Of a DNA stretch of 64,000 nt, positions 1 through 64,000 are shown in pieces. The position numbers and the translations under genes are program-made. Position 1 is the first letter of the stretch; the number at the start of each line of letters is the position of its first letter. The notes beneath the pieces were generated by a model. The model was given only the letters and a program-made list of their open reading frames with translations. It was not told where the DNA came from and searched no databases. Source of the stretch: Rhizophagus irregularis (Eukaryota > Glomeromycota > Glomeromycetes > Glomerales > Glomeraceae); contig NC_089434.1 in assembly GCF_026210795.1 (NCBI RefSeq), positions 5,580,001-5,644,000 on the forward strand. Reading direction: 5' to 3'.

Positions 1-39
1 TATCGAATAATTATGCTAAAGAATGAAGAATTTTGGCCA

Positions 40-262
40 GGGCCCCGGCTAAAATTTCATCGCAAGGATCGCATTCTTGTTTTTAAGATCAAAATTCTCC
101 ATCACGAAGGTACCATTCTTAGAATCAAGTTTTCCTCTTGCAGAGTAACGCGTCCTCTTCATGTTTTTTCAAATTCGGCATTCTCAGCCTCAAGCTCAGT
201 GGTACGCTGTCTCAATACTTCAAGCTCGGGTGGGTTCGCTTTGTTAACTAACATTGTGAAAA
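40..262 (-). pseudogene. coiled-coil protein gene relic
   Basis: On the minus strand a short frame (254 down to 159) starts with ATG and encodes 31 residues containing the heptad-like stretch ELEVLRQRTTELEAENAEFE, then stops at TGA. Downstream, in another frame, a similar stretch (FVMENFDLKNKNAIL) continues the same style. The ELEAENAE pattern is a common low-complexity coiled-coil motif in Rhizophagus proteins. I read this as a frameshifted fragment of such a gene, not a working gene. The open frame on the opposite strand is a shadow of it. Confidence 0.5.
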
Positions 263-962
263 TTTATGAAGGGAATTGTTCAATGTTATGTGACAAATGA
301 AAAGACTTGCTTTATTAATATACTATACATGCTTATTTTTTCTTTATCTTTTCTACACGGCGTTTCTTATTTGCGGTTCCTCACTATCCTTTAACAAGCA
401 TAACCCCTAAAATCATCTTCACGTTCTTGTACAAGTGTGTTGGGATAAAAATTTATTTCCGAGAAAGTAGTGATCGTTAATACGTTTTTATATCGCACAG
501 AAATTGCATCATTTCACGTGACCCGCTTTCTCGACTCTCCTACCTCTCGAACAGGAAATTTGCAATTATTTATTCTTTTACGATAGTATTCGATCAAGAA
601 AGGAAATTGGAAGATTCAGTATAGCAACCCGATGAAAAAGAAACGATCAGAAGAGCCACATTTCCCGTGATCTCAGATCCTTCGTGAAAGAATGCGGACA
701 TGCAAATCAATTAAAGAATTGGAATTTGACTAAGAAAAGAGTTATAAACAAGATATATAAATGTATGTATACCGATACAGTGTATTTCTGCAAATTCAAC
801 CATTTTAACTTACATAATTATTAGATTATTCGAATGAGATATGAGATTTGTAAAATCATCCAAACTTAAAAAGTTATTTATTTGTTGTACTGACTGCCAT
901 TGTGTAGCTACAATTTTTAATAGAAAAGAACATGTACAGTACGCTATCTCTTTTGAATAAAG
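255..962. other. upstream intergenic region of the membrane protein gene
   Basis: No gene seen. The sequence is less AT-extreme than its neighbours and holds a CACGTG hexamer near 517 and a TATA-like stretch (gatatataaatgtatg) near 751-766, about 200 bases before the ATG at 963. This is a plausible promoter, but nothing in it proves one. Confidence 0.35.
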
Positions 963-1877
963 ATGAAAAAGTCATACTTGTTATTGTGTCTTTTACTCAT
1001 AACCAATTTTTCAATAACGGTTTACGCACAGCAAGTAGAATTATATGATGCCACCAGCGATGCCATCGATTTTTTCATCACGGTCATGGTCCCACTGTTG
1101 GCAATATCACTCTTTGAAACAAAGAGACGAACAAAAAGAAATATATTCACTTTTCTCGACGATTTCATAATCTATTCCAGCTTCCTCATACCCGTCATAT
1201 ATTTCTATTTCTACAGTATCAGGACCGGTACAACCCACACACTGAATTTTGCAGTAGCTTGTGCCCTATTTTTTGCTCTTATTTTGATACTGTTTGAATT
1301 CTTACTTTTCATGAGGGAAGATTATTTTAGAAGATACAAGAGATTTTGTAGTATAATCTATGCATTCATTCTTTCTGTAAATGTATTTGAGCTAGGAATT
1401 ATTTTTAAGACCAACACAGTAGTGAAAAAATTAGATCCTTATGTTATGACTGCCATTTGTGATGGAGGTCGTGTCAGATGTAATCTTGCTACTGCTTTGC
1501 TCATAATAGCCGTCATTTCTTCGCTTCTACTTTTGCTTCTGCCAATATCCAAAGCGATCGGGCGTTGCTACCTCACTTCATTCTATGTAAAACTTTCTTC
1601 AACTTTATGTCATGCAGTGATAATAAGCATGGTAACACTAGTGACGGGGTGGACACTAAGTAATAGTGAATATGTGACGAAGATTGTATTGGCTATTGGT
1701 ACATTATCTATCACACGAATTATTAATCGTTTCAGGGATTTTGATACTAGCAAAGTAATAAACGTCCAAGGACAAGAAGAAATACCCAAAAGAATTTTGT
1801 TGTCGCATTTTTTGTTCGATTTTGATGACTTATCTAATGGGATCAAAGAAACAAAAGAACTCAAGCAAACGGTTTAA
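963..1877 (+). CDS. secretory-pathway multi-pass membrane protein, function unknown
   Basis: An intact, intron-free frame of 304 residues. The first 22 residues form a classical signal peptide: two lysines, a leucine-rich core, then VYA before QQ as a likely cleavage site. About six or seven hydrophobic segments follow, roughly at residues 38-52, 68-88, 95-120, 130-150, 176-196, 215-235 and 240-256. Short charged loops such as ETKRRTKR and RRYKR lie between them. A CDGGRVRC pair of cysteines sits in one loop. The hydrophilic tail of about 40 residues is probably cytosolic. The ATG at 963 is the first in frame and gives a complete signal peptide, so I accept this start. An AATAAA-type signal follows near 1925. 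The layout resembles a seven-segment membrane protein, but I recognise no family motif. It stands alone between mobile elements. Confidence 0.75.
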   Translation: MKKSYLLLCLLLITNFSITVYAQQVELYDATSDAIDFFITVMVPLLAISLFETKRRTKRNIFTFLDDFIIYSSFLIPVIYFYFYSIRTGTTHTLNFAVACALFFALILILFEFLLFMREDYFRRYKRFCSIIYAFILSVNVFELGIIFKTNTVVKKLDPYVMTAICDGGRVRCNLATALLIIAVISSLLLLLLPISKAIGRCYLTSFYVKLSSTLCHAVIISMVTLVTGWTLSNSEYVTKIVLAIGTLSITRIINRFRDFDTSKVINVQGQEEIPKRILLSHFLFDFDDLSNGIKETKELKQTV

Positions 1878-3872
1878 AAACTCTATTATTCTAATATGGA
1901 TTTGTAAATATTTTATCCCAATGAAAATAAATTATTTTGATTCTCTTATTATTTTTATAATTTTAATATGCCGAAATTATTTGCATAAAATTCTATCAGG
2001 TTCGCATAGTGAATTATCTATTCAAAGATGAGTTCATGGTCCTCACTCCTCAGCATTAAATTTTCATCCAATTCGTTTCCATATCGTAGAGTTGCTAAAA
2101 ATAGGATCTGTCTATGTTTCTAAACTTCAGTGATGATACCAAGCTTAACATGAAGATTGATCAAATGACGCCAAAGATTCTAAATCACTATCCAATAAAG
2201 AGTGAGGCGAAATAACATCTGAAACTCATTTAAGGCCATATATCACGCGATATCATTCGCATTTTAGCTCTAGGTCTTTATTCATAATATCATATTTGTC
2301 GCATCATTTGCAAAAATCCAGTCTTTTAATGATCAATCTCCCAATTTATTCATCTATTGCTAACTGAATTTTGAATTTGTGACGAATGGCCTCTATATTA
2401 CGAGTTCTCAAATAAAAAGGTCCTAATATCACTTGATTGCCAAAAGAATTAATCAACAGCATTCATTCTGGCACTGTTTGATAGCTATAAACTTTCACGA
2501 TCACGAGTGGGAACGCGTTCAGAAAGTATAAAAACTCGATCATCCTCTTTTCCTATCTTTCTCAATAAATTAATTTTCACAAATCTCTTATTATCCTTTT
2601 GACTCATTTGATTATGATTATGGGTTCATAAGCACCCGTTTCTGTATCCGTCAGACATTAAACATTCTTAATCGATTCCGGATACGTGGCATATTTGTCA
2701 ATAACCTATCAAAAACCAGTTGCGATTTTAGAATATGTTCATACATTACTATTGTTCCATTTGGACTTTCGCGACTTATAATACAATTACCTGCCCTGCT
2801 GGAAATCAAAACAAGGAACTGTTGAACAAAGAAATCAGCGAACTTAAGTCTTTAAACCCGGGAATACACCTAGAGTTAAAGCTTTACTTCGAGAAATTTC
2901 TATGAAATGATCACACAAAGACACTAGAAAATATAATTCCAAGGTAAGAAATGAAACTCACTCGTTTGAGGTGTTACTAATAATGTAAAAAGGCATAATG
3001 GCATATAATCCCTCCTTTGTAAAATGAAGAACAGAACCTCTCAATACATAAATACATAACTAACTATTTTGACCAGGACACAACTTTAAACTTTGAGGCA
3101 AATGTATCGTTCTTATCAATCTTATGAGACTAACTCCGAAAACATCTCGCAACGCGTAACTTATTTTTAGATCATCACAGGTGACACACTCACACTCCAC
3201 AATTTTAACCATATGACTTTGTCAGAAAATTACATACTGTACATATTTTCTTCGGAATCCTGCGCTAGTCTGAAATGGTGCGATTTGCAACTAGATGCAA
3301 ACCTTTGTATAGATGCAGGTAAGATCAGTAAAGTATTAGTGTAAAGAATTCTATTATCAGATAATTGTAATACTGATAATAGTGGTATTAAAGTTGCTTG
3401 TTTAAATTCCTTTAAAATCTTATGATTAATTTTGCAAAATAGTTTTAATATAGAATTTCTCTAGTTATACCATTATTAATATAATTTGATAGTTTTAGCA
3501 TTCAATTAATTTGATAACTTGTTAAACCCTCCTAGTTTTTTAGCAATCTTACTGGTAATAGTAAATAAAAAAGTAATAAAAATAGTTTTAAAATTCAAAA
3601 AACTATATATAATAGTTTTTTTTTTTTAATATTAAATCATGTACTTAAATATTATATTACAAATAAAATTAAAAATATAAGTAAACCAAAATAAAATACT
3701 ATAAACTAGAAATAAAATAAAAATAAAATAAAAAATAAAGATAATAATAATTTAAATAAAATTATAAATAAAAAATAAAATTTAAATAAAAATATAGAAT
3801 TTCAGATTTTGATAAAATATAGCTTTACTATAAAAATTAATTTCAAAACCATCTATATTAAATACCTATTAT
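1878..3872. other. intergenic region, no gene supported
   Basis: From 2040 to 3330 the base composition is more balanced than in the flanking DNA, but no frame longer than a few dozen codons is open and no splice pattern gives a convincing protein. From 3380 on it is AT-rich low-complexity DNA, including AAATAAAA-type runs at 3680-3800. A small inverted repeat (CTATTATCAG..CTGATAATAG) lies near 3350-3382. Confidence 0.4.
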
Positions 3873-4393
3873 GGGTCACGTTTAACTCACTGACAATTAC
3901 TTCACCGACAATCATTTCACCGACAAACGTTTCACCGACAGGGTTATTTCATCAACAAACGTTTCACTGACATATATATATAATTTTTTTTTTTTTTTTT
4001 AATAACACGAAATACTGTATATATAAAATTAAATATAAAATTTTATAAAATATTTACATATATCTTTATAACTTTTGTATGAAATAGGGGGAATTTTTTT
4101 TTGTTAGTAACATGTGTTTCTTTGTTAGATTTAATACAAAAAAGCTACTATTAATAACCTGAACAAAGAAAACTTTTTAATATTATCTTTATTTAGTAAT
4201 TATTAATATGTACATAGTCACAATTTTTTATTACCGTAGACTTTTATCCAATATTGATAAACTTTTTATCCATCTTTTTAAATAAAAATCATCCGTGAGA
4301 ATATCAAAAAAAATTATTATTGTTATTAGGAAGTATAATATAAAATTAACCTTTTTTTTTATTCTCACTAAATTTTCTTCTTTTATTAAAGAA

Positions 4394-6940
4394 ATGGATA
4401 TTTGCGAGATTATTCCTTCTATTCGTAATAAACATAAAATTAATGTTCCATGGCAGGTTATGGTCAAAGACAAAAACAGAAATTATATGTACTATTGGTA
4501 TTGTGAAAAGCGAGATATGTTAAACTGCAAAGGACGAGTAACAACAATTTTAACTGAAGATCAGCATCATCTTGTAAAAGCTACTGACCATAATCATGCC
4601 GCTAAAGCCAACTAAGTTAAAGTTATAAAAGCTATCAAATTATTAAAAGAGAGGTTTCAACAATCAAATGACAATCCCGTATAGGTTATCCAATCTATTG
4701 TAGCTGGCACTTCGCAAGATGTCTACCCGTATCTTCTATCACGTGATGCTTTTCGTCAGACGGTTAAACAAATTCGACATATTAATTATCCAATAGAACC
4801 ACAATCATTAGATCAACTTATCATACCCAAAAATATGCGAAAAACCTTAAATGGTTCAGATTTCTTAATTAAGGATTTAACCGTATGTGAAGAAAAAGTA
4901 TTGATTTTTACTACTACTTCTAATATTAAATATTTAGCACAATTAAACTTTTGGCTCGCAGATAGAACTTTCAAAACGGTTTCAACAATTTTTAGACAAT
5001 TATATACAATACATGGAAGTATTAGAAGCAATGAAAATTCACAAATAATGCCGCTGGTATATGCTTTAATGTTAAATAAATCTGAAGTAGCTTATAGAGC
5101 TTTATTTCAAGAATTAATTGACTTCAGCTATGAACATGATGTTGATCTACAGCTTCAGTTTATTATAACCGATTTTGAAATTATTGCGATTAATGCCATA
5201 CGTGCTGAATTTCAAGGAGTTCAAAATAAAGGTTACCACTTTCATTTATCGCAGAATATTTATCGCAAAGTGCAAGAACTTGGCCTTACAGTTCAGTATG
5301 GAACTGACAAAACTTTCAGTTTACTCATTCACCACATTCCTGCTTTGGCTTTTTTACCTCATAACAATATACCTTCAGCATTTGATGAACTAAGAGCCAT
5401 CATGCCAGAAGAAGCCAATAGTATCATGGAATTGTTCGAAATCTATTACATCCATGGTAGTAGTGCCTCGACCCGTATCCGGATCAATCCGGATTGATCC
5501 GGATTTTTTTTTTTTTCGGATATCCGGATTTTCACGGTTTTCATCCGGATTATAAACCGGATGAAAAATATCCGGTTTGACCCGGAATCCGGATGAAATT
5601 TTTATTATTTTTTTTTTTATTAATAATAATTTTGCTGATCCATAAAGATCTATATCTAAATGATATTATGGCTAATTATTTTTGCGCCTAATACCAATTT
5701 TTTTATTAAAATTTATTAAATTTATATTTGTCATATTAAACTTTTTAATACAGTAAGTTTAAGAAGATTTTTCAATTATAATTTATTTATTGAAGTTTGT
5801 ATCAGATTTGTTTATTTAAATTTATACATTAACAAATAACAAATAATTTTAGATTTCACATTCAAACATTCAAAAGAAAAAAAACTTTATATTATTTTTG
5901 TTACAACAAAATAATAATTATTGTTTTAAATGAAAAATTGTTCAATATTATAAATTTATATAATTATAACAACTTTTTTTAAAAATTAAAACTAGTGTTA
6001 TATAATTTGATTCAAATGATTCTTTAATTTTGAAAGAAGAAACAAATCCTTAAAAAATTGCCTTACTAACCCAACACATCTATTTATAGTAATCTTTAGC
6101 TGTATATAAAAATATCTTGTTTAAAATTTCATAATTAGTTAATTTACAAAGAAATGTTAAACAATAGTCTGAGACAATGCTGAAATAATATGAAATTGGT
6201 TTGAAGAAAAGTATTTAATGAAATTGGAATTATGTAAATTTCGTGGTCTTGGATAATTTTGGCCAAATTTGTAATTCTGGCCGAAATTAACATCACGTGA
6301 TACCGAAAAAATAGTTTAGCCACCGGGCAAAAAATTTTTTATCGGCTGGCATGAAAATTTAATGTTACACAATTTGTAATTCTGGCCGGCGTTATGAATT
6401 CTGGCCAGAATTATTGCCGATCATTTGTAAATCCAATCCGGTTTCCGGTTTCTATCCGGATTATCTGATCCGGATTCAAAATCCGGGTCAATCCGGATAT
6501 AATCCGGATTTTTTTTTTGTGTAATCCGGATGACGGTTTTCATCCGGGTCGAAGCACTACATGGTAGGATATGACGAACAACAAGAAGTGGGAATATAAT
6601 CTGCTTTGATCCATTATTCCCACCCTCAATCTGGTCAGTCACAAACAATATTGAGTACACTTTTCCTAGAATCCAGAATGTCGCCGAAGCATGGCATAGG
6701 AGATGGAATACATTGGTAGGTCATGCACATATAGGTATCTTCAAAATAATAAAAGAAATACAGTATGAACAAAATCAAGTTGAAAATAATATCGAGGTAA
6801 TTTTGCAAGGAGTCCCATGCCCTTTACAAAAGAAAAAGGATCAGGAATGAGAAATTTGAATTCAAACAGTTTATAATGACCGGGATAATAGAGAAGTTAT
6901 TGATTTCCTTAGGGGAATAGCACATAATTTATCATTTTAG
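4394..6940 (+). pseudogene. MULE transposase with FLYWCH zinc finger, disrupted
   Basis: One reading frame carries the whole gene on both sides of a nested insertion. From the ATG at 4394 there is a FLYWCH-type zinc finger (about 4440-4612, with YYWYCEKRDMLNCKGR and a final DHNH). The MULE transposase core follows at about 4835-5452 (motifs FWLADRTFKTV, IITDFE, FHLSQ). After the insertion comes the tail, from 6560 to the stop at 6938-6940 (motifs PRIQNVAEAWHRRW, LRGIAHNLSF). The acid residues of the core, including the D of LADRTFK and the D of TDFE, are visible. In-frame stops lie at 4613 (TAA), 4682 (TAG), 6572 (TGA) and near 6848-6857, so this copy cannot make a full transposase without readthrough. 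The frame itself is kept throughout, which suggests fairly recent decay by point mutation. Confidence 0.85.
5461..6559. mobile_element. nonautonomous hAT-like element inserted in the MULE transposase gene
   Basis: The 1,099-bp insertion starts TAGTGCCTCGACCCG and ends with the reverse complement of TAGTGCTTCGACCCG. It is flanked on both sides by CATGGTAG (5453-5460 and 6560-6567), an exact 8-bp target duplication. Both ends are packed with ATCCGGAT-type palindromic units, as expected for subterminal transposase-binding sites. An 8-bp duplication with a YAGTG-type terminus points to the hAT superfamily. No transposase is encoded; the few short frames inside are made of the repeat units. Around 6245-6420 it contains GGCCAAAATT/AATTCTGGCC motifs that recur elsewhere in the window (56.0 and 63.8 kb) and may be a further nested MITE. 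Confidence 0.85.
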
Positions 6941-7224
6941 CTTGATTTTAATTGTTTTAAATAAATGTATTAAATGTATTAATGTAATAAGTAACAGCAA
7001 CTATACTAAATTACAAGGGAAATGTAAAAAATATACAATAAAATGGTACCCAATAAAACACAATACGAATCCATTTGAAATGTTTATAAAATAAATAGCT
7101 TTATCAGTGAAATGATTGTTGGTGAAACGTTTGTCAGTGAGATAACCCTGTCGGTGAAACGTTTGTCAGTGAAATGTTTGTCGGCAAAATGATTGTTGGC
7201 GAAATGAACCAGGCCCCCTATTAT

Positions 7225-8697
7225 ATATAATTTTATAGTACCTTATTTCATTTTTAAAAATTGGCTATCAATTACTATTCAATTTCTAATTTTAAAAAAA
7301 ATTATATATTTGAAATATCTTAATATTTCTAACTAAACTAAAAGGATACATAACAATTACTTTTATGAAATAGAAAATTTTTTGTCCATATAACAGATTC
7401 TAATCAAGAGTTATCTATTCCCTTCATATATTTAATATTAAAGAATTTTTTTCTAAAAAAAAGATATAGAGAACTCAAGTTTATTGTTAAGTCAGAAAAA
7501 ACTATACTAACAATTAATACTCTCTTTTTAAAAATATTTGTTAATGAATTTTATAGAATTATTTGGCAATTACGTTGCAATTTAGTAATAAAATGAAAAT
7601 GCACAAAAGGAATTAAGAAGCAAGATTTAAGAAAGAAGATACCAGCACATCAATATATTGCATATGAATAAATTCTAATTCAACAAATAGAAGGTGATAC
7701 ATATGATTTAAAGAGAAGAAAAATTCTTAAACATAATAAACAATAGTCAATTGCTTTTGGAAAAACAAGACAATATATAAATCAGTTTATTAGAGAAAAA
7801 AATAGGATGATTTGGAAGATATATAATGATATTAAAATGTATAAATACAAAAATAATTTTTTTTTGTTTAGAAGGTAGTAAAAGCATATACTGAAGCCAT
7901 ATAAAATAATAATTCTATATAATTTGATAGCTACTATAGGAAGATATAGATGAATTTTATATTGGTGATAGTAGATTTAAATACAATACAAAAATTGTTA
8001 AAACAGATAATTAGAAAAATTATTTTAGATTTTAAAATATTGATTTAGGAATATAGAAATGAATTACAGTTAAGAAAAGAAAAAAGATATAATATTAGTA
8101 ATACAGACAAAAAAATGAAGTCGAATAGTAAAAAGTGTAATAGAAAGTACATTATAATAGAACACTTTAGTAAAACTAATTAAAACAAATGAAATAATTT
8201 AGCATTTTATTGGAAAGGTTATTGGGCAAATTTTTAAGTAGATCTTGATAGTTATCTAAATTTTGATTGTATTATTATTTATAATAGTAATATAATATCT
8301 AGGTAATAAGTTAACTTTTTCTTTGAAAAAGTAGTCTTTTTTCATAATGCTTAATTTTTATATGTATTATGTTTTTCTTATTTTTATAAATTTAGTATAT
8401 GTAAGTAAATATAGTTATATTAAGATAAAATCGCATCTATATAAATTAATAAAAAAAAAAAATCAAAATCTGAAATCCAAAATTATCTTCTATATTAATA
8501 AACAACTTAATTTATTCAATAACTAAAATTATATTTGAAATTATTTAAATCATTTAACCTAAAATATATTAAAAATTGTATATAATAATTATTTTTTTTT
8601 TATATAAAAAATATTTCAAATCTAAAATTCTTACTAAAATTATATTTTTTTAAAATCCAATTTAAGAGCCATTTATGTATAGTATTTAAATTATATA
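7225..8697. other. AT-rich intergenic DNA
   Basis: No intact gene. A stretch around 7590-7850 reads like heavily mutated coding DNA with many stops, but I cannot assign it to a family. The rest is low complexity. Confidence 0.35.
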
Positions 8698-9289
8698 TGG
8701 GCCAGTGCAAAAAGATTCGTACCTCACTAAAAATAGATAAGATTTACATTAAGGTCAAATATTGCACAATAAAATATAACAGTCTGAAATTCATATATTT
8801 GATAAATAATACTTGATTTTAAATTTTTTTTCTTATACCATCCTTTTTTCTTTTTTAAAATAAAATAGAATACTTTTAAAATATAAAAAAAAATAGTAAT
8901 AATTAATGATTGCAATTACATTTTTTAAATTAATTTTATAAAGATAAGCCATCTGATGTTCTCATATTCATATTATACAAGTAAACTGCTGAAGTATTGG
9001 AAATTACTAAAAGTACAATTAAAATTATGATATCAAATTAAAATAAGGTATAGCAGCAATATATTTATGTTAAAACTTTACATATAAAATGTAAATAAAT
9101 AATAAACTGCCTAATATTTTTGCTGAAACTTGGAGTTTACAATCGATATTGATTAGATATTGCAATGATATCATTATGATATCATTACGATATTTTGATA
9201 AAAAATAGATTCGACATCGTTAAGTTAGTCGTAACTGTATTTATTCGATATTGATTAGTTCGATATCTCTGCGATATCGCTGCGATCAT

Positions 9290-10240
9290 TATGCGATGTA
9301 AATATTATCACGTAACCACATCGTAGTGATGTCGTATTAACATTGAATTAATATTACAAAAATATTTGACATTTATTTGATATCGTAACCACATCGTAAT
9401 GATGTCATATTAATATTGAATTAATATTACAAAATATTTGACATTTTATTTGATATCGTAACCATGTCGTAGTGATATTGTATTAACATTGAATTAATAT
9501 TACAAAATATTTGACATTTTATTTGATATTGTAACCACATCGTAGTAGGACCCCGGATATCTCCAAAACAGGTCATAAGTCACACTTTCGGCAGATTGGC
9601 CCATTTTTCAGGGGCTCAAAAAATCGTTTTTTGTAAATATCTCGGCATCCAGTGGTCCAATTTTGATGAACTTTTTTTTAAATTGTAGAGCTAAATGAGG
9701 GCTACAAAATAAAAAAAAGTTCATTAAAATTGAATTACTGGATGCTGAGATATTTACAAAAAACGATTTTTTGAGTTTCAGCAAAAAGGGGTGTTTTTGG
9801 CCAAAAGTCCATTATGACCTTTATATTAGATATCCGGGGTCCTATCGTAGTGATATCATATTAACATCAAATTAATATTGCAAAAATATTTTACATCTAT
9901 TTTATATCGTAACCACATCATAGTGATGTCGTATTAACATTGAATTAATATTACAAAATATTTGACATTTTATTTGATATCGTAACCACATCGTAGTGAT
10001 ATCATATTAACATCGAATTAATATTGCAAAAATATTTTACATCTGTTTGATATCGTAGCCACATCGTAGTGATGTCGTATTAACATTGAATTAATATTAC
10101 AATTTTATTTGATATCGTAACTACATCATAATAATATCATATTAATATCGAATTAATATTACAAAAAATGTTTTACATTTATTTAATATCGTAACTACAT
10201 CGTAATGATATTATATCAACACTGAATTAACATCACAAAA
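9290..10240. repeat. satellite-like tandem array, about 73-bp unit
   Basis: Units begin near GATATCGTAACCACATCGTA and continue with a T/A-rich half that includes CATTGAATTAATATTACAAA. Successive copies at about 9311, 9386, 9459 and onward are close to 73 bp apart, with point differences and some length variation. The array is interrupted at 9547-9843 by a fold-back element. Upstream (9120-9290) is related, less regular DNA rich in GATATC and GCGATATCG palindromes. Confidence 0.75.
9547..9843. mobile_element. 297-bp fold-back MITE inside the satellite
   Basis: It starts AGGACCCCGGATATCT and ends AGATATCCGGGGTCCT, and most of its length is a near-perfect palindrome around a short centre near 9690-9705. 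The 8-bp ATCGTAGT of the satellite is present directly before (9539-9546) and after (9844-9851) the element, consistent with a target duplication. An 8-bp duplication suits a hAT-type or related cut-and-paste element. No coding capacity. Confidence 0.85.
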
Positions 10241-10780
10241 ATATTTTTATTGTAATATATGTTTATTATTTATTATACATTAATAATAATAATTTTTTAT
10301 TAGTGGATTATTATAGGTGAGTGGAGTACGTTTCTTTTCTTCCTTTTTTTTTATTCTTTTCTTCTCTTTTTTATTCTTTTCTTTTCGTATGTGAGTGGAT
10401 GGATACGTTATTTTCAATTTTAAAATATATATATATATATAAAAAAAACAATCATGATTAATAAAATGTATTCTTTGTAAAATATATTTAAAATTTAATA
10501 CATAATCTTGGGATAATAGTTAGAGCAGGTAATTCTGGGATTTTGTAAAGAATAATAAAAATGATAATATTTTTAAGTTAGTTCTTTCTTTAAATTTTTT
10601 TGAGAGTGTTTTGTTTCTTAAAATCATAATATTGTAAAAAAATGCTGGTTGCTACGACTGACGGACAACGACAAATTGTCAGGCTACCCCCGGACAAAGT
10701 AATTGGAAGGCAGAAAATGCCATAAATATCCAGCCCTATTTTACAACATTTTCTTCCAGGCTAAAGCAAATATTACAAAA

Positions 10781-10945
10781 GAAATTGCAAATATATTTAA
10801 CAAGCAATAGATACATGGCCATTGAAAAATATATTCACACTTCATATTGTAATACCACAGTCTAACAAAGAAATTGCAAATATATTTAACAAGCAATAGA
10901 TACATGGCCATTGAAAAATATATTCACATTTATACCACAGTCTAA
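10781..10945. repeat. direct repeat, two copies 89 bp apart
   Basis: The segment from GAAATTGCAAATATATTTAA to CACAGTCTAACAAA occurs at about 10781-10869 and again from 10870, nearly identical over its length with a small deletion in the second copy. The flanking DNA on both sides (10320-10400 and 11060-11190) has related T/C-rich runs with CGTATGTGAGTGG. Confidence 0.7.
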
Positions 10946-11537
10946 CAAAAAAATACTCAAACCACAACATATTGTAAAAAAAATATGAAAAATACGCGTA
11001 TATCCTATTTTCATACCTTGCTTAACAGCTCCACTATTTATTTAAAAAATGGCTTTTTTCTCTTTTGTATGTGGTTAAGTGGGTACATTTTTCCTTTCTT
11101 TTATTCTTTTCTTTCGTATGTGAGTGGTGGGTACATTTTCTTTTCTTTATTCTTTTTTTATTCTTGCTTTTCGTATGTGGGTGTTTTACTATGTTGAATA
11201 TATAAACTAAAGTGTCCCAAAGTATTGTTAATATTGTAAAAAGATAATTAAAGTATACTTTAAAAAGAGAAAAGAAGAGATGAACAAAATACCGTAAAGT
11301 GTTAATATAAAAGACAAAAGAAAAGTGTATTTTTGAAAATAAACAAAAAAAATCTCATTAATAAACGCGAATTTTAGCTATTTTTAGATATCACATGCAT
11401 GTAATTAAAGTGATTTTAATTGGTTAATTTTAATTTATTATTACATCATGCATATGATTTTATTGGTTAATTTTAACCAAAATTTTATACGATACAAATT
11501 AAATAATTATTTTATTATATTTATATAATTAATATAA

Positions 11538-14500
11538 TTATATGGCTGTAAAATAAAAATTATTTTTTATCCAAATTCTATTTGTAGTATCATGATTTGG
11601 TAGTTGGCACCTTTCTGAATTACAATTATGAATAAAGTGTACTTTTTGAACATTATCTATTACAGTAATTGGAAAAATACGTCTCCATTTATCTCCTGTT
11701 GCTTGAAGACGGTAAAGTGGACATTTTAATACTGAATGTTCAACCATAGTATCTTCAAACCAATCTACAACAATAAATGCATAATATTTGTTATTATTAC
11801 CCTTATGTTGAAAGATACCTTTAATTATTGCATAAGATTCTTCATGATCTTCTTCATAAATTATGATAAAATCATTGAGATGTAGGTGAACTTTTGAAAG
11901 GATACCATTTTCTTCTTCAATCATATATGATGCAAATTTGTACCAACTAATTGAAGAATTTATAAGTGCCGCCTCAAACTTCATATCCACATAAGATAAA
12001 AACAATTCAATTTTAAAATTATGCAAAGTCAAGAGAAGTTTATCATGTTCCTGCTTTGACATTCTTTTTTTTAAGGAAATATTGGAAATAAAATTTACTG
12101 GTGAAGTAACTAAATTAAAAGATTAGTAAATATTATGCATATGTGAAAAAATAAATATGAAGTACTATAATATTTTGCTATCTTACCTTTTACGTCATCA
12201 TTTTGAATTTGTTCCTCAATTAAATATTTATCTTCTGTAACATACCAATTCGAAAATAATTGATCAAAATTTGAACTTGTGAACCCAGTACAAGATCTAT
12301 TTAATCTTGGATCTATACCTCCATCTGCTAAATGTCGAATTGCAAATAAAGTATTGTAACATTTTAATAAATCCAGGTCTATAGTTTTGCAATTAGTTTT
12401 TGGTATCATTCCTTTAAAGATACGATGAACCATCTCTTTTATACCAACCTGAGAGTTGACAAGTGTACCAAAAGTTTTAGCATGCATCAAAAGATGCATA
12501 TTAATATGTATATTTAGTAAGTTAACAAAACTTGCAAAAACCTATAAAAAAACAAAATATTGTTAATTATTGAATTATTCCATGTTCTGAATTTCAAATT
12601 TATAATTATACCTTTGGAAGAATTAAAAACTCTTCTTTAAGACATAGCTGTAATTTTTCATAGCTATCTAACGTAAATTCCTTATTAAAAACTGCTTTCA
12701 TAGTCTTTGCAACTTGTACCCAACAAGATATAATAGCTTTTAGCACTAAGCTAATTCGAGCCACATCAATCCTTTGTCGAATAGTGGCTGCTTCATTATT
12801 TTTGAGGCTTGATTCCTTTAAAAATCGATTTAATAAAAATGGCATAATCATAGCTAGTTTAAGAAGATCAGACATCATAAAGCTATTGTAATGACTAATT
12901 GGATTTGGTAGACGAGACCACTTTTTTGGAATTTCAAAATTTTTCCAAATTTTAACAAAATCATCCTCTCCTTCTTGTGAAAATAATTCACAGGTTAGTT
13001 TTAGTAACCGCCCAATCTTTCCTGCGGTGGCATGATAAATATCCTGTGGCGTCTGTAAATGTCTCTCACGTTTTAATTTATCCAAAATACTAGGTAATGA
13101 TCTTAAACCATATTCTATACAAAGTTGTCCTCTTTTTGAACTTACAGATTCTTGAGAAATTTTTGAAATTTCTTCATCTGTGATATGATGATAACGTAAT
13201 GTTGCACACTATCCTGATTATAGGTACTCAATGATTCCTTTTTAGTTGTACAAGTACGGCAACCTTTATTTGCATTATGTCTAAATTGATTTTTAAATTT
13301 AAATCATTTTAATAGTTGTTACGAAAATATATTATTAAGATTAATAATTAAATTGAAAAATACCTCAGTACTCCTGCCATATCATTACCTTGAGGTAGAT
13401 CTGCTGTAACAAGGCCCAACCCAGCAATAACCCATGCATCTTGTCCTTGAACAGTCATAATCTTTCCTTTCTCAAATTTTTTTATTTCTGAAACAAATGG
13501 TACCATAAACTCGTTAAAATTTCCACCAAAAGGAATAAATCCAAGAACAAAATGGTTCTTGATTAGCTTTCTCTGATGCGTTGGCATGTTACCAAACTGT
13601 ATATAGACGCCACCTAAGGAATGGTATACATTTCTAAATGTACCAAAATCATCATAGTAAAGATCTAAAAACAGCTTATAAACTGGCATAGACGACAGTG
13701 GATTTCTGACAGAAATGTAATCTGAAGGATGTTGGTATGAAAGCTTTGCATCACGAACGTGCCAACGGTCATTACATTTATAAATTATTTCAGTAATTCG
13801 TAATGAACCTTCTGGAATAATTTGGTGTTTATACGTCATCATTATAGTTACTTTCTCTAAAATTTGAGAGGTAATTATGGTTATAAATGGTTCATCCTGA
13901 AACCATACTTCCCCAGTTAGAGAACGACGTCATCTTGATAGCCCTTTTATATTTCCAGGTAAATCATCATAATTTAAAATTAGTTGAACTCGTAACTCAT
14001 AGTTTCCATTTTCATCTTTTAAAATTGCTCTCAACCTTCCAAGTTTTTTAAGACCATTATCATGATAGTAGACAAAATCACCAGATTGATATATTACTAT
14101 TTTATTAAAATAAATATTTTAATGTTAACAAATCATAATTATACCAAAGTATATTGTTCTATTACCTTCTGATATTATTATTTCATGTTGTCCAAAAAGT
14201 GGTGATTCTCCCCATAAAGTTTCATGCCAATATTCTGACTTTGTTTCAAAATTAACACCAGGTCCGAAATACATATGCTTCATCAGCATTGGATTGTTGA
14301 GAACACGCCATATAATATCACTAATTGAGAGTTGATATAAAAGCTTCGAATCTCGCGAAGTTGACGTAGTTTTTTTTGGTAAAATTTGAATAGGCTTTGT
14401 TATTATTGGTAGGAGAGGAAGACGTTTTCTCCATGATTGGAATCTATGGATATTTTTTACTACATGAGTAGGTTCGAATTGAGGATTGTGAATGATATCA

Positions 14501-15119
14501 ACAAGGTCTTCATATGCTTTTGTAGAAACATTATGCTTCTGAAGCCAACAAAATAGTGCCGTAGTTGTATAATTATCAAAGTACGGTGCAAATTCACCAT
14601 TGCAGGACGGTATCTTGTCTTCATCCAAAGCTTCAACAATTTGATGTATTTCTTCCTCTTTGTTGTCATTACGTTCCTCTTCGTCATTGTTACGTTCCTC
14701 TTCCTCTTCATTATTACCTTCCTCTTCCTCTTCTTCATTATTGTCTCCATTATCATCATCTTCCTCCTCATCCCTATTGTATTCATTGTCATTTTTCTCT
14801 TCCTCTTCACTATTGTATTCATTGTCAGTTTCTTCTTCCTCTTCATTATCAAATGATTGATCATCATCTTCCATCTCATCATTGTAATACTGAGGACCAA
14901 TTGATCCATATTCATTATCATCATCATTAATGTCCTGAAAACTTAAATCATTATCTTCGTGATTATACTGAAAGTCCATGTTATCGTCATCATTATCAGG
15001 TGAACGTACAGGTGAACGTCTCTCACCGGAAGTAGTTATCTCACCAAGATTGCTGTAAGAAAACTGATTTTGAATTCGAATTGGTTTTATTGGTTTGGCG
15101 TGACTATTCGTCTCCTCAT
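11538..15119 (-). pseudogene. multi-exon transposon-type gene (Plavaka/CACTA-like), decayed
   Basis: Five exons join in one frame on the minus strand: about 15119-14166, 14096-13374, 13280-12612, 12541-12187 and 12097-11538. The GTAATAG, GTATTT, GTATAA and GTAAGA donors all precede matching AG acceptors. The N-terminal part has a long Glu/Asp/Asn-rich tract (about 14640-14900), followed by conserved-looking blocks: PYFDNYTTTALFCWLQKHN, YFGPGV, LWGESPLFG, LGLVTADLPQGNDMAGVLR, then a GCRTC cysteine pair. A helical central region follows (RLPNPISHYNSFMMSDLL), and the C-terminal part has FIVVDWFED and FIHNCN. From memory this is a large Rhizophagus family of transposon origin; the ADLPQGND..GCRTC block resembles Plavaka/CACTA proteins, but that link is tentative. 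There is a TGA in the second exon (13930-13932) and a frameshift near 13205. The true first exon upstream of 15119 is not identified. Confidence 0.6.
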
Positions 15120-15364
15120 CTTTATAACAATTACAATTTAAATTAATTTAAATTTAACTAGAATTTTATTAATTCAATTAGAACTTTAAATTTATTAAGC
15201 GTGTTAGCAAAAAAAAAAAAAAAATGCAATTGCCAATTAAGTAATCACTTCGGTTAAATTAATGCCGATTTGGCTATTAATGGATACACAAAATTTAGGG
15301 TCAATTATACTGTATATGGTTAATGACAATTGGTATGACAAATAATATTATCGAATAATGTCAT

Positions 15365-15655
15365 TTATTGAATAAAATAATAAGTATATAATAAAATAAA
15401 ATAAAACATAATAATAAAATAAAATATAACATAATAATAAAATAAAATAAAATATAATAATAAAATAAAATAAAACATAATAATAAAATAAAATAAAACA
15501 TAATAATAAAATAAAATAAAACATAATAATAAAATAAAATAAAACATAATAATAAAATACAATAAAACATAATAATAAAATAAAATAAAACATAATAATA
15601 AAATAAAATAAAACATATAATAAAATAAAATAAAAAATAAAATGAAATAAAAATA
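15365..15655. repeat. minisatellite, 23-bp unit
   Basis: Near-perfect tandem copies of a 23-bp A/T-only-plus-one-C unit (ATAATAATAAAATAAAATAA, then AAC), about ten to twelve copies. Because 23 is not a multiple of three, all frames on the minus strand stay open and give spurious Phe/Tyr/Leu-rich proteins. It lies directly after the stop codon of the trihelix/RS gene, so it may be in that gene's 3' UTR. Confidence 0.85.
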
Positions 15656-16270
15656 TTAATGACGTCGGTGACGATAAGATCGAGAATGAGAGCGCTCGCG
15701 CTCTCGGTAGTAGGGAGATCGAGAACGAGAGCGCCCGCGCTCTCGGTGGTGGTAGAGGGATCGGGAGCGAGAGCACCTAGAGCGCCTGTGCTCTCTATAC
15801 TCGTATGTCCTACGATCTACCCTATTTCTCCGGGAGGACCGGACTAATGCTTAAAACAAAGCAATTATTAATATAAATGCAATGAATTAATGAAAAAATC
15901 AGTTAAATAATAAATACTTACACTCAACTCTCCAGAACTCGTCCGAGAGTTCTTGGTGGAACCTCTCGTCGTGCAAAGACGGGGTACGAGTAGGGTAATC
16001 ATCAGGATTTCTATTGATTAGCCTCTCTAGATTCTCGTACCCCGCCTTTAGTGAATTCCACTTCTCTCTGCATTGTTTTCTAGTTGGCCTGAATGTGTGG
16101 TTATTTCGTATATTACGAGCAATTCCACGCCATAATTGTTTTTGATCATGTAACCTCATTGTGGTGAATAAGGGCTGATAGGCCCGACGACGCTGAATTA
16201 AGGTCAAAGCAGCGTCATCGGGCCATTGAATGTATACTGAAAGATTTGCGTTTAAGTTTAATGCTGCCAT
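15656..16270 (-). CDS. trihelix/Myb-SANT-like protein with Arg/Ser-rich tail
   Basis: Two exons, 16270-15922 and 15849-15656, separated by a 72-bp GTAAGT..AAG intron, join in frame to give 180 residues ending at the TAA at 15658-15656. Residues about 15-115 form a helical DNA-binding-type domain of the Myb/SANT or trihelix kind: WPDDAALTLIQRRRAYQPLF, LWRGIARNI, RKQCREKWNSLKAGYENL and a terminal SDEFW. The second exon encodes an RS-rich tail with repeated RERGRSRSRS and RERERSHSRS blocks, as in SR splicing factors. Its DNA is strikingly GC-rich against the surroundings, because Arg and Ser codons here use CGC, CGA and TCT. A nuclear, nucleic-acid-binding role is likely; the precise function is unknown. 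The frame is intact, with no sign of decay. Neighbours are the decayed transposon gene and a tandem repeat. Confidence 0.72.
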
Positions 16271-16338
16271 TATTAAATATTATTAGTTTGATGGGGAAAA
16301 TGTCAAGAAAAGGCTCTATATTTATAATAAATTTATTA

Positions 16339-16745
16339 TGATTTCTTTGAGTTTATTTTTACGATCTTGTCTAAATTTTTTAGTTCTAATGCAATCCTTA
16401 ATTAATTTATTTAACATTGAATACACACATAATTTTTTTTTGATTTCTTTGAGTTTATTTTTACGATCTTGTCTAAATTTTTTAGTTCTAATGCAATCAT
16501 CCTTAATTAATTTATTTAACATTGAATACACACATAATTTTTTTTTGATTTCTTTGAGTTTATTTTTACGATCTTGTCTAGTTCTAATGCAATCATCTTT
16601 AATTAATTTATTTAACATTGAATACACACATATTTTTTTTTGATTTCTTTGAGTTTATTTTTATGATCTTGTCTAAATTTTTTAGTTCTAATGCAATCAT
16701 CTTTAATTAATTTATTTAACATTGAATACACACATAATTTTTTGA
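16339..16745. repeat. four tandem copies of a unit of about 102 bp
   Basis: Units start GATTTCTTTGAGTTTATTTT at about 16340, 16442, 16547 and 16642 and end with CATTGAATACACACATAATT. Spacings are about 102, 105 and 95 bp; the third unit lacks the AAATTTTTTAG segment. On the minus strand the first units stay open and translate to a lysine-rich repeat (KLIKDDCIRTKKFRQDRK). The break in periodicity argues against a coding role. Confidence 0.85.
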
Positions 16746-18323
16746 TTTATTAATTTATTTTAAAAATATAGTTACAGTAATACTGCATCACGGCGTTAAT
16801 TAATATATATAAATAAAAATAAATAAACAAATTCTATTAATAAAAAGTGAGTTAAAAATGTTATTTATAATTATACATTAAAAAAAGCAATAAAGAAGAC
16901 GAAAGTAATCTGCAAATTATATTTAAGGTAAAAGAAAATGTAATATTTTAAACCACGCATGTCCTTCCTTGATTATATTTCATATTACACTGCGATGATA
17001 TATTACAATTATACTGAATTTTAAGCTAACCTTAATCTACACCATAAGGAACTTAATTCGATCTTAATTTACTCCGTTTTAGAATATTACCGAACAATTA
17101 GACAAATGATTAGTTGCACATGACTTGCATTATTTGTATAGTTGATACTTTATATACCGATATTTGATTACACCAATATGTATTAAAACTCTTTCCTACA
17201 GTATAAAATATCAATATATCGGTATTTTTCAAATATCGTTGTAAGTTGACTACTGTAGATCCCATCTATCTATTTAAAAAATTCTTTTATGTAATCAATC
17301 CAGGGGCTTACACTAAATAAGGCTTAGATATGGCTTAGTTAGATAGGATCATCACATGGTTCAGTTTAAAAATAATCGACCTTTTTTATTGATTGGTTTT
17401 TTTCTGATCATATTTTATATTTTATCGTCAAGAGTATAATTATTTAAAAATTTAATTTTTCTTGCATGTCATCGTATCACACATAAAAATGGAAATTCAA
17501 AACGTAATATTCCATTAATTTCTTCTCACTCCTTTTTCTTCTACCGATCATTTTTCTTCTCACCCCTTTCCATTATTTTTCTTCTCATTCCACGTATAGC
17601 CTGAAAATATAATAAAATTTGGAACCGTAAAATCGATTTGAGGTAATCTTCCATATAAAAAAAAATGTCACTGAATGAAATTCGATATTGTAATAATTTA
17701 TTTATATAAACTAAATTTAATTTCTGATCCTCTAGAAATCATAGTTTTTTTCCATCTTTCAACATTTTCAACTGATCCCGCATTCCCCTCAATTTATACG
17801 GTACACAACGATATTGAGATCCTGCATACTTTCCAATTACGTTCTATAATTAAAATTACAGTAACCAAGATCTCATTTATATCGTGACAACCTCGTTTTA
17901 TATCCCATATTTGATCAAGGGGTTATATCGACAATCTCGCTCTTTTCGATCAAGAGATCTCATTTATATCATGACAATCTTGCGAGAAGTTTACTTCACT
18001 TTTTTTCTCGTTCTCTCATTTTCTCTTGTTCTCTCATTACGATATTATGACTAAACGTAATAATAAAGAAATAGAAATCAAAACAGGTATATATGTAACT
18101 CTTCCGTAAAAGTTTTGCTTATATGTAAGAATAATAACCGAAATATGTATAATAGGATCGAAAAAAAATCAAAGGACCTTACCGAGAAAGAGGAGAGAAA
18201 TAAATATTGAAGAAACTAATCAATTATTATTAGGTAAATATTAATTTATATAGGCTTTAGCTCTTTAATATTATTCTATTAATTTTTAATTGAAATAATT
18301 GAAATAATATATTACATACAGAT
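16746..18323. other. intergenic region, no gene supported
   Basis: Mixed AT-rich DNA. Around 17140-17250 there are partial inverted motifs (TATACCGATATTTGATT and ATATCGGTATTTTTCAAATA). From 17500 to 18200 the sequence is T/C-rich with TTCTTCTCAC repeats. No convincing exon was found. Confidence 0.35.
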
Positions 18324-19380
18324 ATGAATACCAGGCAAAAACATAACGAAAGTGAAAAGGAAGTAATAGTAGAAGAGGATGTAAGGGATAAAAGTGAAGA
18401 AGAAGAGGAGGAAGAAGAAGAAGAAGATGATGATGATAACGACAAGTTAGGCGCGGCTAAAACAATTCCAGATCCGTTTCAGTTTTGTACCAAATTAGAC
18501 ATATGTAACTGGCTTGTAAAAAATCCAGAAATCTTACGATTAGCGAATGAGATGAACGAATCATCTTATGTTGTTAGTTCAAAGAATACTGAAGTTAGTA
18601 TTAATACAATATGATAATATTTATTATGTCTAAATCTCAAATAACGTATCTCAATATTTTAGGATAAAATACGACTATGGGATGAGTCGGTAAAGTGCTT
18701 ATTTTTACGAGTGAGGAATCCGAGTAGTGAAGCACTCGACAATTTGGTTGTGAAAATTTTTCGGTTTAAAATTTACACTAGCGAAGCTAGAGGATATCTA
18801 GATAAAACTCGTAAGTCTTTAACAGACTTCAGGAATAAATTCAACCAAAATATTCTAAATTTAGTGAGGGAATACAAAGAAATCAGAAAGAGCAGGTATT
18901 TGTTTATTTTATTGTTTTATAGTCAACAAAATAGTGCTATTTGTATAATTATTAATTAATTAATTATAGGGGTACGACTGGAAATCTTTCCCAAAAAGAA
19001 ATTAAAGATTACGTTGACAAAAACGTGGTGCAGAAACTTCTAAACCGTCAACTCGCAGCTGTCAATATTTTGGAATTGACAAATAATGGAGGCATGGATA
19101 CGTTAGTTGAGTTTGTTAAGGAAGCCGTCTGCGTTTCTTGAGACGGTAAAAACTTACCTGGTATAAAGGAGTTGGATACCATGACTAAAAATATAATTAT
19201 CCCTTCCCGAAGTGGAAGTGATATAGTAAATACCCTAAACAAGTAAGTTATTTTATTTATTTCGCACATCACGCCTTTGATAATAATATATTAATAAAAT
19301 TAAATTATAGATTTAGGTGCGTTCTTATAAAATTATATGACGAAGAAGAATCATTAATAAATGATTTTATAAAATTTTAA
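18324..19380 (+). CDS. four-exon acidic/helical protein gene with one in-frame TGA, function unknown
   Basis: Exons 18324-18593, 18663-18895, 18970-19242 and 19311-19380 join exactly in frame to 282 codons, with donors GTTAGT, GTATTT and GTAAGT and acceptors TTTTAG, TTATAG and TTATAG. The N-terminus is polar, followed by a run of about ten Glu and four Asp residues (about residues 26-40). The rest looks mostly alpha-helical, with RARGYLDKTR-like charged segments and a final DEEESLINDFIKF. A single TGA interrupts exon 3 (19139-19141, VCVS stop DGKNLPG), while the frame and the downstream splice sites stay intact. Either the gene is a very young pseudogene, or the product ends there, or the base is wrong. 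I recognise no family. Weak resemblance in style to effector-like or structural hypothetical proteins does not justify a function. Confidence 0.55.
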
Positions 19381-21180
19381 TAAAAAAATAAAATTGAGTT
19401 TTATTGAGTATTTCTTTTTAGTTTATTTAATTATATTCTTTTAATGGTATAGACTTTAATAATAATTAGCTTCAATCGAAAAATCACAAAAAGTTTTAAA
19501 AGTTTTGAATATCTGTTGAGATTCAATCATATTTGAATTTCTTTAACTTGTTGTGTTATTACCATTAAATAATCAATTATCTATATAAACTGTGTAAAGT
19601 TAATTTGGCTCTATTTTGATAATATCCACCTATAAAGAACTCATCCGTGCATTACCTAAACAATTATTGGTTGATCAAGTTCGTATAATACCAAATTTAT
19701 AAAATTGTCTGATTAAATGATCGCGTAATTAAATGATTGCGTATATTAAATGATCACGTATAAGACCTATTAATTCCTAAAAAGTCAATTCAACCACCAT
19801 TTTATTTAACCGCTATTTATTTGTACGTTTTTTTTTTTGAAAAAAAAAAAACTTTCTTTCTGAAAAGTAGAGTCTTCCTCCTATACCGTTTGCCGTCGTG
19901 CATAGTGTGTTATAGGAAAAGGCGGACTTGTTTGATTGATTATATGGGCATAAGCTTATGTTATATAGGCGTAAAACTTATATAATCAGTTTGATAACGC
20001 AACGAAAATCCTTTAATCAAGGGTTAAAATAGGCATGATGGGATATTCTCATATATCATGAGCTCTGTCTGTTCGAAGTGTCGTTTTATATATAATTAAG
20101 TAGGCTTAAGTCGTAAGTAACTTTTTTATAACATTGATTATTGGAGAATTAAGTGGCAAAAATAATTTTTAGTTTGTAAAACTTTAACTCCATACCAACT
20201 TGTGTGTGTTTGGGCGTTAATTTATTCCCTAACCCTTAGACCCACTCGTGGGTTAGGTAGGTTGCTTTGCACTTCTTGCAGCCTATCTTCTAATGGGTTT
20301 TAGGCCCACGTTTGCCCATTTAAAATTTATTAAACAGGATATCATCCGTCTAAACACATTGCAACGTTTGTTGATGAAGCTATGGTTGTCTAATAAAAGT
20401 TCGCTTTGCCTGGCAATTTATAGTGGATTCAATGGATCAAATTACAAACAACAATAATTTAGTCATATGAGAATTTCAGGCCAAAGAATAAGGGTGCATT
20501 GTCAAAGTTGAGAATATATTTGTATTTTTTTTTTTAAAGCCGTCATTCTCATGAACTTTTTCATTGTATCCCTAAGTTCAATGATTTTGGTAATGATGAA
20601 ACTGCAGTTGTTTATAGGGGTTTCCCGCCAAACTTCTGGGGTGAATTTATGTCTGGTATTTTCGAATATACTTATCCTTTTTGCAATAGAGTCGTAGCGA
20701 GTCTTCTTAAAGCGTACCTGTGACTATACTTCTCCGCTAATTAATTATGTCATATTTCGGCGAACGGACCAATTCACTATTTATTATAAAATTACTATGA
20801 ATTAATTACGTCTGTCAAAATAAATTTAATTAGTATTTTGTCATTTTGACGAAAAGTATACCTGTGACACCCCATCCAACTTGGGCAGTGTCGCTGAATC
20901 TAAAGCAAGGTACCCAGTTAATCCTCAACTTTGGGTTGATGAGTTATGATTCTGGAGTATTAAGGCATAATGTTTTGACTTACATCACCAATTTAACTCA
21001 TAATTCTAATTTATTGAATTAGTTTATTATAGATTTATTGATATTTTTTTTATCTGTTATATAATATTTAAACTAATGTATACTTTATCTGTAATTAAAA
21101 TTGTTATTGTAATAAATAACCGGTAACTTAAATCTATTGAAATTAACTTTTAAATTAGATTACAAATTATTAAAATATTA
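19381..21180. other. non-coding stretch inside the TIR-bounded block
   Basis: No gene supported. Less AT-extreme segments occur at 19860-20060 and 20200-20320. The latter has a short inverted motif (CCCACTCGTGGG). A segment at 20870-20950 (CACCCCATCCAACTTGGG) looks like older repeat DNA, but I cannot classify it. Confidence 0.3.
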
Positions 21181-22140
21181 TAAAATTGAATTTAACGATA
21201 TTTGATTGATTTGATATTTTTATAGATAATATCATTTTGATATTATTTTGATACTGAATTAATATTAAAATAATATTATATTGATATTGCATTTATTAAA
21301 AAAAAATCATTATTGTTATAACAATATCAAAATGATATCGTTTCGTTATTTGTCAATATCGATTAGATAATTATAAAGTGATATCTTTACAATATCATAT
21401 TGATATTGAATTAATGTTAGAACGATATCATATTAATATCGTATTTACTTTCTATTTTTCATTATTGTTATAACAATATCGAAATGATATCGATTTGATG
21501 TTTCGTCAATATCGTTATGATGTCGATTAGATAATTATAAAGTGATATCTTTACGATATCATATTGATATTGAATTAATGTTGGAATGATATCATATTAA
21601 TATCGTATTAACTTTCTATTTTTCATTATTGTTATAACAATATCGAAATGATATCGATTTGATGTTTCGTCAATATCGTTATGATGTCGATTAGATAATT
21701 ATAAAGTGATATCTTTACGATATCATATTGACATTAAATTAATGTTGGAACGATATCATATTAATATCGTATTTACTTTCTATTTTTCATTATTGTTATA
21801 ACAATATCGAAATATCGATATGATATCGATTTGATGTTTCGTCAATATCGTTATGATGTCGATTAGATAATTATAAAGTGATATCTTTACGATATCATAT
21901 TGATATTGAATTAATGTTGGAACGATATCATATTAATATCGTATTTACTTCCCATTTTTCAAAAAATTCATTATTGTTATAACAATATCGAAATGATATC
22001 GATCTGATATTTTTTCAAACAAATATCTTTACGATATCATTTCGATATATTGAATTAATATTGAAATGATATCATTGCGATATCATAATGATATCATTTG
22101 CAAATCGATATCGCCACGATATTTATTTAACATCATTATT
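21180..22140. repeat. GATATC-rich satellite array, about 164-bp unit
   Basis: The landmark CATTATTGTTATAACAATAT recurs at about 21309, 21460, 21624, 21788 and 21969, so the typical period is 164 bp, with one shorter and one longer spacing. Each unit is full of short palindromes (GATATC, ATATCGATAT-like) and contains a TTGATATTGAATTAATGTTG segment. That segment resembles the TTAACATTGAATTAATATTA segment of the 73-bp array at 9.3-10.2 kb, in the same orientation. The array ends about where the nested 1.5-kb element begins. Confidence 0.8.
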
Positions 22141-22514
22141 ATATCAATTCGGTATTGTTTAAAAATTCAAGGTTTCTGTAAAGAATTTACAATATTGCCT
22201 TTTTAATAAATGGAAAATATCAGAATTTTTAAAATTAATTTAAATAAACAAAGAAAAAGCATTTATTTTCTTGTTCTAAAATAGCAAAATACTATAATTA
22301 TCAAAAAAAATTTTATCTCTACTTATTACCATAAACTTTAACTAATTGAAGGTTTTTAAATAGTTGTAAAGTGTAAAATTGTAAGTTTAAGTTCTCATTC
22401 AAAATCTTTATCCATTCATGATACATTATTAAATTCATTTAAAAAAAAAATTCCATAAGTTTTAATTAAATTTTAGATAACAGCACTTAAATATATTAAA
22501 GAATACTTTAAATA

Positions 22515-24011
22515 GCATAGCAGGCTTTCTCATATATCACATTAATTTACCGATTATTTTCCGATTTTATCACATGATATAAAATGCCGTTACAAGACAT
22601 TGCATAAAATTCTACATATTAATATGACCTCAAATATTGCAAATAAATTTATTGCACTTTAAATTTTAATCATACAAAATTTTATTCAAATTGAATTATT
22701 ATTGACCGATTTTTGCAAGTAGTAACTTTTAATTTAATGCATTTTATGTAATTTTTTAATATAAGTGACTGGCAGATTTAAAAACTCACATAATAATCAT
22801 ACTTTAAATTTTGCAAACTAATAAATATTAATAAAATATATTTGCAAAAAAAATTTTATTAGAATCTGAAATAAATTCAAGAATTTTAATATGTACCTTC
22901 CATATAAATTAAAAATCCATTATAATTCCTGTTGCAAAATCATAAATAACTCAACATATATGCATACTAGAAAAATGAATTTATATTTATTTGAAAGGAG
23001 AGAATGAGATCTATCTAAAAAGTTAAAAATCACATTGATTGAATCATTAGTTCCTTAATAAATACGCTCAACACATTTACTATCAATTTGACATAAATTC
23101 TTGCATTTGAACGTAAATATCTCCTTATCTAATAATTCAATTTGCATGATTTTTGATTCCAAAATTAGAGCCCATTTACACCTTTCAAAGAAATATAAAA
23201 TTATTCATTTAGCATATGTGTATGTTGATAAATTAACAATAACGTCATTACAATCAAAACCTGACACAAAATTTAAATTATATTTCTTACCAATAATTGT
23301 AGCCATAAAACTCCTTTCACTTTATTTAAAGGATATTGTTTAAGCTTTTAATAGAATATACTGATGAAATTCATAAGTCAACTCCTAAAAAAGAGAAAGA
23401 AATAATTAGTTTATTAATAAAGAAAAAAAAATTTCTAAAAATCTATCTGATCCTTTAAATGGTAAGGAGTTCTATCAATAAAGAATTTTTTTGACACTAA
23501 ACTTATTTAAAACTTTATAACTTACACTTAAGAAGAATCTGGAGAGTCAAAATATAACTTTATTTGATTCCAACTATTTTTTGTCAAAAATTCTTTGTAA
23601 AGCTAAATAATATAAACGTACTATACTTATTTTCGTTTTATAAGAAGGTTTCAAGTGTTTATAACTTCTGGATTCCTCCTCCAATAGCCAGATTTCTGTA
23701 ATACGTTTAAACAAGACCTGAAGAATCAATTTTTTTTATCATCCTTTGCTATTAAATTTTTTGTGGCATAATTAAAATAAATTAGTACAGCTATCATATG
23801 CATGTGTGATATATATAATATCCAGCTAATAAAATACATATCTATATACAAACAATTATGTCAGTATTACGTCATTTAAAAATTACTAGAAAATATGAAT
23901 TTTAGTTATTTATTATGGCGCCATAACAGATAATTTATTAAATAAAAAACTAAAAATAATATATATGCCGATCATCATGTGATTATTCAAAAATCGGAAA
24001 GCCTGCTATGT
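22515..24011. mobile_element. 1.5-kb TIR element with 11-bp target duplication
   Basis: The ends read GCATAGCAGGCTTTC (left) and, in reverse complement, ACATAGCAGGCTTTC (right), matching at all but the first base. The 11-bp TACTTTAAATA occurs directly outside both ends (22504-22514 and 24012-24022). A duplication of this length suits a Mutator-type element. Subterminal segments carry TATCACAT, CCGAT and TCACATGAT motifs, like those of the MITEs at 61.6-63.1 kb. An open frame of 80 codons at 23101-23343 lies inside, but I recognise no transposase in it, so the copy is probably nonautonomous. Confidence 0.78.
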
Positions 24012-24419
24012 TACTTTAAATATAATATAAAAAATGTACAATTAATCAATAAAAATTTAGTAATTATAGTAATTTTAATTGATAATACACAATTTAATCT
24101 TACACTTATGTTTTTATATTTTCCAAACATATATCAATTCAAATTAAATAAATAAATAAACATTTATATAATAAAAAATTTTTTTATTGGCATTTTGTTG
24201 AGGTACGAATTTTTTTGCACTGGTCCATAATTTTAAAAATAATATCAGATATATAATTATTTATTTATTATAATATTTTATACTATAAATTTAATTACAG
24301 CATATATTAATAAAAAACTATACTAAAAATATATATACTAAATATTTATTTGTATTAGGAAGAAACCTAATGTATTTGAACAAAAGAATTATATTAAAAT
24401 ATATCAAAAAAAAAAATTA

Positions 24420-25050
24420 TTATTTTTCTTTTTTATCCTTAGATAAGGATTTTTTTACCCATCTATCTAATTTTTTTTTATGGATATTCCACAAATTTTT
24501 AATATCATTTTGCGCACGAAGTTTTCCAAAATCTTCCAAGATTTTAGTTTGTAAAGTTTTCCAAGGTACTTTTTTATTACTGGTTTTTAAATGTTGCTTT
24601 ACCCATTTAAAGATGAATTCCTTCTCATCATTGCTAAATGGTATGTTTTTGTTCAAACAAACTACAATAAAAAAGGTATTCAGTTTTTTATTTTTTATTT
24701 TTAACTGATGTAATTTACTTACGTCTAGGATTCAGTTTATTAGCCCAACTAAGTTTTTAAATGTAAAATTAAAATCATGATTTTTTTTTTTAAAAAAAAA
24801 AGATTATTTAATGAACTTACTAATGACTAATTTGTTTAGGAGTGTAAGGAATTCTTGTGCTTAATATTGCAAAAGGTTTTCTATTAGGTTTTCCACTATC
24901 AATCCATTCATTCATATATTTGAGAATAGTATCTTCACTCTAAAATAATGATAATAATAAGTCAAATTTAAAAGGAAATTCAAATTAAAAACCATTTGTT
25001 TAACATACTTCTTTATCAAATCTATTTAATTTTTTGGGTTGACAATCCAT
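24420..25050 (-). CDS. Myb/SANT-like DNA-binding protein
   Basis: Four exons on the minus strand (25050-25009, 24939-24821, 24748-24723, 24661-24420) join exactly in frame to 143 codons including the stop, giving 142 residues. Donors are GTATGT, GTAAGT and GTAAGT. The N-terminal half holds a short conserved-looking block (ILKYMNEWIDSGKPNRKPFA, then HYWANKLNPR). The C-terminal half is a Myb/SANT-like helical domain (FSNDEKEFIFKWVKQH, VPWKTLQTKI, NDIKNLWNIHKKKLDRWVKK) ending in a lysine-rich tail. The tryptophans are spaced as expected for this fold. The gene ends 190 bp outside the right TIR of the 15.5-kb block. In Rhizophagus such proteins form an expanded family; DNA binding is likely, the targets unknown. 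The intact frame suggests a live gene. Confidence 0.7.
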
Positions 25051-28000
25051 AATTTCTAGTAGGAAAGGTGAAGAAATTTTATTTTAAAAAATTTTTTGAA
25101 TTTAATATAGGTTAAATTCCCTAGACGGTTCATTTTCACCCTTTTTTATATCTAAAATTTGTTACCATATTAAGACTACGTATAATGATTTTTTTGTAAC
25201 AAATAACCATAAGAAGTCATATCTCTTATTTGTTAAAAAGACACCGGTTTTCTTTGTATTTCATGAAACACTCGTTAATGGAACCTATAGATTCATTAAA
25301 CTTTTTCATTATATGAATATATATATGCTAAAGAATAAATATCATACGGTCATGCGTTACATCATATTACCAGATTTAAGAAAAAAGTTTTATTAAGTAC
25401 GTGCATAAGGGAGTCGAATTTGAAATTTAATCTTTTCTCGGTAATACATGATTATTTGTTTAAATCAGAGATAAATAAGCAAGTATTTGAACTATCGATT
25501 CAAAGCACAGATCTTCAATTTTTTTGGGGTGGGAAAAAGTTCTTTCAGCAAAAATTTATTATGATGAAAGTTGCTTTCTTATGCAACTCATGTAATTTTT
25601 CTAATTTTATACAAATCATAAACGAAACGCCCAAATTTTCTTATGAAATTATTTTATTGATTGTTTAAAATAAATAAATATTTATAATGCAATATTTTCT
25701 GGCGGTTTAATTTATTTTTTCCGTTTTTTATGTTTACATTGACGTTTAATTAAATGGAATAATTCCTGTTATTGTTGGAACGAAATCCTGTTATTGTTCA
25801 CCGAATGGATCTATACTTCCGCTATCATAGTAGCTAATCCATTTTTGTTTAAGTCCCGTTTAGAGATGAAAGTGAAAGGGAAATGAAAAATTACCGAAAC
25901 TACGAATACGTACCGGAAGTTGTCGTTATATGCTTCTCGCCATTCTTTTCTTGCGCTAATTTGTGGCTTTTTTTTTATTAATTTATTTCACGACAGAGAA
26001 ACAAAAAAACTCATCCAAGGTATTGGGGTAATTATTTTATTTGCCTACTGTATCGTAATTTCCCGATTTAAATCTCATCGGTTTACTTACATGCATCGGT
26101 TTACTTACATACATCGGTTTACTTACATACATCGGTTTACTTACATACATCGTGTTACCTTACATACATCGGTTTCCTTACATGCATCGTCTCTCACGAT
26201 CACGTTATCTCAAAATTTTTCGTTTTTTTGGAATTATCTTTATTTATAGAACCTTGATTTATCATGTGCAATCTAAATTAGGGACGTTGATTTACTAACC
26301 AATTAAAATAAATGCGCGTATTTCTAACTCTCATGAGTAAGCATTTTTGAAATCATGACTAATCATGAATAGAAGATATATAAATATATCATCTATGACA
26401 CGAATCAAAATAAAATTGACAAGAGGCAGAATTTTTAATTTTTTTAAAAGAAGTGAAATAAAGATTTATAGAATTATATATGTCACTTATAATGATTAAA
26501 AATTTTTCAAAACTTTAAAAAAATTAAAAGTTTACAACTCTAATCTGTAACTATATTAAACTACTAATTAGATTTTTAAGAAAGATTAAAATAAAAAGAT
26601 TATTAGTTGTGATTGCTGTGATTAACCTCAATTTAAACCATATAAATGCAATTTTATTAGTCAAAATTTTCATTCCTAAAAGATCTTTTGTGCAAGAAGA
26701 ACTTCAAATCATTCCTTTTGACACAGAATTACCACCTTAATGGGTACTTACGAGTTAAAATAGTCTTCTGCCTCCTCATCTAATTGTTCTTCCTGACTTT
26801 GGCTAATTTATAGTATAACTTGTATAGATCCATGATCGCATTAAGAATTCTTATAATTCTTTAATGCCAATCCAAGTTATTGTTAAATCATTAAAATTTA
26901 TTATATATATGTAAGAATAATATTAGTTAAAATAGCCAAATTGTACTTTTTTTTTATTAAATATATTTAATTAAATTCACAATACTTTTACATACTATTC
27001 TATATGTAATATAATTAAATCTTAATTTTATTGGGTTTCAAAAAATTTGAAATATAGATTTTTAGTACTATAGTATTTTTTTAATAATTATCTTTATACT
27101 ACTATTTTATATTTTATATTAAATTTTTTTAGCAAGAAATTGGATTTGAAAATTTAATTAATATTTTTCTATAAATAATAGCTGATAATAAAATAATTTA
27201 TTATTTTAAATAAAACTATCATAGTAAAATTATAAAAATAAATACCTTTTTTTGCAATCATATAATTAATAAAATTGATAGAAGTACTATTTATTTTTAT
27301 AACCTTTATAATAATCTTTTTTTTATGTATCTAAAAAATATACTTTATTTTTTTAAAAAATAGTTACACTAAAAAAAAATATTTCTATAAAAATAAGTGT
27401 AAAATTACCATTTCTTTAAATAAATGCAAAAGTTTTTCTTTTGTACTTTTGTTTTAAAGCTAAAGTCTAAAGTTTATTTTCTATAAAACCGTTTATTATA
27501 AAATAAATATTATAATAAAAAATATGGTATTGGTAATGGTAATACTAATAAGAAACTTTGTATATAAATTATAATAAATGATAAATAGTCTTTTATTTTA
27601 ACTTAGAAGTATTTGTACTTATTTATATTTGTAATTTTTTTTTACTTTTGTTAATAAATGTGCAGTATATTCAAAAAAAAAATACTAATAAGAAATATAA
27701 TTTTTATATTTTTACTATTTTTGATTTTTAGAAGTACTTATAAAATATTTATAAGGTACTTATTTTTAATTTTTATAAATACTATTGCAAATCAACAAAA
27801 ATACTTATTTTCAAAGGATGCTTATTTTTACAATTTTATGATAATTAACTAGTAAATTTAGGTATTACTTTAGATTTTCAGGTTTAATATTTTAAATTAA
27901 TTAGTAATTTCCATTTTAAATTAATTAAATAAGAATTTTTAAATTTTTTCTTAATATTACTCTTAAGTAAATAATAATAATATATGACAGTTTATAAAAG

Positions 28001-28158
28001 AATATAAAAGTTAGAAAATATAATTCAACCCAGTTTAATTACTTTGATATTTACTTTTAAAATGGATAGAATTTAATTTATTACTTTTAATAAAATTTAC
28101 CAGAATTATAAGGTAAAATTTATATAAGAAAATTTTAAAAATCCTACTATATATAAAT
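25051..28158. other. AT-rich intergenic DNA
   Basis: No supported gene. At 25750-25800 the phrase ATCCTGTTATTGTT is repeated after a short spacer. From 26300 to 28150 it is low-complexity A/T DNA. The short open frames at 25420 and 27658 are compositionally biased and have no recognisable domain. Confidence 0.35.
26076..26189. repeat. minisatellite, 18-bp unit
   Basis: Six tandem copies of CATCGGTTTACTTACATA with small variants (one 19-bp copy reading CATCGTGTTACC...). As 18 is a multiple of three, the frame on the plus strand stays open across it and yields a spurious histidine/tyrosine repeat. Confidence 0.85.
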
Positions 28159-28451
28159 CACTGGTCAAAAACCAATATATCAGGTAGCAGATATGTATCA
28201 GATATGTACCCGATATGTGTAGTATTAATGCAGAAAATCGGGTACCTGATATGTAGACATATGTGTAAATATATATATCATATACATATCGGGTACCGAT
28301 ACGTATATTTATATATATAAACATGTATACGATATATATATTTACACATATCTTACACATATCGGGTACCCGATTTTCTGCATTAATACTACACATATTG
28401 GGTACATATCTGATACATATCTGCTACCCGATATATTGGTTTTTGACTAGT
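28159..28451. mobile_element. fold-back MITE whose right end is a LINE insertion site
   Basis: The left arm starts CACTGGTCAAAAACCA; the right arm, in reverse complement, starts ACTAGTCAAAAACCA. The arms match for well over 100 bp, through CGGGTACCCGAT-type blocks, to a centre near 28305, so the whole unit is a palindrome. The last 15 bp (28437-28451, TGGTTTTTGACTAGT) recur after each of two LINE copies downstream. The base after the final repeat (G at 37826) completes the terminal CACTAGTC inverted repeat, so the real right end of this MITE appears to lie at 37826. Confidence 0.82.
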
Positions 28452-28583
28452 AGTAGCAACTCTCTCCTGAATTTTTCAAAAACGAAATTTTCACTAAAAA
28501 TATTTTTTATTATTTTTAAAAAATAATACAAACTACTAATAAAATTTTATATTTTATATATTCCCAACTCGAAGCCCTCTACT

Positions 28584-30702
28584 ATGTCTGGTAACTATGC
28601 CAAGAGAGGCCGTGGAGGTCATAACCCTAACAGTAGGAAAGCTTCCCGTCAAGAACGAAAAAATAATAACTCCGATAACTCAAGCTCCGATGGTGAAAAC
28701 ACTGTCCAGCAGAAACGTAATCGTACGATTACCGAAAATTCTATGGAAGAAGACTACGTTGCCGATGACCAGACGGCTGACGTTGGAGTAGATGGATTTT
28801 CCTCTTCTCCTCAACAAAATATCTCTGGCGAAAATACTTTGACCTCCTCCCCGAAAAAATCTGCTGCGCCAACTGCGCCCAGTCACGTCCGCGTCTTCTG
28901 GAAACGTGGACGCGTCCATGCATGCACCTTTAAACAAAGACTTGCAACAACCCCCTAACGCGTCGCCCAATCTGGATACCAATGGCGCTCCAGATGACGA
29001 TCATACTTCAGATCCAGCGCGACCCTCGCCATAACCAGAGAAGATTTTCAGGCTGCGGCTGCACAGATGCTGCCCCCTGAATCTCTTAAGAAATTCCCTA
29101 CCAACAAAGCCCTTGTGAGGTGTTAATAATCTTTTTAGAAACTGCAGTCGTTTACTGGAAAAGCACGTATGACTGGTTCAGTGAAGCCAAACGCTCCGTT
29201 ATCAGCCATACAGCTGAAGACGCGATCTGCGTTGGTTCCACCCTCCTGAGACGGCTTAATCTTTCGTGCACGTGACCCTCGCCAACTCCGATCAATGAAG
29301 ATCTCCGGGCTATCCAAGTTACCGATATCCCTTTCTTCATTAAAAAAGACAACCTCATGGCTTATTTTAAGAAATTTGGTAATATCACCTCTTGCCGCCT
29401 TTTCTCCAGGCCTAATGCCAAAGTTCAGCAAGCCCGCATTGTTTATGATCACGCCGATTCTATTGCTCGTTTTACCGACCAATGGGCTGTGTACTGTTTC
29501 TCCACCTGCTCCAGTTACTCATGTGTTCAATATTCTGTGGATCAAAAGGCTGCGCGCCGTCAATACGTTGCCACCCTCACCCAACTTCCCCCAATGTTAA
29601 GGATATCAATTTGGCTCCCTTACCCTTTTCTCGTAGCCTTGGCGCTAAAGCTGTCCCAATGTGCCGCTTTCTCTAAACTCTTCTGAGCCCAAAGATGGGG
29701 GCTTTATGTCACCTTGATTCCCAAGAAACCATGGATGCTGCTATGGAACAGACTGTCAGCTTCCAAGGCAAAGTGCTTTTCTGGTCCTCCCCAGATAATT
29801 ACTAACAAACTTTGTCACAGATGTGGCAAATTAGGTTGTGCTCCAAATTTTTGCCCACTCAAACAAACCAGAGGTGAAGTCGCACTCGCGGCGCCCCGTT
29901 GCAAAACTTAAAGAACGATTTAATGTTAATCAACCTCATCGCTCCAATTCTAGCGTCGCCAATCGCACGTTCTCGCTCTCGATCTCGCTCCAAATCTAAA
30001 GATCGATCCGCTTCCAATTCTGGACGAGCCAATAACGATTTTGCCCACGACCACTTACTTAATAATGATAATAATCATAACAAACCCCCTCCCAGTACCT
30101 CTCATCGTGCCCGCCATAATAGCAAAGAACGATCGGTCTCCTTTTCTTCCTCCTCTCGTTCTAAAGCACGTCCCTTACCTCGACAAACTCCTAACTCTGC
30201 ATTATCTCCTGATGACGCTAATAACATTTTAAACCTTTTGCGAGAATTACAATGTGAAGTTGCCGAACTTTCACAAACGCATCTCCGCTCTTGAACTTGC
30301 TGACCAACGGATGACTCGTATTGAATCGCACCTTGGCCTCGATCCACTTCCTGTGCCCAATGAACCCTGAACCGGACCTCATGCAAGAAGATGCCCCTGT
30401 AACTCATGTTCCGCTTAATATTCAGTCTTCCGCTAAATCTTCACGCCCCCCAAAAGCATTTTAACGCGACCTTCGCCTACATTCACTATTATTCCTGACA
30501 CATCACTTCCTTCTTCTCACCTTTCTCCAAATGCTCCTCCTTTTACCCCTATCTCCTCCACGCAAGAAGAAATTAATGATCTCAAAAATAGTAGAGTCGT
30601 TATTGAAAGTAAATTGGACCAACTTACTGGTCATATCAAACAATTCATTAGCTCCATTGGTGGTGCTCCCCTAGAACAAGCTGATTCAGCTTCTTCTATT
30701 TA
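28584..30702 (+). pseudogene. LINE ORF1 (RRM-like and zinc-knuckle protein), frameshifted
   Basis: The ATG at 28584 opens a polar, Arg/Ser/Glu-rich N-terminus (to 28958). Beyond it the coding signal moves between frames. At about 29310-29510 an RRM-like segment is readable (IQVTDIPFFIKKDNLMAYFK, FGNITSCRLF). A second segment follows (about 29560-29800), then a zinc knuckle (CHRCGKLGCAPNFCP, near 29811-29860). After that come an Arg/Ser-rich tract (RSRSRSKSKDRSAS) and a C-terminal part with a predicted coiled coil (LRELQCEVAEL). The order of RRM-like segments, knuckle and basic tail is typical of ORF1 proteins of Rhizophagus LINEs and would bind the element RNA. Several frameshifts and stops (for example near 29125 and 29275) show this copy is dead. 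Confidence 0.72.
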
Positions 30703-30753
30703 ATTTTCTTCTTCAAATCTTATCTTCCCGACTGTTTTTATCATTGTGTTTTA

Positions 30754-33700
30754 ATGTCGAACAATAATTTTAATTATGACACCTTTGTACGAAACCCTCC
30801 CAACCCCAATAATGTTACTGAACTTTTTTCACATGAATCATTATTTTCTTCTCCTAGTAACACTTCTCCTATCCCCAATTCATTTAATATCTCCTCTTTT
30901 AATGTCAATGGCCTTAAAATGCATGGTCAGACTAAATTAGAAGAGATTTCTACCTTCTTTTCTCTAAAACATATTTCCTTTGGTGGTATTGTTGATACTC
31001 ATATCCACCCTAAACAAATGAAGTTTTTATCCAAACGACTTTCTAATTATACTGTGTTTTCTTCGAATTTGGATACTTCTAAACAAATTCTCTCTTCTGG
31101 TGGTGTTTCCCTATTTATAGAAAATTCTCTTGCATCACATGTACAAGACTTTAAATCCCATTCTTCACGACTGCTTTCTGTTGATTTATATTTCAAAGGC
31201 AATGTTAAATTGCGTATATTTGTTATTTATATCCCTCCCCCTGCTGAAAGTGTTCTGCGCACCGACACTATTGATTTGCTTATTCAACAACTTATCCTTA
31301 CTAAACAAGCTGGTTTTTATCATGCTGTTTGTGGCGATTTTAATATGCATTTAGATAAATATTATCCTATTTATTTTAATCAACCTCAAATTGCTTCAAA
31401 ACATATACACCGATTACTTTTTCATCTCCTTTCCCATGGATATGAAGATTTTACACCCATTAATCTTTCCGATTCTTTAGGTACCTTTCAACGCAATGAC
31501 CACATTACTCGTGTTGATTATGTATGGTCCTGCCCTCTTCTCAAAGGATTTGCTCTTACTGCTTGTATTTTTAATGCTCAAGACATCTGCACATCTGATC
31601 ACAACCCTGTCATCACATATTATGATATGTCTTTACTTTTTGCCTCTACCAAATTGGCTCGCGCTCGTCAACTTAAGCGCCAAACCCGTCGCATTTTCAA
31701 ATTTGATTCTGTAACTGATACTCAATGGACGGAATTTGCTGACAAAGCTGATGCCTTATGTGATGTTTCACCATCAACCTTTTCCTCCTGGCATATCAAT
31801 CAGATGTGCGAATACCTTCAATCGCGAATCCTTAAATCCGCCAACGCTACTTTACCTTCTTCTACTGTTGGCAATAATTATACTCCTAAGGTTCCTAAAG
31901 ATCTGGAAATTTTAACTCAAAATTATCGGTTTTTAAATCGCCTAATGCATTCGATACGTCTATTGCGCAAATATCCTTTAACTTATTCTGCTGCTCATGA
32001 ACATAAGTGGTCTATACATTTGCATCGACTTCAGAACATTCTTCAATTATATAAGAAAATTTTTACTTTCATTCCTACTCTGCCCTTTTCTCTTTCATCA
32101 TGTCGACAAGATAATTTCAAGTCACTTCTTGATGATTTATCCAATATTTCAAAATCCTTACGGGGATTTCATTTACTACAAGAAAAAGAATTCCAAGACT
32201 CCTCCATCCGTGCTCACTTGGACGATAGGAATAATAATTTTGAAACTGACCTTTCCTCCTTTATTGATTCAGCGCTTTCTCGCACCCGTCGCCGTATCAC
32301 TTTGGACCGTGTCTTCATCGACCATCCTTCTCAACCTCAGTTGTTGACTGCTCCTAAGGACATAGATGATGCTGTTGTTAACCATTTCCAAAACTTTGTA
32401 CCTATAAAGTCCACTCCTCCTGTATCTATCGATACACTACCCGATAGATGGTCTTCTGCCTATCAACCTATGGATGATGTGTCCTCCTCCATCTATGATT
32501 CTTTAATGAATCCCCCCTACCCTTGATGAATGGTTATCCACCGTTTCTTCCACTCCTAACGGTAAAGCCTCTGGTCCTTCCATGATTACTTATGAAATGC
32601 TCAAACATCTCGGATCTCGTACCTCGGCTTTACTTCTCATTTTGATTCAAGCATGTCTTTCCAAAGCTGATATTCCTGATTTATGGCGACAAGCAATGGT
32701 TTTTCCTATCCCCAAACCTCACGAATGGAAGTGTCAATTAAAAAATACTCGCCCTATTACCCTACTTGAAGTGATTAGGAAATCTCTTGTCAAACTTTTT
32801 TATAATCGCCTTTCTACCATTATGGCTTCACATGATGTTCTTAAAGGTGGTAACTTCGCTGGTCTTCCTGGAGGTTCTTGCCGCGACCCTATTATTACTT
32901 TAGAATCTATTATCCATGATGCTGATATCAACAAAAACCCACTTTGGATTCTTTCCCAAGATATTTCTAAAGCTTTTGATTCTGTTGATTTAACGATGTT
33001 ACGTTTCGCTTTAGAACGTATACGTCTTCCAGCCTCCGCTGTTATGTTTATTCTTTCACTTTTTATGAAACGCACTAATCGCGTTTTCACTGCTCATGGA
33101 TCTACGCCTGCCTATAGGGTTCGCATTGGTATTGACCAAGGCGAAGTTATTTCTCCTCTTTTATGGGTCATTTATATTGATCCCTTACTTACTATTCTGA
33201 AGAATGAGATGATGGACCCTTATGTTCTTTCTACACCGTCTTTAATTGATTCTTCAAGTCCTTCTCTTGATTTGAAGATTAATAATTTAGTATTTATGGA
33301 TGACTCTACTCTTATTTCCTCGTCAAAAGCTGGCATGGAATTTATGTTATCCATTACTGAAGAATTTTATCAGATCAATAACACTTCTGCCAATCATAAC
33401 AAATATGTGTTAATCACTAATTCGTTGCCTTTGACTCCGAATTCCACTTTATCCCCTATCACTTTTAATTTGGATTTATCCTTTTTAAATAGTGTTCCTT
33501 CCATTACTATTACCCCAATTTCCATGACAACTTCTTTTCGTTTTTTAGGTGTTTGGTTTAACATTAAGAGCTCCCGTGATTTTGTCAAGAAGCAACTCAA
33601 ACGCGAATGCTGCTCCTTTGCTGCGACCATCCGACCTGCAAAGCTCTCTTCCAAACAAGTTGTGTATTTACATAATGCCGTCCTTATACCGAAACTTGAT

Positions 33701-36382
33701 TATCGGATGCAAGTTACTCACTTATCTGAATCTGATTGTCACCTAATAACGAGAAGTATACGATCTGTCGTAAAGCATAAAGCAAACTTTTCTCGTTCTT
33801 TACCTAATTCCATTTTATTTTTGTCTCATGCCTTGGGCTTGATTAATTTGTTTGCTCATCAACGACAATGTCATATTACTAATTTATTTTTAATGGCTAA
33901 CTCTTCTTCTGTTTTTATTCAATCTCTTTTTATTTATAGATTGAGTTTAATTCAATATAATTTTTTGATTCCTATTTCTCCCCTTTTAATTAAAGATTGG
34001 TCTATATGGTCTTCTCTATTTTCTTTCAAAAAAGATTATATCGCATGCACTATTGCTCTCTTGTCTTCTACTCCTTTTCGGTTGCTTCACACTCAATTAT
34101 CGAAGCTTCCAAATTTATCCTTGATAGATGGATGCGTTCCTTTATTTGAATGCATGACGCCTATAGCCTTTAAAGCTTATTTTCCCATCCTGCGTAAACG
34201 ACAACTGTTTTATTTATCTCAGCTTGTTACTCCTCAAGGAACTCATTTAATTTCCTGGAAGGCTTACTATGATAATTTGGTTGGACGACGTGGCCCTCGG
34301 CCGTATCCCTTATTGGTATAAAGATATCCAACAAGCTACCACTGTTCGACTCCAATAATCGTTTGCTGGATCAGTTTATTACTCTGCATACGAATGCTTC
34401 TTCATTTTATGAATTGGAACCTTGTCTATCCTCTCCTCCCACTACAAAAAATTGGATTGTCACGTTAGACGATCTTGGTTCTCCCATCTTCGGCAAACAA
34501 CTTTTGGTCCAAACAAGTCGTGGTACTTGTTCCATTGTCCATTGGGTCTCTCCTGATTGTGAATCTTCGCCTGGAGATCTTATTCGACTTTCTCTTCGCC
34601 CCTGGCTGCGCTGCCCATATTCCCCTACCTCCTTCCAAAAAACGGAATGCTGATTTAACCCTATGTACAACTACGGTCTCTCTACGCCATTCGCTTATTT
34701 TGCCCACTACCAATGAACGAATTAGACGTACTACCTCTGAAGTGACTTCACCTTTTACCTGGGCTGATATAGAAGATGGTGTCCGTCTTTATTATAGTAG
34801 ATTGGATTTTGATTCCGATTCTTATTCTGCAGATACCGCTATAGCCCCTAATACTCCTGTCGCTATTGAATCCTCGGCTGCTGCTGTCTTTGCAAATTCC
34901 CCGCTGGTCGTTTATCGGATTCGCGTTATACCTTTTTCGCTGATGGGTCTCTTATTAATTTAGGCACTCCCGATGTCTCTATGGGCTGGTCTTGGATGCA
35001 AATAGTCCCTGATGCAGGTTTTCCTAACTCTATCGCCACTTACGCTCACGGCCTCATACGTGATAATCCCTCTTCTTCTCGTGCTGAGGCTGCTGCTATT
35101 TATGCAGTTTTAACTATTTCTCCACGTGACTCAGAAGTTACTATTTATACTGACTCGCAAACTGCCATTGATGGTCTCCGAAGTTGTTTTTCCTCTATTT
35201 ATTCAAATAGTCGTTTGTACTATAAAACTACAAATTTTGAACTTTGGGCTATTATCGAGCGAACCATCCTCTCAAAAAATTTGACTGTCCTTCCCGTCAA
35301 AGTTAAAGCTCATTCTGGCAATTACTTAAACGATTTTGCTGACTCCTTGGCCAATACTGCTCATACCGCGTCAACCAGTATTTTGATCTCTGGAATGGAC
35401 CTGGCCTCTGCCCATGATTTTGTCTTAATTTATGACAATGATGTTGTTTGTGAATTTAATCCACGACACCTCCTAAAACAATATTATCAAACGCAGTTAA
35501 TGCGCGATTTGTTAAATTTAACGCGATTTCACTTTATTACTTTATTATCAATTAATATAGATTATATTGTTGACTGGGAACTTACTTGGTTCACCTTAAA
35601 TTTTAAGCCCTCTCATGATGCATCTTTTACTCCTGAGCACGCTTCAAGACACCTAACCTTTAAATTCAAACTTTTCTTGGATGATTTGCCTACACTGGAA
35701 AAGCTTAAACGGACCCGACCAGACTTATACATGGACGAATTAACTTGCCGTTCTTGTATCGACCGCATGGAAGACCTGATGCACCTTTTTATGTGCAAAA
35801 GACGACGTCTGCCTATGCAGCAAATTCTCCAATCTTATCAAAATCATTTGATTTCCAAACTTCTGGAAGCGAGTAATTTGGTTGATACTGATCCTACTCC
35901 ATTTATAGCTAAACTTACTTCTCTTTCATGCTGGTCCTTTTCTTCTACAAATTGGTCCTCCTTCGCCCTTATCCGTGGTTGCTTACCCAAACTTTTCATC
36001 GACTTATTTGTTGATTTATCCATTCCGAGAACTTCTGCGATTAAAGTTATCGCTGCTATTCATAACAATTTTGTCCAGAAATTCAGAAGACGAATCTGGA
36101 ATCCGCGTTCTTTATGAGAAAAGTAGATGGGAAAATGCGATGAACATTACCTATAAGTTGAAAACTACTCCGAAGCCATCCAATCTGCCTTTGTCGATGT
36201 ACATACCTTACTCATCTTTACCACCTCCGACCCTACACGATTCACGTGACTCCGGAACCGATTGGTTGAAGAACTCGATGAAATATGGTTTGCCTTGGTT
36301 TAATCACTTTTCGGGTTTTATGGGTCGTCTAACGGTGCTACTTAATAACAGCTTTTGCAGGATGGAGTGTCGATTTTTATAG
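30754..36382 (+). pseudogene. LINE ORF2: APE endonuclease, reverse transcriptase, RNase H, zinc knuckle; frameshifted
   Basis: Domains in order: AP-type endonuclease (30890-31620: SSFNVNGL, DTHIHP, CGDFNMHLD, RVDYVW, TSDHNPV); reverse transcriptase (about 32580-33600: PIPKPHEWKC, SQDISKAFDSVD, GIDQGEVISPLLW, and the catalytic FMDD at about 33295); RNase H (34935-35360: ADGSL, SSRAEAAAIYAV, IYTDSQTAI, NDFADSLAN, all four acidic positions present). Near the C-terminus is a CCHC-type knuckle, CRSCIDRMEDLMHLFMC. The frame changes near 32515 (a run of six C), 34315, 34600, 34930 and 36110. Comparison with the truncated copy indicates that the protein originally ran on to about 36382 (ending RMECRFL) rather than stopping at 36117. 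The product would nick the target and copy the RNA at it. Without the shifts it would be about 1,870 residues. Confidence 0.85.
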
Positions 36383-36638
36383 TGGGCGCGCTATTCGTTA
36401 TTTTGTTAGCATAGTTGCTTCTACTTTGGTTGGAATATATCAAGGGGGAAGATCTGGGGAAATTTAGTGTAATGCGATTTTTCTTTTTTTAGATTAATTT
36501 TTTACTTTATTTTTTCTTAGGAGACTATATAGCTTTGTTTTTAGTTAGTTTTATTTTTATATCTTTCTTTTTATTTTTGTAAATTGTTAAAGTTCGAATA
36601 AATTTAATAAAGATAAAGGCTACTATGCCACGTTTGCC

Positions 36639-36653
36639 TGGTTTTTGACTAGT
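36639..36653 (+). repeat. middle copy of the 15-bp LINE target sequence
   Basis: TGGTTTTTGACTAGT, identical to 28437-28451 and 37811-37825. It separates the long LINE from the truncated LINE, so it served as right flank of one and left flank of the other. Confidence 0.88.
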
Positions 36654-37810
36654 TTATCAAACGCAGTTAATGTGTGATTTGTTAAATTTAACGCGATTTC
36701 ACTTTACTTCTTTATTGTCATCTAATATAGATTATATTGTTGACTGAGAACTTACTTGGTTTACTTTAAATTTCAAGCCCTCTCATGATGCATCCTTTAC
36801 TCCTGACCACGCATCAAGACACTTAACCTTTAAATTCAAATTTTTCTTGGATGATTTGCCTACATTGGAAAAGCTTAAACGGACTCGACCAGATTTATAC
36901 ATGGACGAATTAACTTGCCGTTCTTGTATCGACCGCATGGAAGACCTGATGCACCTTTTTATGTGCAAAAATCGTCGTCTGCCTATGCAACAGATTCTTC
37001 AATTTTATCAACATCATTTGATTTCTAAACTTCTGGAAGCCAGAAACATGGCTGACATTGACCCTACTTTACTTATTGCTAAACTTACTTCTCTTTCATG
37101 CTGGTCCTTTTCTTCTACAAATTGGTCCTCCTACGCACTTGTCCGTAGTTGTTTGCCTAAACTCTTTATTGACTTATTTGTCGATTTATCCATCCCAAGG
37201 AACTCTACGATTAAGGTTATTGCTGCTATTCACAACAATTTTGTTCAAAAATTCAGATGACGAATTTGGAATCCGTGTTCTTATGATAAAAGTAGATGGG
37301 AAAATGCGATGAATATTACCTACAAGTTGAAAACTACTCCGATGCCTTCTAATTTGCCTTTGTCAACGTACATACCTTACTCATCTTTACCACCTCCGAC
37401 CCTACACGATTCACGTGACTCCAGAACCGATTGGTTGAAGAACTTGATGAAATATGGTTTGCCTTGGTTTAATCACTTTTCGGGTTTTATGGATCATCTA
37501 ACGGTGCTACTTAATAACAGCTTTTGCAGGATGGAGTGTCAATTTTTATAGTGGGCGCGCTATTCGTTATTTTGTTAGCATAGTTGCTTCTACTTTGGTT
37601 GGAATATACTGGCAAGGGGGAAGATTCAAGGGGAAATTTATTGTAATGCGATTTTTCTTTTTTAGATTAATTTTTTACTTTATTTTTTCTTAGGAGACTA
37701 TATAGCTTTGTTTTTAGTTAGTTTTATTTTTATATTTTTCTTTTTATTCTTGTAAATTGTAAAGTTCGAATAAATTTAATAAAGATAAAGGCTACTATGC
37801 CATGTTTGCC
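36654..37810 (+). mobile_element. 5'-truncated copy of the same LINE family
   Basis: It is colinear with 35484-36638 of the long copy, starting mid-ORF2 at TTATCAAACGCAGTTAATG and ending with the same 3' UTR, with scattered substitutions. It keeps most of the ORF2 C-terminus, including the CRSC..HLFMC knuckle (about 36910-36966), with a TGA at 37258. The 5' truncation is the usual outcome of target-primed reverse transcription. It is bounded by the 15-bp repeat on both sides. Confidence 0.88.
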
Positions 37811-37825
37811 TGGTTTTTGACTAGT
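37811..37825 (+). repeat. right copy of the 15-bp LINE target sequence
   Basis: Third identical TGGTTTTTGACTAGT. The next base, G, restores the terminal CACTAGTC (reverse complement) of the interrupted fold-back MITE. The following AATAAAT resembles the ATAAAT before the MITE's left end at 28153-28158. Confidence 0.85.
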
Positions 37826-38166
37826 GAATAAATTACATATAAAAAAGGAAATATTACAGATTTTTTTCTTTTTCAATCAATTAATCAATAGAATTGCTAG
37901 TAAAATTACTAATAAATTTTAATAATTATTAAATTTATATTTAAAGGAAATATTATATTATAAAGAATAAAAATTCTAGTTTTAAAATTGTTATTTTAAC
38001 ATAAAATAAATTAATTTTATTTTATTATAAAAATATATTATTTTTTCAATTAATATAACAATATTATATTGGTATTCATATTGAAATATTTTTTGTTATT
38101 TTTTATTCTTTAAAAGATTATTATTAATTATAATTTTATATATATAATTTTTAAAATATATTTATC

Positions 38167-38565
38167 GCAATTTTCAAATTACTGAAAATAGTTTAAATAG
38201 GAAAATAAAATAAAAAAAAATGATTTTTTTCAAAAACCCATAAAAACAGTAAATTTTATTGTATTTTCGGAAGGAAAAGGTGCGATTATAACATGAAAAT
38301 CTTAATTTTAGGATGAAAAATCTAACTCTTAGGTAAGTTTACTTATAGAGAACTTTTTAGGTTACATACAATCTCAAAAGTCACTTATATGCAAACTTGC
38401 TGAAAATTTAAGTTTTCTGCTCTAAAATTAACATTTTCAGGTTATAATCGCACCTCCTCTATCTAAAAATGCAATAAAATTTACTGTTTTCGTGAGTTTT
38501 TGAAAAAAATCATTTTTTTTATTTTATTTTCCTATTCAAACTGTTTTCGGTAATTCAAAAATTGC
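38167..38565. mobile_element. 399-bp fold-back element with arms of about 150 bp
   Basis: The left arm from GCAATTTTCAAATTACTG and the reverse complement of the right arm (GCAATTTTTGAATTACCG) align almost without gaps for about 150 bp. They share GGAAAATAAAATAAAAAAAA, ACAGTAAATTTTATTG and GGTGCGATTATAAC. The unpaired middle is about 100 bp. I could not identify a clear target duplication, so the exact ends are uncertain. No coding capacity. Confidence 0.75.
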
Positions 38566-39242
38566 AATAAAATAAAAAATAATTTATAATATTAATATAT
38601 AATAATTTATATTTTTTTATTTAACTTTAATTTAAATTTATATTATATATGTTAGTATTAAAAAGTTGTATTATTATATTTACAAAAATATATATGTATA
38701 TATATAGTAAAATATAGTAAATAATAATTAGTAAAATTTTTTTTTTAGAAAATTTTATAAGTTTTTTTATTATTTTACTATTTTATTTATCTATAATATT
38801 AAGAGATTATATATATTTCATTAGAAAAAAATACTAAAAATATTGGAAGGCTGTAAAAACTAAGATTAAAAAATTAAATATATAATATAATTTATATTAA
38901 AAATTTTTCAATAAAAAAGTAAAAGTTTATTTTGTATATTTTTGAATAAGAAATTAATAAATAAGATAAAATTAATTTGAAAGAGTTTAGAAATAGTATT
39001 TATGATATTAAAATTCAAATTATATTTGAAATTAACTATTTTTTTTATTAAAAAATATTAATATTATTGAAAATAATATATTATCAAATAGTAAATTAAA
39101 TATAAATTTTACATATGGGCCGATTTGGCTCACTTCGGTTATGTCATCTATAAAATGATCAACTGCCGATCATTTACTAATTTATTAAATATCACATTTA
39201 TTTACATTATTTCTTTTTGAATAACTACGCGAAACTTCTAAA

Positions 39243-40075
39243 ATGACACAGTGTAATTTTCCTTGCTTTTTATGTTCTAAAATTTTTAATACAAGGAAAA
39301 AATTGCAAAATCATGAACGAAATGTACATAAAAATAATAAACTTATTTCACACCGTCATATACTTCATCAACCTTCTAATGAAACAATGTCATTTTATCG
39401 AGACGCAATAATAATTCGTTTAAAAAATAGTCTTGGATTTAACAGACATTCAGTTAGAAAAAAACATATAACAATTGACGCGTTTCCAGAGGATGTATTT
39501 GTGTCTTTATTTGAAAATGAAGATAATTTCAAATATATACCAAGCCAGCGAAAATATCAATGTATTTTGGAAGGAACAGTAGGTGAGGAACAATTGAAGA
39601 AAATATTTAAATATGACCAAATAATATTTCGTGAAAATATTAATACTTCAACTCGAGGGTATATATTATTTGAGAATAATGATGGTCAATATAAAGCAAT
39701 ATTTAATTGGAAACAAAAAGAATTAAAAGAAAATACAAGACATTTTTTGTCTGGAATTTTGACAATTAACTTTATTGCTGACTCTGGTGAATTCATAAAT
39801 GAGTAAGATTTATGAAAATTCTGTGTTATTAAAAGATATTTTTGTGTTAACTTTATTTTATTAATTTTAGTCAAGAAAATTATGTAGCGCCACTTCAACC
39901 ACTTCAACCGCCATCATCTAATGATGATCATATTTTACATATAATATATTCCAATCCACCTTATAACGCATCTAACAATAAACTTTCATCAAATAATAAA
40001 TCAACAACCTTTACCAAACCACAATATAGATATATTTTACCACGTCCCCCTTTATCAAATACAAATAATTCTTAA
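39243..40075 (+). CDS. C2H2 zinc-finger protein of the 4-kb transposon
   Basis: Two exons, 39243-39802 and 39871-40075, joined through a 68-bp GTAAGA..TTTTAG intron, give 254 residues with no stop. The N-terminus has one classical C2H2 finger (CFLCSKIFNTRKKLQNHERN, then VH). The middle (about residues 50-186) looks folded and mixed alpha/beta, with a DAFPEDVFVSLFE segment. The exon-2 tail is Pro/Asn/Ser-rich. It starts 127 bp inside the left terminus and converges on the transposase-like gene. In this arrangement it probably binds element DNA or helps transposition, which is inference only. Unlike its partner it shows no disabling mutation. Confidence 0.7.
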
Positions 40076-40213
40076 CAATTTCAATGTAATAAAATTATTG
40101 TTTTTGGTAATCAAATTTATTATTATTAATAACTTAACCTCATACATCACTTTCGCATCAATTATTAATAAAAACGTAATGGATTTTTAATAATAATAAA
40201 ATATAATTATTAA

Positions 40214-42851
40214 TTAGCTTTCCTTATTATTGACATCAATGTTTCTAGCGATAATCTTTTTAGGAGTATTGTTAATTAGGTAAAATAATTGGTGATTTTC
40301 AAAAGACATTATATTGTATACTACTGATTTTCCATCAGTTCCCCCACCCATAGTAGTACCTCCAAAAAATAAACAGACCTAGATTAAGAATATATATTAG
40401 TAATAAACATAAATTTTTTCAAATAAAAAAAATAATTATAATTTTTTAATACATGATTGTGATTTTTTTTTTCTATACTTGAAGTAGAAAAAGTTTGTAA
40501 AGAAAGGCCAATTTCTTTTAATTGACGCATAAATTGGGGTACATGTTTTGCAAAAACATGCATATATGGAGTAACATCATCTTTTCGATATAAATCAGGA
40601 ATTTGTGTACCACTATTCATGTGACCTTGAGTTGGACGATAAAACGTGCAGATCCAATTTTGAGTATCGATTTCAAATTGATCAATTTCTTGATCTGAAA
40701 GATATTCTTTGTGTAAAATTGTATATAATCGATAAAACTCTCGCCATAATTTTTCTATATCTTCTCCATGAATATCTGAAATAAATTGTGATACTGGAAA
40801 CTCTTTTAACGTTTTTTTTTATCTGGTCCCATTAGAGAAGTCCAATTCCAATTTTTTCCAGATTGAAAAAATTTAAAATGAACTTTAATATTTTTAAATG
40901 CTAATTCAACTGCTGGCTTAATTTGCTTTTGAAATTCCTTTTTTTTAATTAGATCAGCAAATAAGCACTCCATTAAGACATCTGAAATTCTTAAAAAAAG
41001 ATGTAATTCATCTGGTATATAATTTTTCTGATTAATTGCAGGAAATAAAGGAGATTTCCTTTCACCTAAATATTAAGTGTAGTAAATTAAGTTTAAAGTA
41101 TTGTAATTTAATTAATAAAAATAAATTAATATATCAAGTAAACTTACATCTTGTATTTTCTGTATTATTCCATATTTTATCCATATCCCATCGCAATGAT
41201 GCTTCACAATTGCAATACAAATAAAAATACTTTGAGTTTGGCGCATTTGTACCCATAATTATGTACATAAATTTCCAATCTCCACAGAAAAAGAGCTCAA
41301 CTGGCCAATTAACACCATCCTGATCGATAATTCCACTATTTTTCAAATCAAATAATTGATCTTGAAATAATTGGTCAACTTTTGCTAAATCTTTATAATT
41401 TTCATGACCAATATAAAGGCAAATACTGTAATTATATAAGAAACTAAATTAGTTAAAAAATTTATAGTAAAATCAATAGTAAGAATAGTTAAATTTTACC
41501 AATATTGATGATCAGGTTTTAAAACCTCTTTTTTTCGTTTAATAAACAGAATGTGATCATTACATGATTCTGACGTCTTCCCGCATTTCTGCCATCACCA
41601 CCTATTTTGATATAAAGAGTATCTCCTGGAAATATTACAGGATTTTGTCCTGCTTTCCAAATGGGTATTAATATTTTAAGTATATCTAAAATAGAACGAA
41701 ATGCACCATTTTCTATTTCATGATCATCTACTAAAATATCATTAACATTATTATTAATATTATTATCAATATTAGATTGATTATTAATTTCGTTATCTAT
41801 ATTAAAAATTCCTATATGAATTTGCATATTCATAAGTTCGTTCATTTCATTTCGACGATTAGCAACCAAATATTCACGAAAAAGAGTTGGAACAACTGCA
41901 GCTAAATTTCTATATCCATCACGACCTAAGACTGCTTCATCACAAACACGTACAATAGCATCAACTCTTGTTTGAATTGCAGAAGAATTATTTGGATTTT
42001 TGAATTTAATATAAGCCTGCTGGTCTTCTTTATAATCAAGTTCAATATAACATAAATGGACAATTGGTTCTCCAGATAAGTTTGTCAATTTATGTTTGAT
42101 AATTAGTTACATCAATGCTTTCTGCACATCTCTTCCGAAGCTATTCAGTCTTTTGTTTTGTTGTGATCGTGAAGAAATCTTTTCAAGTGGCCTTTTACGC
42201 CTATTATTGTCCTTTATTACAGGTTGTAAACCAATTTGTAAACGAAAATTATATAATGGTTCAATATCAAAACCAAATAAACAAGGACCAGAAAGTTTAG
42301 TTGATCGATTCTGATTGATTTTCTAATAAAATAATATAAAATTAATTTGTGTATAAAATAAAAATCATTATATTTCTTTTAATGTAAATATGAATTACAT
42401 ACCTGTAAAAACAAATTAGTAACTGCCGTAGAGGATTTTGTGCTACTAATATTCCAATCTACACGTCCTTCCTTCCAATTTATAGTATAGCATACTTTTG
42501 AATCTGTGATATATTTGGTTTCACACTTAAGACTCCATTCGAACAACTCTGTTTCAACAATGTAATCATTTGGTATCGGATATTGAAAAGTACTATTTTG
42601 GAATTTTTGAGTCAGTCTTAGTATGGAAGGATAATTCCCCACTGCAATAATATTGTAATATGAAATGTATAATCGACCATTTGATATATAACGCGCTTCA
42701 ATTCTTGAATTGTTTGGGTAGTCATGTATAAAAACGCGACTAGAAAAAGAGTCTAATAATTAAAAAAAAAAATTTTTAGTATTTTTATTTTTGCTAAAAA
42801 ATATATCTTAGAAAGCATATTACTTTCGTTTTCTGGTGCTATTTCTACCAT
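40214..42851 (-). pseudogene. transposase-like gene of the 4-kb element, lightly disrupted
   Basis: Several exons read from the ATG at 42851 on the minus strand, with GTAATA, GTATGT, GTAAAA and GTAAGT donors. Readable blocks in order: PNNSRIEARYISNGRLY; KVCYTINWKEGRVDW; GPCLFGFDIEPLYNFRLQ; LCYIELDY; TRVDAIVRVCDEAVLGRDGY; YIKIGGDGRNAGRRQNHVM; VELFFCGDWKFMYIIMG, followed by CNCEAS; YIPDELHLFLRISD; NWNWTSLMG; YMHVFAKHVPQF and FSTSSIEKKNH; the tail has LFFGGTTMGGGTDGKSVV. The GDG and GDW acids and the later E of DELHL could be a catalytic triad. I recall a family with this block order in Rhizophagus and in cnidarian genomes, but it has no name I trust. Defects: an in-frame TAA at 42107-42109 and shifts in A-runs near 41530 and 40810. 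The defects are few, so the copy is young or partly misread. Confidence 0.68.
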
Positions 42852-43158
42852 TTTGTTTGTAATTTAAAACTAAACAGTTTCGATATTGAACATTTCTAAA
42901 TATAATACTCACTGCCCAAACCCTTAAAACCAATTCCAAGACAATTCCCAACAGGTTTCGAAGTTGCAAAATCCAGTTTCGAAAGCATGCGTAGCTGGTG
43001 CGTAACCTTTAACAATTGGCTTAAATATGAAATCGGCATTAACGTCATTATGCATTATTCAAATTTGTCACAAATTTGATGTTTATTTTGATCTCATGTC
43101 GATCAAAAATTCATATTGTCACCAAAATTTATTTAGTGGTATGAGCCAAATCGGCCCA

Positions 43159-44868
43159 TATGATAAATAATATATTAATATTATTTTTTGTAAAATAGTA
43201 AATTTTAATTTAAGTAAAAACTTTTAAGAATTGAATCTTTAATAATAACATAAATTAATTGTAATATATTTAAATGGATTTTAAATTAATTAGTTAAGTA
43301 TTATATACATCCAAATTAAATATCTTTAAAAATAAGCACTCTAGTTAAAATTATGAAAATTTTGGCTTATATTATATTATTTTTGGCTAATATTACAGGA
43401 TCTCGCTTACTTATAATAAAAGTTACCATAGAATTAGCTTTTTACTAATGATTTTTACCTTATTTTTTTCTTAAATTCTATTGGTTAATTAGCTAAAAAG
43501 GAAAAAAATTTAATAATATAATATAAAATTTCCTTTTATAGTAGGATCTGCAAAGAATTTTATATATGATTTTTACTTTAAGCCTAAAGGTGACCTATCT
43601 TATAAGTAAGTAGGATCCTAAATATTACAGTTAAAAAAAAAGTATTTAATTTCAAATATATATAATAATATATAAAATATTAAAAATAAATATTTAAACT
43701 AAATTTATATTAATTTTATATAAAGTTTCTTTTTATTGGTTTTTATTCTTTAATTAGTTATATTTTATAATTTTTTATTTTATTTTTAAATTAAAAAAAA
43801 ATTTTATGATGTATTAATAAAAAAATTGATTCTTATAATTACTAACTTAGTTTTAAGAAAATTTACAGGAAAAATTTTAATATTAACAATTAGCAGGTTA
43901 TTTAAAGAAAAAACAAAAATTTTAAAATCTGAGATTATCATTTTTGCTATAAAATTTTTAAATAAAATACTGATTATTAATTTCAAAATTTTAAATCTAT
44001 AAACGAGAACCAATTTTTTAATATTATATTACCTTATATATATATGAAAAATTTTTTTGTATACATTTAAAAAATTTAAAAAAAAAATTATATATAACTT
44101 AAAAATTTTTTTGTATACAATAATACATATTTTAAAAATTTTTAAAATTATATATATTAAAAAAGTTTTTTACTTCAATGATTATTACTATTTACTGGAA
44201 TTATCAATTTTTACTGGCATATTTTTTAATGCTGTTAATTATCATAATTTCAGTTATTGGTGATTATCACCCTCCGGTGATAGAAAATTTTTTTAAAAAA
44301 ATGTACTTATATATAAATTTTATATACTATAAAAATTTATAATTTGATTTTTTTTTAATATATCAGATTTATGTTGTAATATAAATTAATTTTAAAAAAA
44401 ATTCTATAAATCTATATATTTTATTTATTTAATATATATAATTTATATTATAGTGCTAATAAAGAAATATATTGCTAAAAAAAAAATATATTAAAATTGC
44501 ACATAATAGATAATATATATATTATTTATACAGAATACTCTAAATATGATAATGATCAAACATTAATAATTTTAAATATAAGATTATATAAAAATATATA
44601 TTTAATTAAAATTTAATAAATTTATAAAATTAATAAAATTAAAAATTTTTCAAAAAAATCAAATAACTTTTTTTAAAAAATATTTTTAATATTATAAAAT
44701 CTTATTTACAATTTAAATAAGAAATTATTTTTTTTCTTTATATTTAATATTTTTAATTTTGTAACTAATAATAACATTTTTTTTTAGGAATTATTTATAT
44801 ATAACTGTTACAACTTACAAGTTTAAAAAATATTAAAGTTTAATTTCAAAGTAAAATTGTGATGAAAA
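43159..44868. other. AT-rich intergenic DNA
   Basis: No gene supported. Low-complexity A/T runs dominate. The short open frames at 43804-44263 are Ile/Lys/Asn/Phe-only composition artefacts. Confidence 0.4.
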
Positions 44869-45014
44869 CTACTAAACATCGCCTGGATGATCATTACTTT
44901 TACCAGAATTAGGATGGAACTTGGGGCAGAATTGAGAATATGAATGTAACTCCGCCCAAAATGCCATCCTAATTCTAGTAAAGGCGATCATCGCCCAGGC
45001 GATGTTTAGCAGTA
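44869..45014. mobile_element. small fold-back MITE, about 146 bp
   Basis: Left arm ACTACTAAACATCGCCTGG and right arm (reverse complement TACTGCTAAACATCGCCTGG) pair, then pair again through ACCAGAATTAGGATGG and ACTAGAATTAGGATGG. The centre is near 44940. No clear target duplication. The interior is GC-richer than the surroundings. Confidence 0.75.
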
Positions 45015-47725
45015 CCCAAAAAATATTATATTTAATATATTTTGTTACTAATAAAAGGTTATAAAGTTTATTTATTTAAAAAAAAGCCACAAATTATATT
45101 AAATAAAAAATCTATTAATATTTTATTAAAACAAAGCCATGGAATTTTATTAAATAAAGGTTATATTAAAAAAAGCCACGAATCTTATTAAATAAAAAGC
45201 CATAAAGTTTATTAAAAGCCATGAATTTTACATCGGGAAAAAGCCCATGTCTTAGCCTAATTTTTGTCGATCATCCAGGTGGTTCCACTATCATTCGTTT
45301 TCTAAGAATAATGTTTGATTAGAAAATTTTTTATAGGAAGACTAACGTCCTATTTATCTGAACGTTCTATTCTTATCCAGAATAAATATAAAATTTATAA
45401 GTAAAAAAATTAAAATATAAAAAATTAAATAAAATAAACCAATTATAAATATAGATTAAAAGAAGTTCCGATCGTTCTTAAAAATGTAACACTTAAAATA
45501 TCGTAATGTCAAAATTTTAATTATGGAAAGAACATATGATTTGTTTCACGTAACACTAATAATGTAATTTTCGATGAATGCGAAATTATACATAATATAT
45601 AATTTACATTGTTGTTTTTTATTTATGCAAAATAAACTGTTTGAACTGTTTGAACCCTACTCCTACTGGATTTCTCGATTTTAATCATGTCATATGTTTA
45701 AAACTTGCATCATATGCATAATGATGTTTCAAAGCATTAATGACTTATTCATGTCCTTTGTTAAAGTGTATAATCAAGAAATTGTTTATAAACCAAATAT
45801 GATATAGGATCGCTGATTGACATATTTTCAAAAAGATATATCAATAGATCTTTTTTTTAACATTTTGATGCACAGAACGGCAGAACGCCCTCATGATACA
45901 GTAAATAAATATCAAGTGAGAAATTTGGTACTCAAATCGGAAAAATTTTATTATGATTTGCAAAGAATCTCAATGCAAAATAGTTTAGTAAGTAAGAACT
46001 AAAAAAAGTCTTTTTGTTGTATTCCGTGGTACACAATAAGTATATATTCGGACAATATAATTACGGAAGTTTTGAAAGGAATTCCGATGTATACTTCCAT
46101 CCACTAGAAATTTTTTTTTTTTTTAAAAAATAAATTTAAATATCTAATAAATCGCAAATTATTTCTATTTTGCTTTATTTCATTCAATTGGTCATCCCTT
46201 ATCTATACGCAAATATTTCTAAATATGATTAAATCTTTTAACAACAATGAAGCTTCTAATTCTTTACTCCGTGTCGCATTATTTGTTTTATCTTTATTCA
46301 ATTGAATCATTGTATACGCCTAGTCATAATATCATATATTTTATTGAATCTATTGAACTAACTATTTTGATTTAAAGAGTATATCCGATTGTTCTATGCA
46401 TATGATTTTATTTACGCCAAGATATTGAAATGAACGCGTTGTTCTTATAATTAAAATTTTTAAATTCTCTAATATGATTTCGTGATACAATCCGTTGACT
46501 CGCATGTATTCCCCTTATTGCGTTTCATACGTCTTTGATGCTGCGTAAGGTTCAAATATCAAATATAAAAGCGACTATGATTTAATCTTGAGAAAAATAA
46601 CTATGAAAAATTTTCTATGAAAAAAAAAATTAAGATATTAAATTAAGCTTTATGAACTTTAAGATTCAAAATAATATTATGATTTTTTTCTAAAAATTGG
46701 TTAGTAATACTGATACAAATTAATTGAATTATAACTCGTAAAAAATATTAATTATTAATCTCTTTTTTACATTTCTAAAGGCAATCGTGTTCGAAAAGTG
46801 TCATGTGAAACGAATACTCTAATTATAATTCATCATCGTTAATTTATTTACAGAATGATTTTATCAATTTTTGTTTATACAAAAAAATTATTATTTTTTT
46901 TATTTTTCGATTCGCTATTATAAATATTTCTTTTTATCTAGATAAAATAGACTTTTATTTTTTCGTTTATTTTTTTTTTATTTTATTATTTTTTGTTTTT
47001 TCTTAGTATTTCTATATATATATACATATATATATGTATTTTTTTTTTTCATTAGATTTATTAGATTTCTATATATATGTGTATATGTATATAAAAATAT
47101 ATATATATATTTGATGAGTTGAATAAACATAAATTATTGGATTAACAATACACATTTATGGTTTCACGTGGAATTTAATGTTTAGTGCCGATTAAAAGAT
47201 CGTGTGAAAAGCTGCACACGATCAGTGATCATAATTAATTGAGAATCTTCAGAATTAATCGAGTGTTTAGTACCGATCCATTTTAGACCGGTTTCGTTAC
47301 TGGATTAAATCTTCTATGTAACCCGCCTTATCTATTATGGCTTATTGTTTGGTCTCACATTGTGTCTTGATCGCCATCTGGCACTGCCCAAGGATATTCT
47401 CCTGTGCAAAGTCGAAGAAACAATAAAATTTGTGAAAACGGGGCGGCTATACAATGGCTATACCGGGCTTTTTGAAGGGCTTTTGAGGCTGATTTTGAGA
47501 TGAATTTTAATATTTCGCTCCTGTAAAGTTTCATTTAAATTTACTACAATTTTCATTGGAACTTTTCTTAACAATGCAGCGTGTAATAAGCCTCCTTTTC
47601 ACAAGGATTTCCTAAATAATACTTTATAAAACATGATTTTCCTCCTTTTCAAAAATTAGTTTATGTATCACCAAAGCGCTGACCTTACTCCTATATAATA
47701 TGCACCTAATTCTTCAATTCTTTTA
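45015..47725. other. non-coding stretch
   Basis: At 45080-45250 an AAAAGCCA(C/T) phrase recurs several times in a degenerate tandem pattern with TTATTAAATAAA. The rest is AT-rich. From about 47130 the composition is more balanced, with CACGTG-like and GATCGTGTG(A) motifs, but no long frame is open. Confidence 0.35.
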
Positions 47726-49715
47726 CAAGCTCTTCATTCGTGAGTTTCCTCTGGTAAGAAACTGTATAAGGATGTTATTGGTGATTAATTAAGAATTCTA
47801 ATCATTTTAATACGTATTTTTTTTTTATTATTTTTATGTTTACAGACTCAGGTCAGAGTATCAAATAATCGCACTTGAATGACTTTTTTTTCGAAATGCA
47901 ACTGTAAACCTTTATCTTCTATCTTCTTTCTTTTCTCTTTTTAACTTGCTCACAATTCTGTTCTAATATTCCAACACATTATTATTTATACTAGACAATC
48001 ATCATTGTAGAAGTTATTTCTCACCTTTCCTCTCCTCAAATATCATCACCATCCGAATACAATTGAAAAAAACTGGATTTTTTTCTCACCAATCAACCAA
48101 ACCGCATTAAAGTTTTTCTTTTTTTAATTGAACATCTAAAAGATGTTTGATGAATTTTTAATTTGGACAAAAAAAAAGCAGTCCACTCAGATTTTTAGAA
48201 CTAAAAAAAAAAATATTCGACATTCAGCAGAAAATGTCAATCACTGCTCAAATAATTAAGGTCATTAGGCTCACTTGTGAGCCTTACTAAGAAAAAAAAA
48301 TTCTATTTCCTCGTTTTATTTTTATTCTTCGCTTTCCCCTTTATTCGTCGTAAAAAAAATTATTTTTTTCGTATATTCCTTTAAAATTACCCGCGATTTG
48401 TACTTTTTCTTTAAGCTTACCCAAAATAAAATATGATTGAAAATAATTTAAATTTGTCAGTGACATTATTTAAAAGTGTATGTGATGTGTGAATATTTGC
48501 TGATTATTCTATGTAAATCCTATTTGTCGTCTATTATTTTCCAAGTCCCCACGAATTATATGTTTTGATTAGCCTCTCCCTTAATGGATTATTGTTAAAT
48601 GTATTTTAACTAAAAAAAGGTGTGATCACATGGACTCGGTGGTTGGTTAATCTTAATTCCGAGTGCATATTAAGCAATTTCATACCAATCCTAAAAACAT
48701 CAATACGACCAAAAACAAGTTTCTAATTTGGGACGAACCTGTCGTACAAAATATTTGTCTTATATTCATTTCAATTTTTGCTTCAAATTCTTCTGGTAAG
48801 AAAAAAGACGGAATTCATGTTGACTGTATCTAAATACTTTTAATAATTCGACTATTATATACTATTATGAGATTCAAGATAGACTCACATATATGCAAAA
48901 TTTATTATAAAAGGAAGTTAAATTATGGGAAATCATTTTAATTGAACCTTGTCTACGATTTTTTGTGCTGGAATGAAAACAAGTATTTGTTTTATAGGTA
49001 AAGTGTAATTTTTTCATTGTCACTTTTAATTAATGGACCATTTTGAGCTCATTATATTAATATATTATGGTTAACCTTTAGGTATATTAAAATTATTAAG
49101 TTTCGTTTAACTGACATCTAGGAGTTATGTGATGTACCTTTTAAACTTTGATGATGAATCCTTTTTTTCTCATCAATTTTTGAGAATTATGAATAATCTT
49201 TTTTTTCTTCTTCTTTACAATGTAAAGCTGGTATGTATACTTTTTTTTATAATTTCTTATAAATTTTTTAAAAAGATTTTTTGCGAATCATGGATTAACA
49301 TTTAAAGTTCACTTATTTCTTATTTCTTTTTTTTTTTTATAGTAAACACCATAACAACATTGGTGTTTGACCATTTGTTTACAGGTTCGTTTATTTTTAT
49401 TTAAAACAACTTCCTTTGTAAAGATTAACTTAATAACCTTAGCACAAAATTCTGATGAAATAGAAATTGGACATCTCGTTCGAAGCGTATTTTGAGATTA
49501 CGAGAAGACAACGAACGCAAGCTCTTAAGGACTTTCTTAAATTTCTCCGGTAAGAAAAAAAGATAGTCATTGCTAATTATAAGTTTATACTTCTAATAGT
49601 TTCGACTAACATTTTTTTTTTTTCCTTAATATTACAAGCTCGATCCAGAGCACAAATATTATCCAAATCAATTGAAGTCGAACAACCCGGACAGCCTGAA
49701 CCAAATTCGGATTAA
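47726..49715 (+). other. possible short spliced transcripts sharing an exon-end motif
   Basis: Two places show CAAGCTCTT, a short spacer and a pyrimidine-rich TTYCTCYGGTAAGAAA donor, followed by an intron of about 90 bp with a T-rich tract and ACAG/CAAG acceptor: 47726-47761 with acceptor at 47845, and 49518-49557 with acceptor at 49638. The second exons are alike (ACTCAGGTCAGAGTATCAAA and CTCGATCCAGAGCACAAATA). At the second site one frame is open through both exons from 49459 to the TAA at 49713-49715, a basic then acidic peptide of about 55 residues (KRILRLREDNERKLLRTF, then EVEQPGQPEPNSD), but it lacks its own ATG. Small coding genes or non-coding RNAs are both possible. Confidence 0.25.
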
Positions 49716-51464
49716 ATGAAAGGGAAAAGGAAAAAATTTCAATTGGACATCTGAAAATAATGATGTTTGATTCCAACTGGATAACGAATGTTTCGTTGAG
49801 AATTGGTCGTGAAAATACGAATTAAAGAAACCTTGTAATTATATGTGTTAACTATTTTTATCATTTGTGCCTATTGTTATTTAAAACTAATATTTTTAAT
49901 TTTTTCTTTTCTTTTCTTTTTTTTTTTGTAACATAACATATAGGAACTTTACTTTTTTTTAATAATTGATGGTAGAAGCAGTTCAGAATAAGAAGATAAT
50001 GATGATGAGGGGTTAGATAAATTGTTAAAAGAAGGACTAGATGAAATAATGACGATAAAATTCTAAAGTCAAATGGAAAGAACCCATCTATTTTAACGGT
50101 TATTTTTTTTTCTTAATAAAAAAAAAAGAAGAAAAAATTTTGAGATTTACAAAAAATCAAAATATTGAAACATTCGGAACTACTTTGGTAAGAATTAAAT
50201 TTACATGTATCGTCATACGCTACTCAACTATTGTACTGAATATAAATTATTTTTTTCCCTTTATTCGCGTTGACTATGGATTTAGTATTCGGATCTTTCA
50301 TATTTTCTTTAGGAATAGTTGCTACAAGATCATTTATGAAACTCGACAACGCTTCAAATTTTTTTGAAAAAATAATTTTTTAGATAAAAAATAAATTAGG
50401 TTACTACTCATATACTCATAGTATACACAAGAAATTATTGGTGTTGTTATATCATTGAAAGAAACCATTATAATAATTAATATATTTTCTTTTTTAGTCG
50501 GTATATATTGTAGCATTATTCTTCGGCAAGCAAAATTTATAATAACACTGGAACTTTTATTTTAGGATTTATAAGTATATTGAACTAAATGTCCTTTATT
50601 AATTTTTATTAATCTATAATTTATATCTAATATAAATATAGAAAACGAGTAGACGAGAATAAGGATAAGATGAAAATGAAGAAAGACGTACGATGAAAAA
50701 GAATTAGAGATTAATTATTAAGAAAAATTCTGAAAATTGAATAATTTTTTCCTAGTATTTTTACTTGATAAGAATTAAAATTTTTTGTTTTTTTTTTAAA
50801 AAAAATAACAAATTACTTAATGAATTTGGTATCTGATCTTTTGTATTTTTCTTCAAATTTTTAGCGCGAGTTACTAATTTTTGGGGTATGTCATAAGTTA
50901 TTTCGTTCTTTTCTCGATGATTTCGAATTATATTTTAAAATTTTTTTTTTTAATTTTCTTCAATAGAATATTTATTCGTGTTATATATAGGATATTGTAC
51001 ACCAACTTGGATTGTGAAATATTCAATCAAGGAAGAAATTAAAGGTTCTTCATTTTTATTTTTATCTTGATTTTTTCTTTGTGAATTAGAAATGATAATA
51101 ATTTCATCAATAAAGAGTTTAAACAATCAAAGATTTTAACAAATTAATATTTTACCACTAGATCCATATTAATATATTCATAAAAAAAAATCAGTGATAT
51201 TACTTTACTGTATTTTCTCGTATTTTTCTCGTATGAAAGACCGTTAAAAATTATACCTTTTTATTATTTTCATCGGAAATATCGATAGTGTTGTTTCTAA
51301 ATTTGTTATCGATATTTTAGATAAATTCTTGTAAGAACTTAGGCATTTAGCCGGCAATTACTCATAATGAATAAATCAGTATGGAAGGCATAGGAAAAAG
51401 ATTATGGTGCAATAAAAATATGAAATTTTTGTACCGTATTTATTATATTTGATTGGAAATCGCA
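49716..51464. other. AT-rich intergenic DNA 3' of the kinase-like gene
   Basis: No supported gene. Several T-runs and GAAGAAG-type purine tracts are present. The short frames near 50140 and 50334 have no recognisable domain. Confidence 0.35.
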
Positions 51465-53684
51465 CTAATCATGTGAACATGTGATGACTTCACTTAACCA
51501 TTCATGTCTTAATGCCATTTCCGCGGTGAAATTATCATCTTTTGCAGATTCAAGTAATAGATTTTTAAATTGAATAAAACTTTTAGAATAATTATTAAAA
51601 TATTGATCTGTACCTTTTAATTCATCCATAAGAGTTCCAACTTGATAAATATCATAACAAGCGAGATATGGTTTACCAATAACAGCTTGTTCAGGCCATC
51701 TATTCCAAAGAGAAAATTGTAAAATTTCATTAACAGGACCTCCTAATTCTAAATCAATTATTAACCAATCACCATTATCTTGTCTTAAAATATTTCCCCA
51801 ATAAATATCTCTATGAGTCCAATTAACTTGATGCATTTCTTTAAGAACTTGTAAAATAGTTTTAATCATTGATTTAACTTCCAATTCATTCTTTGGATAA
51901 TAATAATATCCTACAGGATGTAAAAAAATTTTACAAGAACCATCTTTAGTTAAAATTGGATAACTAAGATTACCTTCTAAATCAATACAATGAATTAAAT
52001 TTTTAATATGAGAAGTTTCCAAATAAATTTTTCTTATAGTATCATAATTAAAATTTTCTTTCATTTTTTGTGTTGATAAAGATTTTTTTACCAAATTTCC
52101 CATAAATTCTATAGTCGTTCCACCATCACGATTTATTGTTAAATATAAAGGATGAGTGGATTTATTTATCTTAAATTGTACCCAATTACGTTTTATTGAA
52201 TCCAAAACATTATAAATATTAATAACAGTACGAATCATTCTTAATCTATCCAAGATCCTATCCAAATCAAAATCTTGAGATATTGATATAATCTGGTATT
52301 TTAATGGATCAAAAACATACCATCTTAAAATTGGACCTTTTGATATATAAACAAATTTAAAAGGTAAATTTGAATAATAAATATCTTTCCAATGAGTTTT
52401 ATCAATAATATTTTGAATACCAACATTCCATTCAACATTTTCGGGTAATTCAATACCATGAATTATTAAATGATCATTAATCCAACACATCCAATCAGGT
52501 CTTAAAAGATCTTCCTTTGATTGAATAAAATTACGTGCCATATAAATCCATTGTGATTTTTGAGATTGTAAACAACTTAAAGTTCCTTGAATTAATGCAT
52601 CAATAATTAAATTATAACAAATTAAATTATTTTCTTGACAAGGTGAATTGGAATTATATGGATATGTCAAAGCATTAATAAATGGCAATGAAATAGGTGA
52701 AGATGGAATAATATTTCCAAATTCTCTAAAACATTGTTCTTGAGGTATGACATATGAATATATATTGGAATTTTCTTGATTATTTAAAAGACAAAATGAT
52801 GGAACAAATACTCTCATTGGTAATGGAGTCAAAAGGAATCTTTTTAATTCATATATGGAAGGAACTTTAAGTAATTTTCTTGTAATAAGTTGTTGAAATA
52901 AATCCTTTTTGTTGAAGAAATTTTCCTAATTATAATATATAATTAATTATTACATATGGAATTTATGTATATATATATAATTTATGTATAATTTTTATAT
53001 AATTTTTTAACTTACTTTTGGTATATTATTATTTCTTAATTCAAAACTATTAAATTTTAATAATAATTCTAAAAAAAAAAATTATTTAAAACAATTATAT
53101 TATAATTATTATGGATTAAGTAATTTAATTACCTTCAGGTTCATAATAATTCTCATTTTTATAATATCCTAAAAATATCTCAAAGTTTGTAAATAAAAAA
53201 TTTCAATTTTAAATTTTTTTGTAAATTTTTCTTACCATGTAAACGTAAAATTTCGGCTTCTAAATGTAAAATTAATAATCCTGAAATACCCATTTTAAAG
53301 AAATCATTTCTTGTCATTTTCAAAAAAGTTTTCCCATCAATTTGTTTTAATCTAAATTTATATTCGGATTCTTTATTAAATAAATCTTTTCGACAATAAC
53401 CTTCAACGCTAAACATAACTTTTAAATGATAAATGAGTTTTTGAACATCCCATTTTTTAATTATATCAAGATTAATTGTTGGAAAATTTAAAATATTCCA
53501 ATATTCACGTTTTACTTGAGAAATTGATTTATTATTTTCAACTTTTTTTTTTAACAAAAAATAATTTTTTATGATTAAAAATTTTTATTTTAATATTATC
53601 GTTTATAAAAAATAAAATATTTTATTATTTTAACTTACGTAATTTTTTGTTCAAGTTTCTTTTTTTATTATTATTTCTTGTCAT
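51465..53684 (-). CDS. SAM-like domain plus atypical protein kinase-like protein
   Basis: Five exons (53684-53639, 53541-53236, 53168-53133, 53068-53016, 52925-51465) join exactly in frame to 634 codons (633 residues). Donors are GTAAGT, GTAAGA, GTAATT and GTAAGT. Residues about 40-115 look like a SAM-type helical domain (WDVQKLIYHLK, FRLKQIDGKTFLKMTRNDFF, ILHLEAEILRLHG). The large last exon encodes a long alpha/beta region and a C-terminal kinase-like lobe with VLKEMHQVNWTHRDIYWGNI and WLIIDLELGG. The catalytic Asp of HRD and the following Asn are present, and the metal-binding motif is DLE instead of DFG. HRDIxWxN is typical of the atypical kinases found with crinkler-type proteins in Rhizophagus, from memory. 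A clear ATP-binding lysine motif is not visible, so activity is uncertain. The ATG at 53684 follows from exon 1; the first ATG of the last exon lies too far inside. Confidence 0.78.
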
Positions 53685-55234
53685 GATATTTATTATTTTA
53701 CCAAAGAATTTTTTAGATAAAAATTTGGTTTTTTTTATTATTTAGAAAGTTTTGTTTTTTAGATAAATTTGTAAATAATAAAAAAACCACATTTTGTGTA
53801 CTTATTTATATATTCTTAAATCGTCATAAACATTTGAAAATTTCGTATTAATTTCGTAAGAAAAAAAAAAATTTAATATACCGCAAATTTTTATATTCAG
53901 TATTTTAACAATAAATGCCGCGTGATTCATTGTAAATTGTGCGTTGTTGTTACCTTTGCCAAGCAACCAAGCAATATGGCTTGAAAAAAATAAAATAAAA
54001 TAAATCCAAGCGCGGATTAAAAAATTTGCGCATTGCGCAGCAAATCGTAAAGAGAAGAAGTTTTTAAATGATTCAATATACCTCGATAGTCTTGAAAGGT
54101 GGAAAGGTTCTTTAATTGCCATTTTAATTGTTACTTCGCGTAACTTGCGATTATAAGTTAGAAAAAAAAATTTATCATTTTACGCTTTTATTAAATTTTC
54201 GGGTAGGTCGATTGGCTGCGCCACCGCATTAATTTTGATTTTTTACTCTGTTTGGTATTAAATTTTCGGATAGGTCGATCGGCTGCGCCACTGCATTAAT
54301 TTTGATTTTACAATTAAAACATTTGCTTGCAAAAAAAAATCAACATATGAAGAGAGTAGAAAATTTATGAGGCTAAGAAAAAAAAAATGGTACAAAAAAT
54401 TTGCAACAATTTGATTTGAGAATTTTTAAATAGAAAAAAAGATAAGAAAATAGATGAACAAGCAGGAAAAAAAAGATGACAAATATAGTTTCTAAATATT
54501 TAGTAATTGATGAAATTGAATTAATTAATTATTAATTTATTTTATTTGTTTTATGTTATTATCTATTTTTTTTTATTATTATTATTTTGAAATAAAAAAG
54601 TTAATAAACAAATAAGCCATAAAAATTGACGAATCAGATATTGTGCACGCTAACAAGAAAAATCAGGTGATTTTTTTTAAAAAATGAGATCACAAGTATG
54701 AAGCTTATACGGCTGACGAGTAATGTACTGCTATCTATCTATGGTTTTTTTTTGCTTCCAAAATATGCCAGCATCTTTTAAAAAAGTTTGAATGCTCATT
54801 TTTGGTTATTTTGTACTTATTTTTTTCGTAAAACCTACTTCCATATTTAACGAATTAAGAGATATACCTTTACACGACGAGCTCATATACTGCAATTTAA
54901 TTGGGTTTCTCTTAAAAAAGATTCTAACACAGCGGGCATAAGCAGTACATGAACCCAGTCCCCCTTTTCCACAAATATTAAAAAAATGGCTTATCATTTT
55001 ATATGCTATATAAACAGGTTGGCTTACACCCTAAATATTAAAAGATTCGAAAAATAAAATTAAAAAAATTTGTATTTCCTATTAACATATTCTAATCTTT
55101 TTGTAAATCCTTCTTTTCCTGGTAAGATTTATGTTGTTTATAATTAATTTTGATTTATTATTTGATTATTGGTTGAAATCAAAATAAATATTATAAGTAT
55201 TATTATACGATAGAATATTATAATAGAAATTAAT
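53685..55234. other. intergenic region between kinase-like gene and EED side
   Basis: No supported gene. An open frame at 53802-54122 (minus) covers GCGCATTGCGCAG-type sequence, and one at 54806-54997 (minus) has no start context or domain. Both are more likely repeat DNA or 5' flank. Confidence 0.35.
54190..54313. repeat. direct duplication, 67-bp period
   Basis: ATTAAATTTTCGGGTAGGTC and the following GGCTGCGCCACCGCATTAAT (54190-54242) recur at 54257-54313 with three or four substitutions. Confidence 0.75.
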
Positions 55235-55420
55235 AGTGTCCCGGACATGTCCGCGCTCTGTCCGTACTCTTCTGTAACTTAAAAAACTCTAAAAACTCTA
55301 CAAAAATTATATATATTTATGCATAATTGGATGCTAAACATTTTTGCTAAGTATCGAACAAGGTTATCATAGTAAAATTTTGAGGGGTTATCATTTCGGA
55401 CATTGTCCCGTGACAACACT
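55235..55420. mobile_element. possible small MITE with AGTGTCCCGGACATGTCCG-like ends
   Basis: The left end AGTGTCCCGGACATGTCCG and the reverse complement of the right end (AGTGTTGTCACGGGACAATG, then TCCG) resemble each other, with a gap. No target duplication found. The 186-bp span is otherwise AT-rich. Confidence 0.35.
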
Positions 55421-55984
55421 TCCAGGTATAGTGATCGTAAATCTTTATTCTAAATAGTCACTTTTTAATTTCATTTTAAGCTCTTTTTTTTTTACTTTTA
55501 TTTAAGTTAGGACAAAATGTGTTAAGACCGAAGACAGAATTAAGAAAGGAAAGGAATTAGAAAGAAAAGATTAGTCTCGTGTCCTATTATCGTCAAATGC
55601 AAGATATGGATTCTACAGAATACGGATCACAATAAAAGATGATTTCAAAAGTGATCCGTAACATATTTAATTTTAATATTTTAAATTGTTTTATTATATT
55701 ATTTATTTAGAGTCCATTCTTCTTTACCGAGAAGTGGACTCATATTTTAACGATATCCAATATAGCAAAATTTAAAAGAATTCCATGTCAAAGGAATAAA
55801 TTTAGATCTCTGGATTCTCCGCCCAAATCTTATTAAGCTGGTGCAGAAACATTAAATTAATTCTTGATAGTTGTCATTATCTAGAGAATATTAAAATTTT
55901 TTATGAAAATCAATTAATACGAAAAACCATTTCTATTCACCATTTCACCATATTATGTTTCTATTCACGAAAAAATTTTAAAAT

Positions 55985-56123
55985 AAAGTATTGCCTTAGT
56001 AATAAACACCCCAAAAATAAGCACCCTGGCCAGAATTATGGCGATTTTGGCCAGAATTATGAGGAACTTGGCCGGCATTAAGTGCAAAAAATGGGGTGCT
56101 TATATACCGCAAAAATACGGTAA
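55985..56123. mobile_element. small MITE with CCGTATTTTTGCGGTATA-type terminus
   Basis: The right end in reverse complement reads CCGTATTTTTGCGGTATATA, then AGCACCCC; the left end (AAGTATTGCC...AAACACCCC) is a decayed version. The middle has repeated GGCCAGAATTATG units, a phrase also seen at 6.3 kb and, as GGCCAAAATTAT, at 63.8 kb. Confidence 0.5.
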
Positions 56124-58868
56124 TTAAATTCGCAAAACAAGTACGTAACATAAATGGGAAAAAGTATCTCATATGGTATTAACCGGATGGCGCAAAATTC
56201 AAAAAAAAAATTCAAAAAATTTTATAACTTCAGCAAAATTTTTCATTAATTCTCGAAATGGGGCATGTACATAGTATGATAAGTAGAGGACAAGAATACT
56301 TTACGTTTATTATATTGATTATACAAGTTTATATCGAGATATACGAATTATAATTTTATCCCAATTGCATTAGTATCAATATTTTAATGCTATCCGGAAT
56401 TAAATTTGTCATAAAAAATTTTTATTTACATGGTAATTTAAAAAAAAATCTTAATCATATAAATTTTAAACATAGAAATCTTAAATTTTAAATACATTAA
56501 ATACATAAATAAAAAAAACTTTTTTTAAAAAATACCGAGATATTTCCTTTTTTTTTAATTCTACAATTAAGCAGAATTGTTTCATTACTTCCAGTAGCGC
56601 TCTCTTTGATTATTAACCAAAAAAGCTTTTGTTGCAAAAAATATTATACCATCAAACATCATTCTTTCAGATGCCTGATTTATTGCAGGATGATCCTTCA
56701 TTCATGTCCCTTAGTTGTCTTTTAGTTAATAGAGCTTGGTGCTACCTAATCAGTGAAAATTCAATCAATGATTTAATAATTTGTTTAGGAGCAATTGAGC
56801 AAAGTAACTGATTATAAGATTCCTAACATTACCTTTAACAGTTAAATATAACTGATCTCACTTGCTCAGCTCATTGGCTCTATAGAAATTATTGGGTTCA
56901 GGAAATCTAATAAGATAGAAATAATCATGTGAATAAGACTTTTAATTTGCTGAGCCACTAATTTAATTTTCACGAACCTTTCTACGTATTCACATAGTTT
57001 CCCTCCCTATTATGACCCATAAAAAATCGATTCAAGGCGCAATACCAAGAGATTCATTACGACTATAAGAAAAAGAATAGACTTGAATAATAAATATTCA
57101 TGAATTATACTATCACATTGTTGATGAGAAGCAGAAAAAACGTACTTACGTGTTAGTTGCATCCACGAAAGAATAAAAACCATCTCCTTCTATAACAATG
57201 TGTACTCCAGCTCAACCGTCGAACCTGTAATTATAATTAAAAAAAAGTTCAGTACGTTAGTCGAATATTAGAAATATAAATTTATGGTACATATGTTTTT
57301 TAGTTTTTCTTACCAGAGGAAGCTCTCAAGAGCTTGTGGAAAAATTAAGGAATTCGGAGTTCATTTTATCTAAAAAAAAATCATCTTTTTTTTTTCGTAG
57401 GACAACGCCGGCTTTCGGTAGTAAGCCTCCAAAAGAATACATATTAATTTTTGAAACTTGTTTTTAACGATAAGCTAAGAAGAAACAAATAAGGCCGTTT
57501 ATGACCGATGATATTGTAGTGCCAAAGGTAGAAATAATGACATTTTTTCGCGGATCCTAAGCTGCATAATTTCTTTAGATATCAATCCAATCATTATCTA
57601 AAAATAGATAACAATAAAAAAACTCTCCAACCCAAATTATATCATTAATAGCAATTTTATTCTTTTGTTCGCTGGCGATCTGTTTTCACATGATTAATGT
57701 CATTGAAAATTATTAACTGCGGTTATAATGATTTTCGCGTAATTTACCATTTATAATGTTGCTATTTATTCTATATTGTTTCACACGTTGTATTTTAAAT
57801 ATAAGTTTGAAATTTATATTCTGAATTAAGTAATCAGCCGAATGAAATCTATAGATATTTATTTAATATCGGTTTAAAAAATTTCTCTATTTATTTCTCT
57901 TTAAACCAGAATTATTTTTTTCCTCCATACGATTCGCAAAAAATTGAGAGATTATTAATAAGAAATTCTGAAACATAAAAAAGAAAGTAGCCTAAGTTTT
58001 ACTGTATCATCAATTAATATAAATATATTATCTAAAAGAGTTGCATATAACATTGCTTTATAAAATCGTATTTATGAATCGAAAAACAGCCACTAGACTT
58101 TAAGATCTGCCAATGTCAATTCTTAATTAAATATTGCTATTGTTCAGTCGATTAGGAATATGCGGGATTTTAACTGACCGATATTTTTATGAGACATCCA
58201 ATATTGAAATCAGTATTAGTAGCATTAATTCCTATTGGTCACCGCAGTATTCCTAATGACCGAACTATAACTCAATTTTTGGATAGGGGATATCGGTCTT
58301 CGACCGATATCTCTATCCCCCCAATCCAATAACTATTTAATATTGAATACTATAGATTATTTGAATATGACTGGAGAAATTGGCGTTTGGAAATACTGAA
58401 ACATGCATGCATGCATCTTTCGACACTTCATGATAAAATAAATTTAATCAACCCATTTGTAAAATTCTTACCAGCTTCTTTTGTTTTACTTTTTTAAGTC
58501 TTTACTTAAATTATTTGATAAATAATACAATAACACAATCATGTAATATAATTTGTTGGCGTAGTAAAAATCCTAAGTCCTAACCCTATTATTACATATG
58601 TATTTAACTTATTAAATAAAAATTATACAACCACCATTGTTTGCGGGAATCGATCACCAAAAAACTACCACCCTTATTTTTTCTTTGATTTTTTTTTTGT
58701 ACGTATTTTTTTGTCCATTATTGATAAATAAATTTATAAATTAGTTAAATTCTATGCGCATAAGTACTAATGAGATAAAATAACTAATACAAAAATATAC
58801 TATACAAACTGATTTGTGAGTCCAAGCTTTACTTCGCGCTTGGTTAATAATTTCAATTAAATGTCTTA
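56124..58868. other. intergenic region 3' of EED
   Basis: No gene accepted. The open frame at 56629-56811 (60 codons) has no domain. A spliced-looking unit on the minus strand is described separately under findings (57234-57336). Confidence 0.35.
58281..58320. other. strong hairpin
   Basis: GGATAGGGGATATCGGTC pairs with GACCGATATCTCTATCCCC around a TTC loop, with a single mismatch region. Just upstream (58145-58258) lies a second inverted pair, GTTCAGTCGATTAGGAATA and TATTCCTAATGACCGAAC. Together they suggest a small palindromic MITE or a structured RNA. Confidence 0.6.
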
Positions 58869-60852
58869 TTAATGATTTATGCTATTGCCATCAATCGCAT
58901 CATTTCCAATCGCTTTATTTCCAACATCTTTCCAACACCAAATCGAAGCGTCATCACAAACTGCTACAATCCATTGTCTATCTTTTGAAAAATCAACTTG
59001 TCGAATTATGCTCTCACATGATAATGATTCAAGGATAATAGGTTTCTTAATATCTGCACTTTCACTTACATGAGAACTACTTCCACTTACTAATGTATCA
59101 GTTTTATCACTAGTCTTTTTATTAGCAACGGAAGTACTGCCTTTCTTTTTTGTAGCTTTTTCCTTTTTCGTTCCCGAATACTCTGCTTTTTTCTTTTCGA
59201 TATAATAATCAATATAATGTGGAATATCCTGAAAATCCCATATATAAATTTGCCCTGCTTGATTCCCTGTCGCAAGCATTCGATAGTCATATGAAATTCC
59301 AAAGCGAAGAAACCAAATATCACAATGTTCAAATTCCATTTCACAAATTATATCAAAATTTGATTGTATCTAGAAAGTTAAACACATGAATATTAGAAAA
59401 TAAAAAAAAACCAAAAAAACAATTTTAATTTATCGGATGAAATTTATACATGTTCTTACTTTACTAGGGACAGCTGGTCCACCTACGACTACCGATGTGA
59501 CGGTAGACTTATCGAACGCCATTAATTCTACGTCAGGCTTCCACAATACAATCTTCGCATCAGCAGCACATCTCGACATTAATAAATCACCATACCATCT
59601 TACACAGTCAACAAAGTTATTGTGCAATTGTGCTGTTGAAAATATTGGATAATGCACAATTACTGGAAAAGGTGTTGTACCATGCGATGAACAACAATTT
59701 TTTTTTTTCTGGCAGTGGTGAGATGGCGACGATCTTGAATTATATGATGATTCTATTGTATTTTTAATTATTGGAGTACATAACGTCCATATTTTCACTG
59801 CGTTATCCATTCCAGAAGAAACCAAGAAATCACCAGTTAAATGCACATCCTAAAGAATTAAACTTTCATAAGCATTCATCAATAAAGAAGAATTTCTCAA
59901 TGACATATTTGGGAACATTACAATGCTTAAAACTGGTTCACGATGGCCACGATCTCCACCAAAGACCACAACAGGTTGCATAGTCTTTAAATTCCATAAG
60001 CGTATAGAAAAATCTTTACTTGCGGAGAAAAGTAGTGAAGGATCTCTTGGATGAAATTTAATTTCATTAACTTCCTGTATTAAAAAAAATTTAAATTTAA
60101 ATTTAATTATAAAAATTCATTATAAAGTTAATCATATAAATTGAATTATATCAAACTTACACCACCGTGCCCTGTAAGAGCCTATGAATATGAAATATTT
60201 AGTCATAAAACAACTAAATCAATTTGCAATATAATTTTGTTATTATACCTTTATAGCCGATCCTACACTAGTGTTTAGAATTTTAATAATTCCTGTAGCT
60301 CCAGCAACAGCAAGTAATGGCGCTCCCACGTTCGGATCAATAGACCAAGCGCAACAATAATAATTTTCTCCTTCCTACGATATAAACAAAAAAAAACTAA
60401 TAATTAATATATCAAAACCATAAAAAAAAATACACATGTAAATTCGATTTAAACAACTTACATTTTCGTCCACATAAGTTTGGAGTATGCTAAGTGCCAC
60501 TTTGTTATCGTCAAAACGGGCAATTATAATCTAAGAAATAAAAAATTATATAATAAAAAGTTAATAACGTAATTATTATAGGGTGATAAAAATGGCGCGT
60601 TTAATACATTAAACCAATATACTTACATTACGTCCACCAACAACAGCGAAAACAATGTTATTTTGTGGGTCATGGTGATTAAAACTCACGCCAAAGTAAG
60701 AAGCTTTTGCCGGATCCTTTCTTTTGCAAATGTAATTGTAACAGTATATGCGTTTGAATTGTTTTAATAAATAACAAATTTTAAATCATTTAAAAGTACT
60801 TTGTCTATACCGTCAAAGTATGTTTCAAACAGTATTTCTCTAGTTTCGACAT
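58869..60852 (-). CDS. EED: EED/ESC-type WD40 Polycomb protein (PRC2 subunit)
   Basis: Eight exons join exactly in frame: 60852-60811, 60716-60627, 60530-60462, 60374-60249, 60181-60161, 60074-59922, 59849-59460 and 59369-58869, giving 463 residues (human EED has 441). Conserved EED blocks are plain: [19 protein letters not shown] and [103 protein letters not shown] and [14 protein letters not shown] is the WD40 propeller that holds the H3K27 methyltransferase EZH2 and reads H3K27me3 through an aromatic cage. Here the cage Phe (SYFGV), Tyr (NYYCC) and Trp (DIWF) are kept, and the fourth position is Phe instead of Tyr. Two insertions, a His/Cys/Lys-rich one in exon 7 and a Lys/Ser-rich one in exon 8 (about 60 residues), are lineage-specific. 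The short first exon (14 codons) is the least certain part. Confidence 0.9.
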
Positions 60853-61633
60853 GTGAATATTCGAAGTAAAACTACTTTTTATTTATTACTAGGGAAAAGT
60901 TCGAAATGCTAAACGACTGTAAAAATTACATTCTATACGTATGCAGTATGCACTATGCAGTAACACAAAGCATTTCTTTTTTTTAGAAGTCACGTGGTGA
61001 ATTAAATATCTTACATTTTTTTTTTCTTACTTTAGAAAGACAAAAAGTGTGCACCCCTACGGGACCCACCCTTTGATATAGTTCTATGCTTACATTTTAT
61101 TTTATTTTATTTTTATTTCAAGAACAGATTGCTAACCCTTAAAAAAGGGCAGCTGAATATTCAAGAATATAAGATACCAGCAATCGGAGAGATAAATAAA
61201 CGGTTTCACTTATAAACGAAAATTATGAAAATTATGAAGCATTTATTTCATGAGAAGGATACTAACAGGCGATTGATATCACAGTTTCTATTTTTATCAA
61301 ATTATGAAAATAATACTTTATTAATAATATAAATAAATACAATAATGTGCTTGATTTAATAATATTAGATAATAAAATAAATAATTATATCAAAATTTCA
61401 AATTGCGATAATTTTCCCATATTAATAACCTTTAATTCCATTAAATTACTTAATGTGGCAATTTTTCATTATAAGAAAAATGCTAAAAGAGTCAAATTAT
61501 TATTATTAAGATGAATTGTAATACTTAACCATTTTCAAAATTCGTAAAATTAAGATTGTTATTTGGGAAAGTCATATTATCCTTGGAATTTATATTTGTT
61601 TTTGTTACACTAAAATTATAATCTCCTTGTGGA
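60853..61633. promoter_or_regulatory. 5' flank of EED
   Basis: This 780-bp stretch upstream of the EED ATG has no other gene. It includes a less AT-rich patch at 61040-61090 (CACCCCTACGGGACCCACCC). A promoter must lie here, but I see no decisive motif. Confidence 0.35.
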
Positions 61634-62264
61634 AACAGGGCGGACATCCCCATATTATCATGATATTGCCGATCATTTTGCTGATCACTTGTCCAATATT
61701 ATCACATAAAAAAATACGTTGAATTAATTTTTTCACAAATTCTACATAATAATGTATAAAATTTCGATTTTATTTACTTTATTTTATTTATTGTTAATAA
61801 ATTAGTTCTTAAATAATTCATAAAGATTTTGTCAAATATCAGACATATATTAATTTTACAATAATTGTAAACATTTATTTAATGATAACTTTCGGGTTAT
61901 CAAAAATTATTCAGGTTTATTTTAGCCACTAATTCTTGAATACCTAAATAGCATACTGTGAAAGTTTCAAGTTTGGCCCGAAGTTCTGTGGCTTGGCCCG
62001 AAGCTTCAAAGTCAAATTAGCAGATGATCAGCATATATATGAATTATTGAAAATTTCAACCTAAGGCTAAATTTGGAACCATATTTTATTTTGCTACAAT
62101 ACTTTTATATTTAACTATTGATAACCTAAATTATTAAACAAGGCAGTTAAATATAATTTTTAGAACATTTATAGCTTGAGATAAGGCTTCAAAGTTAATG
62201 TGATATCACATTTATTATGATCGGCAAATGATCAACATGTGATATAGGGTATGTCCGCCCTGTT
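61634..62264. mobile_element. 631-bp MITE with AACAGGGCGGACAT termini, 9-bp target duplication
   Basis: Left end AACAGGGCGGACAT and right end ATGTCCGCCCTGTT are exact inverted repeats. CCTTGTGGA lies directly outside both (61625-61633 and 62265-62273), a 9-bp duplication typical of Mutator-type elements. Subterminal blocks contain TATCA(T/C) and GCCGATCATTTTGC / GATCATTTGCCGATCAT. No transposase inside. Confidence 0.85.
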
Positions 62265-62282
62265 CCTTGTGGATAGCATAGC

Positions 62283-63062
62283 GAACATCTCTATTTTATC
62301 ACAAATTTGCCAATCATTTGCCGATCATTTATTTGATCTTATCACATAATACATATGTCGTGACAAATCAATTTTACACAATAATAAATATAATAAGTGT
62401 TTAAAATTTACAAATAACTTCACAGAATTTTAATTTTAATTAAAAATTTATATAAAACATAAAAATTAATACAAATACTAATAATTATATTAATAATTTA
62501 ACCATGTTTAGTATAATATTTCAAACAGGTTATCTATATTACTTTCTATTATTTCTAAATTATTTTCAATATTCTCATCATTATTATCTTCACTTAAACT
62601 ATTATCATCTTCATCTTCAACTAGAAGTTTTTCATTATCTTTAATGATGTAAATAATCTTTTTTATTAGAAATATATTAATAACAAATAATTGGCTAATT
62701 TCTCTATAAGCAAAGAACTTGCATTATGGGTCAAAACCTTGCATTATTTTTTTTACAGATTATATATAATAAAAGGAATGTTCATGCAAAATTTCAAGTT
62801 TCAGCTTTGCGTATTTGGCTTCGGCCTTCAATTTTTATCCTGAAACTTCAAATTATCACATATTAATAATTTTGCATATAAAAATTAAAAATTATATAAA
62901 TTATTTAATTTAAAGTTATACAACAATAAAAGGTGGCATATTTTATTTTTTTCTTATTTAGGCATTTACTTTGCCTTGCACTTTTTCATAATTTAATCAT
63001 TTTTTAATAAAATAAAACTTGTGATCGGCAAATGATCGTCAAAGTGATATAAAGCATGTTAA
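62283..63062. mobile_element. related, more decayed MITE
   Basis: The left end AACATCTCTATTTTATCACA and the reverse complement of the right end (AACATGCTTTATATCACTTT) are similar. Both are followed by the ATCATTTGCCGATCA block seen in the neighbouring 631-bp MITE. It begins a few bases after that element's target duplication. The target duplication of this one is not clear; ATAGCA occurs near both ends. Confidence 0.55.
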
Positions 63063-63434
63063 AATAGCAGTATGTAAGCAGTTAGTATTTTTGTCAATAT
63101 AATTATTTTTTAACTACGTGAAATTTGCTATGCTCTTATGGATACTGTATAATACTTTAAAATCAAAAATTCCCACAAATATTATTTTTATACTTCTCAG
63201 TAGAATTAAAAAGTCAATGTCAAAATATTATGGCATAGCCAAAAACAATTACGTTAGTACAAATGTTTACTAATAAAACATATAATTACGGCAAATTACG
63301 GCATTTTAATTACGTCTGTCATAATTCAAAAATTCAATTTCGCTGATAAGTATAATTATTTCTACAAATTATTTTGTATCTCTAAAATATTTCCACAAAT
63401 TAAAAATCTTTGTTTTCTTTTATCCATAATGATT

Positions 63435-63580
63435 ATACTTGCCACCCATATTAAATGAGATGGGAGAATCTCCTATCTTATCCCATTCCATTTGCCAAAA
63501 TCCCATCCCAAATTCCAAATTCCAATCCCACCCATATCACATATCCCATATTCCATCCCATATCCCAAATAATTTCATTG
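63435..63580. repeat. degenerate CCCATATTCC/AATCCCAT simple repeat
   Basis: The phrases ATCCCAT, ATTCCAAT and CATATCCCA recur about fifteen times with changes, giving spurious Pro/Ser/Ile-rich open frames in two registers. No gene is inferred. Confidence 0.75.
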
Positions 63581-63667
63581 GTCAATTATCACATGATGTT
63601 ACACAAATTTCCAAAAAAAGGAAATTTTGCTTTCCACAAAATTGGGAGATTTTGATTTCACAAGTAC

Positions 63668-64000
63668 AGTCAACTCTCTTTATAGTCACACATTTGGGAC
63701 AGTCCATATTTGGTGATTATAAAGAGATGTGACTATATAAAAAATTTCTTATATTAGTATATCATAATTCCGGCCAAAAATTGACATAATTTTGGCCAAA
63801 ATTATACTTAAAACTTTATTGTATCGTAACTCAGCCAATATTAATCGTAGAGGAATGATCTTACCGCCATTCGATTCGTCTCGATGAGACTGTTCTAATG
63901 GTATATAATACATTAAAATCTAATCACTAGATTAATTTCCGAAGTTAAAAAAATATTAATGGTTTTTGTGTAATAACTCTGCCAATATTGATCCTAGAGA
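63668..64000. mobile_element. left end of a TA-flanked pogo/Tc1-like element, cut by the window
   Basis: CAGTCAACTCTCTTTATAGT follows a TA dinucleotide and is continued by CACACATTTGGGACAGTCC, a terminal-repeat style common to pogo/Tigger-like elements (from memory). Downstream are GGCCAAAATTAT units and a direct repeat (CCAATATTAATCGTAGAG at 63836-63853 and CCAATATTGATCCTAGAG at 63982-63999). The other end is outside the window. Confidence 0.4.

Follow-up and report, generated by a model that had tools for sequence, protein, structure and literature searches.

Discussion of target-specific LINEs has mostly centred on rRNA genes, telomere repeats and RNA genes. In Xenopus, the APE-type LINE Tx1L (Tx1 clade) occupies a fixed site within the DNA transposon Tx1D, and the LINE that we describe here from Rhizophagus irregularis (group A) is likewise APE-type with a fixed site in a DNA transposon. 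Site-specific APE LINEs that target transposons are thus a kind already known, and the present LINE is a variant of it. Set beside Tx1L, it occupies the extreme terminus of a MITE, forms tandem stacks, carries an RNase H domain and has sister subfamilies on other sites, all of these being features of the LINE here rather than a comparison with the Tx1L side. The R1-clade LINEs (R1, TRAS and SART), likened to it by features and not by reverse transcriptase (RT) grouping, also combine an APE endonuclease with strict site choice; their targets are rDNA or telomere repeats, whereas the LINEs of this genome use MITE ends and other dispersed repeats. A passage of PMC4640811 names the Tx1 and R1 clades as the target-specific APE groups, and passages of two papers on R. 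irregularis transposable elements include 'LINE R1' or 'LINE/L1-R1' families (PMC8647823; PMC11075540). Site-specific non-LTR retrotransposons are also represented in fungi by MoTeR1, FoTeR and Cnl1, which an excerpt of PMC12857005 describes as telomere-associated with a restriction-like endonuclease; the LINE here differs from them in its APE-type endonuclease and in its use of transposon ends. Among the titles and abstract openings of part of the matching open-licence PubMed Central articles, none concerned a fungal LINE with the end of a MITE or other DNA transposon as its target.

The window is the whole 64,000-nucleotide stretch of contig NC_089434.1 that was analysed. A first-pass annotation had placed two LINEs in the right terminus of a fold-back MITE, each bounded by the same 15-mer, and this arrangement is confirmed (Table 1). 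The window holds exactly three copies of the 15-mer, TGGTTTTTGACTAGT, all of them at the annotated element boundaries, against an expectation of 0 from 100 dinucleotide shuffles. Both LINE 3' ends read ...GCTACTATGCCAYGTTTGCC directly before it. The base after the last copy does restore the MITE terminus, as had been claimed: the G at 37826 completes the end ...GACTAGTG and is followed by an AAT matching the left AAT. From the history proposed at the same time, the nested insertions at the MITE terminus hold. Its further step, in which the second LINE entered at the left copy of the site, is favoured and most likely, though not proven: the truncated LINE 2 would have arrived first and the younger LINE 1 later beside the MITE, because the closest relative of LINE 1 is 99.8% identical and the best for LINE 2 only 95.5% (60 pieces compared).

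Table 1. Features of the nested locus and of a second MITE in the window (positions are those of the window).
Feature	Positions	Strand	Remarks
Second MITE, uninterrupted (AGGACCCCGGATATC...GATATCCGGGGTCCT)	9547..9843	.	8-bp duplication ATCGTAGT at 9539-9546 and 9844-9851
Left 3-bp target site duplication of MITE (AAT)	28156..28158	.	equals 37827-37829
Fold-back MITE, left end CACTGGTCAAAAACCA	28159..28451	.	right end completed by G at 37826
15-mer target copy 1: MITE arm end, 5' side of LINE 1	28437..28451	+	
LINE 1, near full length, 8187 bp, frames interrupted	28452..36638	+	
LINE 1 ORF2 N-terminal part, APE-type endonuclease	30754..32526	+	Pfam Exo_endo_phos_2 E=1.1e-4, 22.5 bits, cut-off 27.4
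LINE 1 ORF2 reverse transcriptase part	32582..34321	+	Pfam RVT_1 E=1.1e-21
LINE 1 ORF2 RNase H and C-terminal part	34981..36117	+	Pfam RNase_H E=4.1e-10
15-mer target copy 2, LINE 1 / LINE 2 boundary	36639..36653	+	
LINE 2, 5'-truncated, 1157 bp	36654..37810	+	91.9% identity to LINE 1 3' end
15-mer target copy 3 and G finishing MITE end	37811..37826	+	
Right 3-bp target site duplication of MITE (AAT)	37827..37829	.	equals 28156-28158

CACTR termini and 3-bp target duplications are defining traits of the CACTA/EnSpm (CMC, Plavaka) group. The MITE here is 294 bp in size with CACTRGTCAAAAACYA ends, and its arms (28160-28254 and 28357-28451; 95 nt each) are 96% complementary, with a DNA fold z-score of -24. 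Like the MITEs of that group, it has CACTR termini and a short target duplication (3 bp, within the 2-3 bp expected), but no matching transposase and no autonomous CACTA-type partner were found among the few long MITE-like members read. Two of these, L074 and L075, do contain transposase-related sequence, which was rejected as the MITE's own: in both cases it belongs to nested hAT-type elements inside 8-bp duplications, with a hAT dimerisation domain in L074 (Pfam 1.5e-7) and a weak BED finger below the cut-off in L075. The 146.7 Mb genome contains 178 exact CACTRGTCAAAAACYA termini, compared with 28 matches to the reversed pattern. A search for empty sites recovered LINE-free MITEs whose 3-bp flanks match in all 13 pairs tested (ten short, one with a nested hAT and two with a non-coding element described below); among LINE-filled MITEs the flanks match in seven of eight and mismatch in the other.

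The claim that this LINE is site-specific for a DNA transposon end is supported by the junctions on both of its sides. The last 24 bases of the LINE have 234 exact matches in the genome (reversed-pattern control, 0), 100 of which were listed. TRGTTTTTGACYAGT follows the LINE 3' end, within the pattern limit, in 54 of these 100, and the other 46, when read, comprised five with a degraded or interrupted A site, 27 at site B, eight at C, two at D and four at none of these. The 41 ends away from the A site are therefore made up of 37 at three other recurrent sites, three off-target copies and L008. The last of these had been considered as a non-target copy and was set aside, as its flank resembles an element end in L075 and looks like a hAT end. 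With up to three mismatches allowed, a LINE-type 3' end followed by the 15-mer and G occurs at 105 places (control, 0); among the 100 of these that were listed, at least three are ends of the non-coding element. It is extremely improbable that the LINE simply cleaves a wide range of AT-rich sites (such as ..CA^AAA), with MITE ends being no more than abundant examples. The three off-target flanks do begin like the usual sites (TAG.. for A; TTGA and TTAA for B), as a weak preference would predict, but exact MITE termini are few in the genome, and four recurrent sites account for 96 of the 100 listed 3' ends, including the five degraded or interrupted.

On the 5' side, the start of LINE 1 is common to 44 genome places. 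The 15-mer (up to three mismatches) was found within the 60 bp upstream of 27 of the 29 LINE 5' ends read, compared with 19 of 3000 random window stretches, and a MITE arm lies no more than 120 bp upstream in 18 of the 29. L199, counted among the 27, turned out to belong to group D; the 5' end of L191 lies on a degraded MITE end with six mismatches. Among the matches listed, at least 18 of the 44 LINE 5' ends start 19-43 bp after the 3' 24-mer of another copy. LINEs occupy both MITE ends, often in tandem and pointing outward in the junctions read (e.g. L051-L055), an orientation that would follow from the symmetry of the MITE. Both junction hallmarks of a site-specific APE-type LINE were thus found: a 3' end that is constant and a duplicated target whose sequence recurs.

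The first-pass annotation had itself raised the possibility that the 15-mer belongs to the LINE 3' UTR; in that case it could have been taken up a single time from a MITE and transported with the LINE ever since. Its presence after more than half of the listed 3' ends is what such a history would give. Nevertheless, the same 15-mer also stands on the 5' side, including that of truncated copies; the outermost copy is followed by the terminal G of the MITE and then by unrelated flank; and the 15-mer differs between loci (TRG..GACYAGT), behaving as a target would. In particular, an off-target LINE that is 99.8% identical to LINE 1 over the 3' kilobase lacks the 15-mer and is flanked instead by a different 15-bp duplication, TAGATCACTTTTAAC, so that the 15-mer is target and not LINE 3' UTR. 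Together with the sister subfamilies, which have different flanks, this copy leads us to reject the 3' UTR origin as almost certainly wrong.

Recurrence could also have been inherited, if one LINE entered one MITE and the composite was then multiplied by a DNA transposase or by segmental duplication. Moved composites would carry their own matching 3-bp duplications, as the LINE-filled MITEs mostly do, and some LINE copies are 99% identical; some copies in arrays may indeed be segmental duplicates instead of separate insertions. As an account of the whole pattern this is very unlikely, since group A copies diverge by up to 14% from LINE 1 and show several 5' truncation points, they fill either or both MITE ends in differing stack numbers, sister subfamilies have recurrent sites unrelated to this one, and the off-target copy shows the same 15-bp stagger.

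These related subfamilies are about 72-84% identical, stop at the same TTTGCC and use other recurrent sites; their target duplications seem to be of equal length, about 15 bp. For group C, the target elsewhere in the genome is the terminal repeat of the unrelated second MITE (Table 1). This MITE had been taken as TA-flanked, an assignment rejected on the 8-bp duplications in both copies examined. Site D was defined from few junctions, and its pattern has 13 matches at up to two mismatches where the reversed one has 11. A non-coding element of 1.26 kb is often found at the LINE target sites as well; Rfam gave nothing above the gathering score for it and ARAGORN no tRNA gene. Compared with two LINE sequences, its sole significant match fell at the end of L094, at the start of an adjacent copy of the element and not in a LINE body. 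Two observations go beyond the first-pass annotation: the LINE family uses several sites, the A site among them, and the frames of the window LINE are broken.

Within the family, open frames of up to 1930 aa occur in the genome. The domains are arranged in the order Exo_endo_phos_2, RVT_1, RNase_H, placing an APE-type endonuclease upstream of the reverse transcriptase; the homologous group B frame matches Exo_endo_phos_2 at 4e-6 (27.1 bits, just below the 27.4 cut-off). By this N-terminal domain, the LINE does not belong to the R2/CRE-like class. A phmmer search against the PDB listed R2 and LINE-1 reverse transcriptases with a few others. For the endonuclease domain, a profile search against the PDB gave no match up to E=10, the single sequence of that ORF part gave none up to 0.1, and NCBIfam gave weak general matches only; its predicted structure (mean pLDDT 39.7) was too poor to use.

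We conclude that group A is very probably a site-specific LINE, with a 15-bp target that stops one base short of the end of a CACTA-like fold-back MITE. In the mechanism that we propose, the APE-type endonuclease of the LINE would recognize the MITE end and nick the 5'-CACTRGTCAAAAACYA^ATATAT-3' strand within it, and the freed 3' end would prime reverse transcription of a LINE RNA ending ...TTTGCC. The second strand would then be cut 15 nt off (GACYAGT^G), a single base in from the tip of the transposon. Owing to this stagger, the 15-mer would be duplicated and a usable target would lie on either side of each insertion, so that LINEs could pile up head to tail.

A broader reading, which we put forward as a doubtful possibility, is that the LINE family radiated into subfamilies that each specialise on a repeat of their own as dock, two or more of these docks being ends of unrelated MITEs. 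Since the position of the cut would restore the transposon end with each insertion, the MITE terminus might serve as a renewable dock for outward arrays; the MITE may then carry LINEs when it moves, and MITE end and LINE family might co-evolve. Here, a single genome holds sister subfamilies with the same 3' stop, different landing sites, near-identical copies and long open frames, so that a change of target by a LINE endonuclease becomes directly testable by comparing or swapping domains. DNA-transposon ends can act as reusable docks able to build LINE arrays within another repeat, and the stacked arrays of R. irregularis offer a natural case for how elements choose and change their landing sites.

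Three copies of TGGTTTTTGACTAGT, the 15-mer that ends the arm of the fold-back MITE, lie exactly where the first-pass annotation had placed them (0 expected). The MITE (28159-28451) has 95-nt arms of 96% complementarity and a folding z of -24 against shuffles. The G at 37826 does complete its ends as CACTGGTCAAAAACCA...TGGTTTTTGACTAGTG, as had been proposed; with the ends so taken, AAT stands on either side. LINE 1, the near full-length insert, has interrupted frames that encode a putative APE-type endonuclease (Pfam score below the cut-off), a reverse transcriptase and an RNase H. An additional upstream frame of 726 aa with an RRM domain was found elsewhere in L094, a relative of group B, one of four LINE subfamilies (A-D) with their own recurrent sites; the window LINEs belong to group A. 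The analysis used a single assembly, and indels in it may account for some broken frames.

Features of the window at the LINE-filled MITE and at a second, uninterrupted MITE
Feature	Position	Remarks
Second MITE, uninterrupted	9547-9843	AGGACCCCGGATATC ends, 8-bp duplication; inside tandem-like AT-rich repeat
LINE 1	28452-36638	right after MITE right arm
15-mer		between LINE 1 and LINE 2
LINE 2, truncated	36654-37810	followed by another 15-mer before G at 37826

That the 15-mer might be part of the LINE 3′ UTR, an alternative raised with the original proposal, is contradicted by a single off-target copy, L131, whose ends (L046 and L062, 8.2 kb apart) were treated as one element. It is 99.8% identical to LINE 1 across 1.26 kb and carries TAGATCACTTTTAAC at both flanks, a 15-bp duplication unrelated in sequence to the 15-mer. 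Since this copy duplicates another 15 bp, the LINE's own 3′ end stops at TTTGCC. The 15-mer belongs to the target.

The LINE 3′ 24-mer has 234 matches (up to 2 mismatches; reversed pattern, 0) in the 146.7-Mb assembly of 32 contigs, where repeat counts are lower bounds and the places listed are the first 100 matches. Tabulation of the flanks bore out the expected preference: at least 54 of the 100 listed 3′ ends are followed by TRGTTTTTGACYAGT within the pattern limit, a minimum because it is the overlap with 100 of the 105 A-site junction matches. The flanks of the remaining 46 (L003-L048) were read individually, and comprise a degraded or interrupted A site at five (L023, L027, L036, L037 and L048), site B at 27, site C at eight, site D at two and none of these at four. 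One of the last four, L008, has its LINE 3′ end cut by an apparent hAT end, so that three off-target flanks remain (L020, L044 and L046); the LINE copies counted are not independent of one another. The end that cuts L008 resembles that of the hAT-type element at L075.

At the 5′ junctions, 29 LINE ends have upstream sequence of 60 bp or more; 27 of them have the 15-mer (up to 3 mismatches) within 60 bp upstream, compared with 19 of 3000 random window stretches, and 18 have a MITE arm within 120 bp upstream. The two exceptions are L062, which is off-target, and L191, on a degraded MITE end. L199 is counted among the 27 with 3 mismatches and a 30-bp gap, yet is actually a group D copy, and the stricter count is therefore 26. 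Apart from L199, the gap between the 15-mer and the LINE start ACTCTCTCC is 1-14 bp, frequently with AGT repeats. Among the matches listed, at least 18 of 44 LINE 5′ ends lie 19-43 bp downstream of another LINE's 3′ 24-mer, and at L051-L055 LINE pairs point outward from a single MITE.

MITEs without a group A LINE, which the first-pass annotation had suggested seeking, were found: identical 3-bp flanks occur in all 13 end pairs tested (ten from short MITEs; L074, in which a hAT element is nested; and L073 and L076, which contain the non-coding element described below). L075, with three ends, was excluded; its left end flank equals that of the inner right end (TAT) and differs from that of the outer one. 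LINE-filled MITEs, the window's included, have identical 3-bp flanks in seven of eight cases, the exception being C6:2598544. Exact outer MITE termini number 178 in the genome (reversed pattern, 28). An inserted element's 3′ end is borne by 42 of the 100 listed (35 LINE, 7 non-coding), and 58 have neither; 24 of these 58 make up 12 short pairs (235-319 bp), and a LINE 5′ end adjoins two of the pairs (C5:99723 and C12:5078908). The hAT-type elements at L074 and L075 have 8-bp duplications and are nested in fold-back MITE copies.

The sister subfamilies have sites of their own. Sixty 3′ pieces were compared (27 picked at random from the 54 A places, 33 from the remaining 46); identity to LINE 1 is 86-99% in A (LINE 1 itself included), 81-84% in D, 72-74% in B and 72-82% in C, the last varying with the length covered. 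After 12 pieces of short or broken coverage were dropped (seven A, LINE 2 among them, four C and one D), a midpoint-rooted tree of 48 gave one clade of the three C pieces (100/100), one in which two off-target copies join the full set of 18 B pieces (100/100) and a third of A, D and four others (100/99). Site labels change eight times on this tree, compared with 22.6 times on average after shuffling (none of 200 shuffles was as low), although near-copies cluster anyway. The endonuclease domains of A and B are 73% identical, and a genome search gave similar identity bands (148 of 646 candidates scored).

Site B, TTGAYAAGGACTGAT (60 junction matches; reversed pattern, 0), falls within the leader, rich in repeats, of a family of ORFs; the leader has at least 106 matches. 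Members of this family (L083-L090) are dispersed genome-wide, with ~53-bp tandem units and a protein start read by eye as MSYPYIANPITGRPI...GGDTFNR. Site C, CAAAAGTGTGACTTA (28; reversed pattern, 0), lies in the terminal repeat of the second MITE (370 matches); the two copies of this MITE that were examined, in the window and at L198, are each flanked by 8-bp duplications. The least secure site is D, TATAGTAAAATATC: its 13 matches are hardly more than the 11 of the reversed pattern, so D depends on the handful of junctions that were read (L034, L045 and L199). Tandem copies and neighbouring elements suggest that about 15 bp are duplicated at every site; this was judged by eye for sites B, C and D, and by comparing the two sides of the insert for A and the off-target copy only.

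A non-coding element of 1256 bp (for example L054:1815-3070 on contig C5; also L051 and L056) contains no ORF longer than 110 codons and is not similar to the LINE body. Its 3′ end, ...AAGCTATGTTTRCC, is similar to that of the LINE and has 54 genome matches (reversed pattern, 0). By coordinates 21 of the 54 lie at A, B, C or D sites, and three more at A sites (L051, L054 and L056); the other 30 were read, and 15 fit a site with up to 4 mismatches (ten A, three B, one C and one weak D; chance rate 2.6%), while 15 of the 54 have no A-D site. The element is probably mobilised by the LINE machinery, with less strict site choice. By eye it contains stretches that we take to be A/B-box-like. Three non-coding copies (L164, L185 and L187) have a further flank in common, AAAAATCAAATTATC.., which may be one more site in repeated use or reflect duplication of a locus.

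Of the two LINEs in the window, LINE 1 probably inserted more recently, because its closest relative among the 60 pieces is 99.8% identical as against 95.5% for LINE 2; since this is so, insertion of LINE 2 first and of LINE 1 later, adjoining the MITE, is favoured but not proven. The pattern is best read as target-primed reverse transcription that follows a nick 5′-CACTRGTCAAAAACYA^AT in the MITE end, with a second cut 15 nt off, one base inside the transposon end. Cuts of this kind would account for the invariant 3′ junction, the duplication of 15 bp and the target rebuilt on both sides, as well as for the arrays and the outward-pointing LINEs. The order of the nicks and the part played by the endonuclease are inferred from established LINE biology.

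Transposons stand among known LINE targets, and the Tx1 and R1 clades are target-specific APE groups (PMC4640811; PMC8869645). The fungal site-specific LINEs described in PMC12857005 are telomere-associated and carry restriction-like endonucleases. Two papers on R. irregularis transposable elements mention LINEs of the R1 and Tx1 types as well as Plavaka/CACTA elements; neither main text contains the term 'target site', and 'site-specific' is absent from the one in which it was looked for (PMC8647823; PMC11075540). Titles and abstract openings of the open-licence PubMed Central papers among the matches listed yielded none describing this MITE-end LINE system. Tx1L is a LINE that targets a transposon. 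The group A LINE works like transposon-targeting LINEs of the Tx1L sort, the likeness being one of targeting mode.
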